Positions 1-64,000 of a stretch of DNA of 64,000 nt are shown here, piece after piece. A program made the position numbers and the translations under genes. Positions within the stretch are counted from its first letter, which is position 1, and each line of letters opens with the position of its first letter. Origin of the DNA: Lentilactobacillus sp. SPB1-3 (GTDB lineage: Bacteria > Bacillota > Bacilli > Lactobacillales > Lactobacillaceae); contig NZ_CP168151.1 in assembly GCF_026913205.2 (NCBI RefSeq), forward strand, positions 1 to 64,000, given 5' to 3'. Under the pieces are notes generated by a model, which saw nothing but the letters and a program-made list of their open reading frames with translations, was not told where the DNA came from and searched no databases.

Positions 1-57
1 GACAACGTCGGTCAAGGACTTTTAAGAATTAATCAAAAAAGGTTGCAATCCCTATAA
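1..57 (+). CDS. possible 3' end of an upstream CDS
   Basis: Frame 1 is open from the window edge to a TAA at 55-57 (18 codons), while the other two forward frames stop within 30 bases. It could be the C-terminus of a truncated gene, but it is too short to name and no terminator follows. It may be chance. Confidence 0.25.
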   Translation, partial: DNVGQGLLRINQKRLQSL

Positions 58-133
58 GCTTGAACTCATTTTAACACATTTTCTTTCATTGTATGTATAC
101 TATACGATGCATTAACTGAAAAGGAGTATTGCT

Positions 134-1300
134 TTGACAAAATCATACATTATTGAAGCTAAACGGACCCCTATCGGAAAATTTGGGGGAAGTCTGAGCG
201 GTTATTCTGCCGAACAACTTGGCACTATCGCAACAAAAGAAGTCATCAAATCATTATCCATTAAACCTAATCAGATCGACCAAGTGATTTTTGGAAATGC
301 TGTTCAAGCTGGAAACGGTCAAAACATCGCAAGACAAATTGAAATCAATAGTAGTATTCCTAATAGCAAAACTGCTTTCACGGTCAATCAAGTATGTGGT
401 TCCGGCATGAAGGCTATTCATCAAGCATACTCAGCCATCCAATTGAATGAAGCCCAAAACATTATCGCTGGTGGAACCGAAAGTATGTCCAATGCGCCAT
501 TTTACAACCGTAACGTAAGGTTCGGAAGCAAATTTGGTTCAATCAATCTTATAGATGGTCTGGAGTACGATGGATTAACCGATGCATTCTCTCACAAGTC
601 AATGGGAGTTACAGCAGAAAACGTTGCAGATCAATTTAACGTTACTCGTCAGGAACAAGACGAATACTCTCTAAACTCTCACAAAAAAGCCTCACTTGCC
701 ACTACGTCTGGATATTTTAATAACGAGATTATTCCAATAACATCTGGTAACACAACATTGATTCAAGATGAAGGAATCCGTTTTGATACGAATCTTGAAA
801 AGTTAGCTAAATTAAAACCGTCGTTCATTGAAAATGGCACAGTGACCGCTGGTAACTCAGCACCTATTAATGATGGAGCAAGTGCGCTTCTTGTTTCCTC
901 AGAAGAATCAATTAAAGAAAACCACCTAAATCCAATTGCTGAAATCATTGGCTACAGTGAAGTCGGCATCGATCCACAAATTATGGGTTACGCACCATAC
1001 TACGCAATTTCTAATCTATTAGAGAAACTAAAGATGACTATCTCTGACATTGACCTATTTGAAATTAATGAAGCCTTCGCATCACAATCAATTGCGGTCA
1101 GTCGTGATCTACAAATCCCCGATAATAAATTAAATATCTCCGGTGGAGCACTCGCACTTGGACATCCCCTCGGAGATTCAGGCGCCAGAATTATCACAAC
1201 CCTAATTAATAACCTTCATAGAGAAAATAAAACTTATGGTATTGCCTCTCTATGTATGGGGGGTGGCATGGGAGCAGCTATTGCGATCAAGGCCGTTTAA
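134..1300 (+). CDS. acetyl-CoA C-acetyltransferase (thiolase)
   Basis: Thiolase of 388 aa, the usual length for the family, condensing two acetyl-CoA to acetoacetyl-CoA. In lactobacilli this is normally the entry to the mevalonate route for isoprenoids. Visible catalytic residues are the acylated Cys88 in NQVCGSGMK, His344 in ALGHPLGDSG and Cys374 in CMGGGMG. The start is TTG at 134, supported by AAGGAG seven bases upstream; no better ATG is near. It is monocistronic, closed by a hairpin shared with the converging gene. No HMG-CoA synthase or reductase lies alongside, so the mevalonate role is inferred from family knowledge. Confidence 0.93.
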   Translation: MTKSYIIEAKRTPIGKFGGSLSGYSAEQLGTIATKEVIKSLSIKPNQIDQVIFGNAVQAGNGQNIARQIEINSSIPNSKTAFTVNQVCGSGMKAIHQAYSAIQLNEAQNIIAGGTESMSNAPFYNRNVRFGSKFGSINLIDGLEYDGLTDAFSHKSMGVTAENVADQFNVTRQEQDEYSLNSHKKASLATTSGYFNNEIIPITSGNTTLIQDEGIRFDTNLEKLAKLKPSFIENGTVTAGNSAPINDGASALLVSSEESIKENHLNPIAEIIGYSEVGIDPQIMGYAPYYAISNLLEKLKMTISDIDLFEINEAFASQSIAVSRDLQIPDNKLNISGGALALGHPLGDSGARIITTLINNLHRENKTYGIASLCMGGGMGAAIAIKAV

Positions 1301-1308
1301 AACTAATA

Positions 1309-1346
1309 AAAAATCACCGTTGCCGTTTGGCAATGGTGATTTTTTT
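1309..1346. terminator. bidirectional terminator
   Basis: AAATCACC/GGTGATTT arms with a GTTT loop and flanking A and T runs. It ends the thiolase gene on the plus strand and overlaps the stop codon of the converging 495-aa gene. Confidence 0.85.
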
Positions 1347-2832
1347 ATGACAGCTCCGCAGATTCATTGCTTTCCAGTTCATTAATAAAACTACTCTGAT
1401 ATACCCAATAAAGAACTTTACTAGTGGGCCGATTAATTTTATCAATACCATAATTGAACTTAACTCTGTCGCCACCAGCCAAATTCTTCATGAAAGAACT
1501 TAATGAACGAGCATTGGTAAGTGACAACCTATCTTGGCGACCAATTTCTGCCAACTTACTAACATTTTCGATTAATTTCTGAACAACGTGCTCCGAACGA
1601 CTTTCTAATGTGACTTGTCTCAAAGAAGTATTTGCTTCGTCATCTACTTCATATTGATCTAACCCAATTGCGTTCAGTAACTTATCTTTTAGTTGGACGA
1701 TTGGCAATAATGACTGATTGATCAATATTTCAATTAGCTCTTGGTAAATCAAATTAAACACTCCATAGTTAATCCGAAGAGGTTCGCTATATTTGTCTAG
1801 CAAAATGTCATTGTCATTTAATTCTAGTGAGTATTTTCGCTGATAATTATCATGCGTCGTACTTCTAGACTCACTATATCTACTTAAATCAAACATCCTC
1901 ATTTCAATAAAGAATTGATCAATCGACTCAGGCGCATCAATGTACCTTTTAATTTTGATTGCATCAGATTTAGGCAACCCGAGCAAATTAATATTGTCTT
2001 GATTGATTACATTCGTTAGGAACCATTGCATAACGCCAGTTGCCAATAGATTAATCATTGGCACTAATTGGTCATCGGTAAAATGATTAATAGTATGATA
2101 GACATCCATATAATCAAACTGATCCAATTCTTCACTAGATAAAGTAACTTCTGAAAGAAAATCACTCACCTCATTTTGTTTGATAACAATGTCGGCCTTT
2201 GCATACTTACTAATCAACAATTTGTCATCAGTAATTTCATCAAACAAAACCGTGACGATATCATGCACTTGTTTCATATTTAAATTTAATTGACTTAATA
2301 ACAATTTCGGATTGATATCCGGCAACTTAGTAGCAACGTCCATAAACCATTCATCAGCGAACCCTTTATCGGATTGTTCATGAATCTTAGAAATAATTTG
2401 ATTGACGATTCCATTATCACCAATAAACGCATTCATAAAATGAACCAAGGCAGTTTGATATCCCAAAGTAAACTTACGACTGTCCTCGACTTCTTGAATA
2501 CTATAGGCAAAATTATCACCGACGGCGCGATTAACGACGATATCATCATCATTACCAGTCACCCACAAAGACACAAAGTAAAATTGAGTAAAGCTAAGCC
2601 CCTGAATATCAGCCAATGCCGCGACGTATCCTAATTGGGCTGATGTAGACATTTTAAAGTCGGCCATAGCCATCCCATTAACTAATTTCTGAATTCCGGC
2701 TACTACATGACTTCGGCTAACCCGCTCATCGAAAATTTGTGCCTTAGCATATGAATTCTCTCCAAATATTCGTGAAGTAAATATGCCAATATTTTTTAAA
2801 ATTTTCTTCCCATACATATCGTATTTACTCAT
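1345..2832 (-). CDS. unrecognised 495-aa soluble protein
   Basis: I do not recognise this protein. It is 495 aa, rich in Asp, Asn, Ile and Leu, with no signal peptide, no clear transmembrane segment and no catalytic motif I can name. The composition suggests a mostly helical cytosolic protein. The ATG is preceded by a purine-rich AAAAGAATG context. It is monocistronic, convergent with the thiolase gene and divergent from csbD. Codon use looks like its neighbours, so there is no sign of recent transfer. It is very probably a real gene because of its length and terminator. Confidence 0.75.
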   Translation of the reverse strand: MSKYDMYGKKILKNIGIFTSRIFGENSYAKAQIFDERVSRSHVVAGIQKLVNGMAMADFKMSTSAQLGYVAALADIQGLSFTQFYFVSLWVTGNDDDIVVNRAVGDNFAYSIQEVEDSRKFTLGYQTALVHFMNAFIGDNGIVNQIISKIHEQSDKGFADEWFMDVATKLPDINPKLLLSQLNLNMKQVHDIVTVLFDEITDDKLLISKYAKADIVIKQNEVSDFLSEVTLSSEELDQFDYMDVYHTINHFTDDQLVPMINLLATGVMQWFLTNVINQDNINLLGLPKSDAIKIKRYIDAPESIDQFFIEMRMFDLSRYSESRSTTHDNYQRKYSLELNDNDILLDKYSEPLRINYGVFNLIYQELIEILINQSLLPIVQLKDKLLNAIGLDQYEVDDEANTSLRQVTLESRSEHVVQKLIENVSKLAEIGRQDRLSLTNARSLSSFMKNLAGGDRVKFNYGIDKINRPTSKVLYWVYQSSFINELESNESAELS

Positions 2833-2913
2833 TCTTTTAATCCCCTATGTAATGTTAATTAAATAATACCATTCAATCATTTAGAACAGTCATTTTATTT
2901 GCAAACTTTAATT

Positions 2914-2943
2914 TTGACCCTGCTCCTTCATTTCATTTATGAT
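2914..2943 (+). promoter_or_regulatory. promoter of the csbD-family gene
   Basis: TTGACC at 2914-2919 and TATGAT at 2938-2943 with an 18-base spacer, about 30 bases upstream of the csbD ATG. Confidence 0.5.
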
Positions 2944-2973
2944 AATGATAAGCAAAAGAAGGGAGGACTATTT

Positions 2974-3171
2974 ATGAGTTTAGACAGTAAGAGTGATCAA
3001 GTAAAAGGTAAGATCAAAGAAGGTACAGGAAAAGTTACTGGTAATGAGGAATTAGAATTAAAAGGTAAACTTCAAAATGCTGCCGGTAAGGCCAAAGACA
3101 AACTTGAGGATGCTAAAGAAAAAGCCTCAAAAAAAGCTAACGACGTAATGGACGACAATGACGACAAGTAG
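2974..3171 (+). CDS. CsbD family stress protein
   Basis: Small (65 aa), highly charged, Lys/Glu/Ala-rich protein with the CsbD pattern: KSDQVKGKIKEGTGKVTGN, then a second GKLQNAAGKAKDK unit. CsbD proteins are general-stress-induced in bacilli and their biochemical role is unknown. I chose ATG 2974 because GGGAGG sits eight bases upstream and the family consensus begins there; an in-frame upstream extension from 2899 has no SD and no homologous look. A strong hairpin follows. Confidence 0.9.
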   Translation: MSLDSKSDQVKGKIKEGTGKVTGNEELELKGKLQNAAGKAKDKLEDAKEKASKKANDVMDDNDDK

Positions 3172-3210
3172 ACTAAACCAAGTAGATATTACTATATATG
3201 TATATACTTA

Positions 3211-3241
3211 AATCGAAACAGTTAACTGTTTCGATTTTTTT
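3211..3241 (+). terminator. terminator after csbD
   Basis: Perfect hairpin AATCGAAACAG / CTGTTTCGATT with a short TTAA centre, followed by a T run. Confidence 0.85.
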
Positions 3242-3340
3242 GTGATTTGGTGTTGAAGTTAGTTGATAATTGTTCTATAATTCACAGCTGTGTTTTTACT
3301 AATCATCTAGATTAGATTTTTACTAAAGAGGTGTTTACAA

Positions 3341-3874
3341 ATGGCAGCAACTTATTTACGGCAAGCAACTAACGAAGACTTACCAGAAATCAAAAAAATT
3401 ATCACCGAAGCAAAAGAGTACTTAAACAAACAAGGAATCGATCAATGGCAAACCGGTTATCCAACCGATGAAGATTTAGAGAACGATGTTAAGTTTGGCA
3501 TCACTTACGTCTTAATTATAGACGGTAAAATTGCGGCGACCGCTGCCCTTCATCAGGGATTAGACGTGAGTTACTTAAAGATTCACGATGGTGAATGGAT
3601 CAATGGTGTTAATGGTCGATATACTTCTATTCACCGAATTGCCATGTCATCAGATTTCCGTGGACAACACCTTTCCGAGAAAATGATGACTGGTTTAATT
3701 ACCATTTCTAGTGTACTCGGTTATAAAGACATTCGAATCGATACTCATCCCGAAAATCTTGGTATGCAACACGTCATCACTACTAACGGGTTTGAAAAGC
3801 GTGGCATCATTCATATGGAAGAAGAGGAAGGCGAAGCATCTCCTCGATATGCATATCAACTAATTATTGAGTAA
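3341..3874 (+). CDS. GNAT family N-acetyltransferase
   Basis: A 177-aa protein with GNAT architecture. The N-terminus reads YLRQATNEDLPEIKKI. The core strand (YTSIHRIAMSSDFRGQHLSEKMM, roughly residues 90-115) carries an R-G-Q-H version of the acetyl-CoA pyrophosphate loop. The C-terminal part is IDTHPENLGMQHVITTNGFEKRG. Substrate cannot be told. ATG 3341 has AAAGAGGTG upstream. It lies between csbD and a small membrane-protein gene, all on the plus strand but with separate spacing, so probably an individual unit. Confidence 0.85.
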   Translation: MAATYLRQATNEDLPEIKKIITEAKEYLNKQGIDQWQTGYPTDEDLENDVKFGITYVLIIDGKIAATAALHQGLDVSYLKIHDGEWINGVNGRYTSIHRIAMSSDFRGQHLSEKMMTGLITISSVLGYKDIRIDTHPENLGMQHVITTNGFEKRGIIHMEEEEGEASPRYAYQLIIE

Positions 3875-3921
3875 CCTAGCTTAATTTTGTACAATACAGG
3901 TAATAAACGGGGGTAATAGCT

Positions 3922-4113
3922 ATGCTGTCACAAGATACAAGTGTCCAAACCGCATTACTTACGATGTACATTATTGGCTTAGTTTTCTTAGTAGTATTAT
4001 TTTTTGTTCTCAATCATTTAAATGGTAAATTATGGACCCGAGCTTCAGTAGGCGTCGGCTTAATTGCCCTAATAATGATAACCATCATAACATTTTTAAT
4101 TAATGTGTCTTAA
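3922..4113 (+). CDS. small two-TM membrane protein
   Basis: 63 aa with two hydrophobic segments (about residues 12-31 and 42-61) separated by a short basic loop NGKLWTRA. GGGGG sits about six bases before the ATG. Small membrane proteins of this layout are frequent in lactobacilli and usually uncharacterised; I do not assign a function. A weak hairpin with a T run (about 4121-4163) follows. Confidence 0.65.
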   Translation: MLSQDTSVQTALLTMYIIGLVFLVVLFFVLNHLNGKLWTRASVGVGLIALIMITIITFLINVS

Positions 4114-4173
4114 AAGTGAGTTCTCCAATTGCTTGATAATCAAGTGGTTTGAGAGCTTTTTTGTTTATACTCT

Positions 4174-4220
4174 AAAAAACGCCTTAGCGAATAACATGAC
4201 AATTCACTAAGGCGTTTTTT
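4174..4220. terminator. bidirectional terminator
   Basis: AAAAAACGCCTTAG and CTAAGGCGTTTTTT arms separated by about 19 bases. It closes the minus-strand cystathionine lyase operon and can also end plus-strand readthrough. Confidence 0.85.
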
Positions 4221-4230
4221 CTATACTATT

Positions 4231-5373
4231 TTAAATTTTGGCAAATGCATTATCTAGGTCACTAGTTAAATCACTAATGTCTTCTAATCCGATTGATAAT
4301 CTGATCAATTCATCCTTAATACCCATCTTTAATCTTTCGGGCTTAGGAATTTCAAAATGTGACATAAATGCCGGAACTTCAACCAAGCTTTCAGCGGCTC
4401 CTAAAGAAACTGCTAGAACAAATAGATTTAAGTTGTTCACGAATTCTCTTGCGTCCAAACCAGGTTGTAATTCAAAGGACAATACACCACCGGCACCTTT
4501 GGTCTCATTCTTGGTGATTTCATATTCCGAAGATGTTTCGTCGATGGTCGGATAATTAATTTTAGCTACCTTAGGATTAGCTTGTAAATACTCGATAATT
4601 TTTTGAGTATTTTCAAGATGACGATCCATTCTGATATTTAATGTCTGAATTCCTCGTCTTAAGATGCTAGCTTCCTGAGGGGCTAATACGGCACCAACAG
4701 CATTTTGAGTTAGATAGACTCTTTCACCCAACTCTTTACCCTTAGTAACCACGATTCCAGCCATAATATCTGAATGTCCACTAAGATATTTGGTTGCTGA
4801 ATGAACTACCATATCAGCTCCCAAATCGAGTGGTTGTTGCAGGTATGGTGATAAGAATGTGTTATCAACAATTACTAACAAATCGTGTTTTTTTGCGACT
4901 TCTGAAATCCTCTTAACACTAGAAACATGTAGTAACGGATTAGTTACTGTTTCAAAATAAATTGCCTTGGTATCGGGGGTAATAGCAGCACTGACTGCAT
5001 CAATATCTCTGGTATCAACTTCTGAGAATTTAATTCCCATTGGCTTTAAGAAATCATTAACTAATCTAAATGTACCACCATAAATATTGTCACCAATTAT
5101 GACGTGATCACCAGGTTTAAAAATCGATAATGCTGCATGAATGGCTGCCATTCCGCTTGAAAACGCGAATCCACGATCGCCATTTTCTAGATCCGCACAC
5201 AGTGTTTCCACTGAATTACGGGTTGGATTACCTGACCGTTCATAATCATATTCAACCTCTGCACCTAATTTGGGATAGCGATACGTCGATGAATTATAAA
5301 CAGGAACATTAACGGCTCCAGTATTATTGTCATTAACATTACCACCACGAACCAATAAAGTATTAAATTTCAC
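4231..5373 (-). CDS. cystathionine gamma-lyase/gamma-synthase family PLP enzyme
   Basis: 380-aa member of the Cys/Met metabolism PLP-enzyme family (trans-sulfuration). The PLP lysine is Lys195 in HSATKYLSGHSD. Other family motifs are YERSGNPTR (residues 44-52), SSGMAAIHA (72-80) and VDNTFLSPY (169-177). Lyase and synthase cannot be separated by eye. The start is GTG at 5373 with AGGAGG seven to nine bases upstream; the SD overlaps the TAG of the preceding L,D-transpeptidase gene, so the two are probably translationally linked in one operon. Confidence 0.88.
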   Translation of the reverse strand: MKFNTLLVRGGNVNDNNTGAVNVPVYNSSTYRYPKLGAEVEYDYERSGNPTRNSVETLCADLENGDRGFAFSSGMAAIHAALSIFKPGDHVIIGDNIYGGTFRLVNDFLKPMGIKFSEVDTRDIDAVSAAITPDTKAIYFETVTNPLLHVSSVKRISEVAKKHDLLVIVDNTFLSPYLQQPLDLGADMVVHSATKYLSGHSDIMAGIVVTKGKELGERVYLTQNAVGAVLAPQEASILRRGIQTLNIRMDRHLENTQKIIEYLQANPKVAKINYPTIDETSSEYEITKNETKGAGGVLSFELQPGLDAREFVNNLNLFVLAVSLGAAESLVEVPAFMSHFEIPKPERLKMGIKDELIRLSIGLEDISDLTSDLDNAFAKI

Positions 5374-5386
5374 TGTTTTAATCCTC

Positions 5387-5962
5387 CTAGTTGATTACCA
5401 CTTTAGTCCCGAATGGAACATGACCATTGATCCACTTAGCATCTGGAATCGCTAACCTGACACATCCATGGGAATTGGCAGATTTACCCAACTGTTTAGC
5501 TTCAGACGGAATATAGGTTCCATGAGCATCCGTTGGAACGGTATGGAATAAATAAATTCCATGATCCTTAAAGGAAGTCCAATATTTGGCACCTTCTTTG
5601 GATTCTTGATTATAAAAGAAGTGTCCGCGCTCTTGTTGAATATGGAACGTTCCCCGTGGAGTAGAGTTATCTTTACCTGTTGAGGCATTCATTGTATATA
5701 AGACCTTCTTTTGAGGACTTAACACATATACTCGTTGGTTAGCGATCGATACATACAAATAACGGCCATTTTGAGCAGTTATTTTAGGATATGGTTTAGA
5801 TTCTGAAGGTTTACGCCAATTGATTGGCGTTGGTTTACTAGTTGTCTTCTTAGTTGTTGTTTGTTGGGCAGGTTTCTTTTGAGAATTTGCATTGTTATTG
5901 CCACATGCTGACAATCCAACGACAGTTAATGAAACCATCAATAGTTGAACAATTTTTTTCAT
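5387..5962 (-). CDS. L,D-transpeptidase (YkuD) lipoprotein
   Basis: 191-aa secreted protein. The N-terminus has a lysine-rich start and hydrophobic stretch ending in the lipobox VGLSAC (Cys20), then a Thr/Lys/Gln-rich linker. The C-terminal YkuD domain carries SHGCVRL with catalytic Cys167. The family makes 3-3 peptidoglycan cross-links or attaches proteins to the wall. The open frame extends upstream to 6046, but only ATG 5962 has an SD (GGAG) and a signal peptide directly behind it. It sits 13 bases before the cystathionine enzyme and follows addA on the same strand. Confidence 0.88.
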   Translation of the reverse strand: MKKIVQLLMVSLTVVGLSACGNNNANSQKKPAQQTTTKKTTSKPTPINWRKPSESKPYPKITAQNGRYLYVSIANQRVYVLSPQKKVLYTMNASTGKDNSTPRGTFHIQQERGHFFYNQESKEGAKYWTSFKDHGIYLFHTVPTDAHGTYIPSEAKQLGKSANSHGCVRLAIPDAKWINGHVPFGTKVVIN

Positions 5963-6046
5963 GATTTCTCCATTTTTTACTTTAATAAAAACTATCTTAC
6001 AACATTCTATCATCTTAACAAGCAACCTCCCAGTAAGCTTAACCAA

Positions 6047-9000
6047 TTATTCAATTACTACTGATTGATTACTATCTAATAAATAAAGGTATTTATGAGT
6101 CACAGGTAAATGAATAATCTCACTCAACGCCAATGCGTACAAATTAATTTGGCCGCGATATCTGTTTTTAATATCCTCAATACCAGTCTTAGGAGTTAGT
6201 TTGTCGGTTTTATAATCAAACAAATAAACCTCATCATCAACTACTACATATCCGTCAATAATTCCATGAATCAGTAATCGTTGTTCTTGATCGTTTTCAA
6301 ATCCGGGGAAAACTTCCCCAGCCTTAATTAAGAGTGAAAAAGGTGACTCACGTTTAATTACATCTGGATATTTCAAAACCAGTTGACCTAAGTCAGAATT
6401 AAAGAACTGGGCAACTTTAGCAAGATCGATAAGTGGCGCAATTCTGGAATCAATTGCCCCTTGGGAAACCAATTGGTCCAAAAGTCCAGCAAGTTCTGTC
6501 TCGTCCGGCTGCACATGTAGATCAACCTGTTGCAATAACAGATGGGTTGCCGTTCCAATATCAGTTGGTGCTGGCTTGCTTTCACTCACCATAAACTTAG
6601 GCGTTGGCATTTGGGATTGAACCAGTCGATTAGCCCCGACTTTATCAACATCCAATACTGGATTATTCATCATTTCCAAATTATCTGGATCCTCAAATAC
6701 TCGCTTAATTTCTGAAACGGATTGATAAGCCGTAGTTACCACTGCTGAATGGTACGGGTACTGATAAGTCAAAATGTCCGTAACATCTTGATTAATTGGT
6801 CCAGTATCCTGCTCCACTTGATCCAAGGTATTTTTGATCCATGAATCATCCTCTAAAGGTTTAATATTGACTGATTTGCCATATTCTGAAACTTGGGTAT
6901 CATCAATCAATTCCATCTTAAATCGAGAGTCATCGCTAATTAAGAATTTATGATCTTTTTCAGTACCAAATTGCTCAGAAATATTAGGATGACGAGCTAT
7001 CGCTGGACCAATCCAATCAATAAATGCATTAGCCTGATTACGAGCGGCTACCGATAGTACTAATGAGTCATCAGAAGCCTTAGCTAACCATTTATCAACT
7101 AAATCAGCTCCATCCTCAACCTTCTTAACGTTTCCAACTAAGTACAGCTGTTGCTCGGCTCTTGTTAGAGCAACATACAGCTTTCTCATTTCTTCACCTA
7201 AACTGGCATTTTTGGTTAGATCATACAAAGCTCGCTTTTGAAGTGGTTCGAATAACTCACGAGTATCATTCTGCAGGTAGGTAATGCCAATTCCTAACTT
7301 ATCGTTAAGCACATACGTCCCTTTTAAATCTTGATTATTGAAACGTTTAGAAATATCATCAACAAAAACGATCGGAAATTGTAGTCCTTTGCTTCCATGA
7401 ATAGTCATGACGTGGACTGCATTTTCAGTTGTTGAAGGATTAGTAGTAGCTAAGTCTTCATCCCTATTCTGCATTCGTTTTACAAAGAGCACAAACTGGA
7501 ACAGGCCCTTAAAGCCATTCTTTTCATAGTCTTCTGCTCTTTCATACAAGGCATGCAAATTAACTTGCCGCTGATATCCAGCTGGCATCCCACCAACATA
7601 ATCAAGGAAGCCAGTTTCATTATAAATTTGCCAGATTAGTGCAACGATTCCTTCCTTCTGAGCTGTCTCTCTAAACATCCGAAGTTGCTTGAGTAATTTA
7701 TCAACCTTTGGATAGATATTCTTGGCATACTCTGAAGGTTCCGCATAATCATAGTTATCATAAAAATTACGCAAAGCGGAATAATAATCGCCGGTTTTTT
7801 GATTGATTCTTAAAAACGCCAACTCATTTTCATTAAGCCCGACAATTGGCGAACGAAGAACCGAAACTAACGGGATATCTTGATATGGATTATCAATGAT
7901 TGATAATAGCGACATCATTACTTGTATTTCGGTAGTCTTAAAGTAATTTTCAGCTCCATTTACTTCTGCCGGAATATCATATCTTGAAAAAGAATCTGCT
8001 AACACTAATTCATTAGTATGGGTCGGCGAGATCACCGCAAAATCACCATACTTAACTGGTCGTAGTTGCTGGAGATCCTTATCATAAATCTCTGTTTTTT
8101 CAGCAACCATTTGATGGATTTTTTGTGCGATCAATTCTGATTGACCAGCTTCGACACCGTCAGCTTGAAAATCGTTGTCATCACTTTCAAAATTCGTTGA
8201 ATCCTGAACGTTGTAAAGTAGCACTTCAATCGGAGTGTCTAAATCTTCTGGATAGTACTTTGCACCATATTTTAGCTTTGCCTGATTTGCATAATCAATA
8301 TCGCCAAAACTGGTATCCATAATCTGTTCAAAAATCAGATTAGTAAAATTATCAACATTTGCTACTGATCTGAAATTCTCAGCAAGGTTAATCAGTTCAT
8401 GATTATTATCAGCGGCATCATAATTAGTTTGTTTTTCTACAAACATGGTTGGATCTGCCAATCTAAACTTGTAAATCGACTGTTTAACGTCGCCAACCAT
8501 AAACCGATTTTGTGGATCAACAGTCGCGATTTGATTCAAGATAGCATCCTGTAAACGGTTATTGTCCTGATACTCATCAACCATGATTTCATAGTATTGC
8601 CCACGAATCTTTTGTTGAATTTCTTTGGCCTGAGAAGTATCCAGTGTCAGCATTTTATAAGCCGACTGCTCAATATCAATGAATTCCATCAAATGACGCT
8701 TTTGCTTAGCTTCCGCATATGCACTTCGGAATTCAAAAACTACTTCGATTAATTTTTGAATTCTCGTCTTTGATTTTTGCATAACATCAATGTTAGTCGC
8801 TTCATCATTAACGAAGTAATTGGTGGCAATACCAGTTATCTGCTTCTTTAAATCAGTTTTGATTTTTCCGGATTGGGTATGGTATCGTTTTTGTTCCTCA
8901 TCAGCCTTTCGAGAAATCGTAGGTAAATTAGGAATTGGAAACTCCTTAATCGCTTTACGATATTCATCGAAACTAGACTGGCCGGCAATATCTATCAGAT

Positions 9001-9784
9001 GCTGAAGTGAAGTGCTTAATCCAGCAAAAGTATCCTCATCCTTGCTATTATCACCTATCTGGGAATATTTGATGGCTAAGTCGACATTCATTTTCATGTT
9101 AGTCAGCGTGTTAGTAATTTCAGGCAAGACATAGTTTTGATAAAAGTCACTGCCAGCTAAACCGACTGCAGGATCCACGTCGTAAAAATCAGCGGCGCTA
9201 CGCAACCATTTCTCTGGATTATCATTAACGTTTGCGAAATCATTCATCTTATAAATAATTTCTGTTAGACCATCATCAGATCTGTCATTACTAAAATTTT
9301 CAGTTAAATCTGCAAAAGTACCGTCGTCATCATTAGTGTAAAGTTCCTCTCGAACATCAGACCATACTTGATCCCGTAATAACGCCATTTCCGTTCTGTC
9401 GGCTAAAATACGAAAGTTAGGATCAATGCCCAATAAATAGTAATATCTTGTCACTAACTTTTGACAATATGCGTCCATCGTCGTGATATCGGCAACCGGA
9501 ATTTTTTGCAATTGTTGCAGCAATCGTTGCTTTTTTGTGCGATCTTGTTCTTTAGAATATTTCTGTCGTAAGGAATTTGTGAGACGTTCCTTCATTTCTT
9601 TGGCCGCAGCGTGGGTAAAAGTAACCACCAATAATTGATTAACATCTACGCCACGGTTTTCCACAAGATTAATAATTCGATCAACCAAAACCCTAGTTTT
9701 ACCTGAACCTGCTGAAGCTGAAACTAAAATGTTTCCCTGAACCTCATCATTAATCGCTTTTTTTTGATTAGGAGTGTAATCCAT
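6047..9784 (-). CDS. addA: ATP-dependent helicase/nuclease subunit A (AddA/RexA)
   Basis: 1245-aa UvrD-type helicase with a C-terminal RecB-family nuclease. Walker A SASAGSGKT is at residues 22-30, the Walker B region reads MVDEYQDNN, and the helicase motif VMTIHGSKGLQFPIVF precedes VALTRAEQQLYLVG. The nuclease signature YLFDYKTDK is about 45 residues from the end. With AddB it forms the RecBCD-like complex that resects double-strand breaks and degrades foreign linear DNA. The ATG overlaps the addB stop in a TAATG junction, so the pair is coupled. Confidence 0.97.
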   Translation of the reverse strand: MDYTPNQKKAINDEVQGNILVSASAGSGKTRVLVDRIINLVENRGVDVNQLLVVTFTHAAAKEMKERLTNSLRQKYSKEQDRTKKQRLLQQLQKIPVADITTMDAYCQKLVTRYYYLLGIDPNFRILADRTEMALLRDQVWSDVREELYTNDDDGTFADLTENFSNDRSDDGLTEIIYKMNDFANVNDNPEKWLRSAADFYDVDPAVGLAGSDFYQNYVLPEITNTLTNMKMNVDLAIKYSQIGDNSKDEDTFAGLSTSLQHLIDIAGQSSFDEYRKAIKEFPIPNLPTISRKADEEQKRYHTQSGKIKTDLKKQITGIATNYFVNDEATNIDVMQKSKTRIQKLIEVVFEFRSAYAEAKQKRHLMEFIDIEQSAYKMLTLDTSQAKEIQQKIRGQYYEIMVDEYQDNNRLQDAILNQIATVDPQNRFMVGDVKQSIYKFRLADPTMFVEKQTNYDAADNNHELINLAENFRSVANVDNFTNLIFEQIMDTSFGDIDYANQAKLKYGAKYYPEDLDTPIEVLLYNVQDSTNFESDDNDFQADGVEAGQSELIAQKIHQMVAEKTEIYDKDLQQLRPVKYGDFAVISPTHTNELVLADSFSRYDIPAEVNGAENYFKTTEIQVMMSLLSIIDNPYQDIPLVSVLRSPIVGLNENELAFLRINQKTGDYYSALRNFYDNYDYAEPSEYAKNIYPKVDKLLKQLRMFRETAQKEGIVALIWQIYNETGFLDYVGGMPAGYQRQVNLHALYERAEDYEKNGFKGLFQFVLFVKRMQNRDEDLATTNPSTTENAVHVMTIHGSKGLQFPIVFVDDISKRFNNQDLKGTYVLNDKLGIGITYLQNDTRELFEPLQKRALYDLTKNASLGEEMRKLYVALTRAEQQLYLVGNVKKVEDGADLVDKWLAKASDDSLVLSVAARNQANAFIDWIGPAIARHPNISEQFGTEKDHKFLISDDSRFKMELIDDTQVSEYGKSVNIKPLEDDSWIKNTLDQVEQDTGPINQDVTDILTYQYPYHSAVVTTAYQSVSEIKRVFEDPDNLEMMNNPVLDVDKVGANRLVQSQMPTPKFMVSESKPAPTDIGTATHLLLQQVDLHVQPDETELAGLLDQLVSQGAIDSRIAPLIDLAKVAQFFNSDLGQLVLKYPDVIKRESPFSLLIKAGEVFPGFENDQEQRLLIHGIIDGYVVVDDEVYLFDYKTDKLTPKTGIEDIKNRYRGQINLYALALSEIIHLPVTHKYLYLLDSNQSVVIE

Positions 9785-12700
9785 TAATCGTCTTCCTCCT
9801 TCAATCGCTTAAATACTTCGTCCTTTTTGATCGTGATATTTCGATAGTTATTTTCTGGAAGTAATGGATCAAAATTCATAATTGATTTATATGGTGTAAA
9901 TTGCATTGCGGACATGTCAGTCATCTTAACTGGGTTAAGCGAAACATCCCCAGTCAATATCCGTCTACCAGCATCTCTAATTAACTGTTCATTATGTTCC
10001 AAAAATTTATCTAACAATTGAGGCTCAATTAATGAATCACTTCGTTTAGATGGAGTATTATCTTTATTCAACTGTATCGGTAAGAATAATGATTTTCTCT
10101 CACCCTGACTAAATGTTTGATCAATCTCAGTCAACAAATCAGGATCTTTAACTAAGATTCCCTTGAACGCATGATCGATCAGCAACTGCTTTTCTACATC
10201 ACCAGTTACCTTTTGCAAATCATTTTGGCTGAACTTGGAGTCTTTGATATGCAAATATAAAGCTCCAGCAATCTGAGCAATATCATCAGTTGATAGCGAA
10301 TCAAGATTTTGCCGCACGACATCCAGATAAGTTAGTAACTGCATGGATACACCTACGTACGCTTTGGGAATTTCAAATTTTCTATCAGATGACTTGTAAT
10401 CGATAACTGAAAAATACTGCTTCCCATTGATTTCCATTTCATCAATACGATCTATTCGACCACGAACTAGAATATCTTTGCCATCATTCAAGTCATAATG
10501 TAAACCGTCTAAATTTCCCTGTCCTGGTTGGCCGAAAATCAATTCAGTCTTTTTAGGCCGTATCTTAGTACGCTTTTGCTGATCTCTTGTGACTTGAATC
10601 ATCTGTTGGATAGCCTTTTGCAATTGACTGGTAATGTATTTCATTCGATTTGAACTTTGGAGAACAACAAACGAAAAATTATTTGGATCTTCAACTATTT
10701 TTTGTGTCACTTCATTCACCATTTCATGAATGGCTTGGTCATCCAGGCTCTGTAAATCAATCCTTTGTTGTTGAATTAACTTGAGCAATTCATCCAGTGC
10801 TTCATGGAAAAACTGACCAGTAGAGGCAGCAGATAAATCAAATTCATCCCGTTCATGAAGTTTCAATCCATATTGTAAAAAGTACTCATAGGGATTCTTA
10901 TAGAATGATTCTAGTTGAGAGATCGAGATGTTCAATGAATTACCGTAAAGTCCTGTCACGATTTCTGGATGAAGTGGCGTAACAGTATTCTTGTAATTTA
11001 AACTAGCTAGTAAGCGGCCGACTAAAAAGCCAACTTGAGAATCATTTTTTAAAAAGCGCAAAATGTTTTGCCAAACTGGCGAAAGTTGCTCTCCTGCTTG
11101 CGCTGCCACTTGGCTGACCTGCACCAAATGATGAAGCGTACTTTTTTTGGAGCCAATATAACTGGTTGTATGCTCATCATTTCTTGGAATTGCACTAACG
11201 AACTGTTCTTTCACATCAAAGTGTTTAGCGATTCGACTAACATATGGTGATATCTTGATATTTTCATCAGCAGTTTGGTCATTAGCATAAGTAAAGATAA
11301 GCCGTTCACTCGGTGTTAAATAAGCTAAATAGTTTAAAAATGGCTCAAATGCCATCTGCATCTCAGCGGGGTCGCTAATAAACTTTTCGTCAGGCAAAAT
11401 GTTTTGCAATTGGTTAACATCATCGTCACCAAAAAGATTATCGCTATCAGAAACTGCCGGCATATTATCGTCAGTTGCACCCATGATAAACGTAACTTTT
11501 CGGTTACTACTTTGAACCATACCCGATTCAGAAACCGTCACTTGGTCAAGGGTACTAGGAACCATTGAATACTCTGAGCCTTCAAATCCTGAATAAATTA
11601 AATTCCAGAATTCCTCCGAATCAAATTTCTTGTCTCCCAAAATTGATACATATTCATCTAATAACGAACACAAAGTTCGATAGACCTGATCGATTTCATC
11701 ACTAGTATTGACGTCGCCTTCATCTAGTGCCGCATCTCGCCACTGTTGTAATCTATCAACAACGCCACTGGATACTAAAAAGTTGAATAAAATCGTAGCA
11801 GCTTCTTGGTTAGTTTGTGCGTTGTAAAGTTTCTTGAAAAAAGGAGGTAATGTATCTTTAATTAAATTTCGAATTAAATTAATCTTTCGGGTGATCTCTA
11901 AATCTTTATCGCTCAAGACTTGTTGCACATCGTCATCATTGATCCACTTATATTGCCAATCTTCTGCTTGTAACCAACGATAATCTTCGTAACCATTCTT
12001 TAAGACTAGGTTTTCAGTTAAAGAAACCGCATCGCGATATTCATCAATATCCATCGGCTGGCCATTAACTTCAGGTAATACCAATTCCGACTTTAAAAAA
12101 CGCATAACATCATCATAACGATAATTGCGCTTTCGATTAGGTTTATAAATATCAAATAATGAAGATAATAAATCGACCAACGCGTGATCACTCATTGCTC
12201 TTTGAATATCTTCAAAATATGGAATCTCCAAATTATCAAACACCGGTTGTAAAATATTGTGGTAACTACCTAAGTTTCTTGCTAATACTAAAAAATCTGA
12301 ATAACGGTATTTGCCACTAGCAACCATTTGCCGAATTCTGGTACCCACTTGATCCAGCTCGGAATAATGATTTTCAGTGCGAACAATCTGAATACTATCT
12401 GAATCATCCAATTGTGAGTTATCAATGGGTCTCATAGACGATGATTCGATCCAATAATCTTCCAATTTTTTTATATCAACTGATACCCGCTGGTTGTCAG
12501 CAGTTATCACTGGCAAATACGCAATCTTATTTTCACTGGCAAACTTGTACAATTGGTTGAATACCCGGCCGGGAACATAGAAAAAATTCATTGCATCTGG
12601 CTTTTCAACTGGGTAAGGTTTATCTACATTCAGGGCTACTAATGTTGATTGACCCTTCTTTATCAAAGTTTCAACTAACCGGAGCTCCTGAGCAGTAAAC

Positions 12701-13338
12701 CTAGAAAATCCCTGAATGTAAAAATGATAGTGTGAAATATCGTTTTGAGGATCATTTAAAAAATCACTTAATAAATTTAAACCATTATGACTGTCGAAAA
12801 AATTTTCTTCGACGATTCGTTGAAATTCTGTGTAAATAATCGCAAAATCTTGTAATTTATCTTGTAAATCATTTGGTAGTTTAGCGGATTGAGTTTCTTG
12901 TATCTGAATCAGATCAGTTGGCAATACATTACCTGACTGAAATTCAGTGACTTGCTTAGCAAGTTGATCTAAGAATCCCGGTTGATGAACTTCTTGATTA
13001 AACAAAACTAATTTATTTTCATTATCTGTGATGATTTGATACAGGAGCATATTAATGCCGGCTGGACTTAACCGTTGCTTTTGATATTCCGGTGTGTTCC
13101 TCATAAAAAACCATGCTAAACGAGAAAACGATAACACTTGAACGTTACTTTCTGCGGCCAATCTATCAGAATCACTTAGTCCGGATATGACCCGAACTTC
13201 TGATTCAAACTTGATATGGTTAGGAACCAAATAAAAAAATTGATCCTCAGGATTTTTGTCCTGAGTTTGTTTTATTAATTTAATAACTTCATCTACACTA
13301 TCCTGGCTGGCAGTGTTTAAAAGAAACTGTAATGACAT
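9784..13338 (-). CDS. addB: ATP-dependent nuclease subunit B (AddB/RexB)
   Basis: 1184 aa, partner of AddA. The N-terminal helicase-like region lacks a Walker A site, and the C-terminal nuclease motif VIDYKSSDRKF is present. The protein has essentially no C-terminal cysteines, so it cannot carry the four-Cys iron-sulfur cluster of Bacillus AddB; this is the RexB form known from lactic acid bacteria. I prefer ATG 13338 over the GTG three codons earlier because GAGGAG lies eight bases upstream of the ATG but almost abuts the GTG. It is the first gene of the addB-addA transcript. Confidence 0.95.
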   Translation of the reverse strand: MSLQFLLNTASQDSVDEVIKLIKQTQDKNPEDQFFYLVPNHIKFESEVRVISGLSDSDRLAAESNVQVLSFSRLAWFFMRNTPEYQKQRLSPAGINMLLYQIITDNENKLVLFNQEVHQPGFLDQLAKQVTEFQSGNVLPTDLIQIQETQSAKLPNDLQDKLQDFAIIYTEFQRIVEENFFDSHNGLNLLSDFLNDPQNDISHYHFYIQGFSRFTAQELRLVETLIKKGQSTLVALNVDKPYPVEKPDAMNFFYVPGRVFNQLYKFASENKIAYLPVITADNQRVSVDIKKLEDYWIESSSMRPIDNSQLDDSDSIQIVRTENHYSELDQVGTRIRQMVASGKYRYSDFLVLARNLGSYHNILQPVFDNLEIPYFEDIQRAMSDHALVDLLSSLFDIYKPNRKRNYRYDDVMRFLKSELVLPEVNGQPMDIDEYRDAVSLTENLVLKNGYEDYRWLQAEDWQYKWINDDDVQQVLSDKDLEITRKINLIRNLIKDTLPPFFKKLYNAQTNQEAATILFNFLVSSGVVDRLQQWRDAALDEGDVNTSDEIDQVYRTLCSLLDEYVSILGDKKFDSEEFWNLIYSGFEGSEYSMVPSTLDQVTVSESGMVQSSNRKVTFIMGATDDNMPAVSDSDNLFGDDDVNQLQNILPDEKFISDPAEMQMAFEPFLNYLAYLTPSERLIFTYANDQTADENIKISPYVSRIAKHFDVKEQFVSAIPRNDEHTTSYIGSKKSTLHHLVQVSQVAAQAGEQLSPVWQNILRFLKNDSQVGFLVGRLLASLNYKNTVTPLHPEIVTGLYGNSLNISISQLESFYKNPYEYFLQYGLKLHERDEFDLSAASTGQFFHEALDELLKLIQQQRIDLQSLDDQAIHEMVNEVTQKIVEDPNNFSFVVLQSSNRMKYITSQLQKAIQQMIQVTRDQQKRTKIRPKKTELIFGQPGQGNLDGLHYDLNDGKDILVRGRIDRIDEMEINGKQYFSVIDYKSSDRKFEIPKAYVGVSMQLLTYLDVVRQNLDSLSTDDIAQIAGALYLHIKDSKFSQNDLQKVTGDVEKQLLIDHAFKGILVKDPDLLTEIDQTFSQGERKSLFLPIQLNKDNTPSKRSDSLIEPQLLDKFLEHNEQLIRDAGRRILTGDVSLNPVKMTDMSAMQFTPYKSIMNFDPLLPENNYRNITIKKDEVFKRLKEEDD

Positions 13339-13426
13339 TCGTTTCACTCCTCAATTATGGTTTTAATCTTAACACACAAGAATATTTAAAATTTTTAACG
13401 GCATAAGATAATTTAAGGGCTTTTTA

Positions 13427-13454
13427 TTGAAGAATATTTAAAATAGGTTATTAT
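13427..13454 (+). promoter_or_regulatory. candidate promoter of the 13.5 kb RNA
   Basis: TTGAAG at 13427-13432 and TATTAT at 13449-13454, spacer 16, just before the structured region. No CDS lies downstream on this strand for over 1 kb. Confidence 0.4.
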
Positions 13455-13455
13455 T

Positions 13456-13706
13456 GAATCGTGGATGTCTAATGCACCCATATATTTATGTAAGATGAAA
13501 GCTTTATGCTTGCATTGATCTTGTTTGAAACTGCCAGCTTTCGACGCTCTACTTGAAGCCGGAATTTTTTATGATCTACCCCCAATATATCTAAAATTAG
13601 ACTAGCAGTTTCTACTCCTAAATACGCCTGGGCAACCAGGCGGTACATAAAATTACTAAATTTATATTATGATTCCTCAGATGCTTTTATCTGAGGGATT
13701 TTTTAT
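13456..13706 (+). ncRNA. candidate free-standing structured RNA (6S-like?)
   Basis: No open frame lies between addB and the 116-aa gene, yet nested complementary helices are visible. GAATCGT (13456-13462) pairs with ATGATTC (13669-13675), TTTATGT (13485-13491) with ACATAAA (13645-13651), and GAAACTGC (13527-13534) with GCAGTTTC (13605-13612). A perfect 6-bp hairpin with a GCAA tetraloop lies at 13626-13641. A terminator follows at once. The rod-like layout and size recall 6S RNA, but I cannot confirm the family; RNase P, tmRNA and SRP signatures are absent. Confidence 0.45.
13675..13704 (+). terminator. terminator of the candidate RNA
   Basis: CCTCAGAT / ATCTGAGG hairpin with a six-base loop, then GATTTTTT. 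Only the plus orientation has a T run. Confidence 0.75.
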
Positions 13707-13798
13707 TTATTTAAATACCATGAGTCAAGCAGTCAATAGATTAATAAATAAATTAAACAGTGACACTAATTAAATCCGTTAAATTATCGATATTAATT

Positions 13799-13841
13799 TA
13801 AAAATGAGGATTCAGCCCTTACACTGAACCCTCATTTTTTA
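13799..13841 (-). terminator. terminator of the 116-aa/189-aa gene pair
   Basis: AAAAATGAGG...TTCAG and CTGAA..CCTCATTTTT arms, overlapping the stop codon region of the minus-strand gene. Confidence 0.75.
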
Positions 13842-14189
13842 TAGTTTATTTTCTTCAATGACTAACTGCGTATAATGCTCTAAATCATCAATCAGTTCGT
13901 CTCGTTCATCGGACTCATCATCCATCATGTCATGAAGATCTTGTTGGGCCACTGCCCAATGAATCAAGTTATCCGTAATTGGTAAAATATCACGCAAAAT
14001 TTTGAACTCAAAATTATCGCCATTTTCAGCTTGCATATTCACATAATTTTGATAATCCGTGATAATTGCTGTAGTTGCTCCAGATACTTTGGCTGTGGCT
14101 TCAATAATCACAAAGTGTGATATCCGGTTAGCCTCAAACAACTGTTGTCGAAGCTCTTCGATTCTATCTGGTTCTAAGTTAATCGCCAC
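13839..14189 (-). CDS. unrecognised 116-aa acidic protein
   Basis: Acidic, helix-rich protein without a membrane segment, signal or motif I recognise; the C-terminal third is rich in Asp and Glu (MMDDESDERDELIDDLE). The start is GTG at 14189, which overlaps the TAG of the upstream Rossmann-protein gene (TAGTG), with AGGGGG upstream. The overlap implies co-translation with that gene and a shared physiological role, but no function can be assigned. Confidence 0.65.
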   Translation of the reverse strand: MAINLEPDRIEELRQQLFEANRISHFVIIEATAKVSGATTAIITDYQNYVNMQAENGDNFEFKILRDILPITDNLIHWAVAQQDLHDMMDDESDERDELIDDLEHYTQLVIEENKL

Positions 14190-14758
14190 TATCGATTACC
14201 CCCTGCTTTAGTATTAACGACACCAATTGATTTATTGATGTGTTCGTGTGTTGTAATGGTCCGATAAATCAATTCAGCCAGGCTGGCATAACTTAAAGTA
14301 TCGTTTGGCATTGGTTGACCTTCATCAAATAACTCAACTTCGTTATTTGATCCATCAACCAAACGGCCTGCCCTAATAATTGTGTATGGCATTTCAGCTT
14401 CATCAACGATTTTGGCAGCATACCGCTGTTGCTTAATAAATTCCTTAACATCAGAAACACCGAGATATTCTCTACCACCGATCACCTCATCGTCGATGCC
14501 TGAGTACGTCACCATTACAAAATGATTCAATTGGATTCCAGCATCAAATATCGCGTCAAATAAATGATCGAAATATATGTCGCTATCTAAAGGCCCTAAT
14601 ACCGTAATAACTACTGATGTATCGACAAGCGCTGCTTGATAGTCAGCATCACTATTTAAATCACCATTAAATTGCTGAACATTGAAATCAGAAACTAGTT
14701 GTTTACTGATAATATCAGTTACATTATCATTTTGACTTATGATGAGTACTTTTTCCAT
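14189..14758 (-). CDS. NAD(P)-binding SDR-like protein
   Basis: 189-aa atypical short-chain dehydrogenase/NmrA-like Rossmann protein. The sequence alternates strands and helices (KVLIISQNDNVTDII at the start, VVITVLGPL near 50, YTIIRAGRLVDG near 125). The glycine-rich loop is degenerate: the usual GxxGxxG is replaced by SQNDNV, so cofactor binding is uncertain. The C-terminus resembles the YTIIRPGxL element of the SDR-a5 group. It shares an operon with the 116-aa gene and is divergent from an aldo/keto reductase. Confidence 0.7.
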   Translation of the reverse strand: MEKVLIISQNDNVTDIISKQLVSDFNVQQFNGDLNSDADYQAALVDTSVVITVLGPLDSDIYFDHLFDAIFDAGIQLNHFVMVTYSGIDDEVIGGREYLGVSDVKEFIKQQRYAAKIVDEAEMPYTIIRAGRLVDGSNNEVELFDEGQPMPNDTLSYASLAELIYRTITTHEHINKSIGVVNTKAGGNR

Positions 14759-14845
14759 CTTTTCTCCTCAATCTTTGGACTTTTTAAGTTATTTGGCATA
14801 CATTTGTTGTATAAATACGATTTTAATTGGCAAGGAGGATTCACA

Positions 14846-15799
14846 ATGCTTGATGATGTGAAAATTGGTAAATCAAATGTTGAAACCACTCCCTTAGGAT
14901 TAGGAACCAACGCCGTGGGCGGACATAACTTATTCCCTAATCTTGATGAACAGGCTGGGATCGATTCTGTTAAAAGTGCTTTAGATAGCGGTATCAAGCT
15001 TTTAGATACAGCATTCATTTACGGATTAGGACGTTCAGAAGAACTAATTGGACAAGTGATTCAAAACTATAAACGTTCAGAAATCACTATTGCAACTAAG
15101 GGTGCCCAAGTTGTTAAAGACGGTAATGTAACGATCTCTAACGATCCTGAATTTCTAAAGCAATGCGTATATGATAGTTTGAAACGACTACAAACTGACT
15201 ACATCGATATATTTTACATTCATTTTCCTGATGATAACACCCCAAAAGATGAAGCAGTGGCTGCGTTAAATGAGTTAAAACAAGCAGGAATAATCAAAGC
15301 AATTGGAGTTTCGAATTTTTCTCTCGACCAAATTAAAGAAGCCAATAAAAATGGCCAAGTCGACGTTGTCGAAGACCAATACAGCCTTGTGCACCGAGAT
15401 GCTGAAAAAGAACTTTTCCCATACTTAAGGGATAATGATATCTCATTTGTTCCTTACTTCCCATTGGCATCTGGACTATTAACTGGTAAATATAACCAAA
15501 ATAATGATGCTCTTGATTTCGCGGAAGGCGACATTCGGGCCACAGACCCCAACTTCAAGGGACAACGATTTGCTGCCATCAAAGATTCAATCAATAGTTT
15601 ACAACCGATCGCTGATAACCACGATGCAACTATTTCACAAATCGTTCTTGCATGGTATATCAAGAATCCAGATATTTCAGTCGTTATTCCAGGAGCTAAA
15701 CGTCCGGAACAGGTCCGTAGCAACGCTAAGTCCCTTACTGTTCACCTGTCTAACGAAGAATATAACATGATTGATAACGCATTTAAAAGCTTTAATTAA
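14846..15799 (+). CDS. aldo/keto reductase
   Basis: 317-aa NADPH-dependent reductase of the AKR superfamily. Catalytic elements are visible: Asp and Tyr in LLDTAFIYGLGRSEELIG, Lys in TIATKGAQ and His in DIFYIHFPDD. The C-terminal cofactor segment is VVIPGAKRPEQVRSNA. The substrate is unknown. ATG 14846 is chosen because GGAGG sits eight bases upstream; the in-frame extension to 14699 would overlap the divergent gene and looks non-coding. It is monocistronic with its own terminator. Confidence 0.9.
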   Translation: MLDDVKIGKSNVETTPLGLGTNAVGGHNLFPNLDEQAGIDSVKSALDSGIKLLDTAFIYGLGRSEELIGQVIQNYKRSEITIATKGAQVVKDGNVTISNDPEFLKQCVYDSLKRLQTDYIDIFYIHFPDDNTPKDEAVAALNELKQAGIIKAIGVSNFSLDQIKEANKNGQVDVVEDQYSLVHRDAEKELFPYLRDNDISFVPYFPLASGLLTGKYNQNNDALDFAEGDIRATDPNFKGQRFAAIKDSINSLQPIADNHDATISQIVLAWYIKNPDISVVIPGAKRPEQVRSNAKSLTVHLSNEEYNMIDNAFKSFN

Positions 15800-15818
15800 C
15801 TCTCTGATTTAATAACTT

Positions 15819-15846
15819 GCCACCGCATTTTGCGGTGGCTTTTTTA
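15819..15846 (+). terminator. terminator after aldo/keto reductase
   Basis: GCCACCGC / GCGGTGGC hairpin with an ATTTT loop and T run. Confidence 0.9.
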
Positions 15847-15949
15847 TTTCCGCTTAAATCAATACGATTTTTCACATTATATATATTATAATTCGGTATT
15901 GAACGAACTTTAGGAAAATGATAGGATATATATGTTCTTATTTTAGCAA

Positions 15950-15962
15950 TTATCCGAACTAT
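15950..15962 (+). promoter_or_regulatory. candidate PurBox upstream of the purine permease
   Basis: TTATCCGAACTAT matches the PurR box consensus AWWWCCGAACWWT at all but one position. A weaker inverted partner (ATTCGG) lies near 15890. It is only a candidate; the spacing to the promoter is unclear. Confidence 0.3.
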
Positions 15963-15982
15963 ATCAAAAGGAGCTGTCTTTA

Positions 15983-17287
15983 TTGTCATCAATTAGCAAG
16001 TTCTTCGATTTTGAAAACCGCAATACTAATTTCAGAACCGAAACTTTAGCCGGAATTACTACCTTTGTATCAATGGTATATATTTTATTCGTAAATCCAA
16101 ATATACTGGGAGCATCTGGTATAGATAAGGGGGCTGTCTTTACGGCGACTGCCCTAGCATCTGCCTTTGGTTGTTTCGTAATGGGAGTTCTAGCTAACTA
16201 TCCAATCGCTATTTCTGCCAGTCTTGGTCAAAATGCTTTCTTTGCATATTCTGTCTGTATTGGAATGAAAGTTCCATGGGAAACTGCCTTGGCTGGAGTT
16301 TTCGCCGCATCATTAATTTTCGTAATTTTAACTGCAACTAAAGTTAGAGAACGGATCATCGATGCAATTCCTGCTGATCTAAAATCAGCCATCGGTGGCG
16401 GAGTTGGTCTCTTTATCGCCCTGATTGGTTTATCAGAAGGTGGCATCGTGACTGCTCAAAAAGATGCGATTATTGGTCTTGGTAATTTATCTGGAACAAC
16501 TTGGATCACTATTTTCGGATTGATCGTCACACTTATTTTAATGAGTATGCAAGTTCCTGGAGCAATTTTTATTGGTATCATTTTAAGTTCAGTGCTAGGT
16601 TTAGGTACTGGAATGATTCCTATGCCCCACGAAATCGTCTCAGCTATGCCAAGTCTTAAACCAACTTTTGGAGTTGCAATCACACATATTGGTGATATTA
16701 ATACTGTTCAATTATTTGTCGTGGTACTAACTTTCTTATTAGTTACATTCTTCGATACCGCTGGAACCCTAGTTGGTCTTGCTGACCAAGCCGGTTTCAT
16801 TAAAAACAACAAAATTCCGAACGTTGGTAAGGCCCTGGCAGCTGATTCTTCAACGATGTTAGTTGGTTCAGTTTTAGGAACCTCACCTATGGGAGCCTTT
16901 GTTGAATCATCCGCTGGAATCGCTATTGGTGGTCGAACAGGATTTACAACAATCGTCGTCGGAATATTGTTCATTCTGGGCGCATTCTTTTCACCAATGT
17001 TAGGTGTGATTACCAGTCAAGTTACGGCTCCTGCCTTGATTATTGTCGGAGTCTTAATGGCCCAATCCCTTAAAAATGTTCACTGGGAAAAGTTTGAAAT
17101 TGCCGCTCCTGCCTTTCTAATTATGGTTGGAATGCCATTTACTTACAGTATTGCAGATGGAATTGCCCTTGGATTCATTACTTATCCCCTCACAATGATC
17201 GCTGCTAAGCGTGGTAAAGAAGTTAACGCGATGATGTACGTTTTAGCCGTCGTCTTTGTTATCTTCCTTTGGATTCTAGAATCCTAA
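15983..17287 (+). CDS. NCS2 family purine (guanine/hypoxanthine-type) permease
   Basis: 434-aa polytopic protein of the AzgA-like branch of NCS2 permeases. Diagnostic stretches are the N-terminal ETLAGITTFVSMVYILFVNP, SLGQNAFFAYSV near residue 80, and FDTAGTLVGLADQAG near 260. It probably takes up guanine, hypoxanthine or adenine by proton symport. The start is TTG at 15983 with AAAGGAG nine bases upstream. A candidate PurBox lies upstream and a QueT-type transporter directly downstream with no terminator between, so the two may be cotranscribed. Confidence 0.9.
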   Translation: MSSISKFFDFENRNTNFRTETLAGITTFVSMVYILFVNPNILGASGIDKGAVFTATALASAFGCFVMGVLANYPIAISASLGQNAFFAYSVCIGMKVPWETALAGVFAASLIFVILTATKVRERIIDAIPADLKSAIGGGVGLFIALIGLSEGGIVTAQKDAIIGLGNLSGTTWITIFGLIVTLILMSMQVPGAIFIGIILSSVLGLGTGMIPMPHEIVSAMPSLKPTFGVAITHIGDINTVQLFVVVLTFLLVTFFDTAGTLVGLADQAGFIKNNKIPNVGKALAADSSTMLVGSVLGTSPMGAFVESSAGIAIGGRTGFTTIVVGILFILGAFFSPMLGVITSQVTAPALIIVGVLMAQSLKNVHWEKFEIAAPAFLIMVGMPFTYSIADGIALGFITYPLTMIAAKRGKEVNAMMYVLAVVFVIFLWILES

Positions 17288-17290
17288 AGT

Positions 17291-17372
17291 GCTAGTCGCT
17301 TTGACCAGGGAATTGTTTTAGGGTAAAGTTAATTGGTTAGTAAAACTAATAACTGAATAACAAAGGAAGGAA
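17291..17372 (+). promoter_or_regulatory. possible preQ1-II-like leader of the QueT gene
   Basis: The 92 bases before the gene contain the imperfect hairpin CTAGTC-GCTTT-GACCAG (17292-17308). Its loop region CTTTG can pair with CAAAG in the SD (CAAAGGAAGG). This resembles the preQ1-II layout, where a hairpin-loop pseudoknot masks the SD of queT genes, but the conserved nucleotides match poorly. Confidence 0.22.
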
Positions 17373-17379
17373 TTTAGTA

Positions 17380-17901
17380 ATGAATTCTAAGATCAATTTT
17401 TTCGGCATCGACAGCTTAGTCGACATAGTCAAAGCTGCCGTTGTCGCTGCACTCTATATCGTGTTAACCACGACTGTCTTTGCAGCCTTTAGTTTTGGCC
17501 CAATTCAATTCCGTTTTGCCGAAGGATTAAATAATTTAGTGCCATTCAATAAGCGCTATATTGTTGCCATCACTCTTGGATGCTTCATTTCCAATATGAT
17601 GTCGTCCTTAGGTCCCGTCGACATGATCTTCGGAACATTCGAAACATTCATTGCCTTAGTAACGATTTACTTTGTTACTAGAAAAATGCACAGTCTACCA
17701 TTGAAGTTAGTTACTTCAGTACTGATTGGAACATTTTATATGTTCATCATTGCATTTGAAATCGCCTTTTTTGGTAACAGCGCTTTTTGGCCTACCTTCT
17801 GGAGTTCATATTTAACTACTGGAATTGGTGAGTTTGTCACAATGGGTATTGGTGCCGTCATTCTATACTTTGTAAATATGTCAATTGATTTAAGTAAATA
17901 A
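17380..17901 (+). CDS. queT: QueT-family transporter (queuosine precursor uptake)
   Basis: 173-aa membrane protein with about five or six hydrophobic segments and the QueT hallmark FSFGPIQFRFAEGLNNLVPF at residues 46-65, then GCFISNMMSSLGPVDMIFGTF. QueT proteins are ECF-type S-components thought to import preQ1 or related queuosine precursors. The ATG has AAAGGAAGGAA upstream. It lies 92 bases after the purine permease on the same strand, so the two may form one base-salvage transcript. The substrate is inferred from the family. Confidence 0.85.
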   Translation: MNSKINFFGIDSLVDIVKAAVVAALYIVLTTTVFAAFSFGPIQFRFAEGLNNLVPFNKRYIVAITLGCFISNMMSSLGPVDMIFGTFETFIALVTIYFVTRKMHSLPLKLVTSVLIGTFYMFIIAFEIAFFGNSAFWPTFWSSYLTTGIGEFVTMGIGAVILYFVNMSIDLSK

Positions 17902-17902
17902 C

Positions 17903-17937
17903 AAAAAGCAGAACCGTTTAAACGGTTCTGCTTTTTT
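17903..17937. terminator. bidirectional terminator
   Basis: Long perfect palindrome AAAAAGCAGAACCGTTT / AAACGGTTCTGCTTTTT, shared by queT and the converging BacA-like gene. Confidence 0.9.
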
Positions 17938-18529
17938 AGTCTTGATTTGCTATCCGGTACAAACACCAGATCATTGTCGGCCGGAATTCAGAAATAATTT
18001 CATCATGACGGTCGCTGCAATCTTTTTCGTATATATCTTTACTAACGATTGAAAATTCATACGTATTTGATTGAAACTTGTGCAACGCTTCAGCTTTACT
18101 GTCAACGAATTCTAAGCTTAACTTGCGACCTTTTTCCAAACTATATTCTTTGATCAATTCCTTAGTTGATGGATGAATAATGGCCTTGCCATTCTTTTCA
18201 TCAGGATTTCTAATCAACATCAACGGCATAATTGGTAATTTGAACACACTGATAATTTTAAGTTGTCCTGAATATTTTAAATTGTTGTCGGCCCAGTTGC
18301 CATTGGATTGTGCACTCCGATATGCTACTGGAACTAAGAACAGATCCCCTTGTTCTTCATGAAGGTGCTGATAAATGTCGTCGAGTGAACTATGTAACAC
18401 CACCTCTGTTTCTTCCATATCTAGATACATTTCCCGTAAATACATCACTGCCTTGTAACTATCTGTAGACTTCGGTCCCAACGTATGTAATTTCACAGTT
18501 TCATCCCCCAGGTTATCATTGCTACTCAT
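17936..18529 (-). CDS. BacA/prephenate dehydratase-like protein
   Basis: 197 aa. The pattern follows prephenate-dehydratase-fold proteins and most closely the bacilysin enzyme BacA: LHTLGPKSTDSYKAV at residues 14-28, DLFLVPVAYRS near 63, LKIISVFKLPIMPLMLIRNP, KAIIHPSTKELIK near 116, then a FSIVSKD element. BacA itself decarboxylates prephenate; whether this protein has any activity is unknown. No other bacilysin genes are nearby. ATG 18529 (AGGA five bases upstream) is preferred to the TTG one codon earlier. A long structured leader lies upstream. Confidence 0.65.
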   Translation of the reverse strand: MSSNDNLGDETVKLHTLGPKSTDSYKAVMYLREMYLDMEETEVVLHSSLDDIYQHLHEEQGDLFLVPVAYRSAQSNGNWADNNLKYSGQLKIISVFKLPIMPLMLIRNPDEKNGKAIIHPSTKELIKEYSLEKGRKLSLEFVDSKAEALHKFQSNTYEFSIVSKDIYEKDCSDRHDEIISEFRPTMIWCLYRIANQD

Positions 18530-18664
18530 CAAAATCCTAGACGCAATCTAATTTGATATTGTCCATATAATTAAATTAAAATTAGAATATAATAAGAATA
18601 ATATTAATGTTAATGATTAAATAAAGCAACTTAATTCTCCAAAGGGATGTGTGATGGCAATGAC

Positions 18665-18880
18665 AAACAAAAAGCCCTCGTCTCACGACGAGGACCACAA
18701 ACTTTGAAATTTACTTGAAACAAAAGGTTAGGACTAATCATTGACCCAATTAGGTCTTCTAACAGGCATTCTTCTGTTTGCTTCAGCAAGCTACTCGGAT
18801 CTGAGCACGTTGACTCAGTGACTTCACCAATAGAAATGCATCCCTCACTTGCAAAACAGGTGATCAGTCATTTACCTTTC
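18665..18880 (-). ncRNA. structured leader or small RNA between cls and the BacA-like gene
   Basis: On the minus strand a promoter is followed by nested helices: AAAGGT (18879-18874) with ACCTTT (18728-18723), GACTGATCA (18869-18861) with TGATTAGTC (18740-18732), and an internal CTGAG/CTCAG hairpin. A strong CCTCGTC-GTGA-GACGAGG terminator follows at 18693-18676 with a T run. It can be a riboswitch or attenuator for the downstream BacA-like gene (start 130 bases further) or an independent small RNA. No T-box motif is present and I do not recognise the family. A six-codon ORF MHFYW lies inside at 18841-18824. Confidence 0.5.
18676..18693 (-). terminator. terminator of the 18.8 kb RNA
   Basis: Seven-base-pair GC-rich hairpin with a GTGA loop followed by GGGCTTTTTG on the minus strand. 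Confidence 0.8.
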
Positions 18881-18886
18881 ATGTTT

Positions 18887-18915
18887 AATATATGAGATTT
18901 ACCATCACTTATCAA
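18887..18915 (-). promoter_or_regulatory. promoter of the 18.8 kb RNA
   Basis: TTGATA (18915-18910) and TATATT (18892-18887) with a 17-base spacer, immediately downstream of the cls stop codon. Confidence 0.6.
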
Positions 18916-18927
18916 GTGATTTGCTCA

Positions 18928-20388
18928 CTATAAGATGGGTGATAATAAACGAGAAAATGTTTGCTTAAATTTAAGCCACCACGGCTGCTTCTCAAACATT
19001 TCTGGAGTTTGTAAAGTACTGTCATCTACATCCCTTAGAAAGAGATCTTTTAATTCAGAAGCAATCTTGTTGTCATAAATAAATGAATTAATTTCAAAGT
19101 TAAGTTTGAAACTACGATAATCCATATTTGCTGAACCAACTGAAGCCATACTGTCATCAATGACCATCGTCTTGGCATGCATAAATCCGTTATCATAGTA
19201 GTAAACTTTGATACCTTGCTCAGCCAATTGACGCGCATAGTATTGCGTTGCCCGATAAACAAATGGGTGATCTGGCATAGATGGAACTATTATTCTAACA
19301 TCCACTCCAGATGAGGCAGCCATTCTCAGTGCATCCAGCACACTATCGTCAGGAATTAAATATGGTGACTGAATATAACAATATTTACGAGCAAGTGTAA
19401 TCAACTTGATGTATCCCATTTTGATCTGTTGCAAATCAGAATCTGGACCACTAGATACGATTTGCATATTAACAGAACCTTTAGTGGTCGTTACTGGGAA
19501 GAATTTAGCGTTAACTTTTTCCTCTTCAATATTCGCCTTTGAACTGGTAGCATTCCAATCCAAAATAAAGCGAGCTTGTAGGCCAAAGACACCGGAACCA
19601 ATAATTCTAAGATGAGTATCTCGCCAGTTACCAAACTTCTTCTTCCTACCTAAATACTGATCTCCGATATTAAAGCCGCCTGTATATCCAATCATTCCGT
19701 CAATGACGATAATTTTTCTATGGTCACGGAAATTAAGACGGAAGTCAAGAACAACTGATCTGGTATTCAAAAATGGATATGCGTATCCGCCAGCATCTAA
19801 CAATGGCTTGAAAAACTTTTTAGTTGTTCCCATTGATCCCCAAGAATCATAGATTACCCGGACTTCAACACCTTGTTGGGCTTTTTTTACCAATAAATTC
19901 AAAATTTCATTACCAATTTCGTCATTATAAAAAGTATAAAATTCAATATGAATACTCTTTTTGGCGTTTTCGATATCTTCAATCACGCGGTGAAACAAAG
20001 ATTTACCGTCAGTGAAAATTTTGACCTTATTTTGTCTGGCCAAGAATGAAGAATCAGTCTCACTAAATAAATTAACGGCGCTGATCGCTCGTAAGGAAAT
20101 ATCATCAGATGCCGTTTTTAGTTCACTACCAAGTTGCCGCCGTTGCTCCAATAATCGTTCATCAATTTGCATCTGCACATGTGAATGCAACTTAAAAAGA
20201 CGATTCTTAGGCAGTTGCCGTCCAATGAATGCGTAAGCAACGAACCCCACTATGGGTAAAAATACTAACACTAACAACCATGCCCAAATAGCGGCGATAT
20301 CGCGTTTTTCTCTAAAAACCGTCAAAATCGCGAAGGCCGCATTAATTACTACTATTATTCGAAATAATAATGACCAATCAAATTCCAT
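18928..20388 (-). CDS. cls: cardiolipin synthase
   Basis: 486-aa phospholipase-D-superfamily enzyme that joins two phosphatidylglycerols into cardiolipin at the membrane. Two hydrophobic segments occupy the first ~60 residues. Two HKD motifs follow: HRKIIVIDG in the middle, HAKTMVIDD in the C-terminal half. ATG 20388 is chosen because GGGAG sits seven bases upstream and the family N-terminus begins with this transmembrane segment; an open frame reaching 20466 lacks an SD. It is monocistronic and divergent from a tiny membrane-protein gene. Confidence 0.93.
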   Translation of the reverse strand: MEFDWSLLFRIIVVINAAFAILTVFREKRDIAAIWAWLLVLVFLPIVGFVAYAFIGRQLPKNRLFKLHSHVQMQIDERLLEQRRQLGSELKTASDDISLRAISAVNLFSETDSSFLARQNKVKIFTDGKSLFHRVIEDIENAKKSIHIEFYTFYNDEIGNEILNLLVKKAQQGVEVRVIYDSWGSMGTTKKFFKPLLDAGGYAYPFLNTRSVVLDFRLNFRDHRKIIVIDGMIGYTGGFNIGDQYLGRKKKFGNWRDTHLRIIGSGVFGLQARFILDWNATSSKANIEEEKVNAKFFPVTTTKGSVNMQIVSSGPDSDLQQIKMGYIKLITLARKYCYIQSPYLIPDDSVLDALRMAASSGVDVRIIVPSMPDHPFVYRATQYYARQLAEQGIKVYYYDNGFMHAKTMVIDDSMASVGSANMDYRSFKLNFEINSFIYDNKIASELKDLFLRDVDDSTLQTPEMFEKQPWWLKFKQTFSRLLSPIL

Positions 20389-20456
20389 TACAATCTCCCA
20401 AAAAGTTTTAAAATAATATGTGTATGATGTCAGTATACTCGTAATAGGAGAAAAAA

Positions 20457-20609
20457 ATGAAGACATTTATTGCATTAGTTCCCAGAATCCATGGAATCCA
20501 CAGAATATTCTTTTTCCATTTAATCTTTAAAGAACAACCAATATTAGGAATTGCTATCTTGGTAGCCCTCGTCTTATACGCGATTTATCGTTATATGAAT
20601 CGCAGGTAA
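20457..20609 (+). CDS. 50-aa single-TM peptide
   Basis: Short ORF with a clean AGGAG six bases before its ATG and a bidirectional terminator about 40 bases after its TAA. The basic N-terminal half (MKTFIALVPRIHGIHR) precedes a hydrophobic helix (PILGIAILVALVLYAIY) and an Arg-rich end. It diverges from cls, with a TATACT-like -10 near 20434. I do not recognise it; the layout suits a small membrane-associated regulator or a toxin-like peptide, but nothing shows which. Confidence 0.6.
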   Translation: MKTFIALVPRIHGIHRIFFFHLIFKEQPILGIAILVALVLYAIYRYMNRR

Positions 20610-20650
20610 TGTGATCTTATTACAAATAAAACCAGATAACTAATAAATCA

Positions 20651-20699
20651 AAAAGTAGCCCAGAACTAAAACTTAACGCTTAGTTTCTGGGCTACTTTT
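20651..20699. terminator. bidirectional terminator
   Basis: GTAGCCCAGAA.CTAA and TTAG.TTCTGGGCTAC arms with flanking A and T runs, between the 50-aa ORF and the HxlR gene. Confidence 0.85.
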
Positions 20700-20709
20700 C
20701 TATCTATTA

Positions 20710-21084
20710 TTACATATTGAGATATCCATCCCAATTATCTTGTAAAATTGTTACGTCCGTTCCACGTTTCTGTTCTTCTGAAACGCGGCCCTCGCCCCAT
20801 TCAGACATTGCTAGCAAAATATTGCGAAGACTTTTTCCTTCTTCAGTCAATGAATACTCTACCTTTGGAGGAACTTGATTATAAACTCTGCGATCAATAA
20901 TTCTATCAGCTTCTAGTTCTCTCAGTTGATTAGTAAGCGTACGTTGTGAGATTGCGGGAATCAATCTGCGTAACTCGCCGGTTCTTAATGTTTGGCCACC
21001 TAAATGACATAAAATGATTGGTTTCCACTTACCACCGATCACATCTAAGGTTGCTTCAACCGCAATATGATATATTTTTTTCAA
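20710..21084 (-). CDS. HxlR family transcriptional regulator
   Basis: 124-aa winged-helix regulator. Family signatures are [42 protein letters not shown] and the wing [17 protein letters not shown] single Cys in the ILCHL segment could serve redox sensing as in some YodB-type proteins, but the N-terminal Cys of YodB is absent. It is divergent from a DMT transporter, and operator-like dyads lie between them, so it most likely represses that transporter and itself. Confidence 0.9.
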
Positions 21085-21154
21085 TCCTAGATCCTCCTAA
21101 ACGTTGACAATATCCATTAGGGGCATTTTTTGCCGTATGGAATTTTATTGTGCC

Positions 21155-21170
21155 TACTTACTAAAAGTAA
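21155..21170. promoter_or_regulatory. candidate HxlR operator
   Basis: TACTTACTAAAAGTAA contains the dyad TTACT-AAA-AGTAA and overlaps the likely -35 (TTACTA, 21158-21163) of the transporter; TATACT at 21181-21186 is the -10. The same 16-mer recurs upstream of the nitroreductase at 31369-31384. Confidence 0.55.
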
Positions 21171-21192
21171 CCACAGCCACTATACTAACATC

Positions 21193-21215
21193 TGTTCTTT
21201 AAAAGTTAAAGAACA
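21193..21215. repeat. inverted repeat in the transporter leader
   Basis: TGTTCTTT, seven-base spacer, AAAGAACA: a perfect 8-bp dyad lying just downstream of the -10, consistent with a second operator or an mRNA 5' hairpin. Confidence 0.5.
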
Positions 21216-21250
21216 AATGAATGATTTTATTTATAAACGGAGGAAGTATA

Positions 21251-22147
21251 ATGGCAATTACCGGATTAATATCGATTATTTTTGGAGGCATGATTTTAGG
21301 ACTTCAGTCATCAACTAACGGCCGTTTAAGTCAAAAAGTTGGCGCTCTCGAAGCATCTTTGATCAATTTCGTAGTGGGAGCAATTTTACTGACTTTCTGG
21401 TTACTATTCACACGTAGTGGAGAGATTCTCCGAATTTTCACCGTTCCTAAGTGGCAACTGCTGGGAGTTTTCTTTGGTACCGGATATTTGGTATTAATGA
21501 CCCTTGCAGTTCCTAAAATTGGAGTTGTGGCAGCAAATATCACTGCAATTGCTGGCCAAATCATGGCCAGTTTTATCATTGATAACTTTGGCTTCCTAGG
21601 AAGCAACGTCATTGCTTTTGGAGTTAAGCGCTGGATGGCAACCATTTTATTAATATTAGCATTGGTTGCTTTGTATCAAGATCAAAAACCATCAAGTGAA
21701 ATGGATAAACCCAAAACCAAGAATCCATTCTTCTATCTAGTAGCATTAGTATCAGGTAGTTTTCTAAGTATTGAGGGTACGATGTATGGTGAATTAGGTA
21801 AAACTATTGGTCAATTTGAAAGTAGTTTTTATAACTTCTTTATTGGTTCGCTTCTATTAGTTGTTTTAGTTCTGCTATTTGGTAAAGGTGACTTCACTGG
21901 TATTCGCAAGAGCAGCAATTGGTACTTAATCGGTGGTTTATATGGCGTGATCTATCTTACATCACTTGTCTTTGGTATTCCTGCACTGGGTGTAGGTATC
22001 GCAATGATTGCCATCGTTTTAGGACAAATCGTTATGAGTATGCTAATTGAAACTTTTGGTTGGTTTGAAACACCTAGACAACCACTGACATTTGCTAAAA
22101 TTTTAACCCTTATCTTTTTATTGATCGCTTTAACTTTAATATATTAA
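21251..22147 (+). CDS. DMT family (YdcZ-type) transporter
   Basis: 298-aa protein built from two tandem YdcZ-like halves with about ten transmembrane helices. Each half begins with a conserved glycine-rich element (GLISIIFGGMILGLQSSTNGRLSQ at the start; LVSGSFLSIEGTMYGELGKTIG in the middle). The substrate is unknown. ATG 21251 has GGAGG eight bases upstream; a ten-codon in-frame extension has no SD. It is divergent from an HxlR regulator whose operator-like dyads sit in its promoter, suggesting an inducible efflux pump. Confidence 0.85.
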   Translation: MAITGLISIIFGGMILGLQSSTNGRLSQKVGALEASLINFVVGAILLTFWLLFTRSGEILRIFTVPKWQLLGVFFGTGYLVLMTLAVPKIGVVAANITAIAGQIMASFIIDNFGFLGSNVIAFGVKRWMATILLILALVALYQDQKPSSEMDKPKTKNPFFYLVALVSGSFLSIEGTMYGELGKTIGQFESSFYNFFIGSLLLVVLVLLFGKGDFTGIRKSSNWYLIGGLYGVIYLTSLVFGIPALGVGIAMIAIVLGQIVMSMLIETFGWFETPRQPLTFAKILTLIFLLIALTLIY

Positions 22148-22193
22148 TCATCAAAAGGAGCTAACATTAATCACTTAATGTTAGCCCCTTTTT

Positions 22194-22550
22194 TTAATCA
22201 CTAATTATTTTTTCAAGCTGATATCCAGGAGTTTTTTGAGCATGCAGCTCACCCCAATGGCACAGAGAAAGCAAGACTACTTTCAACGATTCACCATATT
22301 CGGTAAATTGATATTCCACATGCAGTGGCGTTTCAGAAAAAACTACCCGTTTTAATATGTTGTCTGCAACTAATTGCTTTAATTGTTCAGTGAGTACTTT
22401 TTGTGACAGATTAGGAATTGCCTTAAGCAGGGATCCATTTCGATTAACCCCCGTGCCAATAAGGCACAATATGTCCGGTTTCCATTTTCCTGAAATAACA
22501 TCTAAAGCCACATCAACTCCGACATTATATTTTTTATTATTTTTTTCCAC
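22194..22550 (-). CDS. HxlR family transcriptional regulator (second copy)
   Basis: 118-aa winged-helix protein with SGKWKPDILCLIGTGVNRNGSLLKAIPNLSQKVLTEQLKQL and HVEYQFTEYGESLK. It is paralogous to the 124-aa regulator 1.1 kb away, but the recognition-helix region differs. The conserved ILC cysteine is kept. It is divergent from a VOC-family gene with a perfect 13-bp inverted repeat between them, so it is presumably autoregulatory and controls that gene. Confidence 0.9.
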   Translation of the reverse strand: MEKNNKKYNVGVDVALDVISGKWKPDILCLIGTGVNRNGSLLKAIPNLSQKVLTEQLKQLVADNILKRVVFSETPLHVEYQFTEYGESLKVVLLSLCHWGELHAQKTPGYQLEKIISD

Positions 22551-22577
22551 AATTATCCTCCGTGTGACAAAAACATT

Positions 22578-22606
22578 ACTTAAAAGTAAGTGGCTTACTT
22601 TTAAGT
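22578..22606. promoter_or_regulatory. candidate operator, 13-bp perfect inverted repeat
   Basis: ACTTAAAAGTAAG, TGG, CTTACTTTTAAGT. The arms contain the same TTACTT/AAGTAA core as the sites at 21155 and 31369. It sits between the HxlR and VOC genes. Confidence 0.6.
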
Positions 22607-22678
22607 GCGTACTATTTTAATCTATTCGTACAGTTTAATATCTTACTTACCAAATATAAACTAAAAGGAGTCATCATT

Positions 22679-23179
22679 ATGACAAACAAGCAATATCCAA
22701 TCAATTTTTCTCACATCGGTCTTTCAGTTCCTGACATCAACAAAGCTGTTGAATTTTACACAAAAGTCATGGGCTGGTACGTTATCATGAAACCAGCAAA
22801 AGTAACTGAAGATGACTCAGCCATTGGAGTTATGTCCACAGAAGTCTTTGGTACTGGTTGGGGAAGCTATAATATCGCCCACCTAACTACTGGAGATGGT
22901 ATTGGAATCGAGATGTTTGAATTCAGTAAAAACGTCGATCCAGATAACAACTTTAAGTTCTGGGAAACTGGTATCTTTCATTATGGTGTGCAAGATCCTG
23001 ATATCGAAGGACTAGTTCAAAAAATTCTCGATTATGGTGGCAAGCAAAGAATGCCAATTAAAGAATACTATCCCGGCGAGAAACCTTATAAGATGGTTTA
23101 CATGGAAGATCCATTTGGTAACTTGGTTGAAATCTATACTCATTCATACGACCTGACCTACTCAGCAGGAGAATATTAA
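22679..23179 (+). CDS. VOC family protein (glyoxalase/dioxygenase-like)
   Basis: 166-aa protein of the vicinal-oxygen-chelate fold with paired beta-alpha-beta-beta-beta modules. Metal-ligand candidates are visible in INFSHIGLSVPDI (His), GIFHYGVQ (His) and NLVEIYTHSY (Glu). The substrate could be a small reactive aldehyde, quinone or catechol. The ATG at 22679 has AAAGGAG eight bases upstream. The HxlR gene next door and related operators point to a stress-inducible detoxification role, inferred by analogy with the Bacillus YodB/CatR system. Confidence 0.85.
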   Translation: MTNKQYPINFSHIGLSVPDINKAVEFYTKVMGWYVIMKPAKVTEDDSAIGVMSTEVFGTGWGSYNIAHLTTGDGIGIEMFEFSKNVDPDNNFKFWETGIFHYGVQDPDIEGLVQKILDYGGKQRMPIKEYYPGEKPYKMVYMEDPFGNLVEIYTHSYDLTYSAGEY

Positions 23180-23184
23180 AAAGA

Positions 23185-23218
23185 AAAACCTTCTAAACTA
23201 ATGTTTAGAAGGTTTTTG
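23185..23218. terminator. bidirectional terminator
   Basis: AAAAACCTTCTAAAC / GTTTAGAAGGTTTTTG hairpin with a four-base loop. Confidence 0.85.
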
Positions 23219-23252
23219 TTCTTTATATGTCTTCCCGACAATATATTTTTAA

Positions 23253-23909
23253 CTAATCCCAGTCACGGTGATCATGGTGATCGCGATGATCAAAGCCATG
23301 ATGATGGAAATTGTGATGACCAAATGGACCAAAGTTCATGTCCTTTGCTCGGCGTCTGAATTCTCGTTTCAATTCATTACGCTCATCTCGTGACATGTCT
23401 CGCCAATCTCGATCAAACATTTCGCTGCGTAATTTTTGAATCTCATCAAATCGTTCGTTAGGGTCAGTAAATTTAGTTGATTTAACCTTAAAATCATCTG
23501 GCCATCCCGCCACAATTTTTTCTAAGTAATCACTTAGGCTAGACTTCTCATCAGCAGACAGCCCAGCAAAAAACCGATCGCTAAATTCATCATCCGACTC
23601 ACTACTCTCAACAATTTTTTCTTTGCCCGCATCAGTTAGATAAACTAACTTGATTCGGCCATCATTCTCATCAGCTTCACGCCGAATATCGCCGTCAGCT
23701 TCCATCTTCTTCAAAATTTCAGCCAAGGAACTTGGACGTACATCCAATATTTCTGCCAGTTGGCTCTGAATCATTCCGTTCTCTTTACCAAGAATGTTAA
23801 TGATTCTTTGTCGACCAGAATATCTCACTGGCTCTTTGGCAGCAAAATGTTTGCTAGCACGACCGACAAAACGTAATTTCTTTAATAGATCCATAGAATT
23901 TAATTCCAC
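23253..23909 (-). CDS. MarR family regulator with histidine-rich tail
   Basis: 218 aa. The winged-helix domain spans about residues 10-105 (RQRIINILGKENGMIQSQLAEILDVRPSSLAEILKKMEADGDIRRE, then DGRIKLVYLTDAGK). A helical acidic/basic region follows. The last ~30 residues hold nine histidines alternating with Asp (for example HHNFHHHGFDH), an unusual tail that could bind Ni, Zn, Co or Cu. The start is GTG 23909 with AAAGAGG upstream; an ATG five codons later is possible. Two identical palindromes overlap its promoter, so it is clearly autoregulated. No target gene is adjacent. Confidence 0.88.
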   Translation of the reverse strand: MELNSMDLLKKLRFVGRASKHFAAKEPVRYSGRQRIINILGKENGMIQSQLAEILDVRPSSLAEILKKMEADGDIRREADENDGRIKLVYLTDAGKEKIVESSESDDEFSDRFFAGLSADEKSSLSDYLEKIVAGWPDDFKVKSTKFTDPNERFDEIQKLRSEMFDRDWRDMSRDERNELKREFRRRAKDMNFGPFGHHNFHHHGFDHRDHHDHRDWD

Positions 23910-23952
23910 AGTTAATACCTCTTTCTAATTAAAACCAAAACATCGACTGTTA

Positions 23953-24003
23953 GTTAGGTACCTAACATTGAAATAGTATACTTAGGTACCTAACTTTTGT
24001 CAA
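23953..24003 (-). promoter_or_regulatory. MarR promoter with twin operators
   Basis: TTGACA (24003-23998), 17-base spacer, TATACT (23980-23975). The palindrome TTAGGTACCTAA (23982-23993) fills the spacer, and GTTAGGTACCTAAC (23953-23966) lies just after the -10. The centres are 28 bases apart. Binding would block the polymerase completely. Confidence 0.8.
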
Positions 24004-24092
24004 CAAAAAGAATGTTTTTGCTAAAAAAACTATGATTGCAGTTGTTAAGACTGTTTAATGTGGATGATGATCATTAAAATATAAAATAATTA

Positions 24093-24121
24093 TTGACAAT
24101 CTTCTAAGCATTATTTAATAT
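24093..24121 (+). promoter_or_regulatory. promoter of the trpDCFBA leader
   Basis: TTGACA (24093-24098) and TAATAT (24116-24121) with a 17-base spacer, directly before the T-box leader. Confidence 0.75.
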
Positions 24122-24127
24122 TATCAG

Positions 24128-24430
24128 CAACAATTAATTCGTCCATATAAACCGATGATGTGGAGATCAAGATCATTGTGCACGTAAAGAGAGTTGCCGA
24201 TGCTGAGAGTGCAGCCGAACGCAGATGATTAAATGGACCACTGAGGGTTTCTCTGAAAGTATTACAAGTATGGGAAAACGTACAGACATACGTAAGTTGT
24301 CGGGGAGATGATGGTCTCTCGCTAAGGGTGATTGTTTGCGGTATTTTTTCGTATACCCAAATAGTCAAATTAAGGTGGCACCGCGGTTAAATCCGTCCTT
24401 AACAACAAGTTTGTTATGGGCGGATTTTTT
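24128..24430 (+). promoter_or_regulatory. Trp T-box riboswitch (trpDCFBA)
   Basis: The T-box core AAGGTGGCACCGCGG lies at 24372-24386. The specifier is TGG at 24234-24236, followed by A and a CCAC strand that pairs with an upstream GTGG, so tryptophan is the sensed amino acid. The terminator AATCCGTCC...GGGCGGATTTTTT (24389-24430) competes with the antiterminator. Uncharged tRNA-Trp should permit readthrough into the trp genes. Confidence 0.93.
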
Positions 24431-24456
24431 GTGTTCTCACTGCGGAGGTCATTCAC

Positions 24457-24498
24457 ATGAAACAAAAACCAGGTAAACGATGGCAGATTAATCATTGA
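24457..24498 (+). CDS. leader ORF with Trp codon, upstream of trpD
   Basis: Thirteen codons, MKQKPGKRWQINH, starting eight bases after a strong GGAGG and lying between the T-box terminator and trpD. The one Trp codon is in KRWQ. The trpE leader at 59142 carries a second short ORF with the same KRWQ and the same 12-base string AAACGATGGCAG. A Trp-codon leader peptide behind a T-box is known from the Bacillus subtilis at operon, so a second tier of Trp sensing is plausible; there is no second terminator here. Confidence 0.6.
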   Translation: MKQKPGKRWQINH

Positions 24499-24530
24499 TA
24501 GTTATTACTCAAAATTTTTAGGAGGAAATT

Positions 24531-25553
24531 ATGATGATTAAAGAAGCCATTCAAAAAGTAATTAATCACGAAAATTTAACATTCACTGAAAGTCAGTCAG
24601 TTCTTGATGAAATCATGACTGGTAAAACAAGTGAGATTGAAACAGCCAGCATACTAACCGCTCTAGCAAGCAAACATGAAACTATTGATGAAATTGCTGG
24701 AGCTGCGCAATCAATGCGTAACCACGCCCTACCTTTTCCTCAGGTTGATAATGTATTAGAAATAGTTGGTACCGGTGGTGACCACGCCAACACATTTAAT
24801 ATATCAACTACCAGTGCCATTCTACTTGCCGCAGCAGGATTCAAAGTTGCAAAACATGGTAATCGTGCCGCCTCTTCCAAAAGCGGGGCCGCAGATGTTT
24901 TAGAAGCGCTGGGAATAAATATCAATCAAACTCCAGATGCTTCATACAATACACTTTTAACAACAAATCTGTGTTTTCTATTCGCCCAGGAATACCACAA
25001 ATCAATGAAATACGTGGCACCAATTAGAAAAGAACTTGGTATTCGCACCATCTTTAACATTCTTGGCCCACTTACCAACCCTGCGAAACCGACGAACCAG
25101 CTCCTAGGCGTATCTGATAAAAGTCTAATGGAACCATTGGCACAGGTCCTACCCAAACTTGGAGTTAAACACGCACTAGTAGTTCACGGCGCTGATGGTT
25201 TAGATGAAGTTAGTCCAACTGGGACAACATACGTAATCGAAGTCACTAACAACAAATTAAAAGGATTCACTGTATCACCTACTGATTTTGGATTACCAAT
25301 CGTTGACAAAAAAGAGTTAATAGGTGGGACCCCAGCTGAAAATGCTCAAATCACAGAAGATATTTTCTCAGGTGTTAAGGGACCTACACGGGAAGCTGTC
25401 ATCATGAATGCTGGAATGGCAATTCACACAGCCAAACCAGAGATTTCTATTGCTGCTGGCATCCAGTTGGCCCAAGAAACCATCGATAGTGGCAAAGCCA
25501 TTACGAAGCTCAACCAGTTACGTAAGCTTAACAACAAGGATGTGGTGGCATGA
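24531..25553 (+). CDS. trpD: anthranilate phosphoribosyltransferase
   Basis: 340 aa, full length. It transfers phosphoribose from PRPP to anthranilate, the second committed step of Trp synthesis. The phosphate-binding GTGGD motif is at residues 80-84, then [34 protein letters not shown], a family signature. Two ATGs lie in tandem at 24531 and 24534; GGAGG five to eight bases upstream fits either. First structural gene of trpDCFBA; its stop overlaps the trpC start (ATGA). Confidence 0.97.
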
Positions 25554-26323
25554 TATTAGACGACCTTGTATCTGCAACCCGACAAAGAATCACTGATCAG
25601 CAAAACAAAGTTTCTCTAGCCGAATTAAAAAACTCCGTTCGTAATAATCACGAAACTAGTACTTTCTACTCAACTTTATCTAAAAATGGGATTCACATTA
25701 TCGCTGAAGTTAAGCAAGCATCCCCATCGAAAGGCATTATCGCAACTGATTTTCCATATATCCAAATTGCTCAAAATTACCAATCAGCCAACGTTGATGC
25801 AATTTCAGTCCTCACGGAACCTAAATATTTTCATGGTCAGCTCACTTATCTCAATGAAATCGCTCATGAAGTAACCGCTCCAATTTTGAGAAAAGACTTC
25901 GTAATCAATGAATACATGATTTATGAAGCTAAGGCCAGTGGCGCTAGTATTATCTTGCTGATTACCGCGATTTTAACTAACAAGCAATTAAAAATGTATC
26001 GTCAACTTGCTGAATCCTTGGGAATGGATGCGATTGTCGAAGTTCATAGTGCAACCGAAATTAAACGAGCCGTTAATTCTGGTGCGAAAATTATTGGCAT
26101 TAATAATCGTAATCTGAAAGACTTCACCGTTGATCTAAATAATAGCCTTTCATTAAAGGAATTAGTTCCAAATAATATACTAACGATTTCAGAAAGCGGT
26201 ATTAAAACCAAGGACGACGTTCACAAACTAAAACATGCTGGTTTTAACGGCATCTTGATTGGCGAAACACTAATGCGAGCCAGTAACAAACGTGAATTGA
26301 TCAAAGATTTTAAGAAGGTCTGA
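25550..26323 (+). CDS. trpC: indole-3-glycerol-phosphate synthase
   Basis: 257-aa TIM-barrel enzyme closing the indole ring of CdRP. The signature [15 protein letters not shown] lies near residue 50, [25 protein letters not shown] near 115, and [13 protein letters not shown] near 180. It overlaps trpD by four bases (ATGA), implying translational coupling, and is followed after three bases by trpF. Confidence 0.96.
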
Positions 26324-26326
26324 ATT

Positions 26327-26905
26327 ATGACAAAAGTTAAAATTTGTGGCTTAATGACAGGCCCTAATATCGAGGCAGTTAACCAATATAAACCAGATTA
26401 TGCAGGATTTGTATTTGCCCCAGGTCGCCATCAAATTACATTTCAACAGTCATCACGACTGCGCAAAAAATTAGATCCAGCAATAGAATCTGTAGGCGTA
26501 TTCGTCAATGAATCAGCTGCAACAATCATTAATTTATTCAAGGCTAAAATAATAACTATTGCCCAGCTACATGGTTATGGTGATCAATCAATGATTTCCA
26601 AACTGCAAAGTTCTGGCCTAACAGTAATTAGAGTATTTGTTAATGAACCAATAGACAACTCTCTAACTGCCGATTTTTCCATGATCGATTCAGGAGCCGG
26701 CAGTGGTAAATTACTTGATTTAACAACTATTAAGCCTAATCATAAAATTTTTCTGGCCGGTGGATTAACTCCTGAGAATGTTAAATCAGCAATTAACTTA
26801 ATTCATCCATTTGCAGTTGATGTTTCCAGTGGTGTTGAAACTAATGGCCATAAAGACTTCGAAAAAATAAATAATTTTATTACACAAGCAAAAGGAGCGA
26901 TTTAA
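26327..26905 (+). CDS. trpF: phosphoribosylanthranilate isomerase
   Basis: 192-aa TIM-barrel isomerase converting PRA to CdRP. The N-terminal KVKICGLM contains the catalytic Cys, VGVFVNES is present near residue 60, and the second catalytic acid is in SMIDSGAGSGK near 125. It is slightly shorter than the common ~200 aa but complete. Its TAA is immediately followed by the trpB ATG, and AAAGGAG for trpB lies inside its last codons. Confidence 0.95.
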   Translation: MTKVKICGLMTGPNIEAVNQYKPDYAGFVFAPGRHQITFQQSSRLRKKLDPAIESVGVFVNESAATIINLFKAKIITIAQLHGYGDQSMISKLQSSGLTVIRVFVNEPIDNSLTADFSMIDSGAGSGKLLDLTTIKPNHKIFLAGGLTPENVKSAINLIHPFAVDVSSGVETNGHKDFEKINNFITQAKGAI

Positions 26906-28111
26906 ATGCAAGAAATCAAACCAACTAAACCAGGAATTTACGGCCAACAATTCGGTGGCCAGTATATTCCCGAAACATTAATGTCTGAATTAGAAAAAAT
27001 CAACAAAGCATTCACAGATTTAAAACAAGATGCAAACTTTCAACAAGAATTGCATGACCTACTTGTAAACTATGCTAACCGTCCTTCATTGCTTTACTAC
27101 GCAAAGAACATGACCGAAGATCTTGGTGGTGCCAAAATTTATCTTAAACGAGAAGATTTGAATCATACTGGTGCTCACAAAATCAACAACGTAATTGGTC
27201 AAGCTTTAATGGCCAAACACATTGGCAAAAAGCGCTTGATTGCTGAAACCGGAGCTGGTCAACACGGTGTAGCAACAGCCACTATTGCCGCATTGCTTGG
27301 CATGGAATGCGAGATTTTCATGGGAAAAATTGATACTGATCGTCAAAAGCTAAATGTTTATCGTATGGAACTACTAGGTGCAAAAGTCCATGCTGTAACT
27401 AGCGGTTCAAAAGTTTTAAAAGATGCAGTTAACGCAACCCTTCAAGAATGGGCCACCCGATGTGACGATACTTTCTATATTATTGGTTCAGCAGTTGGAC
27501 CTCATCCTTATCCTGAAATGGTCAAATACTTTCAAAGTGTCATTAGTAAGGAATCAAAAGAACAGCTTAAAGCTAAGGAAAATCGTCTTCCCGACGCCGT
27601 TGTAGCCTGTGTTGGAGGAGGTAGTAACGCTATTGGTAGTTTTGCGGACTACATTGATAACCCAGAGGTGCAACTGATTGGCGTGGAAGCTGCTGGTAAA
27701 GGTGTGGACACAGATCAAACCGCAGCAACAATAGAACGAGGTTCAACCGGAATTTTCCATGGAATGAAATCAAAATTCCTACAGAACTCTGATGGTCAGA
27801 TTGATGAAGTGTACTCAATTTCCGCAGGTCTTGATTATCCTGGCGTTGGTCCTGAACACGCTGCCCTCGCGGACGAAGGTCGAGCTCAATACGTCGGAAT
27901 CACTGACGATGAAGCCGTAGATGCCTTCGAATATATTGCAAAAACTGAAGGCATCGTGGCAGCAATCGAAAGTTGTCATGCAGTTGCGTATGTTAAAAAA
28001 TTAGCTCCCACGATGAATAAAGATCAAATAATCATCTGTACCTTATCTGGAAGAGGAGATAAGGACGTGACCAGCATCGCCAAATACAAAGGAGTTGATA
28101 TTGATGAGTAA
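26906..28111 (+). CDS. trpB: tryptophan synthase beta chain
   Basis: 401-aa PLP enzyme joining indole and serine. The Schiff-base Lys92 is in HTGAHKINN, the phosphate-cup motif GGGSNAIG lies near residue 235, and the C-terminal serine loop is [10 protein letters not shown]. It forms the alpha2-beta2 channel with TrpA, whose start overlaps the last eight bases of this gene. Confidence 0.97.
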
Positions 28112-28874
28112 CCTGACTAAGATTTTTGAAAATAAAAAAGTTTTTATTCCCTTTGTCGTTGCTAACGATCCTGATTTCGACACCACAGTCGAAAATATCA
28201 TTACTTTAGCGAAAAACGGCGCAGATATCGTTGAGTTAGGTATTCCCTTCTCTGACCCAGTTGCAGATGGTCCGGTAATTCAATCTGCTGACCTTCGAGC
28301 TTTTAAAGCCGGTGTAACCACTGAACGAGTTTTTGAGATTATTTCAGAAGTAAGAAAGCATTCCGATATTCCCCTAGTTCTGCTATCTTATTTAAATATC
28401 CCCTTCAAATACGGTTATGAAAAATTCTTAAAACGTTGTGCTGACTTAAATATATCCGGCATCGTTATTCCTGACTTACCATTAGAAAGCCGCGATGAAA
28501 TCGCGCCGATCGCAAATGATTATGATATTGATATCATTCCATTGATTACCCCAACGTCGGGTCATCGAATAAAAGAAATTGCAGAAGCCGCCTCTGGTTT
28601 CATATATGTGGTGTCATCCTTAGGAATCACTGGTCAAAGAGATAATTTTTCTGAGCATCTAGCAGATCTGATAACTAATATTCGAAAATATACTGATGTC
28701 CCCACTGCCATTGGATTTGGCATCCATACTCCAAAACAGGCGACATCGATGGCCAAAATCGCTGATGGTGTCATAGTCGGAAGTGCTTTTGTTGACATAA
28801 TTGGGAAGCAAGGGCGCAATTCAGAAACAGAATTAGCCAATCTTGCCAAAGAAATAGCCACAGCCATTAAATAG
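28104..28874 (+). CDS. trpA: tryptophan synthase alpha chain
   Basis: 256-aa TIM barrel releasing indole from indole-glycerol phosphate. Catalytic residues are Glu44 in [10 protein letters not shown] and Asp55 in [17 protein letters not shown] holds the phosphate-site loop. ATG 28104 is nine bases after AAAGGAG; a TTG three codons upstream is too close to it. Last gene of the trpDCFBA operon; trpE and trpG are not here but at 59-61 kb. Confidence 0.97.
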
Positions 28875-28920
28875 AAAAAGCGCAAATAATGTAAAACTTT
28901 TACATTATTTGCGCTTTTTA
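28875..28920. terminator. bidirectional terminator after trpA
   Basis: AAAAAGCGCAAATAATGTAAAA and its complement around a single C; a very long perfect hairpin ending the trp operon and the converging gene. Confidence 0.9.
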
Positions 28921-28954
28921 TGAAAATGGAATTTTTAAATTTTGTAAATCGATT

Positions 28955-29608
28955 TTAAATTTCACTAACCACGGTAAATCTTTCATTAATATGTTTAGGA
29001 TTTTCAATTTCGTCAACAAACACTTTAGCTAATGTCTTGCTGTAAACAATTGATTTGCCATTTTTATTCTTCAACAAATCGTTAGCACCAATAGTATAAT
29101 CAGTTAATTCGCCGGCCTCGAACGTGCCACTAGGTGACACAGCAAACCAGTTAACTCCATTAGAATGCAGAAGCATCCGATATTCTTCAAATTGTGCCTT
29201 TGGGGTGGCAATCCAATCATCAGCATCTGGCATTTCCATTAACCGATCAAGTAATTGTTTGCCGTTACCAATATTCAAACTAGAAGCACCTAGTATAAAT
29301 CCTAAACGTGGCTTATCGTCTCCCTGCACCATCTTCATTAAATTGGTGGCTAACACAATATGTTTATCCGCAAGATTTTTATCACTTGGCGCAAATGCAT
29401 CAACTACTACATCAAAATCTTTGATTTCGTCATATGTTAATGTGAAGGCATCTTTTTCAAAGTAATGAATCTGATCGCCAAATTCATCTTCAGCCTTCTT
29501 GATATTTCTGACGATTGCCGTCACATCAATTCCACGTTTAACAGCTTCCTCTGTGATGGCACTACCTGCCATTCCTGTTGCACCAATGACTCCAATTTTG
29601 ATTGTCAT
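28955..29608 (-). CDS. NAD(P)H-binding Rossmann protein
   Basis: 217-aa SDR-like protein. The nucleotide loop GVIGATGMAGSAI is at residues 6-18, DVVVDAFAPSD follows near 65, and YRMLLHSNGVNWFAVSPSGTFEAGELT near 150 resembles NmrA-type proteins of Lactobacillaceae. The substrate is unknown. It is monocistronic and divergent from the sugar porter; the spacer between them carries catabolite-type operators that serve the porter. Confidence 0.82.
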   Translation of the reverse strand: MTIKIGVIGATGMAGSAITEEAVKRGIDVTAIVRNIKKAEDEFGDQIHYFEKDAFTLTYDEIKDFDVVVDAFAPSDKNLADKHIVLATNLMKMVQGDDKPRLGFILGASSLNIGNGKQLLDRLMEMPDADDWIATPKAQFEEYRMLLHSNGVNWFAVSPSGTFEAGELTDYTIGANDLLKNKNGKSIVYSKTLAKVFVDEIENPKHINERFTVVSEI

Positions 29609-29907
29609 AACTTTCCCTCCACAATTTTTTTATCTACATCCCAGTATTCGAGATTTCCCTGTGGTAGTCAAATATCAAGCTTGTTAAATTATGAAGTCTT
29701 TGTGTTTTTTCTGAAAACTTTGTGTAAACGCTTGCAATTTTGTAAAAAATTTACTATCGTATAGTACATAAGGAAACCGCTTACATATTTATTGTTTTGT
29801 TTCAGTTATCAATCATTTATAAATCTATTTTTTAGCTATATTTTCATTGGTAGCAAAAATCATATGTTAGCTGGTTACCTAACAAAGTTATTTAGGAGGC
29901 TTGTTTT
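29609..29907 (+). promoter_or_regulatory. regulatory spacer with two cre-like sites before the sugar porter
   Basis: No gene lies here. A cre-like TGTAAACGCTTGCA sits at 29723-29736 and overlaps a -35 (TTGCAA, 29732-29737; -10 TATCGT, 29755-29760, spacer 17). A second, GGAAACCGCTTACA, lies at 29772-29785. Positions fit CcpA repression of the porter. A long untranslated stretch follows to the AGGAGG before 29908. Confidence 0.6.
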
Positions 29908-31311
29908 ATGCAAAGAAAGCATAGTTTAAGTACAGGCGCCATTTTCTTCTTCGGAGCGCTTGGTGGTTTACTTTTTGGATTCGACACAGGTATTATTTCA
30001 GGTGCTTCTCCTTTAATTGAAACCAACTTCAGTTTGAGTGTTGCTCAAACTGGATTTATCACTTCATCAGTTTTAATCGGATCATCAGTAGGTGCCCTAT
30101 CAATTGGACCTCTTTCCGATAAGTTCGGACGGAAAAAGCTATTGATTCTTGCTTCAATTTTATTCCTAGTTGGTTCAGGATTATCAATGGTTGCTGGTGG
30201 ATTTACATCAATGGTTGTTGCCAGAATTATTCTTGGTTTGGCCGTTGGTGCTGCATCAGCTTTAACTCCAGCATACCTTGCTGAGTTAGCTGATGCTGAT
30301 CACCGTGGTTCATTAGGAACAATGTTCCAGTTAATGTTAACATTCGGTATCTTAATGGCTTATGTTTCAAACTTAGGATTCTTGGGTCACAACTTACTTG
30401 GTGTTCGTGACTGGCGGTGGATGTTAGGATCAGCATTGATCCCAGCCGTTGTGTTATTCATCGGTGCCATCTTATTACCAGAATCTCCTCGTTTCCTTGC
30501 TGAAAAAGGTGAGATTGACGAAGCCAGAGAAACTCTTCACGTCCTTCGTAAAAACATTCCCGATGCAGATCCTGATAAGGAATTAGATGAAATTATCGAA
30601 GTTTCAAAACAACCTAAGGGTGGAATCAAAGAGTTATTCACATTTGCTCGTCCAGCCGTTATCGTTGCCGTCGGAATTATGTTCCTACAACAACTTGTTG
30701 GTATCAACTCAGTTATTTACTTCTTACCACAAGTATTTATCAAAGCATTCGATTTCCCTGAAAGCAATGCCATTTGGATTTCAGTATTTATTGGAGTTGT
30801 TAACTTCATTTGTACTATTATCGCTTACAAGATCATGGATCGTTTCGACCGTAAAAAGATTCTTGAATTTGGTTCAATCGTTATGGCAATTTCAATTGGT
30901 ATCTTATCAGTTATCAACTTCACAATGCCTGTAACTGTAACTGCTATTCCAACAATCATCTTAATTGCCATTTACATCTTTGGATTCGCAGTTTCATGGG
31001 GACCAATTGCTTGGGTTCTTATCGGTGAAGTCTTCCCACTAAACGTTCGTGGTATTGGTTCATCAATTGGATCAGCCGCAAACTGGATTGGTAACTTTAT
31101 CGTTTCTCAATTCTTCTTAACTCTATTAGCATCATTCCATAACAACATTGGTGGTCCATTCGCCGTATTTACTGTATTCGCTGTCTTATCATACTTCTTC
31201 GTTAAATACTACGTTCCAGAAACTCGTGGTAAATCACTTGAAGACATTGAAATGCAATTACGTCACGATCACGATGTCAAAGAAGCCAAAAAAGCTGAAG
31301 AATCTAAATAA
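29908..31311 (+). CDS. sugar:proton symporter (MFS, SP family)
   Basis: 467-aa twelve-helix transporter of the XylE/AraE/GalP group. Signatures are GGLLFGFDTGIISGA at residues 19-33, DKFGRKK in loop 2-3, PESPRFL in the middle loop, QQLVGINSVIYF in helix 7 and PETRGKSLEDIE at the C-terminus. It imports a pentose or hexose; the exact sugar cannot be told. AGGAGG lies ten bases before the ATG. The two upstream cre-like sites predict glucose repression. Confidence 0.92.
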   Translation: MQRKHSLSTGAIFFFGALGGLLFGFDTGIISGASPLIETNFSLSVAQTGFITSSVLIGSSVGALSIGPLSDKFGRKKLLILASILFLVGSGLSMVAGGFTSMVVARIILGLAVGAASALTPAYLAELADADHRGSLGTMFQLMLTFGILMAYVSNLGFLGHNLLGVRDWRWMLGSALIPAVVLFIGAILLPESPRFLAEKGEIDEARETLHVLRKNIPDADPDKELDEIIEVSKQPKGGIKELFTFARPAVIVAVGIMFLQQLVGINSVIYFLPQVFIKAFDFPESNAIWISVFIGVVNFICTIIAYKIMDRFDRKKILEFGSIVMAISIGILSVINFTMPVTVTAIPTIILIAIYIFGFAVSWGPIAWVLIGEVFPLNVRGIGSSIGSAANWIGNFIVSQFFLTLLASFHNNIGGPFAVFTVFAVLSYFFVKYYVPETRGKSLEDIEMQLRHDHDVKEAKKAEESK

Positions 31312-31314
31312 AAT

Positions 31315-31352
31315 TAAAAAAGTATGCAGCTCAACTGCCGCATACTTTTTAT
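31315..31352 (+). terminator. terminator after sugar porter
   Basis: AAAAAGTATGC and GCATACTTTTT arms with a short CTCAACTG loop region and T run. Confidence 0.8.
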
Positions 31353-31368
31353 TTTACAATTTATGCTT

Positions 31369-31384
31369 TACTTACTAAAAGTAA
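31369..31384. promoter_or_regulatory. candidate HxlR operator before the nitroreductase
   Basis: TACTTACTAAAAGTAA, identical over 16 bases to the site at 21155-21170 in front of the DMT transporter. It is followed by a -10-like TATAAT at 31390-31395. Confidence 0.55.
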
Positions 31385-31445
31385 TCAGTATAATGAAATT
31401 ATAGATTAAATTTTAACTCAAAAAACAAAGTGAGGTATTCAACAC

Positions 31446-32048
31446 ATGAAGGAACAATTTTTAGACTTATCAAAAAACCGTCGATCAATCTACGCCTTAG
31501 GACGTAACGTTAGTCAAACACCTGATGAAATCGTTAACCTAATTGAAGAAAACATTAAGTGGGCACCAACTGCATTTAATAATCAAACTACTCGTGCCAT
31601 CATCTTATTCGGTGAGAATCACGAAAAGCTTTGGGATATCGTGGCTGATAGACTTAAATCAGAAGTTCCTAGTGAAGAAGCCTACCAAAAGACTTTGCAA
31701 AAATTAAACAGCTTTAAGGCTGCCTTTGGATCTGTATTATTCTTCACTGACACAAACGTTGTTCATGAATTTGAAAACAACTTTGCTCTATATGCTGATA
31801 ACTTTGCTGACTGGGCTGAGCAAGCTCAAGGTAACGCTCAATTCTCAGTTTGGACTTCATTGGCTGAAAATGGAATTGGTGCTAACCTTCAACATTACAA
31901 CCCACTAATTGATGATCTCGTAAAAGATGCATTTAATGTTCCTGATGGCTGGCGTCTCCGTGCTCAATTGAACTTTGGTTCTATCGAAGCACCCGCCGGC
32001 GAAAAGGAATTCATGAATGATGCAGATCGTTTCAGAGTACTGAAGTAA
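31446..32048 (+). CDS. nitroreductase family protein
   Basis: 200-aa flavoprotein of the Frm2-like nitroreductase branch. RRSIYALG near residue 12 and KWAPTAFNNQTTRAIILFG near 40 form the FMN-binding region; VWTSLAENGIGANLQHYNP near 140 is the second FMN element. It probably reduces nitro-compounds or quinones with NAD(P)H. The 16-bp dyad shared with the HxlR-controlled transporter suggests that one of the two HxlR proteins represses it. Confidence 0.9.
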   Translation: MKEQFLDLSKNRRSIYALGRNVSQTPDEIVNLIEENIKWAPTAFNNQTTRAIILFGENHEKLWDIVADRLKSEVPSEEAYQKTLQKLNSFKAAFGSVLFFTDTNVVHEFENNFALYADNFADWAEQAQGNAQFSVWTSLAENGIGANLQHYNPLIDDLVKDAFNVPDGWRLRAQLNFGSIEAPAGEKEFMNDADRFRVLK

Positions 32049-32072
32049 TTAATAAATTCAAAAGCCGTCATT

Positions 32073-32116
32073 AAAAAAGCCACTCGCAATCGTATGTGAT
32101 TGTGAGCGGCTTTTAA
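32073..32116 (+). terminator. terminator after nitroreductase
   Basis: AAAAAAGCCACTCGCAATC / GATTGTGAGCGGCTTTT hairpin with a six-base loop. Confidence 0.8.
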
Positions 32117-32294
32117 TAATTCTTAGATGCAATGTAAGTTTTCTTATCAACGTTTACAGCGATTGTTTCATGTGTAACACATATTTATATCTACTATGTT
32201 TGACAGCTAAAAAACAGCTTCATAGCTGGATAAAGAGACCCTTCAGGAGTTACTTTAATCCAGCGTTAATAGCCATTTGCATTCTTTCAAGACA
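32117..32294 (+). other. gene-free stretch with a cre-like site and a hairpin
   Basis: No credible ORF. TATCAACGTTTACA (32145-32158) matches the cre consensus except at one position, but no gene starts downstream. TTGACA at 32200-32205 has no good -10. CTGGATAAAG (32226-32235) and CTTTAATCCAG (32253-32263) form a ~10-bp stem. It may be a small RNA or a decayed promoter region; evidence is thin. Confidence 0.25.
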
Positions 32295-32338
32295 TTAAAA
32301 AATCACTATGGACAGTTTATCCATAGTGATTTTTTTTG
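32295..32338. terminator. bidirectional terminator
   Basis: AAAAAATCACTATGGA and TCCATAGTGATTTTTTTT arms; ends the maltose operon on the minus strand. Confidence 0.85.
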
Positions 32339-32352
32339 CGTCAATAATTAAA

Positions 32353-34617
32353 TTATTTGGTTAATTCGACATTCTTACCTGCAACGTCAATCGTAATTGG
32401 TTCGCCATCGATCAATTTAAAGTTAGCACCAGATTCATCAACAGTGACCTCAATAACTCGATTTCTGAATACTTGACGGAATGAGTAGTGATTCCATTTC
32501 TTTGGTAGGAATGGTGCAAAATGAAGCTTGCCATCACGAACTCTCATACCAGCGAACCCTTGAACAACTGCAATCCATCCACCAGTCATAGCAGTAACAT
32601 GTAATCCATCCACTGTGTCGTTATTGTAGTTATCTAGATCCAAACGAGCGGTTCTTTCATATAATTCAACAGCTTTATCTTCGTAATGCAAGTCAGAAGC
32701 CAATACTGAATGAATTGCAGCCGACAAACTTGATTCATGAACCGTAAGTGGTTCATAGAAGTCGAAGTTAGCCTTCTTTTGTTCAGGAGTATAGTCATCA
32801 ATAAAGTCCCAGATTCCTTGAAGGACATCCCCTTGCTTAATATATGGTGACCGCAGAATCTTGTCCCATGACCACTTCTGGTTCAATGGTAAATCATCTT
32901 CTCCTAGAGAACTTACTGGCTTGATATCTTTATCTAAGAAGCCATCATGTTGAACAAAGATATTAAGATCCTTGTCGTAAGGAAGATACATCCGATCAAC
33001 AATATCTTGCCACTTCTGTTTATCAGCATCTGTAATGTCCAGCTTAGATTGCCATTCTGGAGAAACATTATCAAGAATAGATAAGGTGTATTTTAATGTC
33101 CATTGAGCAAGAATATTCGTGTACCAGTTGTTATCAACGTTGTTTTCGTATTCATCAGGGCCAGTAACTCCATGAATCATGTACTTTTGTTTACGTTCGC
33201 TAAAGTGAACTCGATCAGCCCAGAACTTAGAAATTTCAACTAGGACCTTAGCTCCTTCATTTTGAACGTATGATTCGTCATCGGTGTAACGAGTGTAGTT
33301 ATAAATTGCGAAGGCGATGTCACCATTTCGGTGGATTTCCTCAAACGTAATTTCCCACTCGTTATGACATTCAATACCATCAAAGGTAACCATTGGGAAC
33401 AATGCACCCTTTAGCCCTTGTTGCTTAGCATTATGGTAAGCTCCATCCAATTGCTTGTAACGATACATCAATAGATTCCTGGTAACTTGAGGATTAGTAA
33501 TCCCTAAGTAAACTGGTACCGCAAAAGCTTCGGTATCCCAATAAGTTGCTCCACCGTACTTTTCACCAGTGAACCCTTTAGGACCAATATTAAGGCGGGC
33601 ATCCTCACCATAGTAAGTTGAGAATAGTTCAAACAGATTGAAACGAATTCCTTGTTGAGCTTCGTCATCGCCACTAATTTGAATATCCGACTTCTCCCAA
33701 CGATCAGCCCAAATATCTGCGTGAGCGGTAAATAATTCAGCATAACTTTCACCAGCTACTTTGTCACTTAGTTTGTGCATTGCATCAGTTAGCTTAGCTT
33801 CAGTGTCATAGTCTCTTGATGTAACAACGATTACTCGTTTTTCGAGTTGAGTTAGCTCCCCTACCTTTAAGGTAGTAGCAAATTCATTAACAACTTCCTT
33901 ATCGTTAGGTTGGCTAACTTGTTGTGAACTCATATCAGTTACATGACGCATCTCCATGCCGACAGTAAAGCGTGGTGTGCCAAATGGATTATCAACAGTT
34001 CTAGTAACTACGTCACCTGTGTCAGTTCCTTGGTCAGTATTCAATACCTCCCAGAACCGTTCATCATAGTTAGCATCTTCATTTTCAACATCGGCGTCGA
34101 TGGCTGAATCGATGATTACTTCCACATTACTATTACCAACGTTTTTTGCAGTCACTCTTTGAACTGATAGTTCTTGTTGAGCAACACTCAAGAATCGTTC
34201 AAACGTTAGTTGGACTTCAGCGTCACCCTTAGTAACGATAAATGAACGGGTTAATAATGATTGTTTCATATCAAGGTTCAAAGTGAAGTCAGAAATTTGA
34301 TCCTTAGCTAAATCCACTACCTCACCATTGATCTTAATGTGCATCTTGATAAAGTTTGTTGCGTTAACAACTTTACCAAAATATTCTGGATAACCATTTT
34401 TCCACCAACCAACACGAGTCTTATCTGGGTACCAAACCCCTCCCAAATAGATTCCTGCTAAAGTATCGCCTGAGTAATCTTCTTCAAAGAAACCACGCAT
34501 GCCCATGTATCCATTACCGAGACTAGTCATGGATTCTTGAAGTCGTTTGTTTTCTGATTCGGTTTTAAATGTATGTGTAACCACATTCCATGGTTGCACA
34601 TCGAAGGTTCTCTTCAT
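32353..34617 (-). CDS. mapA: maltose phosphorylase (GH65)
   Basis: 754 aa, full length for GH65. It converts maltose and phosphate to glucose and beta-glucose 1-phosphate in the cytosol. MTSLGNGYMGMRGFFEE lies near residue 35, YWDTEAFAVPVYL near 360, and the catalytic acid region GPDEYENNVDNNWYTN near 485. The AGAGAGGATATTAAAT context precedes the ATG. It follows the sugar transporter gene by 14 bases. No beta-phosphoglucomutase gene is beside it, which is unusual for this cluster. Confidence 0.93.
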   Translation of the reverse strand: MKRTFDVQPWNVVTHTFKTESENKRLQESMTSLGNGYMGMRGFFEEDYSGDTLAGIYLGGVWYPDKTRVGWWKNGYPEYFGKVVNATNFIKMHIKINGEVVDLAKDQISDFTLNLDMKQSLLTRSFIVTKGDAEVQLTFERFLSVAQQELSVQRVTAKNVGNSNVEVIIDSAIDADVENEDANYDERFWEVLNTDQGTDTGDVVTRTVDNPFGTPRFTVGMEMRHVTDMSSQQVSQPNDKEVVNEFATTLKVGELTQLEKRVIVVTSRDYDTEAKLTDAMHKLSDKVAGESYAELFTAHADIWADRWEKSDIQISGDDEAQQGIRFNLFELFSTYYGEDARLNIGPKGFTGEKYGGATYWDTEAFAVPVYLGITNPQVTRNLLMYRYKQLDGAYHNAKQQGLKGALFPMVTFDGIECHNEWEITFEEIHRNGDIAFAIYNYTRYTDDESYVQNEGAKVLVEISKFWADRVHFSERKQKYMIHGVTGPDEYENNVDNNWYTNILAQWTLKYTLSILDNVSPEWQSKLDITDADKQKWQDIVDRMYLPYDKDLNIFVQHDGFLDKDIKPVSSLGEDDLPLNQKWSWDKILRSPYIKQGDVLQGIWDFIDDYTPEQKKANFDFYEPLTVHESSLSAAIHSVLASDLHYEDKAVELYERTARLDLDNYNNDTVDGLHVTAMTGGWIAVVQGFAGMRVRDGKLHFAPFLPKKWNHYSFRQVFRNRVIEVTVDESGANFKLIDGEPITIDVAGKNVELTK

Positions 34618-34631
34618 ATTTAATATCCTCT

Positions 34632-35990
34632 CTATTCCTTATAAGTTTCCTTAATAAATCCAACGGATAAGGCACCAAGGGCCATGATGATCCCTGCAAG
34701 AATGAACATGTTTTCTTGAAGTCCGCCTAATAGTGGGAATAATGCAAAACTAGCAAGTGATGCAACGATTTGTGGTAAACAAATTGAACCGTTAAATAGT
34801 CCAAGGTATGTTCCCATATGTTCACCATTTAATGCGTTAGTAATCATTGTTAATGGGTAAGTGTTCATTGATGCCCATGCCATACCAACGAAGATGTATG
34901 AAACAACCAATAAACTTTGTGAGTGAACAAAGAAGACTGAGATAAAACCAACTGCACCAATTGCTAAACTAAGTGAGTAACCTAGTTTGTGATGATTATT
35001 TGGTAATTTAGCTAATACATATGACCAAACAACAGCTGCGATTGATTGAACTGCAGCTAAAACTCCATACCAGTTACCAGCAGCCTGATAGCCTGCTGAA
35101 GCAGCATTGGTTGTGTTCCAAACATTATGAGCAATGGCACCTGCTGAGTAAGTCCAGAGGTATTGGAATGCGATCCAGCAGAAGAACTGAACAAGTGAAA
35201 CTGTCCAGAATACTTTAGGAGCTTTTTTCAACAATGCAAACCAGTTACCACCAGTTGAATTAGCATCTTCTGAGATTCCATGATACTTAGCATATGTTTG
35301 TGGATCATATTCATGAACTCTTAAAATTGTAAACAAACTAGTAATTAATAGCAATGCAGCACCAACGTAGAATGAAACAACAACTGATTGTGGAACCACA
35401 CCTTTTTTAGCAGTGTTAGCAATACCCATAGCAGTAAAGAGGAATGGGAAGATGGCTGCCAAAACAGCACCACCATTTGATAAGAAACTTTGAATTCCGT
35501 AGGCATAACTCTTTTGGTCATCATTTACCATATCACCAACCATCATCTTAAATGGTTGCATAGCGATATTTGATGAAACATCCAAAAGAGCCACTGTAAC
35601 TGCTCCGAAGACTAATGCAGTGATTGATGCATAACCGAAACCAAAACTACCTGAATTAGGAAGTAAACACATAACAATAATTGCAATTAATGTTCCTAAT
35701 GCCAAGTATGGTAGTCTCCGGCCACCTAATTTAGGTGCCCAGGTTCTATCTGAATAATAACCAATAATTGGTTGAACAATTAATCCTGCAAGAGGTGGCA
35801 AGATAAAGAACCAACCCAAGTTATTGGGATCTGCCCCGATTGTTTGAAATATTCGGCTCATTTGTGAGCTTTGCAACGTGAATGCCATCTGAACCCCTAA
35901 AAATCCAAAATTGATCATCCAGATTGTGCTGGCTGGTAACTTCGGCAGTCCATGTGTCTTAGCAGTAGTTGCGGTGCCTTTTTCATCCAT
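34632..35990 (-). CDS. maltose-type MFS transporter (SLC45-like)
   Basis: 452-aa twelve-helix transporter. MINFGFLGVQMAFTLQSSQMSRIF in helix 1 and GWFFILPPLAGLIVQPIIGYYSDRTW between helices 2 and 3 are typical of the SLC45-like permeases paired with mapA in lactobacilli. It likely imports maltose by proton symport. ATG 35990 has GGAGGGG seven bases upstream; a TTG five codons earlier overlaps the SD. It is cotranscribed with mapA. Confidence 0.88.
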   Translation of the reverse strand: MDEKGTATTAKTHGLPKLPASTIWMINFGFLGVQMAFTLQSSQMSRIFQTIGADPNNLGWFFILPPLAGLIVQPIIGYYSDRTWAPKLGGRRLPYLALGTLIAIIVMCLLPNSGSFGFGYASITALVFGAVTVALLDVSSNIAMQPFKMMVGDMVNDDQKSYAYGIQSFLSNGGAVLAAIFPFLFTAMGIANTAKKGVVPQSVVVSFYVGAALLLITSLFTILRVHEYDPQTYAKYHGISEDANSTGGNWFALLKKAPKVFWTVSLVQFFCWIAFQYLWTYSAGAIAHNVWNTTNAASAGYQAAGNWYGVLAAVQSIAAVVWSYVLAKLPNNHHKLGYSLSLAIGAVGFISVFFVHSQSLLVVSYIFVGMAWASMNTYPLTMITNALNGEHMGTYLGLFNGSICLPQIVASLASFALFPLLGGLQENMFILAGIIMALGALSVGFIKETYKE

Positions 35991-36031
35991 AAAATTCCCC
36001 TCCAATTTACTTTTTCTATGTTACGAGGTCA

Positions 36032-36068
36032 TTATCACATGCACTAGATTTTTTTGCAAACGCTTGCA
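36032..36068 (-). promoter_or_regulatory. maltose operon promoter and LacI/CcpA operator
   Basis: TTGCAA (36059-36054) and GATAAT (36037-36032), spacer 16. TGCAAACGCTTGCA (36055-36068), a perfect palindrome, overlaps the -35 and fits a MalR or CcpA operator. Confidence 0.7.
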
Positions 36069-36114
36069 TAACGTTTTTGGTCTAAACCGGTCTTCCAAAC
36101 CCACGTCGCGCCAT

Positions 36115-36128
36115 TGATAGCGGTTACA
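36115..36128. promoter_or_regulatory. second cre-like operator
   Basis: TGATAGCGGTTACA; its complement TGTAACCGCTATCA matches the cre consensus TGWNANCGNTNWCA at every defined position. It lies 60 bases upstream of the first operator, allowing looping by LacI-family proteins. Confidence 0.6.
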
Positions 36129-36138
36129 AGAAAATAAA

Positions 36139-36172
36139 TAAAAAAAGTTTCCAAAATATCTTGGAAACTCTT
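36139..36172 (-). terminator. terminator of the malR-like gene
   Basis: Minus strand GAGTTTCCAAGATATTTTGGAAACTT followed by a T run; separates the regulator from the maltose operon. Confidence 0.8.
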
Positions 36173-36176
36173 AAAC

Positions 36177-37148
36177 TTAAATTTTATGTGGAATAATTTG
36201 GTAACGTTGTTCACCAAATAATGGTTCATGATCATTTTTAACTAACAAATCAACTGCTGCTCCACCCATTTCTTCTGGAAATAAGTTAACTGAATGGAAA
36301 TGGACATTAACCAGTTCCTTAGGTAATGAAGCGTTAAAACCAATAATCTCAACATGTTGGTCGACGTCTGGGTAGACTAGATTATATTGTTTATAAAATT
36401 GCAGTCCAATGTAATCGTCGGTAGCAACTACCCCATCGATTTCAGGATGATTCTTAATAAAGTCATTGATTGCACCCGGTTCATCCTCAGAAATAGAGAC
36501 TACCAAAGGTTTGATGCCTTGTTTGTCCAACAATTCTAAGTATCCAGTCCGCCGATCCTCTTCATAAGGCCATCCAAATGTAGATTCAATAAAAACGGGA
36601 TGTTTAATATTTAAATTATTAATCAAATACTTAGTGGCATCCATTCCGGCTTGACGATTATCATTATCAACGTATAACCAGTCATTGCCGTGTGTAGGCT
36701 TACCAATAGTCACGTAATCCACTGGAGATTGATCAATTAAATCAATCACTGGATCACCGGCATGTGAATAGAAAATAATAAATCGTTTGATTTTGCCTCG
36801 ACTGATCATCGATTTAACACTTTCCATAACTGCGTCAGATGTATCACCAACGGCAACAGATAGCACAAAATTATTTTCATTTAGTCGTTTACTAATTCCT
36901 CGCAGTAACTCGACATAAAAAATATTATCAATGACTCGACCATTAACAGGAAAGACGACACCGATTGCATTGGATTCTTGCAGAGTCAAATTACGAGCGT
37001 TATAGTTTGGTTCATAGCCAACTTTGTCCGCATATTCACGCACGATTCTTCTAGTCTTTACACTGATTCTTGGATTGTTATTTAGCGCCCGGGAAACTGT
37101 AGAGACCGATAGTCCCAGTTTGTTAGCGATATCTCGAATCGTTACCAA
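36177..37148 (-). CDS. malR: LacI family regulator, probable maltose repressor
   Basis: 323 aa. The helix-turn-helix MVTIRDIANKLGLSVSTVSRALNNNPRISVKTRRIV is at residues 1-36, and the hinge YEPNYNARNL precedes a periplasmic-binding-protein-like sugar-sensing domain. It lies directly upstream of, and on the same strand as, the maltose transporter/phosphorylase operon, whose promoter carries two LacI-type palindromes. The maltose assignment is inferred from this context, hence the tentative symbol. Confidence 0.8.
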   Translation of the reverse strand: MVTIRDIANKLGLSVSTVSRALNNNPRISVKTRRIVREYADKVGYEPNYNARNLTLQESNAIGVVFPVNGRVIDNIFYVELLRGISKRLNENNFVLSVAVGDTSDAVMESVKSMISRGKIKRFIIFYSHAGDPVIDLIDQSPVDYVTIGKPTHGNDWLYVDNDNRQAGMDATKYLINNLNIKHPVFIESTFGWPYEEDRRTGYLELLDKQGIKPLVVSISEDEPGAINDFIKNHPEIDGVVATDDYIGLQFYKQYNLVYPDVDQHVEIIGFNASLPKELVNVHFHSVNLFPEEMGGAAVDLLVKNDHEPLFGEQRYQIIPHKI

Positions 37149-37276
37149 CTCTATTTCCTCCCAATTAATTATTTTTCAAAAAGATTAAATATTGGTATCT
37201 TTAGTTAATAAATAGCTATTCTACTAGATTTTGCGCTGTTTATGTGATAATTTCAACTCATGAGGTGATAATAATT

Positions 37277-37828
37277 ATGAAATCAAGAAAACCATTGGGA
37301 TTATTATTCGCAGTTTTCACTGCATTCGTCCTGATTTTAGCTGGATGTCAAAAGAATAATAGTTCTGCCACGAATAATGATGATAGTAAAGCAAGTATGC
37401 AAAACCCTACTGAAAAACAAACCGCTAAGCAAGCATTGAACTCAGTGGATAATCTTTGGTATATGAACGGTAAGATTAATTATAATAGTAAGTCAGGAAT
37501 TGACGCTTATCATTTTAATTCTAAAAACAATACCGTTACCATCTATAGTGTTTCAAAAGTTTATAAGAATATGGAACAAGCCAAAAAGGCTAACGATTTG
37601 AATAAACAAGGTACCTTAAAGTACACCTTTAGCAACAAATCAGCTGACAATCCTGTCATTCATATGAAGGGTAAATTAGCCGGCATCCCAATGGAACAAA
37701 CTGTTTCAGTTCATTCAAAAGTCTCTGGCAAGTACAATAAGACTAACGTCAAAGTTACTGGTTACAAAGTGGTCCGAGACCTTGACGAAGATAAGACTTC
37801 CCAAGTGTTAGTAACTCCACAACAATAA
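37277..37828 (+). CDS. putative lipoprotein, function unknown
   Basis: 183-aa exported protein. The signal peptide ends in LILAGC (Cys about residue 24), followed by a Ser/Asn/Asp-rich linker. The mature region (LNSVDNLWYMNGKINYNSKSG onward) looks like a small beta-rich domain shared by Lactobacillaceae lipoproteins of unknown role. ATG 37277 follows GAGGTGAT at good spacing; the frame extends 11 codons further but without an SD. Monocistronic. Confidence 0.78.
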   Translation: MKSRKPLGLLFAVFTAFVLILAGCQKNNSSATNNDDSKASMQNPTEKQTAKQALNSVDNLWYMNGKINYNSKSGIDAYHFNSKNNTVTIYSVSKVYKNMEQAKKANDLNKQGTLKYTFSNKSADNPVIHMKGKLAGIPMEQTVSVHSKVSGKYNKTNVKVTGYKVVRDLDEDKTSQVLVTPQQ

Positions 37829-37839
37829 TCTAAATTAAA

Positions 37840-37880
37840 CAAAAAGCCGAATCGTAATATTTTTACGATTCGGCTTTTTG
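37840..37880. terminator. bidirectional terminator
   Basis: AAAAAGCCGAATCGTAA / TTACGATTCGGCTTTTT hairpin shared by the lipoprotein and pepC genes. Confidence 0.9.
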
Positions 37881-37889
37881 TATGCATCT

Positions 37890-39215
37890 TTATGTTAATG
37901 AATCCCATGTAGGTAGCTCAATTGGTGCAGTGCCCAATAATTGTCGTTGCTCATCGGTAATAAATTCTTTACGGACAACAACTTCATATACGTAATCTTC
38001 CATCCAATTATCGTTCATTGTGAAATACCCTTGAACACCATTTTGGTCTCCCCAAGAATTCTCAACTTTCCACTTAACTGGTGCGTCATCATCATCCAAA
38101 TCAACACCTACTAGTGTCATGGCATGAGAAACATTGGCTTGATGATATTTCAATCTCTCAGCCTTAGACATTTTTAGATCCACATCAAATAATTCTGAGT
38201 ACCGATATAACTGACTATCTAAATATCCTTGCTTGCGATCCATTTGTTCAAGGACATCATTACCAAACCACACCGTCTCGCCAGATTTCAACTGAGCAAC
38301 CGCAGATTGTTTTAAATAGTTCATCTCAACATTCAAGAATTCAATGGGCGTACCTCCGACCACATTTTGTGACGATGGCAAAGAATAAAGTCGATTAAAT
38401 TCTTTATCAGGAGAGTTAGTCAACACCACATAATCGTCAAAATCTGTCTTAAAGTTCTGTTGCAAAAATTGTTGCGGTGTAATGTCTTTGATCTTGTGAT
38501 ACTGCTTATCATCATCCCGATAAGCAAAATTAATCTCAGTTGGTGGAACTCCAAGTGAGTATGTGACGATTTTATACACTTCAGATAACATCTGAGATCT
38601 AGCTTCTGTAATCTCTTCATCGCTACTGCCATCATTGACCATTCGTCTTAAAAGCATGCCATCTTTACGGAGCTTTTGGTTTAACACTGTTTTTAATGCA
38701 CCCGTATTTTCAACGTTTTGTGTGTCAGGATATTGAGATGCTGGCATGACACCATACTTTTCAATTAGTGACACCGCCATTGCCCACTGACCACCATCGC
38801 TACCAGGACCGCTCAAATAGTACTCAACATCACGATCATCAGCAGGCCGATTAGCTAGCGCAATCATTCGGTCATAATAAATATTTGCTCGTTCAATTTT
38901 ATCCCAGAAGAATAAATATTTTTCTGACAACTCGAAATCCTTAATATTATTCGCCTTTGCGAATTGGTGACGGAGAGTATTGAGCAGCGAAAATAACCAA
39001 CAGCGACCACTTTGTCTTTGATTAGTCACTGTACCTGTTGGTAAATCAATCGAAAATACTGGTGTTAACCGAACCGTAGCATCTGGATCTTTGGCAGCTT
39101 GATTAATCCCATTTTGAGTGATGATTCTGGTCATTAAGTCGCTATTAGGCTGGCTAACATAATTCTGTCTTAATGATGAAATCTGTTCTTCAGTTAATTT
39201 ATTGTTAATTGTCAT
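37890..39215 (-). CDS. pepC: C1 family aminopeptidase/endopeptidase (PepC/PepE family)
   Basis: 441-aa cytosolic bleomycin-hydrolase-type cysteine peptidase. The catalytic Cys72 is in RQSGRCWLFS, the His in NVSHAMTLVGV and the Asn in KVENSWGDQNG. Such enzymes trim peptides during protein utilisation. Aminopeptidase (PepC) and endopeptidase (PepE/PepG) paralogues differ mainly at the C-terminus, which I cannot resolve by eye, so the symbol is tentative. It follows the ECF S-component gene by 21 bases and may be the last gene of that operon. Confidence 0.88.
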   Translation of the reverse strand: MTINNKLTEEQISSLRQNYVSQPNSDLMTRIITQNGINQAAKDPDATVRLTPVFSIDLPTGTVTNQRQSGRCWLFSLLNTLRHQFAKANNIKDFELSEKYLFFWDKIERANIYYDRMIALANRPADDRDVEYYLSGPGSDGGQWAMAVSLIEKYGVMPASQYPDTQNVENTGALKTVLNQKLRKDGMLLRRMVNDGSSDEEITEARSQMLSEVYKIVTYSLGVPPTEINFAYRDDDKQYHKIKDITPQQFLQQNFKTDFDDYVVLTNSPDKEFNRLYSLPSSQNVVGGTPIEFLNVEMNYLKQSAVAQLKSGETVWFGNDVLEQMDRKQGYLDSQLYRYSELFDVDLKMSKAERLKYHQANVSHAMTLVGVDLDDDDAPVKWKVENSWGDQNGVQGYFTMNDNWMEDYVYEVVVRKEFITDEQRQLLGTAPIELPTWDSLT

Positions 39216-39236
39216 AAATTTACTCCTTATTGTTAT

Positions 39237-39746
39237 TTAAATTCGTCGTTTAATCATTGGATAGATCAGAACTGTAACAACCATTCCAATAACTCCTTGA
39301 ATAATATTCATTGGTATCCCAATAATTCCAGCAGCGGTGTTGTATAGCATCATATCGCTTAAGAAGTATCCACCAACCATTACTAAAGTTCCTAGAGTCA
39401 TAGCCATAATTCTTACCCACCAATGATTGGAATCGCGATTAGCCCACAATCCCACTATCAATCCTTCTAAACCGTGCACAACCAAAGAAAATAGCATGTA
39501 TTGCCCATAGCCAGCTAAAAGGTCAAGTAAAAAGCCAGTGATTCCTCCCACTAGACCACCTAATTTAGGTCCTAATAAGAATGCTGCAACAAAAATACCT
39601 GCGTCACAAAGATTTATGTACCCATGAGTTAACGGAATTGGAATAATAAACACGCGACTAACGACGACAGTGACAGCGACTAATACTGATGCCAAGGCCA
39701 TACTTTTAATTTGATTTCTAGATTGTGTCACATTATTTTTCTCCAT
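39237..39746 (-). CDS. ECF transporter S-component, probable vitamin B6 type
   Basis: 169-aa protein with about six transmembrane segments. The N-terminal SMALASVLVAVTVVVSRVF is followed by the ECF-like GYINLCDAGIFVAAFLLGPKLGGLVGGITGFLLDLL. It needs the shared EcfAA'T module, not present in this window. Its gene follows a DUF436 gene and a pyridoxal kinase gene on one transcript, so a pyridoxine/pyridoxal substrate (PdxU-like) is inferred from context rather than seen in the sequence. Confidence 0.78.
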   Translation of the reverse strand: MEKNNVTQSRNQIKSMALASVLVAVTVVVSRVFIIPIPLTHGYINLCDAGIFVAAFLLGPKLGGLVGGITGFLLDLLAGYGQYMLFSLVVHGLEGLIVGLWANRDSNHWWVRIMAMTLGTLVMVGGYFLSDMMLYNTAAGIIGIPMNIIQGVIGMVVTVLIYPMIKRRI

Positions 39747-39755
39747 TAATTAGCC

Positions 39756-40322
39756 CTACTCCAATAAATTATTCTTTGTGAATTCATACTGCGACCGAGA
39801 TCCACCAACCAATTTTGGTCGCGATTTAAGACAAGTAATAATGGCATCCCCCACTTGACGTTGATTAGTTCGCACAGGAATCTGAACAAATTTGACGTGC
39901 ATTCCGATTTCAGTGCCACCAATATCAATTCCTCCAAAAGCTTGAATATGCTCTACCTCAACTGGATCACTCATTGCCTGGTAAGCCGCCACTTGGGTGC
40001 CACCACCTGCGTGCATTGCAGGAACAACGGCCACTTCTTCATAGCCAAAATGCTCTGCAATGGACCTTTCCATTAACATTGAACGATTAATGTGCTCACA
40101 TCCTTGAATGGCGACAGCAATTCCTCTCGGTTGTAAAAATTTCATCACCGTTTCATAAACGGTTTGGCCAACTTCTAGACTTGAGCCAGTCCCCTTCCAC
40201 ACCCCTCTGATTTCGCTGGTGCTGCATCCAACAACAAACAAACTATTTTTAGGATAAGTAACTTCTACAAAATACTCTGAGAGCACTGCATTTAAATCAT
40301 TTTCGATGGTTTCAAGATTCAT
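39756..40322 (-). CDS. DUF436 (YwlG/TIGR01440) family protein
   Basis: 188-aa conserved protein of unknown function. Recognisable stretches are FVVGCSTSEIRGVWKGTGSS, VAIQGCEHINRSMLMER, VVPAMHAGGGTQVAAYQ and GIDIGGTEIGMHVKFVQIPVR. ATG 40322 lies one base after the stop of the kinase gene; the GTG four codons earlier coincides with the SD (AGAAGGGTG) and is rejected. Its position between a B6 kinase and an ECF S-component hints at a role in B6 salvage, but this is guilt by association. Confidence 0.85.
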   Translation of the reverse strand: MNLETIENDLNAVLSEYFVEVTYPKNSLFVVGCSTSEIRGVWKGTGSSLEVGQTVYETVMKFLQPRGIAVAIQGCEHINRSMLMERSIAEHFGYEEVAVVPAMHAGGGTQVAAYQAMSDPVEVEHIQAFGGIDIGGTEIGMHVKFVQIPVRTNQRQVGDAIITCLKSRPKLVGGSRSQYEFTKNNLLE

Positions 40323-40323
40323 G

Positions 40324-41160
40324 CTACAACTCACCCTTCTGTTTTCTATATTCGATAATTGATTGCATCACGGTCGATAAACTCATACCAAATTTACGTA
40401 GTTCTAACGGTTGCTTAGATGTTTCCTGAACTGCTTGATATGTACCATGTTGGCTGAGTCTTACCGCTTCTTTAAATGTTGCTCCTACCTGCAGGTATCC
40501 AGTCATTAACGCCGCAAACAAATCACCAGTGCCATAAAAATGACCATTGATTTGATTGTCACCGACCCACTGCAATTGACCATCATCTAAATAAGCCACA
40601 CCAATTTTTTTATTTTTGATTACTCCTGTAACGAGCACTCGCGTTTGGGGATTCAGTACGCGACTCACTTTTTGAATCGCTACTTGAGTATCGTCAACTG
40701 ACTCTCCTAATAGCATGGAAAGTTCAAATAGATTAGGCGTAATAATATCAGCTCTTTTAACTAACTGCGCGATTGTCATCACATATTCTTGAGAAATTTC
40801 TGGATAAAAATCCCCCTGATCACCCATCACAGGATCAACGATTAACTGATTGATTTTATGACCTATCACGAATTTATTGATTGTTTTAATTGTCTGCATA
40901 TCACCAATGTATCCAATTAATCCCGCTGAAAAATTAGTTAAGCCAGCAGATTCCCAATGCCTGATTGCACCTTGTTGCCAGGAATCAATGCCCAATACTG
41001 TTGGCTTACCAAATCCTTCTGTTTGCGTTGATAACAATTGTGATGGCAATGCAGCGATAGGTAAATCAAACGCAGCCATTATTGCTTGAACTATTGGTAA
41101 TGAGATTCTGCCAACAGCTGAGTAGTCTTCAGAAATAAAAATTGGTTCGTGCTTTTTCAA
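40324..41160 (-). CDS. pdxK: pyridoxal/pyridoxamine kinase
   Basis: 278-aa ribokinase-fold enzyme phosphorylating B6 vitamers to PLP precursors. QAIMAAFDLPIAALPSQLLSTQT lies near the N-terminus, VDPVMGDQGDFY near residue 125, and the anion-hole/catalytic loop HFYGTGDLFAALMTGYL near 215. The overall pattern is that of PdxK/PdxY-like kinases. First gene of a pdxK-DUF436-ECF S-component-(pepC) transcript. Confidence 0.88.
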   Translation of the reverse strand: MKKHEPIFISEDYSAVGRISLPIVQAIMAAFDLPIAALPSQLLSTQTEGFGKPTVLGIDSWQQGAIRHWESAGLTNFSAGLIGYIGDMQTIKTINKFVIGHKINQLIVDPVMGDQGDFYPEISQEYVMTIAQLVKRADIITPNLFELSMLLGESVDDTQVAIQKVSRVLNPQTRVLVTGVIKNKKIGVAYLDDGQLQWVGDNQINGHFYGTGDLFAALMTGYLQVGATFKEAVRLSQHGTYQAVQETSKQPLELRKFGMSLSTVMQSIIEYRKQKGEL

Positions 41161-41386
41161 TTAAATAACCTCAAGTATTGATTTTCACATCGTTTTTTAA
41201 TGTTCTTGAGAAAATTATAACAGCTATCATGGATAAGGCAACGGTCCATTCAGAATTCAAGCAAGCCTTATCATCTAATTAATAACATGAATCAATAGCT
41301 ACAATATCAATTTTGATAGCTTTTCCATTGATTTATTTTCCATTCATGGGAAAATATTAGTTAGAAGTTAGATTGCTTGAAATGGA

Positions 41387-41752
41387 GTGAGGCCTATCAA
41401 TAAAACGAAATTATTTATCAAATATTGTGCCTTCACTACCCAACTCATTTTGGGGATTGTTGTAATAATCATTGGATTCATAAATCTTAATAGTTCTCAA
41501 GAAATTGCTACTGGTGGTTATCCATTATATTCATGGCTTGTCTCTGGAATTGCGGAAATTCTAATGGGAATTACTCTGCTATTCAAAGGAACAAGATGGA
41601 GTACATTCACTCTGGGACTAATTGCAGTCCTGAATCTAATAACTTACAACTACACGATGAGAACTGATCTGGCTGTCTGGGTAACTACTTTCACTATTAT
41701 CAACGTCTTGGCCATGTTTGCTAAATTCATTATTGGTGGACGAGAAGTGTAA
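41387..41752 (+). CDS. small membrane protein with unusual start
   Basis: 121-aa protein with four hydrophobic segments (roughly residues 11-31, 43-60, 68-88 and 94-115); no family recognised. The only conventional start is GTG 41387, but the sole SD-like run (GGAG at 41384) overlaps that codon. The SD is correctly spaced for ATC 41396, nine bases downstream, so the true start may be non-canonical or the ATG was lost by mutation. Confidence 0.6.
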   Translation: MRPINKTKLFIKYCAFTTQLILGIVVIIIGFINLNSSQEIATGGYPLYSWLVSGIAEILMGITLLFKGTRWSTFTLGLIAVLNLITYNYTMRTDLAVWVTTFTIINVLAMFAKFIIGGREV

Positions 41753-41787
41753 TAGTTAACGAATTCAAAATTATTTTTTTAAAATAG

Positions 41788-41816
41788 TTGACATTTCCTT
41801 TAAATGAGATTATCTT
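41788..41816 (+). promoter_or_regulatory. promoter of the Met T-box leader
   Basis: TTGACA (41788-41793), 17-base spacer, TATCTT (41811-41816). Confidence 0.7.
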
Positions 41817-41823
41817 TAATTAA

Positions 41824-42098
41824 AATTTAATTTACTAACGACTAAAGAGAAGAGTAGCCGTCACGAACATTTACAGAAAGTCCCCACTGTTGAGAACGGA
41901 CATTGTGACCTCGGTGAACATGAACTCTGAAAGTAATTAATTTGTTAACGCAGATTAATCGGTAGGAACCGTTACTTTCCCGGGTATCAATTGGTACCGA
42001 TGAGGCAGAGCTTGTGAGAACTCTGTGAATTAGGGTGGTAACACGAAGCATTCGTCCCTTAAACGTCAAAGTACGTTTAAGGAGCGAGTGCTTTTTTG
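41824..42098 (+). promoter_or_regulatory. Met T-box riboswitch (metE-like gene)
   Basis: The T-box AGGGTGGTAACACG is at 42032-42045. The AGTA-type element GAGTAGCC lies near 41850. The specifier is ATG at 41920-41922, just before an ACTCT strand that pairs with AGAGT. The terminator is 42046-42098 (CCCTTAAACGT / ACGTTTAAGG core, T run). Met specificity fits the downstream MetE-like gene. Confidence 0.9.
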
Positions 42099-42131
42099 TT
42101 AGTAAATTATTAAATAATGGAGGAATCTCAT

Positions 42132-43310
42132 ATGACAGAAATCAGTACTCAAGTTAAGTTTCCAAATCGCTACGATTTAGTTGGCAGTCTACTTAGATCA
42201 GATACTTTAAAACAAGCGACTGAACAATTTAGGAATCAGGAAATTTCCAAAAGTGAATTCACAGATATTAAACACGAAGAGATTCGCCGAATTGTAAAAA
42301 AACAAATCGAATTAGGATTTAAAGACGTAACAGATGGCGAATACAATCGCAGTTGGTGGCATTTAGATTTTTTATGGGGATTACAGGGGGTTGGTCATTA
42401 TGATTATCACAAAAGCTACAAATTCCACGGATCAAAAACTAGAACCGACAACGCAGAACTCGTCGGCAAAATTGGCTTCAACCCAGAGCACCCCTTCTTC
42501 GACGACTTCCAATTCATCCAAGAAGTCGTGGCTGAGGAAACTGCTGACAACAACACCGATTCTCAGTTCCAAGATGTGGATCACGCCGTTACTCCAAAAC
42601 AAACCATCCCATCACCAACAATGATTTTCCGAGACAATCGCAGCGATAATTGGAACCAATTCTATGAAACTTGGGACGATTATCTAGACGATTTAGCATC
42701 AGCTTATCATAAAACTATTCAACATTTTTATGACCTTGGTTGTCGTTATATTCAATTAGATGACACCACTTGGGCATTTCTGATCAGTAAACTCAATGAA
42801 ACCAAAGATGATTCAGATGAGCATGCCAAATACATCAAATTAGCTGAAGACTCAGTAAAAGTCATCAACCAGTTATTAGCAGGACTACCAGACGATTTAA
42901 CAGTCACCACTCACATCTGCCGAGGAAACTTCAAATCAACTTATCTCTTCTCAGGTGGATACGATGACGTGGCAAACTATCTGGGACAACTAAATTATGA
43001 CGGACTATTTCTAGAATATGATAGCGACCGCGATGGTGATTTCTCACCTCTAAAGACTATCTGGAATAGTGATCAACACAAACGAATCGTCTTAGGATTA
43101 ATTACTTCAAAATATCCAGAATTAGAAGATCGTTCAGCAATCATAAATCGAATTAAAGAAGCCACAAATTACGTCCCATTACAAAACCTAGCTTTATCCA
43201 CTCAATGTGGATTTGCCTCAACTGAAGAAGGTAATAAACTTACTGAAGCTCAACAATGGGCCAAATTACAATTAGTTAAAGACATCGCAGAAGAAGTTTG
43301 GGGAAAATAA
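42132..43310 (+). CDS. MetE-like cobalamin-independent methionine synthase family protein
   Basis: 392 aa, about half of full MetE, corresponding to the catalytic C-terminal barrel as in Bacillus YxjG/YxjH. The zinc site is suggested by TTHICRGNF (His and Cys) near residue 260 and STQCGF near 357; the substrate region is YIQLDDTTWAF. It probably methylates homocysteine using an unknown methyl donor. ATG 42132 has GGAGGA seven bases upstream; an ATG five codons earlier overlaps the SD. The Met T-box upstream supports a role in methionine supply. Confidence 0.88.
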   Translation: MTEISTQVKFPNRYDLVGSLLRSDTLKQATEQFRNQEISKSEFTDIKHEEIRRIVKKQIELGFKDVTDGEYNRSWWHLDFLWGLQGVGHYDYHKSYKFHGSKTRTDNAELVGKIGFNPEHPFFDDFQFIQEVVAEETADNNTDSQFQDVDHAVTPKQTIPSPTMIFRDNRSDNWNQFYETWDDYLDDLASAYHKTIQHFYDLGCRYIQLDDTTWAFLISKLNETKDDSDEHAKYIKLAEDSVKVINQLLAGLPDDLTVTTHICRGNFKSTYLFSGGYDDVANYLGQLNYDGLFLEYDSDRDGDFSPLKTIWNSDQHKRIVLGLITSKYPELEDRSAIINRIKEATNYVPLQNLALSTQCGFASTEEGNKLTEAQQWAKLQLVKDIAEEVWGK

Positions 43311-43322
43311 TTATCTTTAAAT

Positions 43323-43364
43323 CAAAAGCAAGCTGGAGCATTTATATGCACAGCTTGCTTTTTT
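43323..43364. terminator. terminator
   Basis: AAAAGCAAGCTG.AGCAT / ATGC.CAGCTTGCTTTTTT hairpin between the MetE-like gene and the converging aminotransferase gene. Confidence 0.85.
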
Positions 43365-43376
43365 GATTGCTAATTT

Positions 43377-44588
43377 TTATTTAACTGCTACATTATTCAT
43401 TGCCTTATCTAAGACTTCACCCAGGCGATGCATACCGTCATTGATTTCATCAGGCGTTAACCCTGTAAAGTTTAGGCGCATCCCATTTGTATGGTCTTTA
43501 AAGGCATAAAAGTTCTTGGATGGTACATATGCAATATGCGCATCTGGTGTTGCTGACTGATAAAGCAAATCAGTTGTGTTAATTTCATCCGGAACTGTCA
43601 GCCAAGTAAAGAATCCACCATCAGGACAAGTTGCTTTAACACCCTCAGGCATTTCTCTTTGTAATGCGTCAAACATTACTTGACGCTTCAGTGAATATAC
43701 CTGAATTAGTTGTTTAATATGTTCATCTAAGTCATTTTTTTCAAGATATTGATTAACTGCTGAGGCCGTAATATTAGGAACCTCTAAATCTGCAGCTTCC
43801 TTTAATTTGTATAAACGTTGAATAATTTGTTTGGAAGCAACCATCCATCCTAATCTCAAAGTTGGCATTAAAACTTTCGAAAAACTGGATAAGAATACTA
43901 CCCGATCTTCTGTATCAAAGTGCTTGATTGCTGGGAGTGCCTCGCCAACATAACGCAGATCTCGATATGGCGTATCTTCTAAAATAATAAAATTGTACTG
44001 ATTAGCCAATTCTACTAAGCGCTTCCGTTTGGCAATCGACATTGTCACACCACCAGGATTGTGGAAGTCAGCCACTGTATATAACATTTTGATATTATTA
44101 GTTTTTAGAATTTCTTCTAGCTGATCAAGATTCATACCATCTGGTTCAAGGTCAACTTCGTGGTATGACGGTTCATACATGTCAAAAGACGATAATGCGC
44201 CTACGTAAGTTGGTGCTTCTACCACCAAACCATCACCCTTGTTCAACAACAATTTTGCAATTAGATCAATTCCTTGCTGACCACCAGCTGTTAACATGAT
44301 GTTTTCCGGCTTAGCATTCTCGATTTGCATTTTTTGTTGAGCACGAACGGCTAATTTTTCCCTTAATTCAATCGGACCAGACACAGTATGATATTGGAAT
44401 GTATGAGCACCTTCTAAGTCCATTGCATCCAAATATGCCTGACGTATCGCTTCTTTAGGAAATAACTCTTCAGCAGGTGATCCAGCAGTGAACAAGATAG
44501 CATCATCAAAATTCATCTGAGGAAACAGTCCTTCTAATCTAGACGGATTATCAGGTTGAACTCGATTGGCAAACAACTCTTTTAACAT
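43377..44588 (-). CDS. PLP-dependent aminotransferase (class I/II, 2-aminoadipate/AraT-like)
   Basis: 403-aa fold-type I aminotransferase. AGGQQGIDLIAKLLL forms the cofactor pocket near residue 105, DFHNPGGVTMS holds the conserved Asn-Pro-Gly near 175, and the PLP lysine is in LSSFSKVLMPTLRLGW near 240. Related LAB enzymes transaminate aromatic or branched amino acids. ATG 44588 follows GGGGTGG; a GTG three codons earlier overlaps that SD. It is divergent from a LysR regulator that probably controls it. Confidence 0.87.
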   Translation of the reverse strand: MLKELFANRVQPDNPSRLEGLFPQMNFDDAILFTAGSPAEELFPKEAIRQAYLDAMDLEGAHTFQYHTVSGPIELREKLAVRAQQKMQIENAKPENIMLTAGGQQGIDLIAKLLLNKGDGLVVEAPTYVGALSSFDMYEPSYHEVDLEPDGMNLDQLEEILKTNNIKMLYTVADFHNPGGVTMSIAKRKRLVELANQYNFIILEDTPYRDLRYVGEALPAIKHFDTEDRVVFLSSFSKVLMPTLRLGWMVASKQIIQRLYKLKEAADLEVPNITASAVNQYLEKNDLDEHIKQLIQVYSLKRQVMFDALQREMPEGVKATCPDGGFFTWLTVPDEINTTDLLYQSATPDAHIAYVPSKNFYAFKDHTNGMRLNFTGLTPDEINDGMHRLGEVLDKAMNNVAVK

Positions 44589-44699
44589 AACTTCCACCCC
44601 GTTTGTGATGTTTTAAACTATGTTATACTTAACGCAAAGATTAGTAAAATTCAAAATATTCATTTTTAGTTGAAAACAATTCACGTAAGAGGGATCGAT

Positions 44700-45605
44700 A
44701 TGTTACCATTTGCCTACATAGTATTTAGCACTGTAATTACTGAAGGAACTTTTTACAAAGCTTCCTTAAAATTAAACGTCACGCCATCCGCAGTCAGTCA
44801 TTCAATTAATCAGTTGGAAACCGAACTGGGCTTTCCCGTATTTAATCGTTCGCGAACTGGAGTTGAATTGACCGAGAATGGCAAAACGATCCTACCGATT
44901 ATTCAAGACATTCTAAATAGTCAAAAACGGCTTGAACAAGAAGCAGACAATATTAATGGATTAAATTCTGGTTCCATCCGCATCGGCGCCTTTTCATCAG
45001 TCTGCATTAATTGGTTACCACCTATTATTCAAGAATTTAAGCGAAATTATCCTAAAATCGATATTTCCGTTTACCAAAGCGGTTTTGATCAAATTGTTCA
45101 AGAAGTTAAAAACGGTACTCTAGACATTGGTTTCACAGCCTTACCAATTTCAGAAAATTTAATTGTCGATAACCTAATCAAAGACGAGATATATTGTATC
45201 GCTCCTGAGGGATTTGTACCCAGTAATCATCACACCGTGACGAAAACCGATATGCAAGATCGCACATTTATTTTACAACCAGGTGATTATGATTTGGATA
45301 CGAAAGCCACTCTTGACCATTATGATATTCAACCTAATTCGATTCAGTTTTCAATTGACGATCAGTCAATAATTGCAATGGTAGAGGCAGGACTTGGTTG
45401 GGGAATTCTTCCTGAATTAGCGCTCGAAAAGATTAGTGGTAATGTTGCAGTCTATCCGTTTGATAAACACTTCTACCGTTCAATAGGAATGGTAACAACA
45501 CAAACTCAGGCCAAGACACCTTCAACTCAACGGATGCTAAAGATCATAAATGATTTCATAAATACTAAATATCCAGACGGTTTACTCCAGACAGAAAACG
45601 ATTAA
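44700..45605 (+). CDS. LysR family transcriptional regulator
   Basis: 301 aa. The N-terminal winged helix (GTFYKASLKLNVTPSAVSHSINQLETELGFPVFNRSRTGVELTENG) is at about residues 17-62, followed by a periplasmic-binding-like effector domain (GSIRIGAFSSVCINWLPPIIQEF). ATG 44700 has AGAGGG upstream; an upstream TTG at 44670 lacks an SD. Divergent arrangement with the aminotransferase gene is the classical LysR layout. Effector unknown, perhaps an amino acid. Confidence 0.9.
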   Translation: MLPFAYIVFSTVITEGTFYKASLKLNVTPSAVSHSINQLETELGFPVFNRSRTGVELTENGKTILPIIQDILNSQKRLEQEADNINGLNSGSIRIGAFSSVCINWLPPIIQEFKRNYPKIDISVYQSGFDQIVQEVKNGTLDIGFTALPISENLIVDNLIKDEIYCIAPEGFVPSNHHTVTKTDMQDRTFILQPGDYDLDTKATLDHYDIQPNSIQFSIDDQSIIAMVEAGLGWGILPELALEKISGNVAVYPFDKHFYRSIGMVTTQTQAKTPSTQRMLKIINDFINTKYPDGLLQTEND

Positions 45606-45630
45606 TACAAAGGTACATTTGACATTGGCT

Positions 45631-45659
45631 TTGTACTCCTTGGAATATTTAGTTATAAT
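45631..45659 (+). promoter_or_regulatory. promoter of the MerR gene
   Basis: TTGTAC (45631-45636), 17-base spacer, TATAAT (45654-45659). GTACA at 45613-45617 and TGTAC at 45632-45636 form an inverted repeat overlapping the -35, a possible autoregulatory site. Confidence 0.5.
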
Positions 45660-45687
45660 GTCTTTCGTAGTACTTTGGGAGGCTAAC

Positions 45688-46113
45688 ATGAATAATTTCG
45701 TTGAAAGACTTAAAAGTTTACACATTTCAATTGGTATTGGCGAAACCAGTAGAATTACTGGAGCCACAACCACTCAAATTCGTTATTGGGAAAAGAAGGG
45801 CCTTATTAGCTCAGTCCGTCGCGCTGACGGCACCAACAAAAGATATACACTAAAGAGTATCGTTTCAATTGTCTTCATCAAAACACAGCTGGATGAGGGA
45901 TACACGTTAGCCAAAGCTGCTGATGAAGTTAAACAGTATTTAAAAAATTCAGATGCTCTTGAATTACTCCTTAGCTCACGACTAGAGACGATCACTGCCG
46001 AAGGTGAGACAGCAGTTTTCGATTTTGGACCAATCGATAATATGCCTAATAGTAAAATACTTGCCAAAGTCTCGAATAAAGATGTCAAATTATCTGTAGA
46101 AGAATACAAATAA
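45688..46113 (+). CDS. MerR family transcriptional regulator
   Basis: 141 aa. The winged helix IGIGETSRITGATTTQIRYWEKKGLISSVRRADGTNKRYTLKSI is at residues 13-56, followed by a short coiled linker and a C-terminal effector region without metal-type cysteines. It resembles the GlnR/TnrA-like size class but lacks clear hallmarks. ATG 45688 follows GGGAGG; 23 upstream in-frame codons overlap the promoter and are excluded. Targets unknown; the ABC transporter operon lies convergently downstream. Confidence 0.85.
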   Translation: MNNFVERLKSLHISIGIGETSRITGATTTQIRYWEKKGLISSVRRADGTNKRYTLKSIVSIVFIKTQLDEGYTLAKAADEVKQYLKNSDALELLLSSRLETITAEGETAVFDFGPIDNMPNSKILAKVSNKDVKLSVEEYK

Positions 46114-46152
46114 AAAAACGCAAACCACTATGATGTGGTTTGCGTTTTTTTA
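46112..46152. terminator. bidirectional terminator
   Basis: AAAAAAACGCAAACCAC / GTGGTTTGCGTTTTTTT hairpin with a six-base loop. Confidence 0.9.
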
Positions 46153-46977
46153 TTAATTATTTTGAGTGGTAACATCTTTACCAAAGTATTTCTTAGAAAT
46201 TTTGGCTAGTTGACCATCTTTTCGTAACTCTTTAATAGCGTTACTGATCTTAGTCTTTAACTTGGTATCATCCTTGTTTAACATTGGTGAAACCTCAGCG
46301 AATGGTTCTTCAGAAGCTGGAATTGCTCTAGCTTTCAATCCCTTAGTGGATTGTTCTTTAGCATATGAATTCCATGCATCCAACGCATTAACAGTACCTT
46401 GAACCCGTCCTTGACGAATCATTGAGAGACTGTTAACAAACTGATCTGATGGCACAGCAACTGCCCCATACTTTTTGGCAACGTCTTCGTTGTTGGTTCC
46501 CGTTCCTTCAGCAAACTTCTTACCCTTGATATCTTTAAGGGTCTTGATATTGTTATTGCCTGACTTAGTAACTAAAACATATTGAGTGAAGATATATGGG
46601 CTAGCAAATGCATAACTCTTCTTACGTTCGTTAGTAACAGTGACATTATTCAACACAACATCGAATTTTTGACTACCAAGACCAGCAATCAAGCTATCCC
46701 ACTTAGTAGGGACAAAGTTAGCTTTTACATCTAACTTCTTGGCGATGGCCTTTCCTAGATCAACTTCGAATCCAGTCAACTTACCATCTTTTCTATATGA
46801 ATATGGAGCATAAGTTCCTTCCAAACCAATGGTTAACTTACCGCTTTGAGTTAATTCAGATTTGTAAGAAGAACCGCTATTACTGCTTTTGTTAGATCCG
46901 CAAGCGGTTAACGTTCCTGCTACGATTAGGGTGGCAACAACTAATAGTAATTTAGTAATAATTCCCTTTTGCTTCAT
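46153..46977 (-). CDS. amino-acid ABC transporter substrate-binding lipoprotein
   Basis: 274 aa. The signal peptide ends in LTAC (Cys26). The mature part is a family-3 periplasmic-binding protein (LTIGLEGTYAPYSYRKDGKLTGFEVDLGKAIAKKLDVKANFVP). The ligand is probably a polar amino acid such as cystine or glutamine, but cannot be named. ATG 46977 follows GGAGGA; the upstream TTG coincides with that SD. Third gene of the permease-ATPase-binding protein operon. Confidence 0.9.
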   Translation of the reverse strand: MKQKGIITKLLLVVATLIVAGTLTACGSNKSSNSGSSYKSELTQSGKLTIGLEGTYAPYSYRKDGKLTGFEVDLGKAIAKKLDVKANFVPTKWDSLIAGLGSQKFDVVLNNVTVTNERKKSYAFASPYIFTQYVLVTKSGNNNIKTLKDIKGKKFAEGTGTNNEDVAKKYGAVAVPSDQFVNSLSMIRQGRVQGTVNALDAWNSYAKEQSTKGLKARAIPASEEPFAEVSPMLNKDDTKLKTKISNAIKELRKDGQLAKISKKYFGKDVTTQNN

Positions 46978-46997
46978 TAATCTTTCCTCCAAAAATA

Positions 46998-47741
46998 TTA
47001 GATATTAGTAAATGTCATAGCGTTCACAAAATTCTTAATTCGGTCACTGTCAGAATCAAAGAACCCTTCAACATTTCCGTCATACAAAATTGTACCATTT
47101 TCAACGAAGATAATCTTATCTGCGACCTTTCTTGCGAAGGCCAAGTTATGTGTCACAATGATCATTGACTGATTCATGGCAGCAATTTGCATCAAGGCTT
47201 TTAAAACTTCAAGTTCTAATTCTGGATCCAAAGCACTCGTTGGCTCATCTAAGAATATATACTCAGGGTGCATTGCCATTGACCTAACAATAGCCACTCG
47301 CTGCGCTTGACCACCTGATAGTTGTGCTGGGTAAGCTTCAGCCTTGTCTTTTAATCCAACTTTATCTAAAAGATCCAAGGCTTCTGTTTTGGCATCACTC
47401 TTAGAAACTTTAAGCACCTGAGTAGGTCCTTCCATGATGTTCTTCACAACTGTTAAATGAGGGAAAAGATTATATCCCTGGAACACCATTTCAGTTCGTT
47501 TTCTGATATCTAAAATCGTTTTATTAGTTAATGGCTTACTAAAATCAATCAGTTCACCCTCAAAGTCATACAACCCTGATTCGGGACGTTCCAAAAAATT
47601 TAAGGATCGTAATAGCGTTGACTTACCTGAACCAGAAGGCCCAACGATGACAGTAGTTTTGTTCTCTGGAAACTCCGTACTGATATCTTTTAATACATGG
47701 GTACCATCAAACGTCTTGTTTAAATTAGTGATTTTTAGCAT
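46998..47741 (-). CDS. amino-acid ABC transporter ATP-binding protein
   Basis: 247-aa ATPase of the polar-amino-acid uptake (PAAT) group. Walker A GPSGSGKST is near residue 34, signature LSGGQAQRVAIVRS near 142, Walker B YIFLDEPTSALDPELE near 163, H-loop IIVTHNLAFAR near 197. It energises the adjacent permease and lies nine bases after it. Confidence 0.95.
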   Translation of the reverse strand: MLKITNLNKTFDGTHVLKDISTEFPENKTTVIVGPSGSGKSTLLRSLNFLERPESGLYDFEGELIDFSKPLTNKTILDIRKRTEMVFQGYNLFPHLTVVKNIMEGPTQVLKVSKSDAKTEALDLLDKVGLKDKAEAYPAQLSGGQAQRVAIVRSMAMHPEYIFLDEPTSALDPELELEVLKALMQIAAMNQSMIIVTHNLAFARKVADKIIFVENGTILYDGNVEGFFDSDSDRIKNFVNAMTFTNI

Positions 47742-47750
47742 AATACCCTC

Positions 47751-48449
47751 CTATCTTGCAGGTGTGATATATTTTGATGTTGATTTTTCCAAGTATCCTT
47801 GGATGGTGGTAAGGACAGTACAAAATATGGCATAGAACAACGCTACCAAACTATACATTAGTAATGGTTGGTAATTTTCTGCGGTAATTTGTTGACTAAC
47901 TTCAAACATTTCCACGATTGTGATTGAAGCAGCCAATGACGTGTCTTTAACTAAGCCAATAAAGCTGTTTGCCAACGGTGGCAATGAAACTCTTAATGCT
48001 TGGGGCAAAATTATCCGTCTGAGAATTTGTGTTCTTGTCATTCCGATTGAGTAAGCTGCTTCCCACTGTCCAGTTGGAATTGATAAAATAGCTGCTCGAA
48101 TAGTTTCGGAGCAATATGCTCCCGTATTCAAAGAGAATGTAATAATTCCGGCTGTCCATGGACTCAGTTTGATTCCTTCAGGTAAAATTCCCTTGATCCT
48201 TAAATAAGGAAGACCAAAGTAAACGATAAACAACTGTACCAGTAGCGGTGTACTTCGAAATAACCATACATAAAATCTAAAGATTGCCTTGACGATAAGA
48301 AATAGTCCTTTACTAGTTGATAAACGAACTAAAGCCGTCAACAGGGCCAATGCTAACCCAATGATAAAAGAAATAATTGCAATTGGAATAGTGTACTTAA
48401 AACCCGCACTTAATAATTGCGGTGTTGAATTAACGATTATTTGCCACAT
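47751..48449 (-). CDS. amino-acid ABC transporter permease
   Basis: 232-aa inner-membrane permease with about five helices and the His/Glu/Gln-type signature GAYCSETIRAAILSIPTGQWEAAYSIGMTRTQILRRIILPQALR. ATG 48449 (MWQIIVNS) is preferred because GGGAG is eight bases upstream; the tandem ATGs at 48467/48464 overlap or precede the SD. It is the first gene of the operon, behind a leader with an attenuator-like hairpin pair. Confidence 0.9.
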   Translation of the reverse strand: MWQIIVNSTPQLLSAGFKYTIPIAIISFIIGLALALLTALVRLSTSKGLFLIVKAIFRFYVWLFRSTPLLVQLFIVYFGLPYLRIKGILPEGIKLSPWTAGIITFSLNTGAYCSETIRAAILSIPTGQWEAAYSIGMTRTQILRRIILPQALRVSLPPLANSFIGLVKDTSLAASITIVEMFEVSQQITAENYQPLLMYSLVALFYAIFCTVLTTIQGYLEKSTSKYITPAR

Positions 48450-48476
48450 TTTTTTCGCTCCCATCATTTACAAACC

Positions 48477-48532
48477 AAAAAGTCCGCCCCCGCGCATTCT
48501 GTGCGCTGGAACGGACTAACCCGTCTTACCAG
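48477..48532 (-). promoter_or_regulatory. attenuator-like hairpins in the ABC operon leader
   Basis: Upstream hairpin CTGG-TAAG-ACGG...CCGT-T-CCAG (48532-48506) and terminator GTCCG.TTCC.GCGC...GCGC.GGGG.CGGAC with TTTTT (48515-48477) share the bases 48515-48506, so only one can form. TTGACA (48564-48559 on the minus strand) with TAATCT after 16 bases is a possible promoter. A 25-codon ORF without an SD (48629-48552) lies further upstream. The signal sensed is unknown; no T-box or known riboswitch is recognisable. Confidence 0.5.
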
Positions 48533-48728
48533 CAAGATTAGATCTTAAATATCAATTGTCAAACCCTTGAACAATCGAAGCTGACACAACGTTTTGAGTC
48601 GCCAAGTTAATGTCAAAAGCGTACAACATATGCAGAAAAGTGTCAACTGTACACAATCTAATTAGTATGAACTGGTTATGATAAATATTAACGGACTTTT
48701 TTATGATTTATACCTATTATATATAAAT

Positions 48729-49736
48729 TTAAATCACAGCTCCAGATGCTACCGAATTATCAGCGGCATCATCCATGTGATGATGATACTTCCGCATCAT
48801 TTCTGCCATGTGAACTTCATGAACAACAAACTCATGGGTTCGACAAACATAGTCGTAATCACGACCAATTTTTGCAATATAACCATTAATGTAATCGACT
48901 TCTGTTGGTCGTCCTTTAGAGAAATCTTGATACATTGATGGATAATGATACTTGTATTCCTTACTTACAGTTATCACAGAGTCAACCTGTTCTTGACGCG
49001 TTGCAATCAGGTAAATACCTGCTCTTTCGCAAGCGTCATATGCCTCATTGAATAGCTGAGTAGCCATTTCCCTAACCCCATCATATTCAATGAATTGACC
49101 CATTTGCATTTCAAACATGGTACATAGGGTATTTGTGACAGCATTAAAGACCACCTTTGACATACACATACCCATGTAATCTTCAACGAAGATAGGATTC
49201 AACTTAGCTTGCGTAAAATCGTCCATCATTGCTTGTGTGATTTCATCTGGATCTTCATTGGTGTAACGAGCAACATGCATCTCCTCTGTGCCCTCTTCTC
49301 CCATAAAGTCTACATTTGCTGGTCCATCTAATCTAGTAGCAATCATGGCCGTGCCGCAAATGATATGACCAGCTGGAAAATACTCAGCTATTTTTTCAAA
49401 ATGCCCCATTCCGTTCATCGCTGAAAAAACGTACTGGTCTTGATGAAAAATACCTGCTTGATTATCACGATTAAGCTCTTCACCTAATTGCATTTGCTTC
49501 TTAAAAACGATCCATATATCTGGATGACCCGCGTACTCTTCAGGATAATAAATATTAATGGGAATAATTTGTCGATTTTCATGATCTCTAGCAACTGAGA
49601 CGCCACCTTGTTCACGAACTTTCTCCACGTTAGGTTCCCAGGTGTCAATAAAATCCACTTCAACTCCAGCATTCTCCTGCAACATAACTCCGTATCGATA
49701 ACCCATTGCTCCTGCACCAATAATTCCATATTTCAT
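48729..49736 (-). CDS. ketopantoate reductase/D-2-hydroxyacid dehydrogenase family protein
   Basis: 335-aa PanE/ApbA-type NAD(P)H oxidoreductase. The Rossmann loop is GIIGAGAMGYRYG at residues 4-16; SAMNGMGH near 110 and the catalytic Lys in CMSKVVFNAVTNTL near 195 follow. LAB homologues include D-hydroxyisocaproate dehydrogenase, which reduces 2-keto acids derived from Leu or Phe. ATG 49736 is preferred to TTG 49742 for spacing from AGGGAG. The T-box upstream, read as Phe, favours an amino-acid-linked keto-acid role over pantothenate synthesis. Confidence 0.82.
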   Translation of the reverse strand: MKYGIIGAGAMGYRYGVMLQENAGVEVDFIDTWEPNVEKVREQGGVSVARDHENRQIIPINIYYPEEYAGHPDIWIVFKKQMQLGEELNRDNQAGIFHQDQYVFSAMNGMGHFEKIAEYFPAGHIICGTAMIATRLDGPANVDFMGEEGTEEMHVARYTNEDPDEITQAMMDDFTQAKLNPIFVEDYMGMCMSKVVFNAVTNTLCTMFEMQMGQFIEYDGVREMATQLFNEAYDACERAGIYLIATRQEQVDSVITVSKEYKYHYPSMYQDFSKGRPTEVDYINGYIAKIGRDYDYVCRTHEFVVHEVHMAEMMRKYHHHMDDAADNSVASGAVI

Positions 49737-49771
49737 AATCAATTCACTCCCTAATTATTTAAATTTAATTC

Positions 49772-50048
49772 AAAAAAGCGCCCCTTGGCTTTTACACCAA
49801 GGGACGCTTGAACGTGATACCACCCAATTTTTAACTACTATCACTAGCAGCTACTCATTACGTATTGCACTCGAGTTTGCAATACGCTGCACGATATTGG
49901 GTGCAACCAGTTTCACCTCGTAAAGTGAACTATCTTTTGCTCGATCTTTCCTTAATCAGTCTTAATGCCCTTTCACCAAACAGACACTCTCTTAGTAAAG
50001 CTGATTAATTAATCCATCTCACAAATAACTTTTCGAATTAAATTGTTG
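49772..50048 (-). promoter_or_regulatory. T-box riboswitch of the ketopantoate-reductase-like gene (Phe?)
   Basis: Minus-strand T-box AATTGGGTGGTATCACG (49829-49813) and terminator GCGTCCCTTGG / CCAAGGGGCGC with a T run (49809-49772). The probable specifier is TTC (49929-49927), followed by A and CTTT that pairs with AGAG, suggesting Phe; the reading is tentative. Promoter TTGACA (50084-50079) and TATACT (50060-50055), spacer 18. Confidence 0.85.
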
Positions 50049-50089
50049 CAAGAAGTATAAATCGCGATAATGAGTAATGTCAACACTAA

Positions 50090-50304
50090 TTTAAAAATAA
50101 GTTAGAATTTAATTATAAAAACTATGTAATTTCCTTTTGCTTGTTGATTAAGCGCATAATCGTTTTTCTAATTTTGAATCCATAAAAACCATAACGTTTC
50201 CGAATCGGTTACCAGTTTCCGGTTATCGAACAGTTACCATACAACAACACAAGGTGCTTTTAAGTCATCCGTTACCGCTACTTTAATTAGTCTTTGAAGC
50301 ACAA
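50090..50304. other. gene-free stretch with GTTACC repeats
   Basis: No ORF with an SD. CGGTTACC (50206), CGGTTATC (50220), CAGTTACC (50231) and CCGTTACC (50269) recur in the same orientation within about 70 bases. This could be a binding array or a small RNA; a terminator follows at 50305. Confidence 0.3.
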
Positions 50305-50340
50305 AAACATCCTAAGGATAATTATCCTTAGGACGTTTTA
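50305..50340. terminator. bidirectional terminator
   Basis: AAAACATCCTAAGGAT / ATCCTTAGGACGTTTT hairpin with an AATT loop; ends the DUF536 gene. Confidence 0.85.
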
Positions 50341-50359
50341 TAAACTAAAATTTTAAAAA

Positions 50360-50932
50360 TTAATCTTTCTTCCAGACTTGCCACCAGTGACGCTTATCAT
50401 CATCAGTCATGTTTGAATTATTTTCATTAGCATTGGCAGATTCCTGATCCGATGAATCATCAGTAGCACTTGTTTCTATGGCCTTAGTTTGTTCTGCTGT
50501 TCTAGTTTCTAACTGCTTTAACTTCTTTTGAACATCCAATTGAAGACGTTGGGATTGATCCAATAATTGATGAAGCTCTGCAATTTGTTTATCTTTAGCT
50601 TTTAACTGCTTAACCTGTTCATCAAGTTGTTCAGATAATAATTGGAATTCTTCGGGATTGGCAGCAGGTACGTTACTACCTGTATCTCCTTGTGTAGAAG
50701 ACTCATCCGTAGTTTTTTTATTATTATCGTCAGTATCACTTTTTGAATCGTTATCAACTGCTTTTGAGTTAGCGAATTGTTGTTTTAATTCGTCTACCCC
50801 TTCATCAGTGATAAGAATCTTGTTACCGTCTTTTTCTGTATATGTATCTCTGAAACTATCGTCCATATGCTTGCGAATCGCTGTTTTGGAAACATTCAAT
50901 TGATCCGCAATTTCCTTTATGGTTAAACTCAT
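50360..50932 (-). CDS. DUF536 helix-turn-helix protein
   Basis: 190 aa. The N-terminal HTH LTIKEIADQLNVSKTAIRKHMDD is at residues 3-25. A low-complexity Asp/Ser/Thr linker follows, then a coiled coil (EQLDEQVKQLKAKDKQIAELHQLLDQSQRLQLDVQKKLKQLE) typical of DUF536. Homologues are commonly encoded next to repB on lactobacillus plasmids and are thought to act in replication or copy control. Here it stands alone among chromosomal genes. ATG 50932 is supported by GAGG upstream; 23 earlier in-frame codons are not. Confidence 0.82.
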   Translation of the reverse strand: MSLTIKEIADQLNVSKTAIRKHMDDSFRDTYTEKDGNKILITDEGVDELKQQFANSKAVDNDSKSDTDDNNKKTTDESSTQGDTGSNVPAANPEEFQLLSEQLDEQVKQLKAKDKQIAELHQLLDQSQRLQLDVQKKLKQLETRTAEQTKAIETSATDDSSDQESANANENNSNMTDDDKRHWWQVWKKD

Positions 50933-51010
50933 TATCTTCGCCTCACAACTTCTTTTTAAGTTTGCAGTTTTCATTATATTGGTTTCAACATGATTGAGCA
51001 AATGAATTTG

Positions 51011-51032
51011 ATTAGAAAACGATTAGAAAATC
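51011..51032. repeat. tandem GATTAGAAAA repeat upstream of a promoter
   Basis: Two direct copies of GATTAGAAAA (51011 and 51022) end just before TTGACA (51035-51040; -10 TTAAAT at 51058-51063, spacer 17). The same-face, 11-base spacing is typical of regulator binding. Confidence 0.45.
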
Positions 51033-51194
51033 ATTGACAGTCGAATTCGAATTACGTTAAAATAGTGCGATAATATTTATGTGTTGATTCTTATAATTAT
51101 TCCAATCATTAATAGTAACTGGATTTTTCTACTAACTACTTGGAAATATTTTAATTACCACAAATTTCTAATTATTTTGAAATGGAGTGTTTAT

Positions 51195-52625
51195 ATGAGC
51201 AAAATTACTGAACGAATGTTTCGTAAGGAAGACCCTAACGTCTATCAAGATAAAGACTCTCATCTAATTCGAAGTCTGACAACCAAGGATTTCTTAGCAC
51301 TTGGAGTAGGAACCATCGTTTCCACTTCTATTTTCACATTACCTGGAGTGGTTGCAGCTGAACATTCTGGTCCAGCTGTTGCTCTTTCCTTTATTGCTGC
51401 TGGTATCGTTGCCGCCCTGGTTGCATTCGCATATGCCGAAATGTCAGCCGCTATGCCTTTTGCTGGTTCTGCTTATTCTTGGATTCACGTGGTTTTCGGT
51501 GAGTTCTGGGGTTGGATTGCTGGATGGGCGTTGCTTGCCGAGTACTTTATAGCCGTTGCCTTTGTGGCATCCGGATTGTCCGCAAACTTTCAAGGCTTAA
51601 TTGGAACGGTCGGAATAAAGTTTCCTGCTTCATTATCAGCCGCTTCAACTGGTTCCAATGGTGGCCTAATTGATATTACTGCGGTAATTGCAATCTTAAT
51701 CATTGCAGTCCTATTGTCTCGTGGGGCATCATCAACTGCCCGAGTTGAAAACACTTTGGTAGTATTAAAAGTCTTAGCAATTATTGTATTCATTATTGTT
51801 GGTTTAACCGCAATCCATGTTCAGAACTATGTCCCATTTATTCCTCACTACCGTGTGAACCCTGATGGATCTGCCTTCGGTGGTTGGCAAGGAATCTACG
51901 CTGGGGTCTCCGAAATTTTCCTAGCCTATATTGGTTTTGATTCTATTGCTGCAAACTCTGCGGAGGCAAAAGATCCTCAAAAAACTATGCCTCGCGGAAT
52001 TTTAGGTTCGTTATTAATTGCAGTTGTCCTATTCGTTACAGTTTCTTTAGTACTAGTTGGTATGTTTAGCTACACAAAATATGCTAACAATGCAGAACCT
52101 GTTGGTTGGGCACTTCGTGAAAGTGGTCATGGTACTGTGGCTGCTATCGTTCAAGCAATCGCGGTTATTGGTATGTTTACCGCATTGATTGGTATGATGC
52201 TTGCCGGATCACGATTGATTTATTCATTTGGACGAGACGGATTACTTCCAAAATGGTTAGGTAAATTACATAAAAACTTACCTAATCGTGCTTTAATCGT
52301 TCTAACGATTATTGGTGTTCTACTCGGATCAGTTTTTCCATTCGCATTCCTAGCTCAATTGATTTCAGCCGGAACTCTAATTGCCTTTATGTTCGTTTCT
52401 TTAGGGGTATACGCTTTGCGTCCCCGAGAAGGCAAAGATATTCCAATGCCGAGTTTTAAAATGCCACTTTATCCGGTACTTCCTGCCTTAGGTTTCTTAG
52501 GATCTCTAGCTGTCTTTTGGGGATTAGACATCCAAGCTAAAACGTATGCCTTTGGCTGGTTCGTACTTGGAAGTATCATTTACTTCTTTTATGGAATCAG
52601 ACATTCTAATTCAGGCAGAGAATAG
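51195..52625 (+). CDS. APC family amino-acid permease
   Basis: 476-aa, about twelve-helix permease of the cationic-amino-acid (CAT/YfnA) branch. GVGTIVSTSIFTLPGVVAAEHSGPAVALSFIAAG near residue 38 and AYIGFDSIAANSAEAKDPQKTMPRGIL near 245 are family signatures. ATG 51195 has GGAG seven bases upstream; the frame continues 38 codons further but that part is untranslated-looking leader. A ~125-base 5' UTR follows its promoter. Substrate not determinable. Confidence 0.9.
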   Translation: MSKITERMFRKEDPNVYQDKDSHLIRSLTTKDFLALGVGTIVSTSIFTLPGVVAAEHSGPAVALSFIAAGIVAALVAFAYAEMSAAMPFAGSAYSWIHVVFGEFWGWIAGWALLAEYFIAVAFVASGLSANFQGLIGTVGIKFPASLSAASTGSNGGLIDITAVIAILIIAVLLSRGASSTARVENTLVVLKVLAIIVFIIVGLTAIHVQNYVPFIPHYRVNPDGSAFGGWQGIYAGVSEIFLAYIGFDSIAANSAEAKDPQKTMPRGILGSLLIAVVLFVTVSLVLVGMFSYTKYANNAEPVGWALRESGHGTVAAIVQAIAVIGMFTALIGMMLAGSRLIYSFGRDGLLPKWLGKLHKNLPNRALIVLTIIGVLLGSVFPFAFLAQLISAGTLIAFMFVSLGVYALRPREGKDIPMPSFKMPLYPVLPALGFLGSLAVFWGLDIQAKTYAFGWFVLGSIIYFFYGIRHSNSGRE

Positions 52626-52640
52626 TTCCACCCTACTTAT

Positions 52641-52682
52641 AAAAACGGTAAACAAGTCATCAAAACTTGTTTACCGTTTTTT
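52641..52682 (+). terminator. terminator after permease
   Basis: AAAAACGGTAAACAAGT / ACTTGTTTACCGTTTTTTT hairpin. Confidence 0.85.
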
Positions 52683-52756
52683 TGTAAACCGCAATATATT
52701 TACCATATCAGATTTTAGGTTACAATGAGTTTGAAAAACAATGGAGGGATAGTTTA

Positions 52757-53773
52757 ATGAAAGCAATCGGTTATGATCAACACTTACCAATTGAAGATCC
52801 ACATAGTTTATTTGATTTTGAATTACCAACACCAACTCCTAGCGGCCACGATTTATTGATTCAGGTTAACGCGGTTTCTGTTAATCCAGTTGATATCGCA
52901 GTTAGAAAAAATGATGAGCCGTTATCTTCTCCAAAGGTTATTGGATGGGACGCGGTCGGTACAGTGACAGCGATTGGCGACAAAGTAACATTATTCAACG
53001 AGGGTGACCGAGTATTTTACGCTGGCTCATTCATCCGTCCTGGTAGTGACAGTGAATATCAATTAGTTGACGAGCGCATCGTTGGCACGGCTCCAGCAAA
53101 GCTAGATGACGCCCATGCAGCTGCTATGCCTCTAACTTCTTTAACAGCTTGGGAAGCTTTGTTTGAACAATTGGGAATCGATTCTGAGCACCAAGAAAAA
53201 AATAAAGGTAAAGTATTACTCATCAATAATGGAGCTGGTGGCGTCGGTTCAATTGCGACTCAACTTGCTCACTTAGCTGGACTAACTGTCATTGCTTCAG
53301 CCTCTAGAACAGAAACTAAAGACTGGGTAATTCAACACGGAGCTGACAAGACAGTTGATCACCATAATAATTTTGTCACTGAAGTTCACAATTTAGGGAT
53401 TGATTTTGTAGATTACATTCTTGATTTAAAAGGACTTGATCAACACTGGTCTGAATTCGCAGAATTAATTGCTCCAAATGGCAAAATTGCATCGATAACT
53501 GGTAGCAAGGAACCTTTGGACCTCAATATTTTAAAGGAAAAACGAGTAACATTTGCTTGGGAATGGATGTACACCAAATCAAAGTATCAGACTTCTGACA
53601 TGATCACTCAACATGAAATTCTAGATAAAGTATCCCAAATGTTAGACACTGGCGTTTTAAAAAGCACACTCACAAAACAACTGTCGCCAATTAATGCCGA
53701 GAACTTGCGTGAAGCCCATCGTCTAGTTGAATCCAACCGTATGATTGGCAAAGTTGCTATCACAAATCTTTAA
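52757..53773 (+). CDS. zinc-type alcohol dehydrogenase-like/quinone oxidoreductase (MDR family)
   Basis: 338-aa medium-chain reductase without zinc ligands. VNPVDIAVRKNDEP near residue 38, VIGWDAVGTVTAIGDKVTLFNEGDRVFYAG near 58, and the NADPH loop NNGAGGVGSIATQLAHLAGL near 157 are visible. The pattern fits the ZADH/quinone-reductase group that reduces quinones or enals. GGAGGG lies before the ATG. Single gene between two terminators' domains, perhaps cotranscribed with ndt downstream. Confidence 0.88.
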   Translation: MKAIGYDQHLPIEDPHSLFDFELPTPTPSGHDLLIQVNAVSVNPVDIAVRKNDEPLSSPKVIGWDAVGTVTAIGDKVTLFNEGDRVFYAGSFIRPGSDSEYQLVDERIVGTAPAKLDDAHAAAMPLTSLTAWEALFEQLGIDSEHQEKNKGKVLLINNGAGGVGSIATQLAHLAGLTVIASASRTETKDWVIQHGADKTVDHHNNFVTEVHNLGIDFVDYILDLKGLDQHWSEFAELIAPNGKIASITGSKEPLDLNILKEKRVTFAWEWMYTKSKYQTSDMITQHEILDKVSQMLDTGVLKSTLTKQLSPINAENLREAHRLVESNRMIGKVAITNL

Positions 53774-53842
53774 AAAACTATTGGGAAAGTCGTTTAGGGT
53801 TGTTACAATAAAAGAATATTAACTAAGCGAGGGAGTCCGACT

Positions 53843-54325
53843 ATGGCAAAATATCAAAATAAAGTATACTTAGCATCACCTTTCTTTTCAGAAGGTCAAA
53901 AAAACCGAATTAATGAAGTTGTTGAACTTTTAAAACAAAATCCAACAATCGATACGGACGGTATTTTTATTCCAGAAGAACATCAATTTGAGGCAGAACC
54001 TTTTGGATCATTTAAGTGGCAAGATGCCGTATTTGCATCAGATATGCGCCAAGTACACAAAGCAGATGTTGTTGTGGCAATCTTAGACTACCAAAATGAA
54101 GAGGGTAACCCAGAACCAGATTCAGGCACTATCTTTGAAATTGGAGCAGCCTTTGAAAATAACACCCCCGTTATTATGGTTCAATTTGAAACAGCTCATA
54201 AACTTAACTTAATGTTGTCTCGTAGCTACACTGCATTCTTTAATGGCCACGAAGATATCCAAAACCTAAAATCATATGACTTCAATGATTTAGAACAAAG
54301 ATACACTACCATGGAAGTATTCTAA
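53843..54325 (+). CDS. ndt: nucleoside 2-deoxyribosyltransferase
   Basis: 160-aa enzyme that swaps the base of deoxyribonucleosides, a purine/pyrimidine salvage activity typical of lactobacilli. The family motif NKVYLASPFFSEGQK is at residues 6-20. The nucleophile is Glu99 in DSGTIFEIGAAF, and the C-terminal TTMEVF tail completes a neighbouring active site in the hexamer. GAGGGAG lies before the ATG. It is not adjacent to the purine permease or queT. Confidence 0.95.
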   Translation: MAKYQNKVYLASPFFSEGQKNRINEVVELLKQNPTIDTDGIFIPEEHQFEAEPFGSFKWQDAVFASDMRQVHKADVVVAILDYQNEEGNPEPDSGTIFEIGAAFENNTPVIMVQFETAHKLNLMLSRSYTAFFNGHEDIQNLKSYDFNDLEQRYTTMEVF

Positions 54326-54332
54326 TAACTTA

Positions 54333-54376
54333 TAAAAAAGGCCGAGTTCACTTTTAAAAGTGGATTCGGCTTTTTT
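54333..54376 (+). terminator. terminator after ndt
   Basis: AAAAAAGGCCGAGTTCACTTTT / AAAAGTGGATTCGGCTTTTTT hairpin. Confidence 0.85.
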
Positions 54377-54535
54377 GTGTTCTATTTTTTGAAAACGAAC
54401 ATTTTCATTTTCATAATTCCATGAAAACTAATAGTCTCGTTTTCATTAACTTTAAAATTAACACTGGCAGACTGAAAAACAATTAACATGTGGATAACTC
54501 ACTAGCTAATCGCAAATTTCAAGTTATCCACAACC

Positions 54536-55927
54536 CTAATCATTTTTAGATTCTGGAACAATTAATTCTGAGCCACGGCTCTTGAGTGAATTGGCACCAT
54601 AATGAACCAAACCAAATATTATTCCGATCGTCGCAGGCAGAAGCCATCCCATTCCCACGCTTGAGCCGGGTAAGAAATTATCTATCTGCAAAACAAACTT
54701 GGCAAAAGCGGAACCTGAGATAATGTCTGGTGCAGCCTTAATCGCGTCTAAAAGTGCTGGAATAATCGTGAACACGGTCGTCCAAATGTACACCCGGCTA
54801 TCTCGTTTGAATAATGGAGACGCTATCGACAAAATAATCAAAGTAATTGCCAAAGGGTATAGGAACATCAACATTGGCATTGACCACGCAATAATGGTGT
54901 CTAAGCCAACGTTTGCGAACGCAAATGAAAAACCAATCGCAATCATATTAAACGTCCTATAAGAGACCTTAGGAAACTTTTTATGCAAAGCATCGGAAAA
55001 TGATACTGCCAAACCTACCGCCGTCGTTAAACACGTTAGAGTGGTCATAATTGCCAACAAAATTTGCCCTGCCAAACCTAAGTAATGAGCAGCTATTTGG
55101 TTAAATGCGATTCCTCCATCGATACTTATTTTGTACATCGATACGCTGGTTGAACCTAACCAAATTAGTCCCAGATAAATAACTGCTTCAAGACCAATCC
55201 CGATGACGCCAGATTTCAATGTGGCCAGCGAAACTTCTTTAGGTTTATTGATTCCTAATCCTTTAACAGCCGCGACTACTGTAATCCCAAAGAGTAATCC
55301 GGCAATACAATCCATCGTGTTATATCCCTGAATGAAGCCATTCAAAAATGATCCATGAGTATAACCTGGAGCAGAAATAACTACATTTGTCCCTTGAATA
55401 GGTCTGGAAAAAGCAAAACCAAAAATAATTGCGAGTAAAATTAAAAATATTGGATTCAAAAACTTGCCAATCGTATTCATGATATTACTGGGTTTTCTAG
55501 ATGCCCAATACGTAATGCCAAAGAAAATCAATGAATAAACTAGCAACCAAAGCTGTTGGTTGGATTCACTTATGTGACTTGCGAAACCCATTTGAAAAGG
55601 TACAGTTGCCGTTCTCGGCATGGCAAACAAAGGCCCTAACGTTGCACAAACTAGTAACATAAACGCGGTTGCGTAGCGTTTACTGATTGGCTTAGCCAAA
55701 TCATATATGCCTGAACTTTGCGTCACACTGATCGCAATAATCGCTAATAATGGCATGATTGTTCCTGTCAATAAAAAGCCAATGCCAGCCGCTAACCAAT
55801 GCGACCCAGCGAGTTGACCTAGATGAATTGGAAAGATTAAATTACCAGCACCAAAAAACATCCCAAATAGCAAAGATCCAATAATAATATAATTTTTAAA
55901 CCCTAATTTTTTCGTTTGCTCATTCAT
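54536..55927 (-). CDS. brnQ: branched-chain amino-acid carrier BrnQ
   Basis: 463-aa, about twelve-helix LIVCS symporter for Leu, Ile and Val. The N-terminal SLLFGMFFGAGNLIFPIHLGQLAG (residues 16-39) is diagnostic; GYNTMDCIAGLLFGITVV and SIDGGIAFNQIA follow. ATG 55927 has AAAGGAG eight bases upstream; a GTG three codons earlier lies inside the SD. A T-box with a probable branched-chain specifier controls it. Confidence 0.95.
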   Translation of the reverse strand: MNEQTKKLGFKNYIIIGSLLFGMFFGAGNLIFPIHLGQLAGSHWLAAGIGFLLTGTIMPLLAIIAISVTQSSGIYDLAKPISKRYATAFMLLVCATLGPLFAMPRTATVPFQMGFASHISESNQQLWLLVYSLIFFGITYWASRKPSNIMNTIGKFLNPIFLILLAIIFGFAFSRPIQGTNVVISAPGYTHGSFLNGFIQGYNTMDCIAGLLFGITVVAAVKGLGINKPKEVSLATLKSGVIGIGLEAVIYLGLIWLGSTSVSMYKISIDGGIAFNQIAAHYLGLAGQILLAIMTTLTCLTTAVGLAVSFSDALHKKFPKVSYRTFNMIAIGFSFAFANVGLDTIIAWSMPMLMFLYPLAITLIILSIASPLFKRDSRVYIWTTVFTIIPALLDAIKAAPDIISGSAFAKFVLQIDNFLPGSSVGMGWLLPATIGIIFGLVHYGANSLKSRGSELIVPESKND

Positions 55928-56039
55928 GTTAACCACTCCTTTTTAAACCACCAGTTACCACCCAATTGGCGAATATTGACTCGACTAAGACCACCCGCAG
56001 AATTAAATTTCATTTTTCATACCCCTCTCAATTTTTTGC

Positions 56040-56332
56040 ATAAAAAAATCCCTTGGAATTAATATTCCAAGGGGCGAACTAGTCTATATTCGCGGTACCA
56101 CCCAAATTATAACGACTTCACAGTCATTATCTCTCCATGTACGGCGACGTATCGCGATACACTGGCGCTTTAATGGGCGCACCCAGCAAACACTAAATTT
56201 CCCTCGCATTTGCAGCTCAGAAACTACTTTCGTCATTCACTTTCAGTAACTCAATTTCACCTAAAATGAGTCTCTCTGCTCTAAACATGAATACTACTTT
56301 TTTCTTCATAGCCATTAGTCATCATTTAATAT
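56040..56332 (-). promoter_or_regulatory. T-box riboswitch of brnQ (branched-chain)
   Basis: Minus-strand T-box TTTGGGTGGTACCGCG (56106-56091), terminator CCCTTGGAATA / TATTCCAAGGG with a T run (56078-56042), Stem I closing pair GCAG/CTGC. The specifier is read tentatively as GTA (Val, 56227-56225). Promoter TTGACA (56367-56362) and TATTAT (56344-56339), spacer 17. Confidence 0.88.
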
Positions 56333-56381
56333 CTCTAAATAATATGCATAAGCAGCGCATTTGTCAAATCAATTAAATAAA

Positions 56382-57446
56382 CTACAAGTTCAGAAAATCC
56401 GCAACTTCACTAGTTTTAACTGACATGATAGCTGGACTCCCTACTTCTTTGAGATAAACCAAGTTTAAATGACCATCATGGCTCTTTTTATCGTTCTTAA
56501 CTTTCGATAATATCTGTTCAGTATCTATTTTTGGCAAGTCGATAGGTAATCCAACTGCTACTAAACGGTCCTTCAGTTGGTCAGTAACTTCTTGCGGGGT
56601 TAATCCATGATCTGTAAACACTTGACTAATTGCTACCATCCCAATTGCCACAGCTTCACCATGACGCAGGTTACCATCACTTAGTGCCTCAACGGCATGC
56701 CCAATTGTGTGACCAAAATTAAGTAACTGACGTAAACCGCCTTCTTTTTCATCGGCCTCCACCACTTCTGCCTTATATTTGATTGCCAACTCACTAATTT
56801 GCTCGGCATGTTCAAAAATATCAGCTGGTGAATTAATAGTTCTAATTAATTGCCATAAACTATGATCTGTTAATCCGGCAACTTTAACCACCTCACCATA
56901 TCCTTCAACTAAATCTCGCTCCTTAAGTGTCCGCAATGTCTGTGGATCGACAATCACTAAATCAGGTTGTAAGAATGAACCCAAAATATTTTTTGTGGTC
57001 CCTAAATCCACCGCTGTTTTACCACCAACCGAACTGTCTACTTGAGCCAATAGGGAGGTTGGTATCTGAATAAGGTCTATCCCTCGCATATAAGTTGCGG
57101 CAAGAAAGCCAGCTAAATCACCAGTAACACCGCCACCTAATGCAATTACACCATCATCTCTATTAAATCCATCAACAGTCATCTGAGTAGCAAGTTTGCC
57201 CAAAACTGCGAGTGATTTAGATTCCTCCCCAGCTTCGAATTGGTAACTAAACACCTTAAAACCAGCTTGCCCTAAAGAATCAGCCACTTGCTGTTGATAT
57301 AATGGCGCAACATTATCATCACTGATTAGAGCTACTTTTCTAGTCGACCAAACTGAAGTAACTAATTCACCAGTACTTTTTAATAGGCCCTGGCCAATTT
57401 TAACTTGGTAAGGATGATCTGTGATATGAACGTCTAAAATTTCCAT
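56382..57446 (-). CDS. aroB: 3-dehydroquinate synthase
   Basis: 354-aa, full-length NAD- and metal-dependent enzyme for the second shikimate step. GGGVTGDLAGFLAATYMRGI is near residue 103, PTSLLAQVDSSVGGKTAVD near 128, and LLNFGHTIGHAVE holds the metal-binding His near 243. Its ATG overlaps the aroF stop in a TAATG junction. Second gene of the aroF-aroB transcript. Confidence 0.97.
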   Translation of the reverse strand: MEILDVHITDHPYQVKIGQGLLKSTGELVTSVWSTRKVALISDDNVAPLYQQQVADSLGQAGFKVFSYQFEAGEESKSLAVLGKLATQMTVDGFNRDDGVIALGGGVTGDLAGFLAATYMRGIDLIQIPTSLLAQVDSSVGGKTAVDLGTTKNILGSFLQPDLVIVDPQTLRTLKERDLVEGYGEVVKVAGLTDHSLWQLIRTINSPADIFEHAEQISELAIKYKAEVVEADEKEGGLRQLLNFGHTIGHAVEALSDGNLRHGEAVAIGMVAISQVFTDHGLTPQEVTDQLKDRLVAVGLPIDLPKIDTEQILSKVKNDKKSHDGHLNLVYLKEVGSPAIMSVKTSEVADFLNL

Positions 57447-58453
57447 TACGCATCCACCACTTTCACTGCTGGATTTATTAGATTACGAATTGCAAAGGCT
57501 TTGTCCGCCATTGCTTGGTACTCATCCGGTTTCAATGCTTGCGCACCATCTGAAAAAGCATGAGCCGGATCATCATGAATTTCAACTACTAATCCGCTAG
57601 CCCCAATGGCTACTCCTGCCAATGCTTCGCGAGTAACAAACTCCGTATGACCAGCGGCATGACTAGGATCAACGATTACTGGGTAATGTGATAATTTTTG
57701 TAAAACTGGTACTGAACCAACGTCTAAAGTATTTCTCGTGTATTTATTATCAAAAGTTCTAATGCCCCGTTCTGCGATCATTATTTGGGTGTTGCCACTG
57801 GCAGCAATGTATTCTGCGGCGTTCAAAATATCATCGATTGTGGCAGACATGCCTCGTTTCAACATAACCGAAGTATTTGTTTTACCAACAGCCTTAAGTA
57901 ACGAGAAGTTTTGCATGTTACGAGCACCAATTTGGAAAATGTCAGTGTATTTACCAACCATCTCAACGTGATCTTCATCCATCACTTCGGTTAATACGTC
58001 CATATCGAATTCATCAGCGGCTTGCCGAAGAAACTTTAATCCATCCTCGCCTAATCCTTGAAATGAGTATGGTGATGTTCGGGGTTTGAAAGCTCCTCCT
58101 CTAAGAATCGTTGCACCACCAGCCTTAGCAACGGCAGCCATTTTTCTAACATGAGCTAACGACTCAACGGAACAAGGTCCGGCCATCATGGTGAAATTAT
58201 CTCCTCCAATCAAACTATGAGCAGTTTGAATAACTGTATCTTCTGGATGAAATTCTCGGCTTCCCTGGACAGCAGTTGGGTGATTCTCAATAATTCTTTC
58301 AGCTGCTTGTAATTCCTGTTGGTTTAATCCATCTCGATCAATTCCTTGAATCGCAACTCGATTTCCATGAGTAAATACTGATACTTTACCTGAAAGGCGA
58401 TCCTCAATTTCTTGAATAGTAGCTTCCTGTCCTGGTTTCATAATAATAATCAT
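57446..58453 (-). CDS. aroF: 3-deoxy-7-phosphoheptulonate (DAHP) synthase
   Basis: 335-aa type I-beta DAHP synthase with an N-terminal ferredoxin-like regulatory domain (residues 1-70, MKPGQEATIQEIEDRL) and a catalytic barrel: MMAGPCSVES near 88, GGAFKPRTSPYSFQGLG near 118, VIVDPSHAAGHTEFV near 270. It commits PEP and erythrose 4-phosphate to aromatic amino acids. GGGAG precedes the ATG. The long leader upstream encodes a Tyr-Tyr-Phe-Trp peptide and two tandem terminators. Confidence 0.95.
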   Translation of the reverse strand: MIIIMKPGQEATIQEIEDRLSGKVSVFTHGNRVAIQGIDRDGLNQQELQAAERIIENHPTAVQGSREFHPEDTVIQTAHSLIGGDNFTMMAGPCSVESLAHVRKMAAVAKAGGATILRGGAFKPRTSPYSFQGLGEDGLKFLRQAADEFDMDVLTEVMDEDHVEMVGKYTDIFQIGARNMQNFSLLKAVGKTNTSVMLKRGMSATIDDILNAAEYIAASGNTQIMIAERGIRTFDNKYTRNTLDVGSVPVLQKLSHYPVIVDPSHAAGHTEFVTREALAGVAIGASGLVVEIHDDPAHAFSDGAQALKPDEYQAMADKAFAIRNLINPAVKVVDA

Positions 58454-58486
58454 AATGTAATCTCCCTCATCTCTAAATTTTGTTAA

Positions 58487-58521
58487 ATAAAAACCCCGCA
58501 GTATCTAGATCCACTGCGGGG
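58487..58521 (-). terminator. attenuator terminator T2 (aro leader)
   Basis: CCCCGCAGT (58521-58513) and ACTGCGGGG (58502-58494) around a GGATCTAGAT loop, then TTTTTATTT. It lies 35 bases before the aroF ATG. Its 5' arm CAGTGG (58516-58511) can instead pair with CCACTG (58556-58551) from T1. Confidence 0.85.
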
Positions 58522-58534
58522 CGAAATTTTGGGA

Positions 58535-58575
58535 AAATAAAAAGGTCCCACAGTGGTTTTAAATACTGTGTGACC
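58535..58575 (-). terminator. attenuator terminator T1 (aro leader)
   Basis: GGTCACACAGT (58575-58565) and ACTGTGGGACC (58554-58544) pair, one mismatch, followed by TTTTTATTTT. Its 5' arm overlaps the antiterminator strand TTTTGGTC. Confidence 0.85.
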
Positions 58576-58645
58576 AAAAATTATGCTCAACAAATCTTGG
58601 CCGCACAAGTTGTAGACAGTGTCCGCAACTTGTACGTCGTAGACA

Positions 58646-58699
58646 CTAGCGTGACCAAAAATAATAGGCTTGTGCAATTGTTAGTGATTTGTTTTGCAT
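58646..58699 (-). CDS. aromatic leader peptide of aroF-aroB
   Basis: Seventeen codons: MQNKSLTIAQAYYFWSR, then TAG. AGGAG (58713-58709) lies nine bases before the ATG. The run Tyr-Tyr-Phe-Trp sits near the end, as in classical amino-acid leader peptides, and the gene controlled is DAHP synthase, whose products lead to exactly these three amino acids. Overlap of the Phe-Trp codons with one of two competing pairing strands supports a regulatory role. Translation is not proven. Confidence 0.75.
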   Translation of the reverse strand: MQNKSLTIAQAYYFWSR

Positions 58700-58740
58700 A
58701 ATTAGAATCTCCTGTTTAAGTTTTAATTTAATTGTTATGA

Positions 58741-58769
58741 AGTTTAATATTAGTACCTTTGATTGTCAA
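58741..58769 (-). promoter_or_regulatory. promoter of aroF-aroB
   Basis: TTGACA (58769-58764), 17-base spacer, TAAACT (58746-58741). Its -35 is 30 bases from the -35 of the divergent trpE promoter. Confidence 0.75.
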
Positions 58770-58798
58770 GGACTAAAGTATTTTTTTCTAATTATACA

Positions 58799-58827
58799 TT
58801 GACATTTTCTCATAATAATCATATCTT
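58799..58827 (+). promoter_or_regulatory. promoter of the trpE leader
   Basis: TTGACA (58799-58804), 17-base spacer, TATCTT (58822-58827). Confidence 0.7.
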
Positions 58828-58833
58828 GATTTC

Positions 58834-59124
58834 AATATAAATTTACCGCCCATTAAACCGTAGAAGTGGAGATCAAGGTTAGGATGCCCGCACAGAGAGT
58901 TACAGAAGCTGAAAAGTAACCGGACACAGCTAGCTAAATGGACCACCGAGGGTTTCTCTGAACAAAGTACGAGGAAACGTAACGACATACGTCAGTTGTC
59001 AGAGGTATGTTTGTACCTCACAAAGGGCAGCGTTATTTGACTTGAATAATGAAGTTAATCGCGCTGAATTAAGGTGGCACCGCGGAATCTCCGTCCTTAA
59101 CATTTTTTGTTGGGCGGTTTTTTT
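58834..59124 (+). promoter_or_regulatory. Trp T-box riboswitch (trpEG)
   Basis: The T-box AAGGTGGCACCGCGG is at 59071-59085. The specifier TGG at 58939-58941 lies in the same ATGGACCAC context as the trpD leader. The terminator is 59091-59124 (CCGTCC...GGGCGG, T run). It is a paralogue of the 24.1 kb leader, with the downstream strand GAGGGTTTCTCTGA conserved. Confidence 0.93.
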
Positions 59125-59141
59125 AGATAGGAGGCACTTGT

Positions 59142-59219
59142 ATGAAGACCAAACGATGGCAGTCCTCGTTAAATTATCGAATAACCACATTTAACGGAGG
59201 AAAAAATTATGAACATTGA
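59142..59219 (+). CDS. leader ORF with Trp codon overlapping trpE
   Basis: Twenty-five codons beginning MKTKRWQSS, with AGGAGG seven bases before the ATG. It runs through the trpE SD and ends in a TGA eight bases inside trpE, in another frame. The KRWQ stretch and the 12 bases AAACGATGGCAG are shared with the trpD leader ORF. Ribosomes finishing this ORF would reinitiate at trpE, so it could couple trpE translation to Trp-tRNA supply. Confidence 0.6.
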   Translation: MKTKRWQSSLNYRITTFNGGKNYEH

Positions 59220-60684
59220 ACAATTATTACCCTTAAAAAATGATTTCGCCCTATTACCTATCTCGATAAACTTTAAATCAACGTCATTTGATCCCTTAGC
59301 GATCCTGCATGAATTTGAAAACAGCGCTAAGCCATCTTTTGTGATGACCTGCAAACCAAAACAAAGTGAGGATGGTTACACATTTATTTGTCTCAATCCA
59401 GAAGCCAGTTACACCTATAAAGATGGGCAATTAACCGTCGATCATTTCGTTGATGAACCACAAATCAAAAACGTTAATCTGCATCAATTTATCGACAAAT
59501 TAATTAACCAACATCGAGCTCCCAAGATGGATGAATTACCACCATTTGTCGGCGGATTAGTCGGTTACTTTAGTTATGATTATGCGAAGTATGCAACTTC
59601 AGCAATCATTGAGCAAGTCGATAATCCTAATCAATTAGACGATGCTGATCTAATGTTAGTGAAAACTGTAGTCGGCTATAATCATGCCACCAATCAAGTA
59701 ACTATCAGCAAACTGGTTGATGCGGGAAAGATTGATCAGCTTTTTGATAAAACAGTTACAGAGTTAACACAAATAAAACAACGAATAATTAGCTTAGATG
59801 ATTCTAAACCTATTAATTCACCACGTCTCACACCGCTACAATATCAATTTTCATTACCAGAATTCTCGAAACGAGTGTTAAAGACTCAACAACACATTAT
59901 CGATGGAGATATTTTTCAATTAATTCTTTCTAACCCCAAAAATGCTCAAATTTATGGTTCTCTCCTCGAAATGGCTGATCGTTTTTTTAAACAAAATCCT
60001 TCTCCCTACCATTTTTATTTTCATCATAATGATTTCGAATCGATGGGTGCTTCACCAGAAACATTAATTACTAAAAAGGGAAATCGTCTTTTTTCATATC
60101 CACTCGCCGGCACTCGCAAGCGTGGTAAAAATGTCGTTGAAGATAATTTTTTTGCTCACGAATTACAAACCAATGAAAAGGAATTATCAGAACATAACAT
60201 GCTAATTGATTTGGGAAGGAACGATCTTGGTCGTATTAGTAAATTCGGATCAGTCAAAGTCGTAGCCGCTCGAAAATTATTAAAATTTGCCAATGTTATG
60301 CACTTAGGCTCAATTATTGAAAGTACGATTACTGATAAAACCACAACTATGGATATCGTTGACTCAGTCCTACCTGCTGGAACTTTATCAGGTGCACCGA
60401 AAGTTTCAGCTATGCAAATAATTGCCCAGCTTGAAGGTAATAAGCGTGGCATATATGGTGGTGGTATTGGCTATTTAGGATTTGATGGTGATTTAGATTT
60501 ATGTATCGGAATTCGCTTAGTTTATCGAAAAAGAAACCAATTAGTCATCCATTCAGGAGCTGGCATCGTTGCGGACAGCATCGCAAAATACGAGTACCAA
60601 GAATTTAATAATAAAGCCAGTGGCGTTGTCAACTCACTTTATCCAATTTCAAAGGAGAAAACTGCCCATGAATTTTCTAATTGA
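59209..60684 (+). CDS. trpE: anthranilate synthase component I
   Basis: 491-aa chorismate-utilising enzyme making anthranilate with TrpG-supplied ammonia. The C-terminal catalytic domain is typical: LSNPKNAQIYGSL near residue 240, GASPETLITKKGNRLFSYPLAGTRKRG near 280, DLGRNDLGRISKFGSVKV near 340, SGAPKVSAMQII near 395. The N-terminal region lacks the usual LLES tryptophan-feedback motif, reading FVMTCKPKQSEDGYTFIC instead. GGAGG precedes ATG 59209. It overlaps trpG by 17 bases. Confidence 0.94.
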   Translation: MNIEQLLPLKNDFALLPISINFKSTSFDPLAILHEFENSAKPSFVMTCKPKQSEDGYTFICLNPEASYTYKDGQLTVDHFVDEPQIKNVNLHQFIDKLINQHRAPKMDELPPFVGGLVGYFSYDYAKYATSAIIEQVDNPNQLDDADLMLVKTVVGYNHATNQVTISKLVDAGKIDQLFDKTVTELTQIKQRIISLDDSKPINSPRLTPLQYQFSLPEFSKRVLKTQQHIIDGDIFQLILSNPKNAQIYGSLLEMADRFFKQNPSPYHFYFHHNDFESMGASPETLITKKGNRLFSYPLAGTRKRGKNVVEDNFFAHELQTNEKELSEHNMLIDLGRNDLGRISKFGSVKVVAARKLLKFANVMHLGSIIESTITDKTTTMDIVDSVLPAGTLSGAPKVSAMQIIAQLEGNKRGIYGGGIGYLGFDGDLDLCIGIRLVYRKRNQLVIHSGAGIVADSIAKYEYQEFNNKASGVVNSLYPISKEKTAHEFSN

Positions 60685-61264
60685 TAACTACGATAGTTTT
60701 TCATATAACCTGAGCCAATTAATTGGCAACCTAACCAATGGCAATATTACCGTTTTAAAGAATGATGACCCAAAAATTAATAATCTCAATAAATTAAATC
60801 CTGAACATATCATTCTGTCACCCGGACCAGGAAGACCTGAAAACGCTGGACAGTTAATGGATGTTCTTAATCACTTTATTGGCAAAGCCCCGATTCTGGG
60901 TGTTTGTTTGGGACATCAAGCGATTGCAGAAGCATATGGTGTTAATGTTGTTCATGCGAATAAATTAATGCATGGTAAGCCGTCTAACGTCACCCTTTTG
61001 CGCCATAATAAATTATTCGCTAATTGCCCCAGCACGTTCCCAGCGGCTCGTTATCACTCATTGGCCGTCGCTCATGGACCATTACCAACAAATTTAACCA
61101 TTGATGCAGTCTCAGATGATCAAGAAATTATGGCTATTTCAGACGAACAACGAGCCGTTTATGGCGTGCAATTTCATCCTGAATCAATCATGACTGACCC
61201 ATACGTCGCCAATCAAATCATTATGAACTTTTTAGCGATAAATACTGAGTCAGTTCATGCTTAA
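60668..61264 (+). CDS. trpG: anthranilate synthase component II (glutamine amidotransferase)
   Basis: 198-aa class I amidotransferase. The nucleophile Cys80 is in LGVCLGHQAI, the His and Glu in GVQFHPESIMT near 180, and the N-terminus FLIDNYDSFSYNL is typical. ATG 60668 follows AAAGGAG; the frame extends 33 codons into trpE and is not the start. It overlaps the end of trpE, so subunits are made together. It may also serve folate (PabA) synthesis if no other copy exists. Confidence 0.95.
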   Translation: MNFLIDNYDSFSYNLSQLIGNLTNGNITVLKNDDPKINNLNKLNPEHIILSPGPGRPENAGQLMDVLNHFIGKAPILGVCLGHQAIAEAYGVNVVHANKLMHGKPSNVTLLRHNKLFANCPSTFPAARYHSLAVAHGPLPTNLTIDAVSDDQEIMAISDEQRAVYGVQFHPESIMTDPYVANQIIMNFLAINTESVHA

Positions 61265-61323
61265 TAGCGAAATCCCGTAGAATATACTAAAATGATGGTA
61301 ACTAATATTCGAAGGGAAAAATT

Positions 61324-61968
61324 ATGAAAACAGTTTATCTAGTTCGACATGGTCAAACAATTCTTAATCACTTCAGAAGAATGCAGGGATGGATCGATTC
61401 GCCTTTGACCCAAACTGGCGAACAGCAAGCAACTAATACTGGTAAGATGTTAAATCAAGTTCACTTTGACGTGGCAATCAGTTCTGATTTAGGGAGAGCT
61501 ATTGTCACACGAGATTTAATTTTAGCTGAAAATAAAGTGACAGATATTGCTCCAATGATCAATAAGAACTTCCGTGAAGTTTATTTTGGCTCATTTGAAG
61601 GTGTCGATAGTGTTGTAACTTGGAATCAAATTGGTGGCCCTCAAGGGAGTTTTGATCAAGACTTCCTCATCAAAAAATACGGTTTACTGGCAGTCAGAGA
61701 TTTCATGCACGATGCTGATCCTTTTAAAGAAGCTGAGACCGGTGAACAGCTCCAAAATCGTATTCAGAATGCTTTCACAGGCCTACAAAATCAGCTTAAA
61801 GATGGTGAGACTGCTCTTGTTGTTTCACATGGAACATTCATTAGAAACGTTGCTGGTCTCTACTCAAAGCCGGGAACATTTATTGACCAACCAGAAAATG
61901 GTAGTGTCGCAATCTTAGATGTGACTGATAAACCTATTTTGGTGGATTATAATCAAACGGAAATTTAA
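61324..61968 (+). CDS. histidine phosphatase family protein
   Basis: 214-aa phosphoglycerate-mutase-like phosphatase. The phosphohistidine motif VYLVRHGQTILN is at residues 4-15, the second Arg in SSDLGRAIVTRD near 60, and the second catalytic His in ALVVSHGTFIRN near 163. It probably dephosphorylates a small metabolite. GAAGGGAAA precedes the ATG. It lies 59 bases after trpG but likely has its own promoter. Confidence 0.9.
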   Translation: MKTVYLVRHGQTILNHFRRMQGWIDSPLTQTGEQQATNTGKMLNQVHFDVAISSDLGRAIVTRDLILAENKVTDIAPMINKNFREVYFGSFEGVDSVVTWNQIGGPQGSFDQDFLIKKYGLLAVRDFMHDADPFKEAETGEQLQNRIQNAFTGLQNQLKDGETALVVSHGTFIRNVAGLYSKPGTFIDQPENGSVAILDVTDKPILVDYNQTEI

Positions 61969-61969
61969 A

Positions 61970-62009
61970 AAAGATGTGTGAAACAGAATACTGTTTCACA
62001 CATCTTTTA
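61970..62009. terminator. bidirectional terminator
   Basis: AAGATGTGTGAAACAG / CTGTTTCACACATCTT with an AATA loop; it overlaps the stop of the converging gene. Confidence 0.85.
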
Positions 62010-62636
62010 TTTCATCCCCGCCAAAAAGCTCTTCTCAAACAATCCATCATATCGTAAATATTCCTTACCAAAGTTATCAATCAATCCATGAAATTCCTGA
62101 GCATCCAGATACGTAAAATTACTAGGTAATTTGACTTGTTTCCACAGCTCTTCGTAAGTCTTGGTCTTGGTGTAACCTAATTTGGCAAACAATCTCCTTG
62201 TGTAACTATCAGCAATCAATACAGGTCTATCAAAAATATACACTTGAAAGACATCGGCAGTTTCATTACCGACTCCCGGAATTTTTAATAATTCAGACCG
62301 CAGCTTAGAACCATATCGATCACTGATTGCCTCATAATCCCATCCCTCTTTATCTAGCCATTCAAACGTTGCTAAAATAGCTCGGGATTTATTCTTGTAA
62401 AATCCACTAGACTTAATAATCCTCATCAATTCTTCTTGAGTTAAGTTAAGAATATTCTGAGGATCCAGTCCTGTTCTTCGCTTGAGTTCAGTTAGGGCCA
62501 AGTCAGCATTGTTCCAATTGGTATTTTGAACCAAAATGGCGCCCAGAATGATTTCCTCTTTAGAATCTGCCGGCCACCACCCAGATTGCCCTAGATTATT
62601 ACTAAGTTCTTGATACAGCTTGTTTAAATCAACCAT
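62007..62636 (-). CDS. HhH-GPD family DNA glycosylase-like protein
   Basis: 209 aa with endonuclease III-like fold. The helix-hairpin-helix LLKIPGVGNETADVFQVYIF is at residues 117-135 and the conserved catalytic Asp143 is in LIADSYTRRLF. The EndoIII Lys in the hairpin is replaced by Glu125, and the protein has no cysteine, so there is no iron-sulfur cluster. It should lack beta-lyase activity and resembles monofunctional 3-methyladenine-type glycosylases. Substrate unknown. It lies 79 bases after lepB on the same strand but behind a separate hairpin. Confidence 0.82.
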   Translation of the reverse strand: MVDLNKLYQELSNNLGQSGWWPADSKEEIILGAILVQNTNWNNADLALTELKRRTGLDPQNILNLTQEELMRIIKSSGFYKNKSRAILATFEWLDKEGWDYEAISDRYGSKLRSELLKIPGVGNETADVFQVYIFDRPVLIADSYTRRLFAKLGYTKTKTYEELWKQVKLPSNFTYLDAQEFHGLIDNFGKEYLRYDGLFEKSFLAGMK

Positions 62637-62671
62637 TGTCCTTCCCCATTCTGTTTAACAAGTTACAAAAA

Positions 62672-62707
62672 ATCCGGGTTTACTCCAAAGGAATAAAACC
62701 GGATTTC
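62672..62707 (-). terminator. terminator of lepB
   Basis: AAATCCGGTTT and AAACCGGATTT arms around GACTCC-like bases; GAAATCCGG/CCGGATTTC pairing with a short T run. Confidence 0.6.
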
Positions 62708-62715
62708 AAATTATC

Positions 62716-63333
62716 TTAATAAGCTAGACTATTAACGTTATCACGTTTAGTTTTGTTAGTTTCCCAGAAGAATGTCTTGGCAACACCAAGGACCTTATCC
62801 TTTGGCACAAAACCCCAGTAACGACCGTCATTAGAAACGCTTCGATGATCACCTAACGCAAAATACTTACCCTTTGGAACTTTAACTGAATTAACATTTC
62901 GAGGCCAACTCTTAGAAAGTGACTTCAAATCCCAATTACCAGTTCCTGTAGTTCTTTGGTATTTACTAATGAAGTTTTGATTGATCTTTTTGCCATTAAC
63001 GTAAATATTGCCATCCTTACTTGATACTGTATCACCAGGTAAGCCAATAACACGCTTAACGTAATCAGTGTTTTGTTTAGTAGCTTCAGGATCAACTCCA
63101 TTAGCATCAAAAACGATAACACTTAAATGCTTAATTTTAGCCTGACGCCAAACTACCATTCGCTCGTTATTTACAAGGTTGGGCTCCATTGATGGTCCAT
63201 CAACTCTCGCAAATGTGATAACGAATTGTCGTAATAAAAGTGCAATTACAATTCCGACGACGACCGGAATAATCCAGCTCATAGCCTCTTTAAAAAATGA
63301 GGTTGATTTACTATCTTTTGACTTCTTTGCCAT
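62716..63333 (-). CDS. lepB: signal peptidase I
   Basis: 205-aa membrane protease removing signal peptides. One N-terminal membrane helix (IIPVVVGIVIALLLRQFVI, residues 21-39). The catalytic Ser48 is in VDGPSMEPN, the general base Lys93 in DYVKRVIGLPGD, and the box E region GDHRSVSNDGRYWGFV lies near 160. AAAGGAG precedes the ATG. Monocistronic; a hairpin at about 62672-62704 (AAATCCGG / CCGGATTT) terminates it. Confidence 0.95.
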   Translation of the reverse strand: MAKKSKDSKSTSFFKEAMSWIIPVVVGIVIALLLRQFVITFARVDGPSMEPNLVNNERMVVWRQAKIKHLSVIVFDANGVDPEATKQNTDYVKRVIGLPGDTVSSKDGNIYVNGKKINQNFISKYQRTTGTGNWDLKSLSKSWPRNVNSVKVPKGKYFALGDHRSVSNDGRYWGFVPKDKVLGVAKTFFWETNKTKRDNVNSLAY

Positions 63334-63492
63334 TGTCTAACTCCTTTAAATAAAAGTAACCTACTTAGTAGGCCACAACTGTTTTAATTTTATCACACTA
63401 TTATTAAATGGTTCATCTCTTAACCACTTCTTACTAATTTGCGCTAGCCATCACAACCCTGTATTATGATAAGTCGTGTTAGGAGAATTAAA

Positions 63493-64000
63493 ATGAAAAC
63501 AAATATTTCAGTTAAAAAACAAGTTTGGCTGGCAATCATTTTAGGAACTGTCAGTGCAACTGGTCCACTATCAATGGACATGTATTTACCGGCACTGCCA
63601 GATATGGCGCAAAGCTTACATACTCAGACTTCAGTACTGCAACTTAGCTTAAGTGCCTGCTTGATTGGTCTTGCTTTAGGACAATTAGTCGTTGGGCCAT
63701 TGAGTGATAGATATGGTCGCAAAAAGCCATTAATTATTGGCTTTGCTCTCTTTGGACTTGTTTCACTATTAATTTCGATGACCGATTCAATTTACTTGCT
63801 AATTGGCCTTAGATTCATCCAAGGACTTGCCGGATCTTCTGGTCAGGTATTATCTAGGGCAATCGCCAGAGACCTGTTCAGCGGCCCATTACTAACCAAA
63901 TTTTATTCGATGCTTTCCGCCGTAAATGGTATCTTTCCAGTATTATCACCAGTATTAGGCGGTATAATTATTCAGTTCACGAGCTGGCAAGGGATTTTTA
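63493..64000 (+). CDS. Bcr/CflA-type multidrug efflux MFS transporter (partial)
   Basis: The first 169 codons are present and the window edge cuts the gene. GPLSMDMYLPALPDMAQSL is the Bcr/CflA N-terminal signature, GPLSDRYGRKKPL is the loop 2-3 MFS motif, and LRFIQGLAGSSGQVLSRAIARDLF is the family helix 4-5 element. It exports drugs or metabolites by proton antiport. AGGAG precedes ATG 63493. Confidence 0.9.
   Translation, partial: MKTNISVKKQVWLAIILGTVSATGPLSMDMYLPALPDMAQSLHTQTSVLQLSLSACLIGLALGQLVVGPLSDRYGRKKPLIIGFALFGLVSLLISMTDSIYLLIGLRFIQGLAGSSGQVLSRAIARDLFSGPLLTKFYSMLSAVNGIFPVLSPVLGGIIIQFTSWQGIF

Follow-up and report, generated by a model that had tools for sequence, protein, structure and literature searches.

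The enterobacterial trp, phe and his leader-peptide attenuators combine regulatory codons with an alternative antiterminator and terminator. In low-GC Gram-positive bacteria, T-boxes are the usual expectation for aromatic genes, and aromatic regulation in this group was reportedly studied by Panina et al. in 2003. Leader-peptide attenuation is already known in Firmicutes, as the accessible parts of several papers describe (PMC2965389, PMC5794164, PMC9413887); the Staphylococcus aureus ilv-leu peptide and the His leaders of bacilli share this mode of control with the leader considered here but serve other amino acids (PMC5794164, PMC2965389). The uORFC-13-1 of Acholeplasma likewise places an upstream ORF and a terminator before aroF, but its U run codes for at least one Phe and it is reported, in the accessible text, from Acholeplasma and environmental sequences only (PMC8632094). 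The trpB motif (RF04312, SRC-39-1) has been published as a strong candidate for a riboswitch, and its representatives, more than 900 by the authors' count, lie mostly before an uncharacterised ABC transporter and sometimes before trpB; the authors left a classic attenuator open as an alternative, and the available portions of the paper do not mention a leader ORF (PMC11109978). Finally, sRNA 2410 (RF02863) is presented in the available part of its source as an Enterococcus faecium sRNA seen as two transcripts (PMC5593968). Among the mostly open-access papers listed in the literature search, none was found to describe an aromatic leader-peptide attenuator in Lactobacillales.

We analysed the aroF leader within a window of 64,000 nucleotides (the whole stretch of Lentilactobacillus sp. 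SPB1-3 DNA under study) and consider it very probable that this leader is a ribosome-mediated transcription attenuator of aroF-aroB. A preliminary description had already read it as a leader-peptide attenuator; that finding is correct in essence, and its reach is wider than described. Compared with the enterobacterial attenuators, the window leader has more alternating helices (A, B, C, T1, E and T2) and pairs its codons in a further helix (D), while the family to which it belongs often lacks a U tract at T1 and carries a tandem terminator. It shares with the trpB motif a hairpin whose right shoulder holds the antiterminator, followed by a terminator, and the likeness extends to the place of that motif before TrpX-type ABC transporters and trpB, behind a Trp-codon leader ORF in 88/95 matches read. 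Neither the RF04312 nor the RF02863 model matches the window leader. RF02863 differs further in being annotated as an sRNA gene, and it does match relatives of the leader.

The aroF leader and its alternating helices

All elements of the leader lie on the minus strand, upstream of aroF (57446..58453, ATG at 58453; TIGR01361), which encodes a B. subtilis-type DAHP synthase (closest named AroF found: Lentilactobacillus kosonis, 93 %), and aroB (56382..57446; 3-dehydroquinate synthase, TIGR01357). A promoter-like site, TTGACA-N17-TAAACT (58741..58769), carries 10/12 consensus bases; promoter-like matches in that region are not commoner than in shuffles (11 vs 10.0), and TTGACA is also present in most of the longer upstream stretches of relatives. 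The Shine–Dalgarno sequence AGGAG (58709..58713), which has SD-like counterparts in relatives, precedes the leader ORF MQNKSLTIAQAYYFWSR (58646..58699, stop TAG), identified from the sequence and its orthologues. The repeat TTTTGGTC occurs at 58660-58653 and again at 58579-58572, and GGCCAAGA lies at 58602-58595. Promoter, SD, ORF, repeats and two hairpins had been reported previously, and each was recovered to the base.

The Tyr-Phe-Trp codons (region 1, 58653..58662) form the 5′ strand of helix D, whose partner is 58602-58593. The latter belongs to region 3 (58593..58608), which provides the 3′ strand of D, part of hairpin B and the 5′ strand of antiterminator C. Region 4, UUUUGGUCACACAG (58566..58579), is the 3′ strand of C and overlaps the 5′ arm of T1. 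The antiterminator had been recognised in the preliminary description, but its extent was understated, as it pairs 58608-58595 with 58579-58566 (13/14 pairs, counted by eye). Two alternating hairpins between the stop codon and T1 had been overlooked. Hairpin A (58618..58647), formed by AGUGUC (58647-58642) and GACACU (58623-58618), overlaps the leader stop codon, excludes hairpin B and is also visible by eye in distant leaders. Hairpin B (58603..58635) pairs GUACAAGUUG (58635-58626) with CAACUUGUGC (58612-58603) and is extended by helix D.

Hairpin T1 (58544..58575), which contains an A.G mismatch within its stem and has a loop of 10 bases, is followed in the window species by the U tract UUUUUAUUUU, and T2 (58493..58522) is an intrinsic terminator with a U tract; a simple terminator scan of the leader reported T2 and not T1. 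Helix E (58511..58556) joins the T1 3′ arm, CCACUGUGGG (58556-58547), to the T2 5′ arm, CCCGCAGUGG (58520-58511), including CCACTG at 58556-58551 and CAGTGG at 58516-58511, and excludes both T1 and T2. By base complementarity, the leader RNA can therefore adopt exclusive helix sets, an OFF set of D with B, T1 and T2, and an ON set of A, C and E. The leader folds at −78.3 kcal/mol against −47.8 kcal/mol for shuffles (sd 4.36, z −7.0), an energy reached by 0/200 shuffles.

In the mechanism that we propose, a ribosome supplied with charged tRNA would run to the stop codon, cover the 5′ strand of A and depart; the codon region would then pair with region 3 atop hairpin B, region 4 would be left free, and T1 would form and free T2, so that transcription terminates. 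When Tyr-tRNA or Phe-tRNA (perhaps also Trp-tRNA) is scarce, the ribosome would stall on YYFW, masking the codon strand of D and leaving A free. Region 3 would then capture region 4 as helix C and block T1, the T1 3′ arm would capture the T2 5′ arm as helix E, and RNA polymerase would continue into aroF. We infer this behaviour in cells from the helices and from the folding described below.

An Rfam scan detected no known family on the aroF leader, and the T-box model RF00230 had no match on the leader strand; over the whole window, the scan returned a single T-box at the gathering threshold. One T-box (56067-56318, minus strand, 109.9 bits) precedes a gene for a branched-chain amino acid carrier of the brnQ type. 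Another RF00230 match (58852-59101, plus strand, 88.3 bits, just under the gathering threshold of 93), with specifier UGG by alignment, precedes divergent anthranilate synthase-like genes at 59209-61264. With this UGG T-box on the plus strand and the leader on the minus strand, one intergenic region likely holds both a Trp T-box and a leader-peptide attenuator.

Conservation, covariation and predicted response to stalling

aroF was found in 20/24 genomes of the genus; these genomes and two relatives provided 21 distinct leaders after one duplicate was dropped. All 21 have preserved, upstream of aroF, a peptide that ends in an aromatic run (in leader L021, the contig ends there and the start codon is doubtful). 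The codon run is YYFW, YYYW, SYYW, YFYW or FYYW in 20/21 leaders; the remaining one, that of Lactobacillus sp. MRS-253, has YYYQ. Aligned, the 21 leaders permit five helices, D (codons with GGCCAA..), A, B, C and T1, and in MRS-253, whose sequence is largely different, all five re-form with few mismatches. Double-changed cells numbered 32 in D, B and T1 together (9.8 in shuffles) and four in A and C (1.6 in shuffles, the count being reached by 11/500). Orthologous leaders thus keep the aromatic codon run and its complementarity to region 3 despite sequence change, which supports the leader-peptide reading; it withstands the refuting condition set in the preliminary description, orthologous leaders with the terminators but not the peptide or the duplicated repeat.

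For helix D, we aligned 72 leaders, 70 of them distinct. In these 70, 97.7 % of cells are paired and 54 are double-changed, against 13.6 in column shuffles (reached by 0/500) and 21 with the partner slid by one; conserved aromatic codons with covarying GGCCAAGA pairs, which the preliminary description had suggested looking for, are present in relatives. Pair types in helix D did not exceed those in shuffles (13 vs 13.9). Changes of Tyr codons, of Tyr to Phe and of Trp to Gln are mostly compensated on the opposite strand, so the codons seem to be kept both as codons and as a strand of helix D. A caveat is that A4 and A6, two of the alignments used, had been fitted to the D, B and T1 structure. 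In A6 (46 diverse leaders), double changes occur in 29/31 pairs of D, B and T1 (265 cells vs 72). In A4, double changes in helix C at a fixed register were not above column shuffles (193/500 reach the count), probably because the register shifts between genera.

In D, C, T1 and E, cognate duplexes are on average stronger than those obtained by swapping strands between genera, and an antiterminator and a terminator that exclude each other are found in the leader set. Mean energies for helix C were −14.3 cognate, −11.9 in swaps and −6.7 in shuffled sequences, and for helix E −21.7, −16.7 and −13.4, respectively. Leaders whose cognate energy is reached by under 10 % of swaps numbered 11/70 for C, 29 for D, 33 for T1 and 28 for E.

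The effect of a stalled ribosome was modelled by folding the transcript up to the T1 loop with all RNA 5′ of the ribosome leading edge removed. The median probability of upstream RNA occupying the T1 5′ arm (n=70) was 0.79, 0.78 and 0.75 with the A site at codons 1–3 of the run; it fell to 0.42 at the fourth codon (W or Q) and to 0.37 at the stop, and was 0.24 in the absence of a ribosome. Values for the window leader were 0.86 (Y), 0.86 (Y), 0.83 (F), 0.41 (W), 0.36 (stop) and 0.09 (no ribosome), a contrast reached by 0/100 shuffles of this leader. A contrast above 0.3 was obtained in 34/70 leaders and 0/207 shuffles, and one above 0.1 in 56/70 leaders and 10 % of the 207 shuffles, leaving 14/70 leaders at 0.1 or less. 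In the window leader, the plateau covers Tyr, Tyr, Phe and Trp if the leading edge is set 10 or 11 bases from where the A-site codon begins; at 13 bases it extends to Phe, and at 15 bases to the second Tyr. Of the three amino acids originally proposed to be sensed, Tyr and Phe are thus predicted by folding, while Trp sensing in the window leader is borderline but possible in this model.

The two tandem terminators of the preliminary description fared unequally. At T2, the U tract has at least six U in 68/69 leaders, and no T2 was found in one (L155). At T1, at least six U occur in the 9-base stretch in 34/69 leaders and four or fewer, that is, no clear U tract, in 30/69, as counted automatically without curation at positions taken from the model alignment, which are off in a few rows. 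T2, with its U tract in 68/69 leaders, is therefore the constant terminator rather than T1, and in many species T1 perhaps acts only as a relay. The best downstream partner of the T1 3′ arm (at least six pairs) lies inside the T2 5′ arm in 66/69 leaders, the exceptions being L149, L154 and L162. The T1–T2 coupling proposed earlier is therefore supported at the level of sequence, its pairing being conserved and longer than stated, but its dependence on the ribosome is hardly seen at equilibrium. Before the T2 3′ arm is made, median probabilities of helix E at equilibrium were 0.67 stalled, 0.65 at the stop and 0.55 free. At full length with region 4 held, T2 beats E in most species (median 0.92 vs 0); in the window leader, E beats T2 (0.85 vs 0.01). 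We rejected equilibrium folding as proof of the E step, as it does not discriminate by ribosome position, and kinetic control would therefore be needed in most species.

Relatives of the leader and their target genes

A covariance model built from the 21 leaders (R1) matched 84/397 Lactobacillaceae genomes (E≤1) in 16/40 genera. Of the 69 R1 matches listed outside the genus, 60 were fetched, and in 55 of these an SD-led ORF with an aromatic run ends a few codons past the model start, as judged with a loose SD pattern. L146 has the peptide and no SD by the pattern used. The weak matches L188–L191 (E 0.03–0.15) were rejected as having no leader, although an ORF without an aromatic run passed the pattern in L189. 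The Trp codon is absent from L143, L144 and L147, in the genus holding Limosilactobacillus caccae.

The first downstream gene was annotated for eleven of these Lactobacillaceae places, the others being sized only. It encodes DAHP synthase (L171, L187), shikimate dehydrogenase (L133), chorismate synthase (aroC, L149), transketolase (L150, L151, L160), whose product erythrose 4-phosphate is a substrate of DAHP synthase, or an aminotransferase (L183, L184, L186), with a D-2-hydroxyacid dehydrogenase next in L183 and L186. L183 and L184 represent a compact variant in which hairpin B lies inside the reading frame (..YFWFFHKHL*) and hairpin A is missing by eye. In L185, a compact YYFGYF leader precedes a PTS EIIC_2 family gene without an evident aromatic role.

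Model R2, built from the 72 leaders, matched 17/395 Lactobacillales genomes at E≤0.01, with leaders before DAHP synthase (L200, L203) and transketolase (L195, L196). Model R3, built from 46 diverse leaders including new ones, matched 187/395 Lactobacillales genomes in 58/80 genera and, in an overlapping sample of the class, 14/398 genomes, all but three of them Lactobacillales. Searched for a second copy in the window's own genome, R2 (E≤10) returned the leader itself and an antisense match attributable to the T1/T2 palindromes, and R3 returned one extra weak place (152447-152544, plus strand, E 0.008).

We inspected 60 R3 places hand-picked for diversity among the listed matches. Of these, 59/60 have a short ORF with aromatic residues at its end, frequently ..LNNYYFSYFR, and 52/60 have an SD by pattern; one place (L233) was rejected as it has no leader ORF. 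The next gene is aroE or encodes a TrpX-like binding protein, a transketolase or an aminotransferase in 58/60 places (best match against a twelve-protein panel), and Enterococcus columbae is a named example of the leader outside Lactobacillaceae. L199 carries tandem TrpX-like genes, each with an aromatic leader (140-281, ..AYYYSYFR; 1501-1622, ..FNFSYFRRCL). Judging from these sequences, relatives of the switch appear to be common in lactic acid bacteria, and the same chassis with other codons appears to occur in many Lactobacillales.

Codon identity and competing explanations

The RF04312 model returned 11 matches in 9/190 Bacilli genomes and 133 listed matches in 113/193 Lactobacillales genomes. 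We read 95 of these, namely the best 92 of the 133, with the 41 weakest left out, and three from the Bacilli search alone. An SD-led ATG ORF whose stop falls in the 45 bases preceding the motif, or barely inside the motif, is present in 91/95; Trp occurs in the last 12 codons of that ORF in 88/95, and two Trp codons lie close together in 59/95 (e.g. WQNWRR, WQSWRR). The corresponding frequencies in shuffled upstream DNA (n=1900) are 5.0 % (ORF), 0.6 % (Trp) and 0 % (two Trp). Seven matches are without such a Trp ORF. L295 and L375 carry YYFSYFR, L312 has a GTG start and WQSWHR, L373 has WQSR with neither ATG nor SD, and no fitting leader ORF was seen in L368 and L296. In the seventh, L294, the match follows a His leader (..FHHHHRFKGL, with HHHH) and precedes a hisZ-like gene (218 bits, under the cut-off), as though His codons had been fitted into this chassis. 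trpB itself lies downstream of L301 and L306. In L299, the ORF that follows a Trp leader (..LNHSWQSR) is a group II intron reverse transcriptase, and the intron may sit between the leader and its target gene. With a Trp-codon ORF preceding 88/95 matches, the trpB motif is probably the Trp branch of such a switch and, reading from these ORFs, most likely works by attenuation through a Trp leader peptide, in Lactobacillales at least.

The regulatory codons follow the target, with Trp before trpX or trpB, His before the hisZ-like gene and Tyr/Phe before a separate clade of TrpX-like proteins. The TrpX-like proteins behind Trp leaders scored above the curated TrpX cut-off of 390 bits in 10/10 cases tested (406–483), and those behind Tyr/Phe leaders scored below it in 10/10 (308–373). 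In a tree of 107 proteins, taken from 118 after 11 without a leader label by pattern were left out, 79 Trp-leader and 28 Tyr/Phe-leader proteins separate completely; this is one split and not many independent events, yet different substrates are predicted from it.

Beyond the regulatory codons, the peptides of L228–L382 often keep a Leu/Ile/Val-Asn pair and a late Arg. It is conceivable but improbable that the leader acts as an arrest peptide, whose nascent chain stalls the ribosome on the free aromatic amino acid rather than merely on tRNA charging: the pair precedes the codon run in 42/52 order-wide aromatic and 47/88 Trp leaders, its Leu codons are varied, and Arg occurs in the last six residues of 46/52 and 85/88, respectively. 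The window peptide, however, has no such pair (IAQAYYFW), the Lactobacillaceae set has it in only 28/55 and a late Arg in only 9/55, and simple tRNA starvation explains the match of codon to target. That match also argues against a riboswitch that binds an aromatic amino acid or a shikimate metabolite as its ligand and in which the short ORF would be incidental, a reading that we regard as very improbable. The strongly conserved structure, and the classing of the trpB motif as a strong candidate in the accessible text (PMC11109978), would suit a riboswitch; in contrast, conservation extends to the SD, to the start and stop and to the regulatory codons, helix D is built from the codons themselves, the residues encoded (YFW, W, H) vary with the gene that follows, and the visible structure is a chain of simple alternating helices.

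The RF02863 model matches 10/13 order-wide loci scanned, three above gathering, and RF04312 weakly matches 4/13. In leaders before aroE and a TrpX-like gene, RF02863 lies on the codon region, hairpin A and helix D, and its position suggests that this sRNA is an attenuator leader. That the structures are ordinary tandem terminators of a short transcript, as the accessible account of the two E. faecium transcripts might suggest (PMC5593968), with aroF uncontrolled, is scarcely credible given their position right before aro and transporter genes and the conserved peptide and antiterminator, and attenuation too yields a terminated leader.

The attenuator reading can be extended to one modular chassis across Lactobacillales, a generalisation that we find plausible though somewhat short of probable. 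Alternating helices would relay ribosome position to a terminator about 140 bases away, with codon swaps setting the amino acid (Tyr/Phe/Trp for shikimate genes, Trp for trpX and trpB, perhaps His for hisZ). The trpB motif and sRNA 2410 would be included, T1 would serve in many species as a relay freeing T2, and the Leu-Asn ... Arg frame may add a nascent-chain stall. TrpX-like transporters behind Tyr/Phe leaders should carry Tyr or Phe rather than Trp, a prediction from the leader codons. In low-GC Gram-positives, the finding would put the entry point of aromatic amino acid synthesis under leader-peptide attenuation, and for the trpB motif, an orphan among published riboswitch candidates, it offers an explanation that can be tested.
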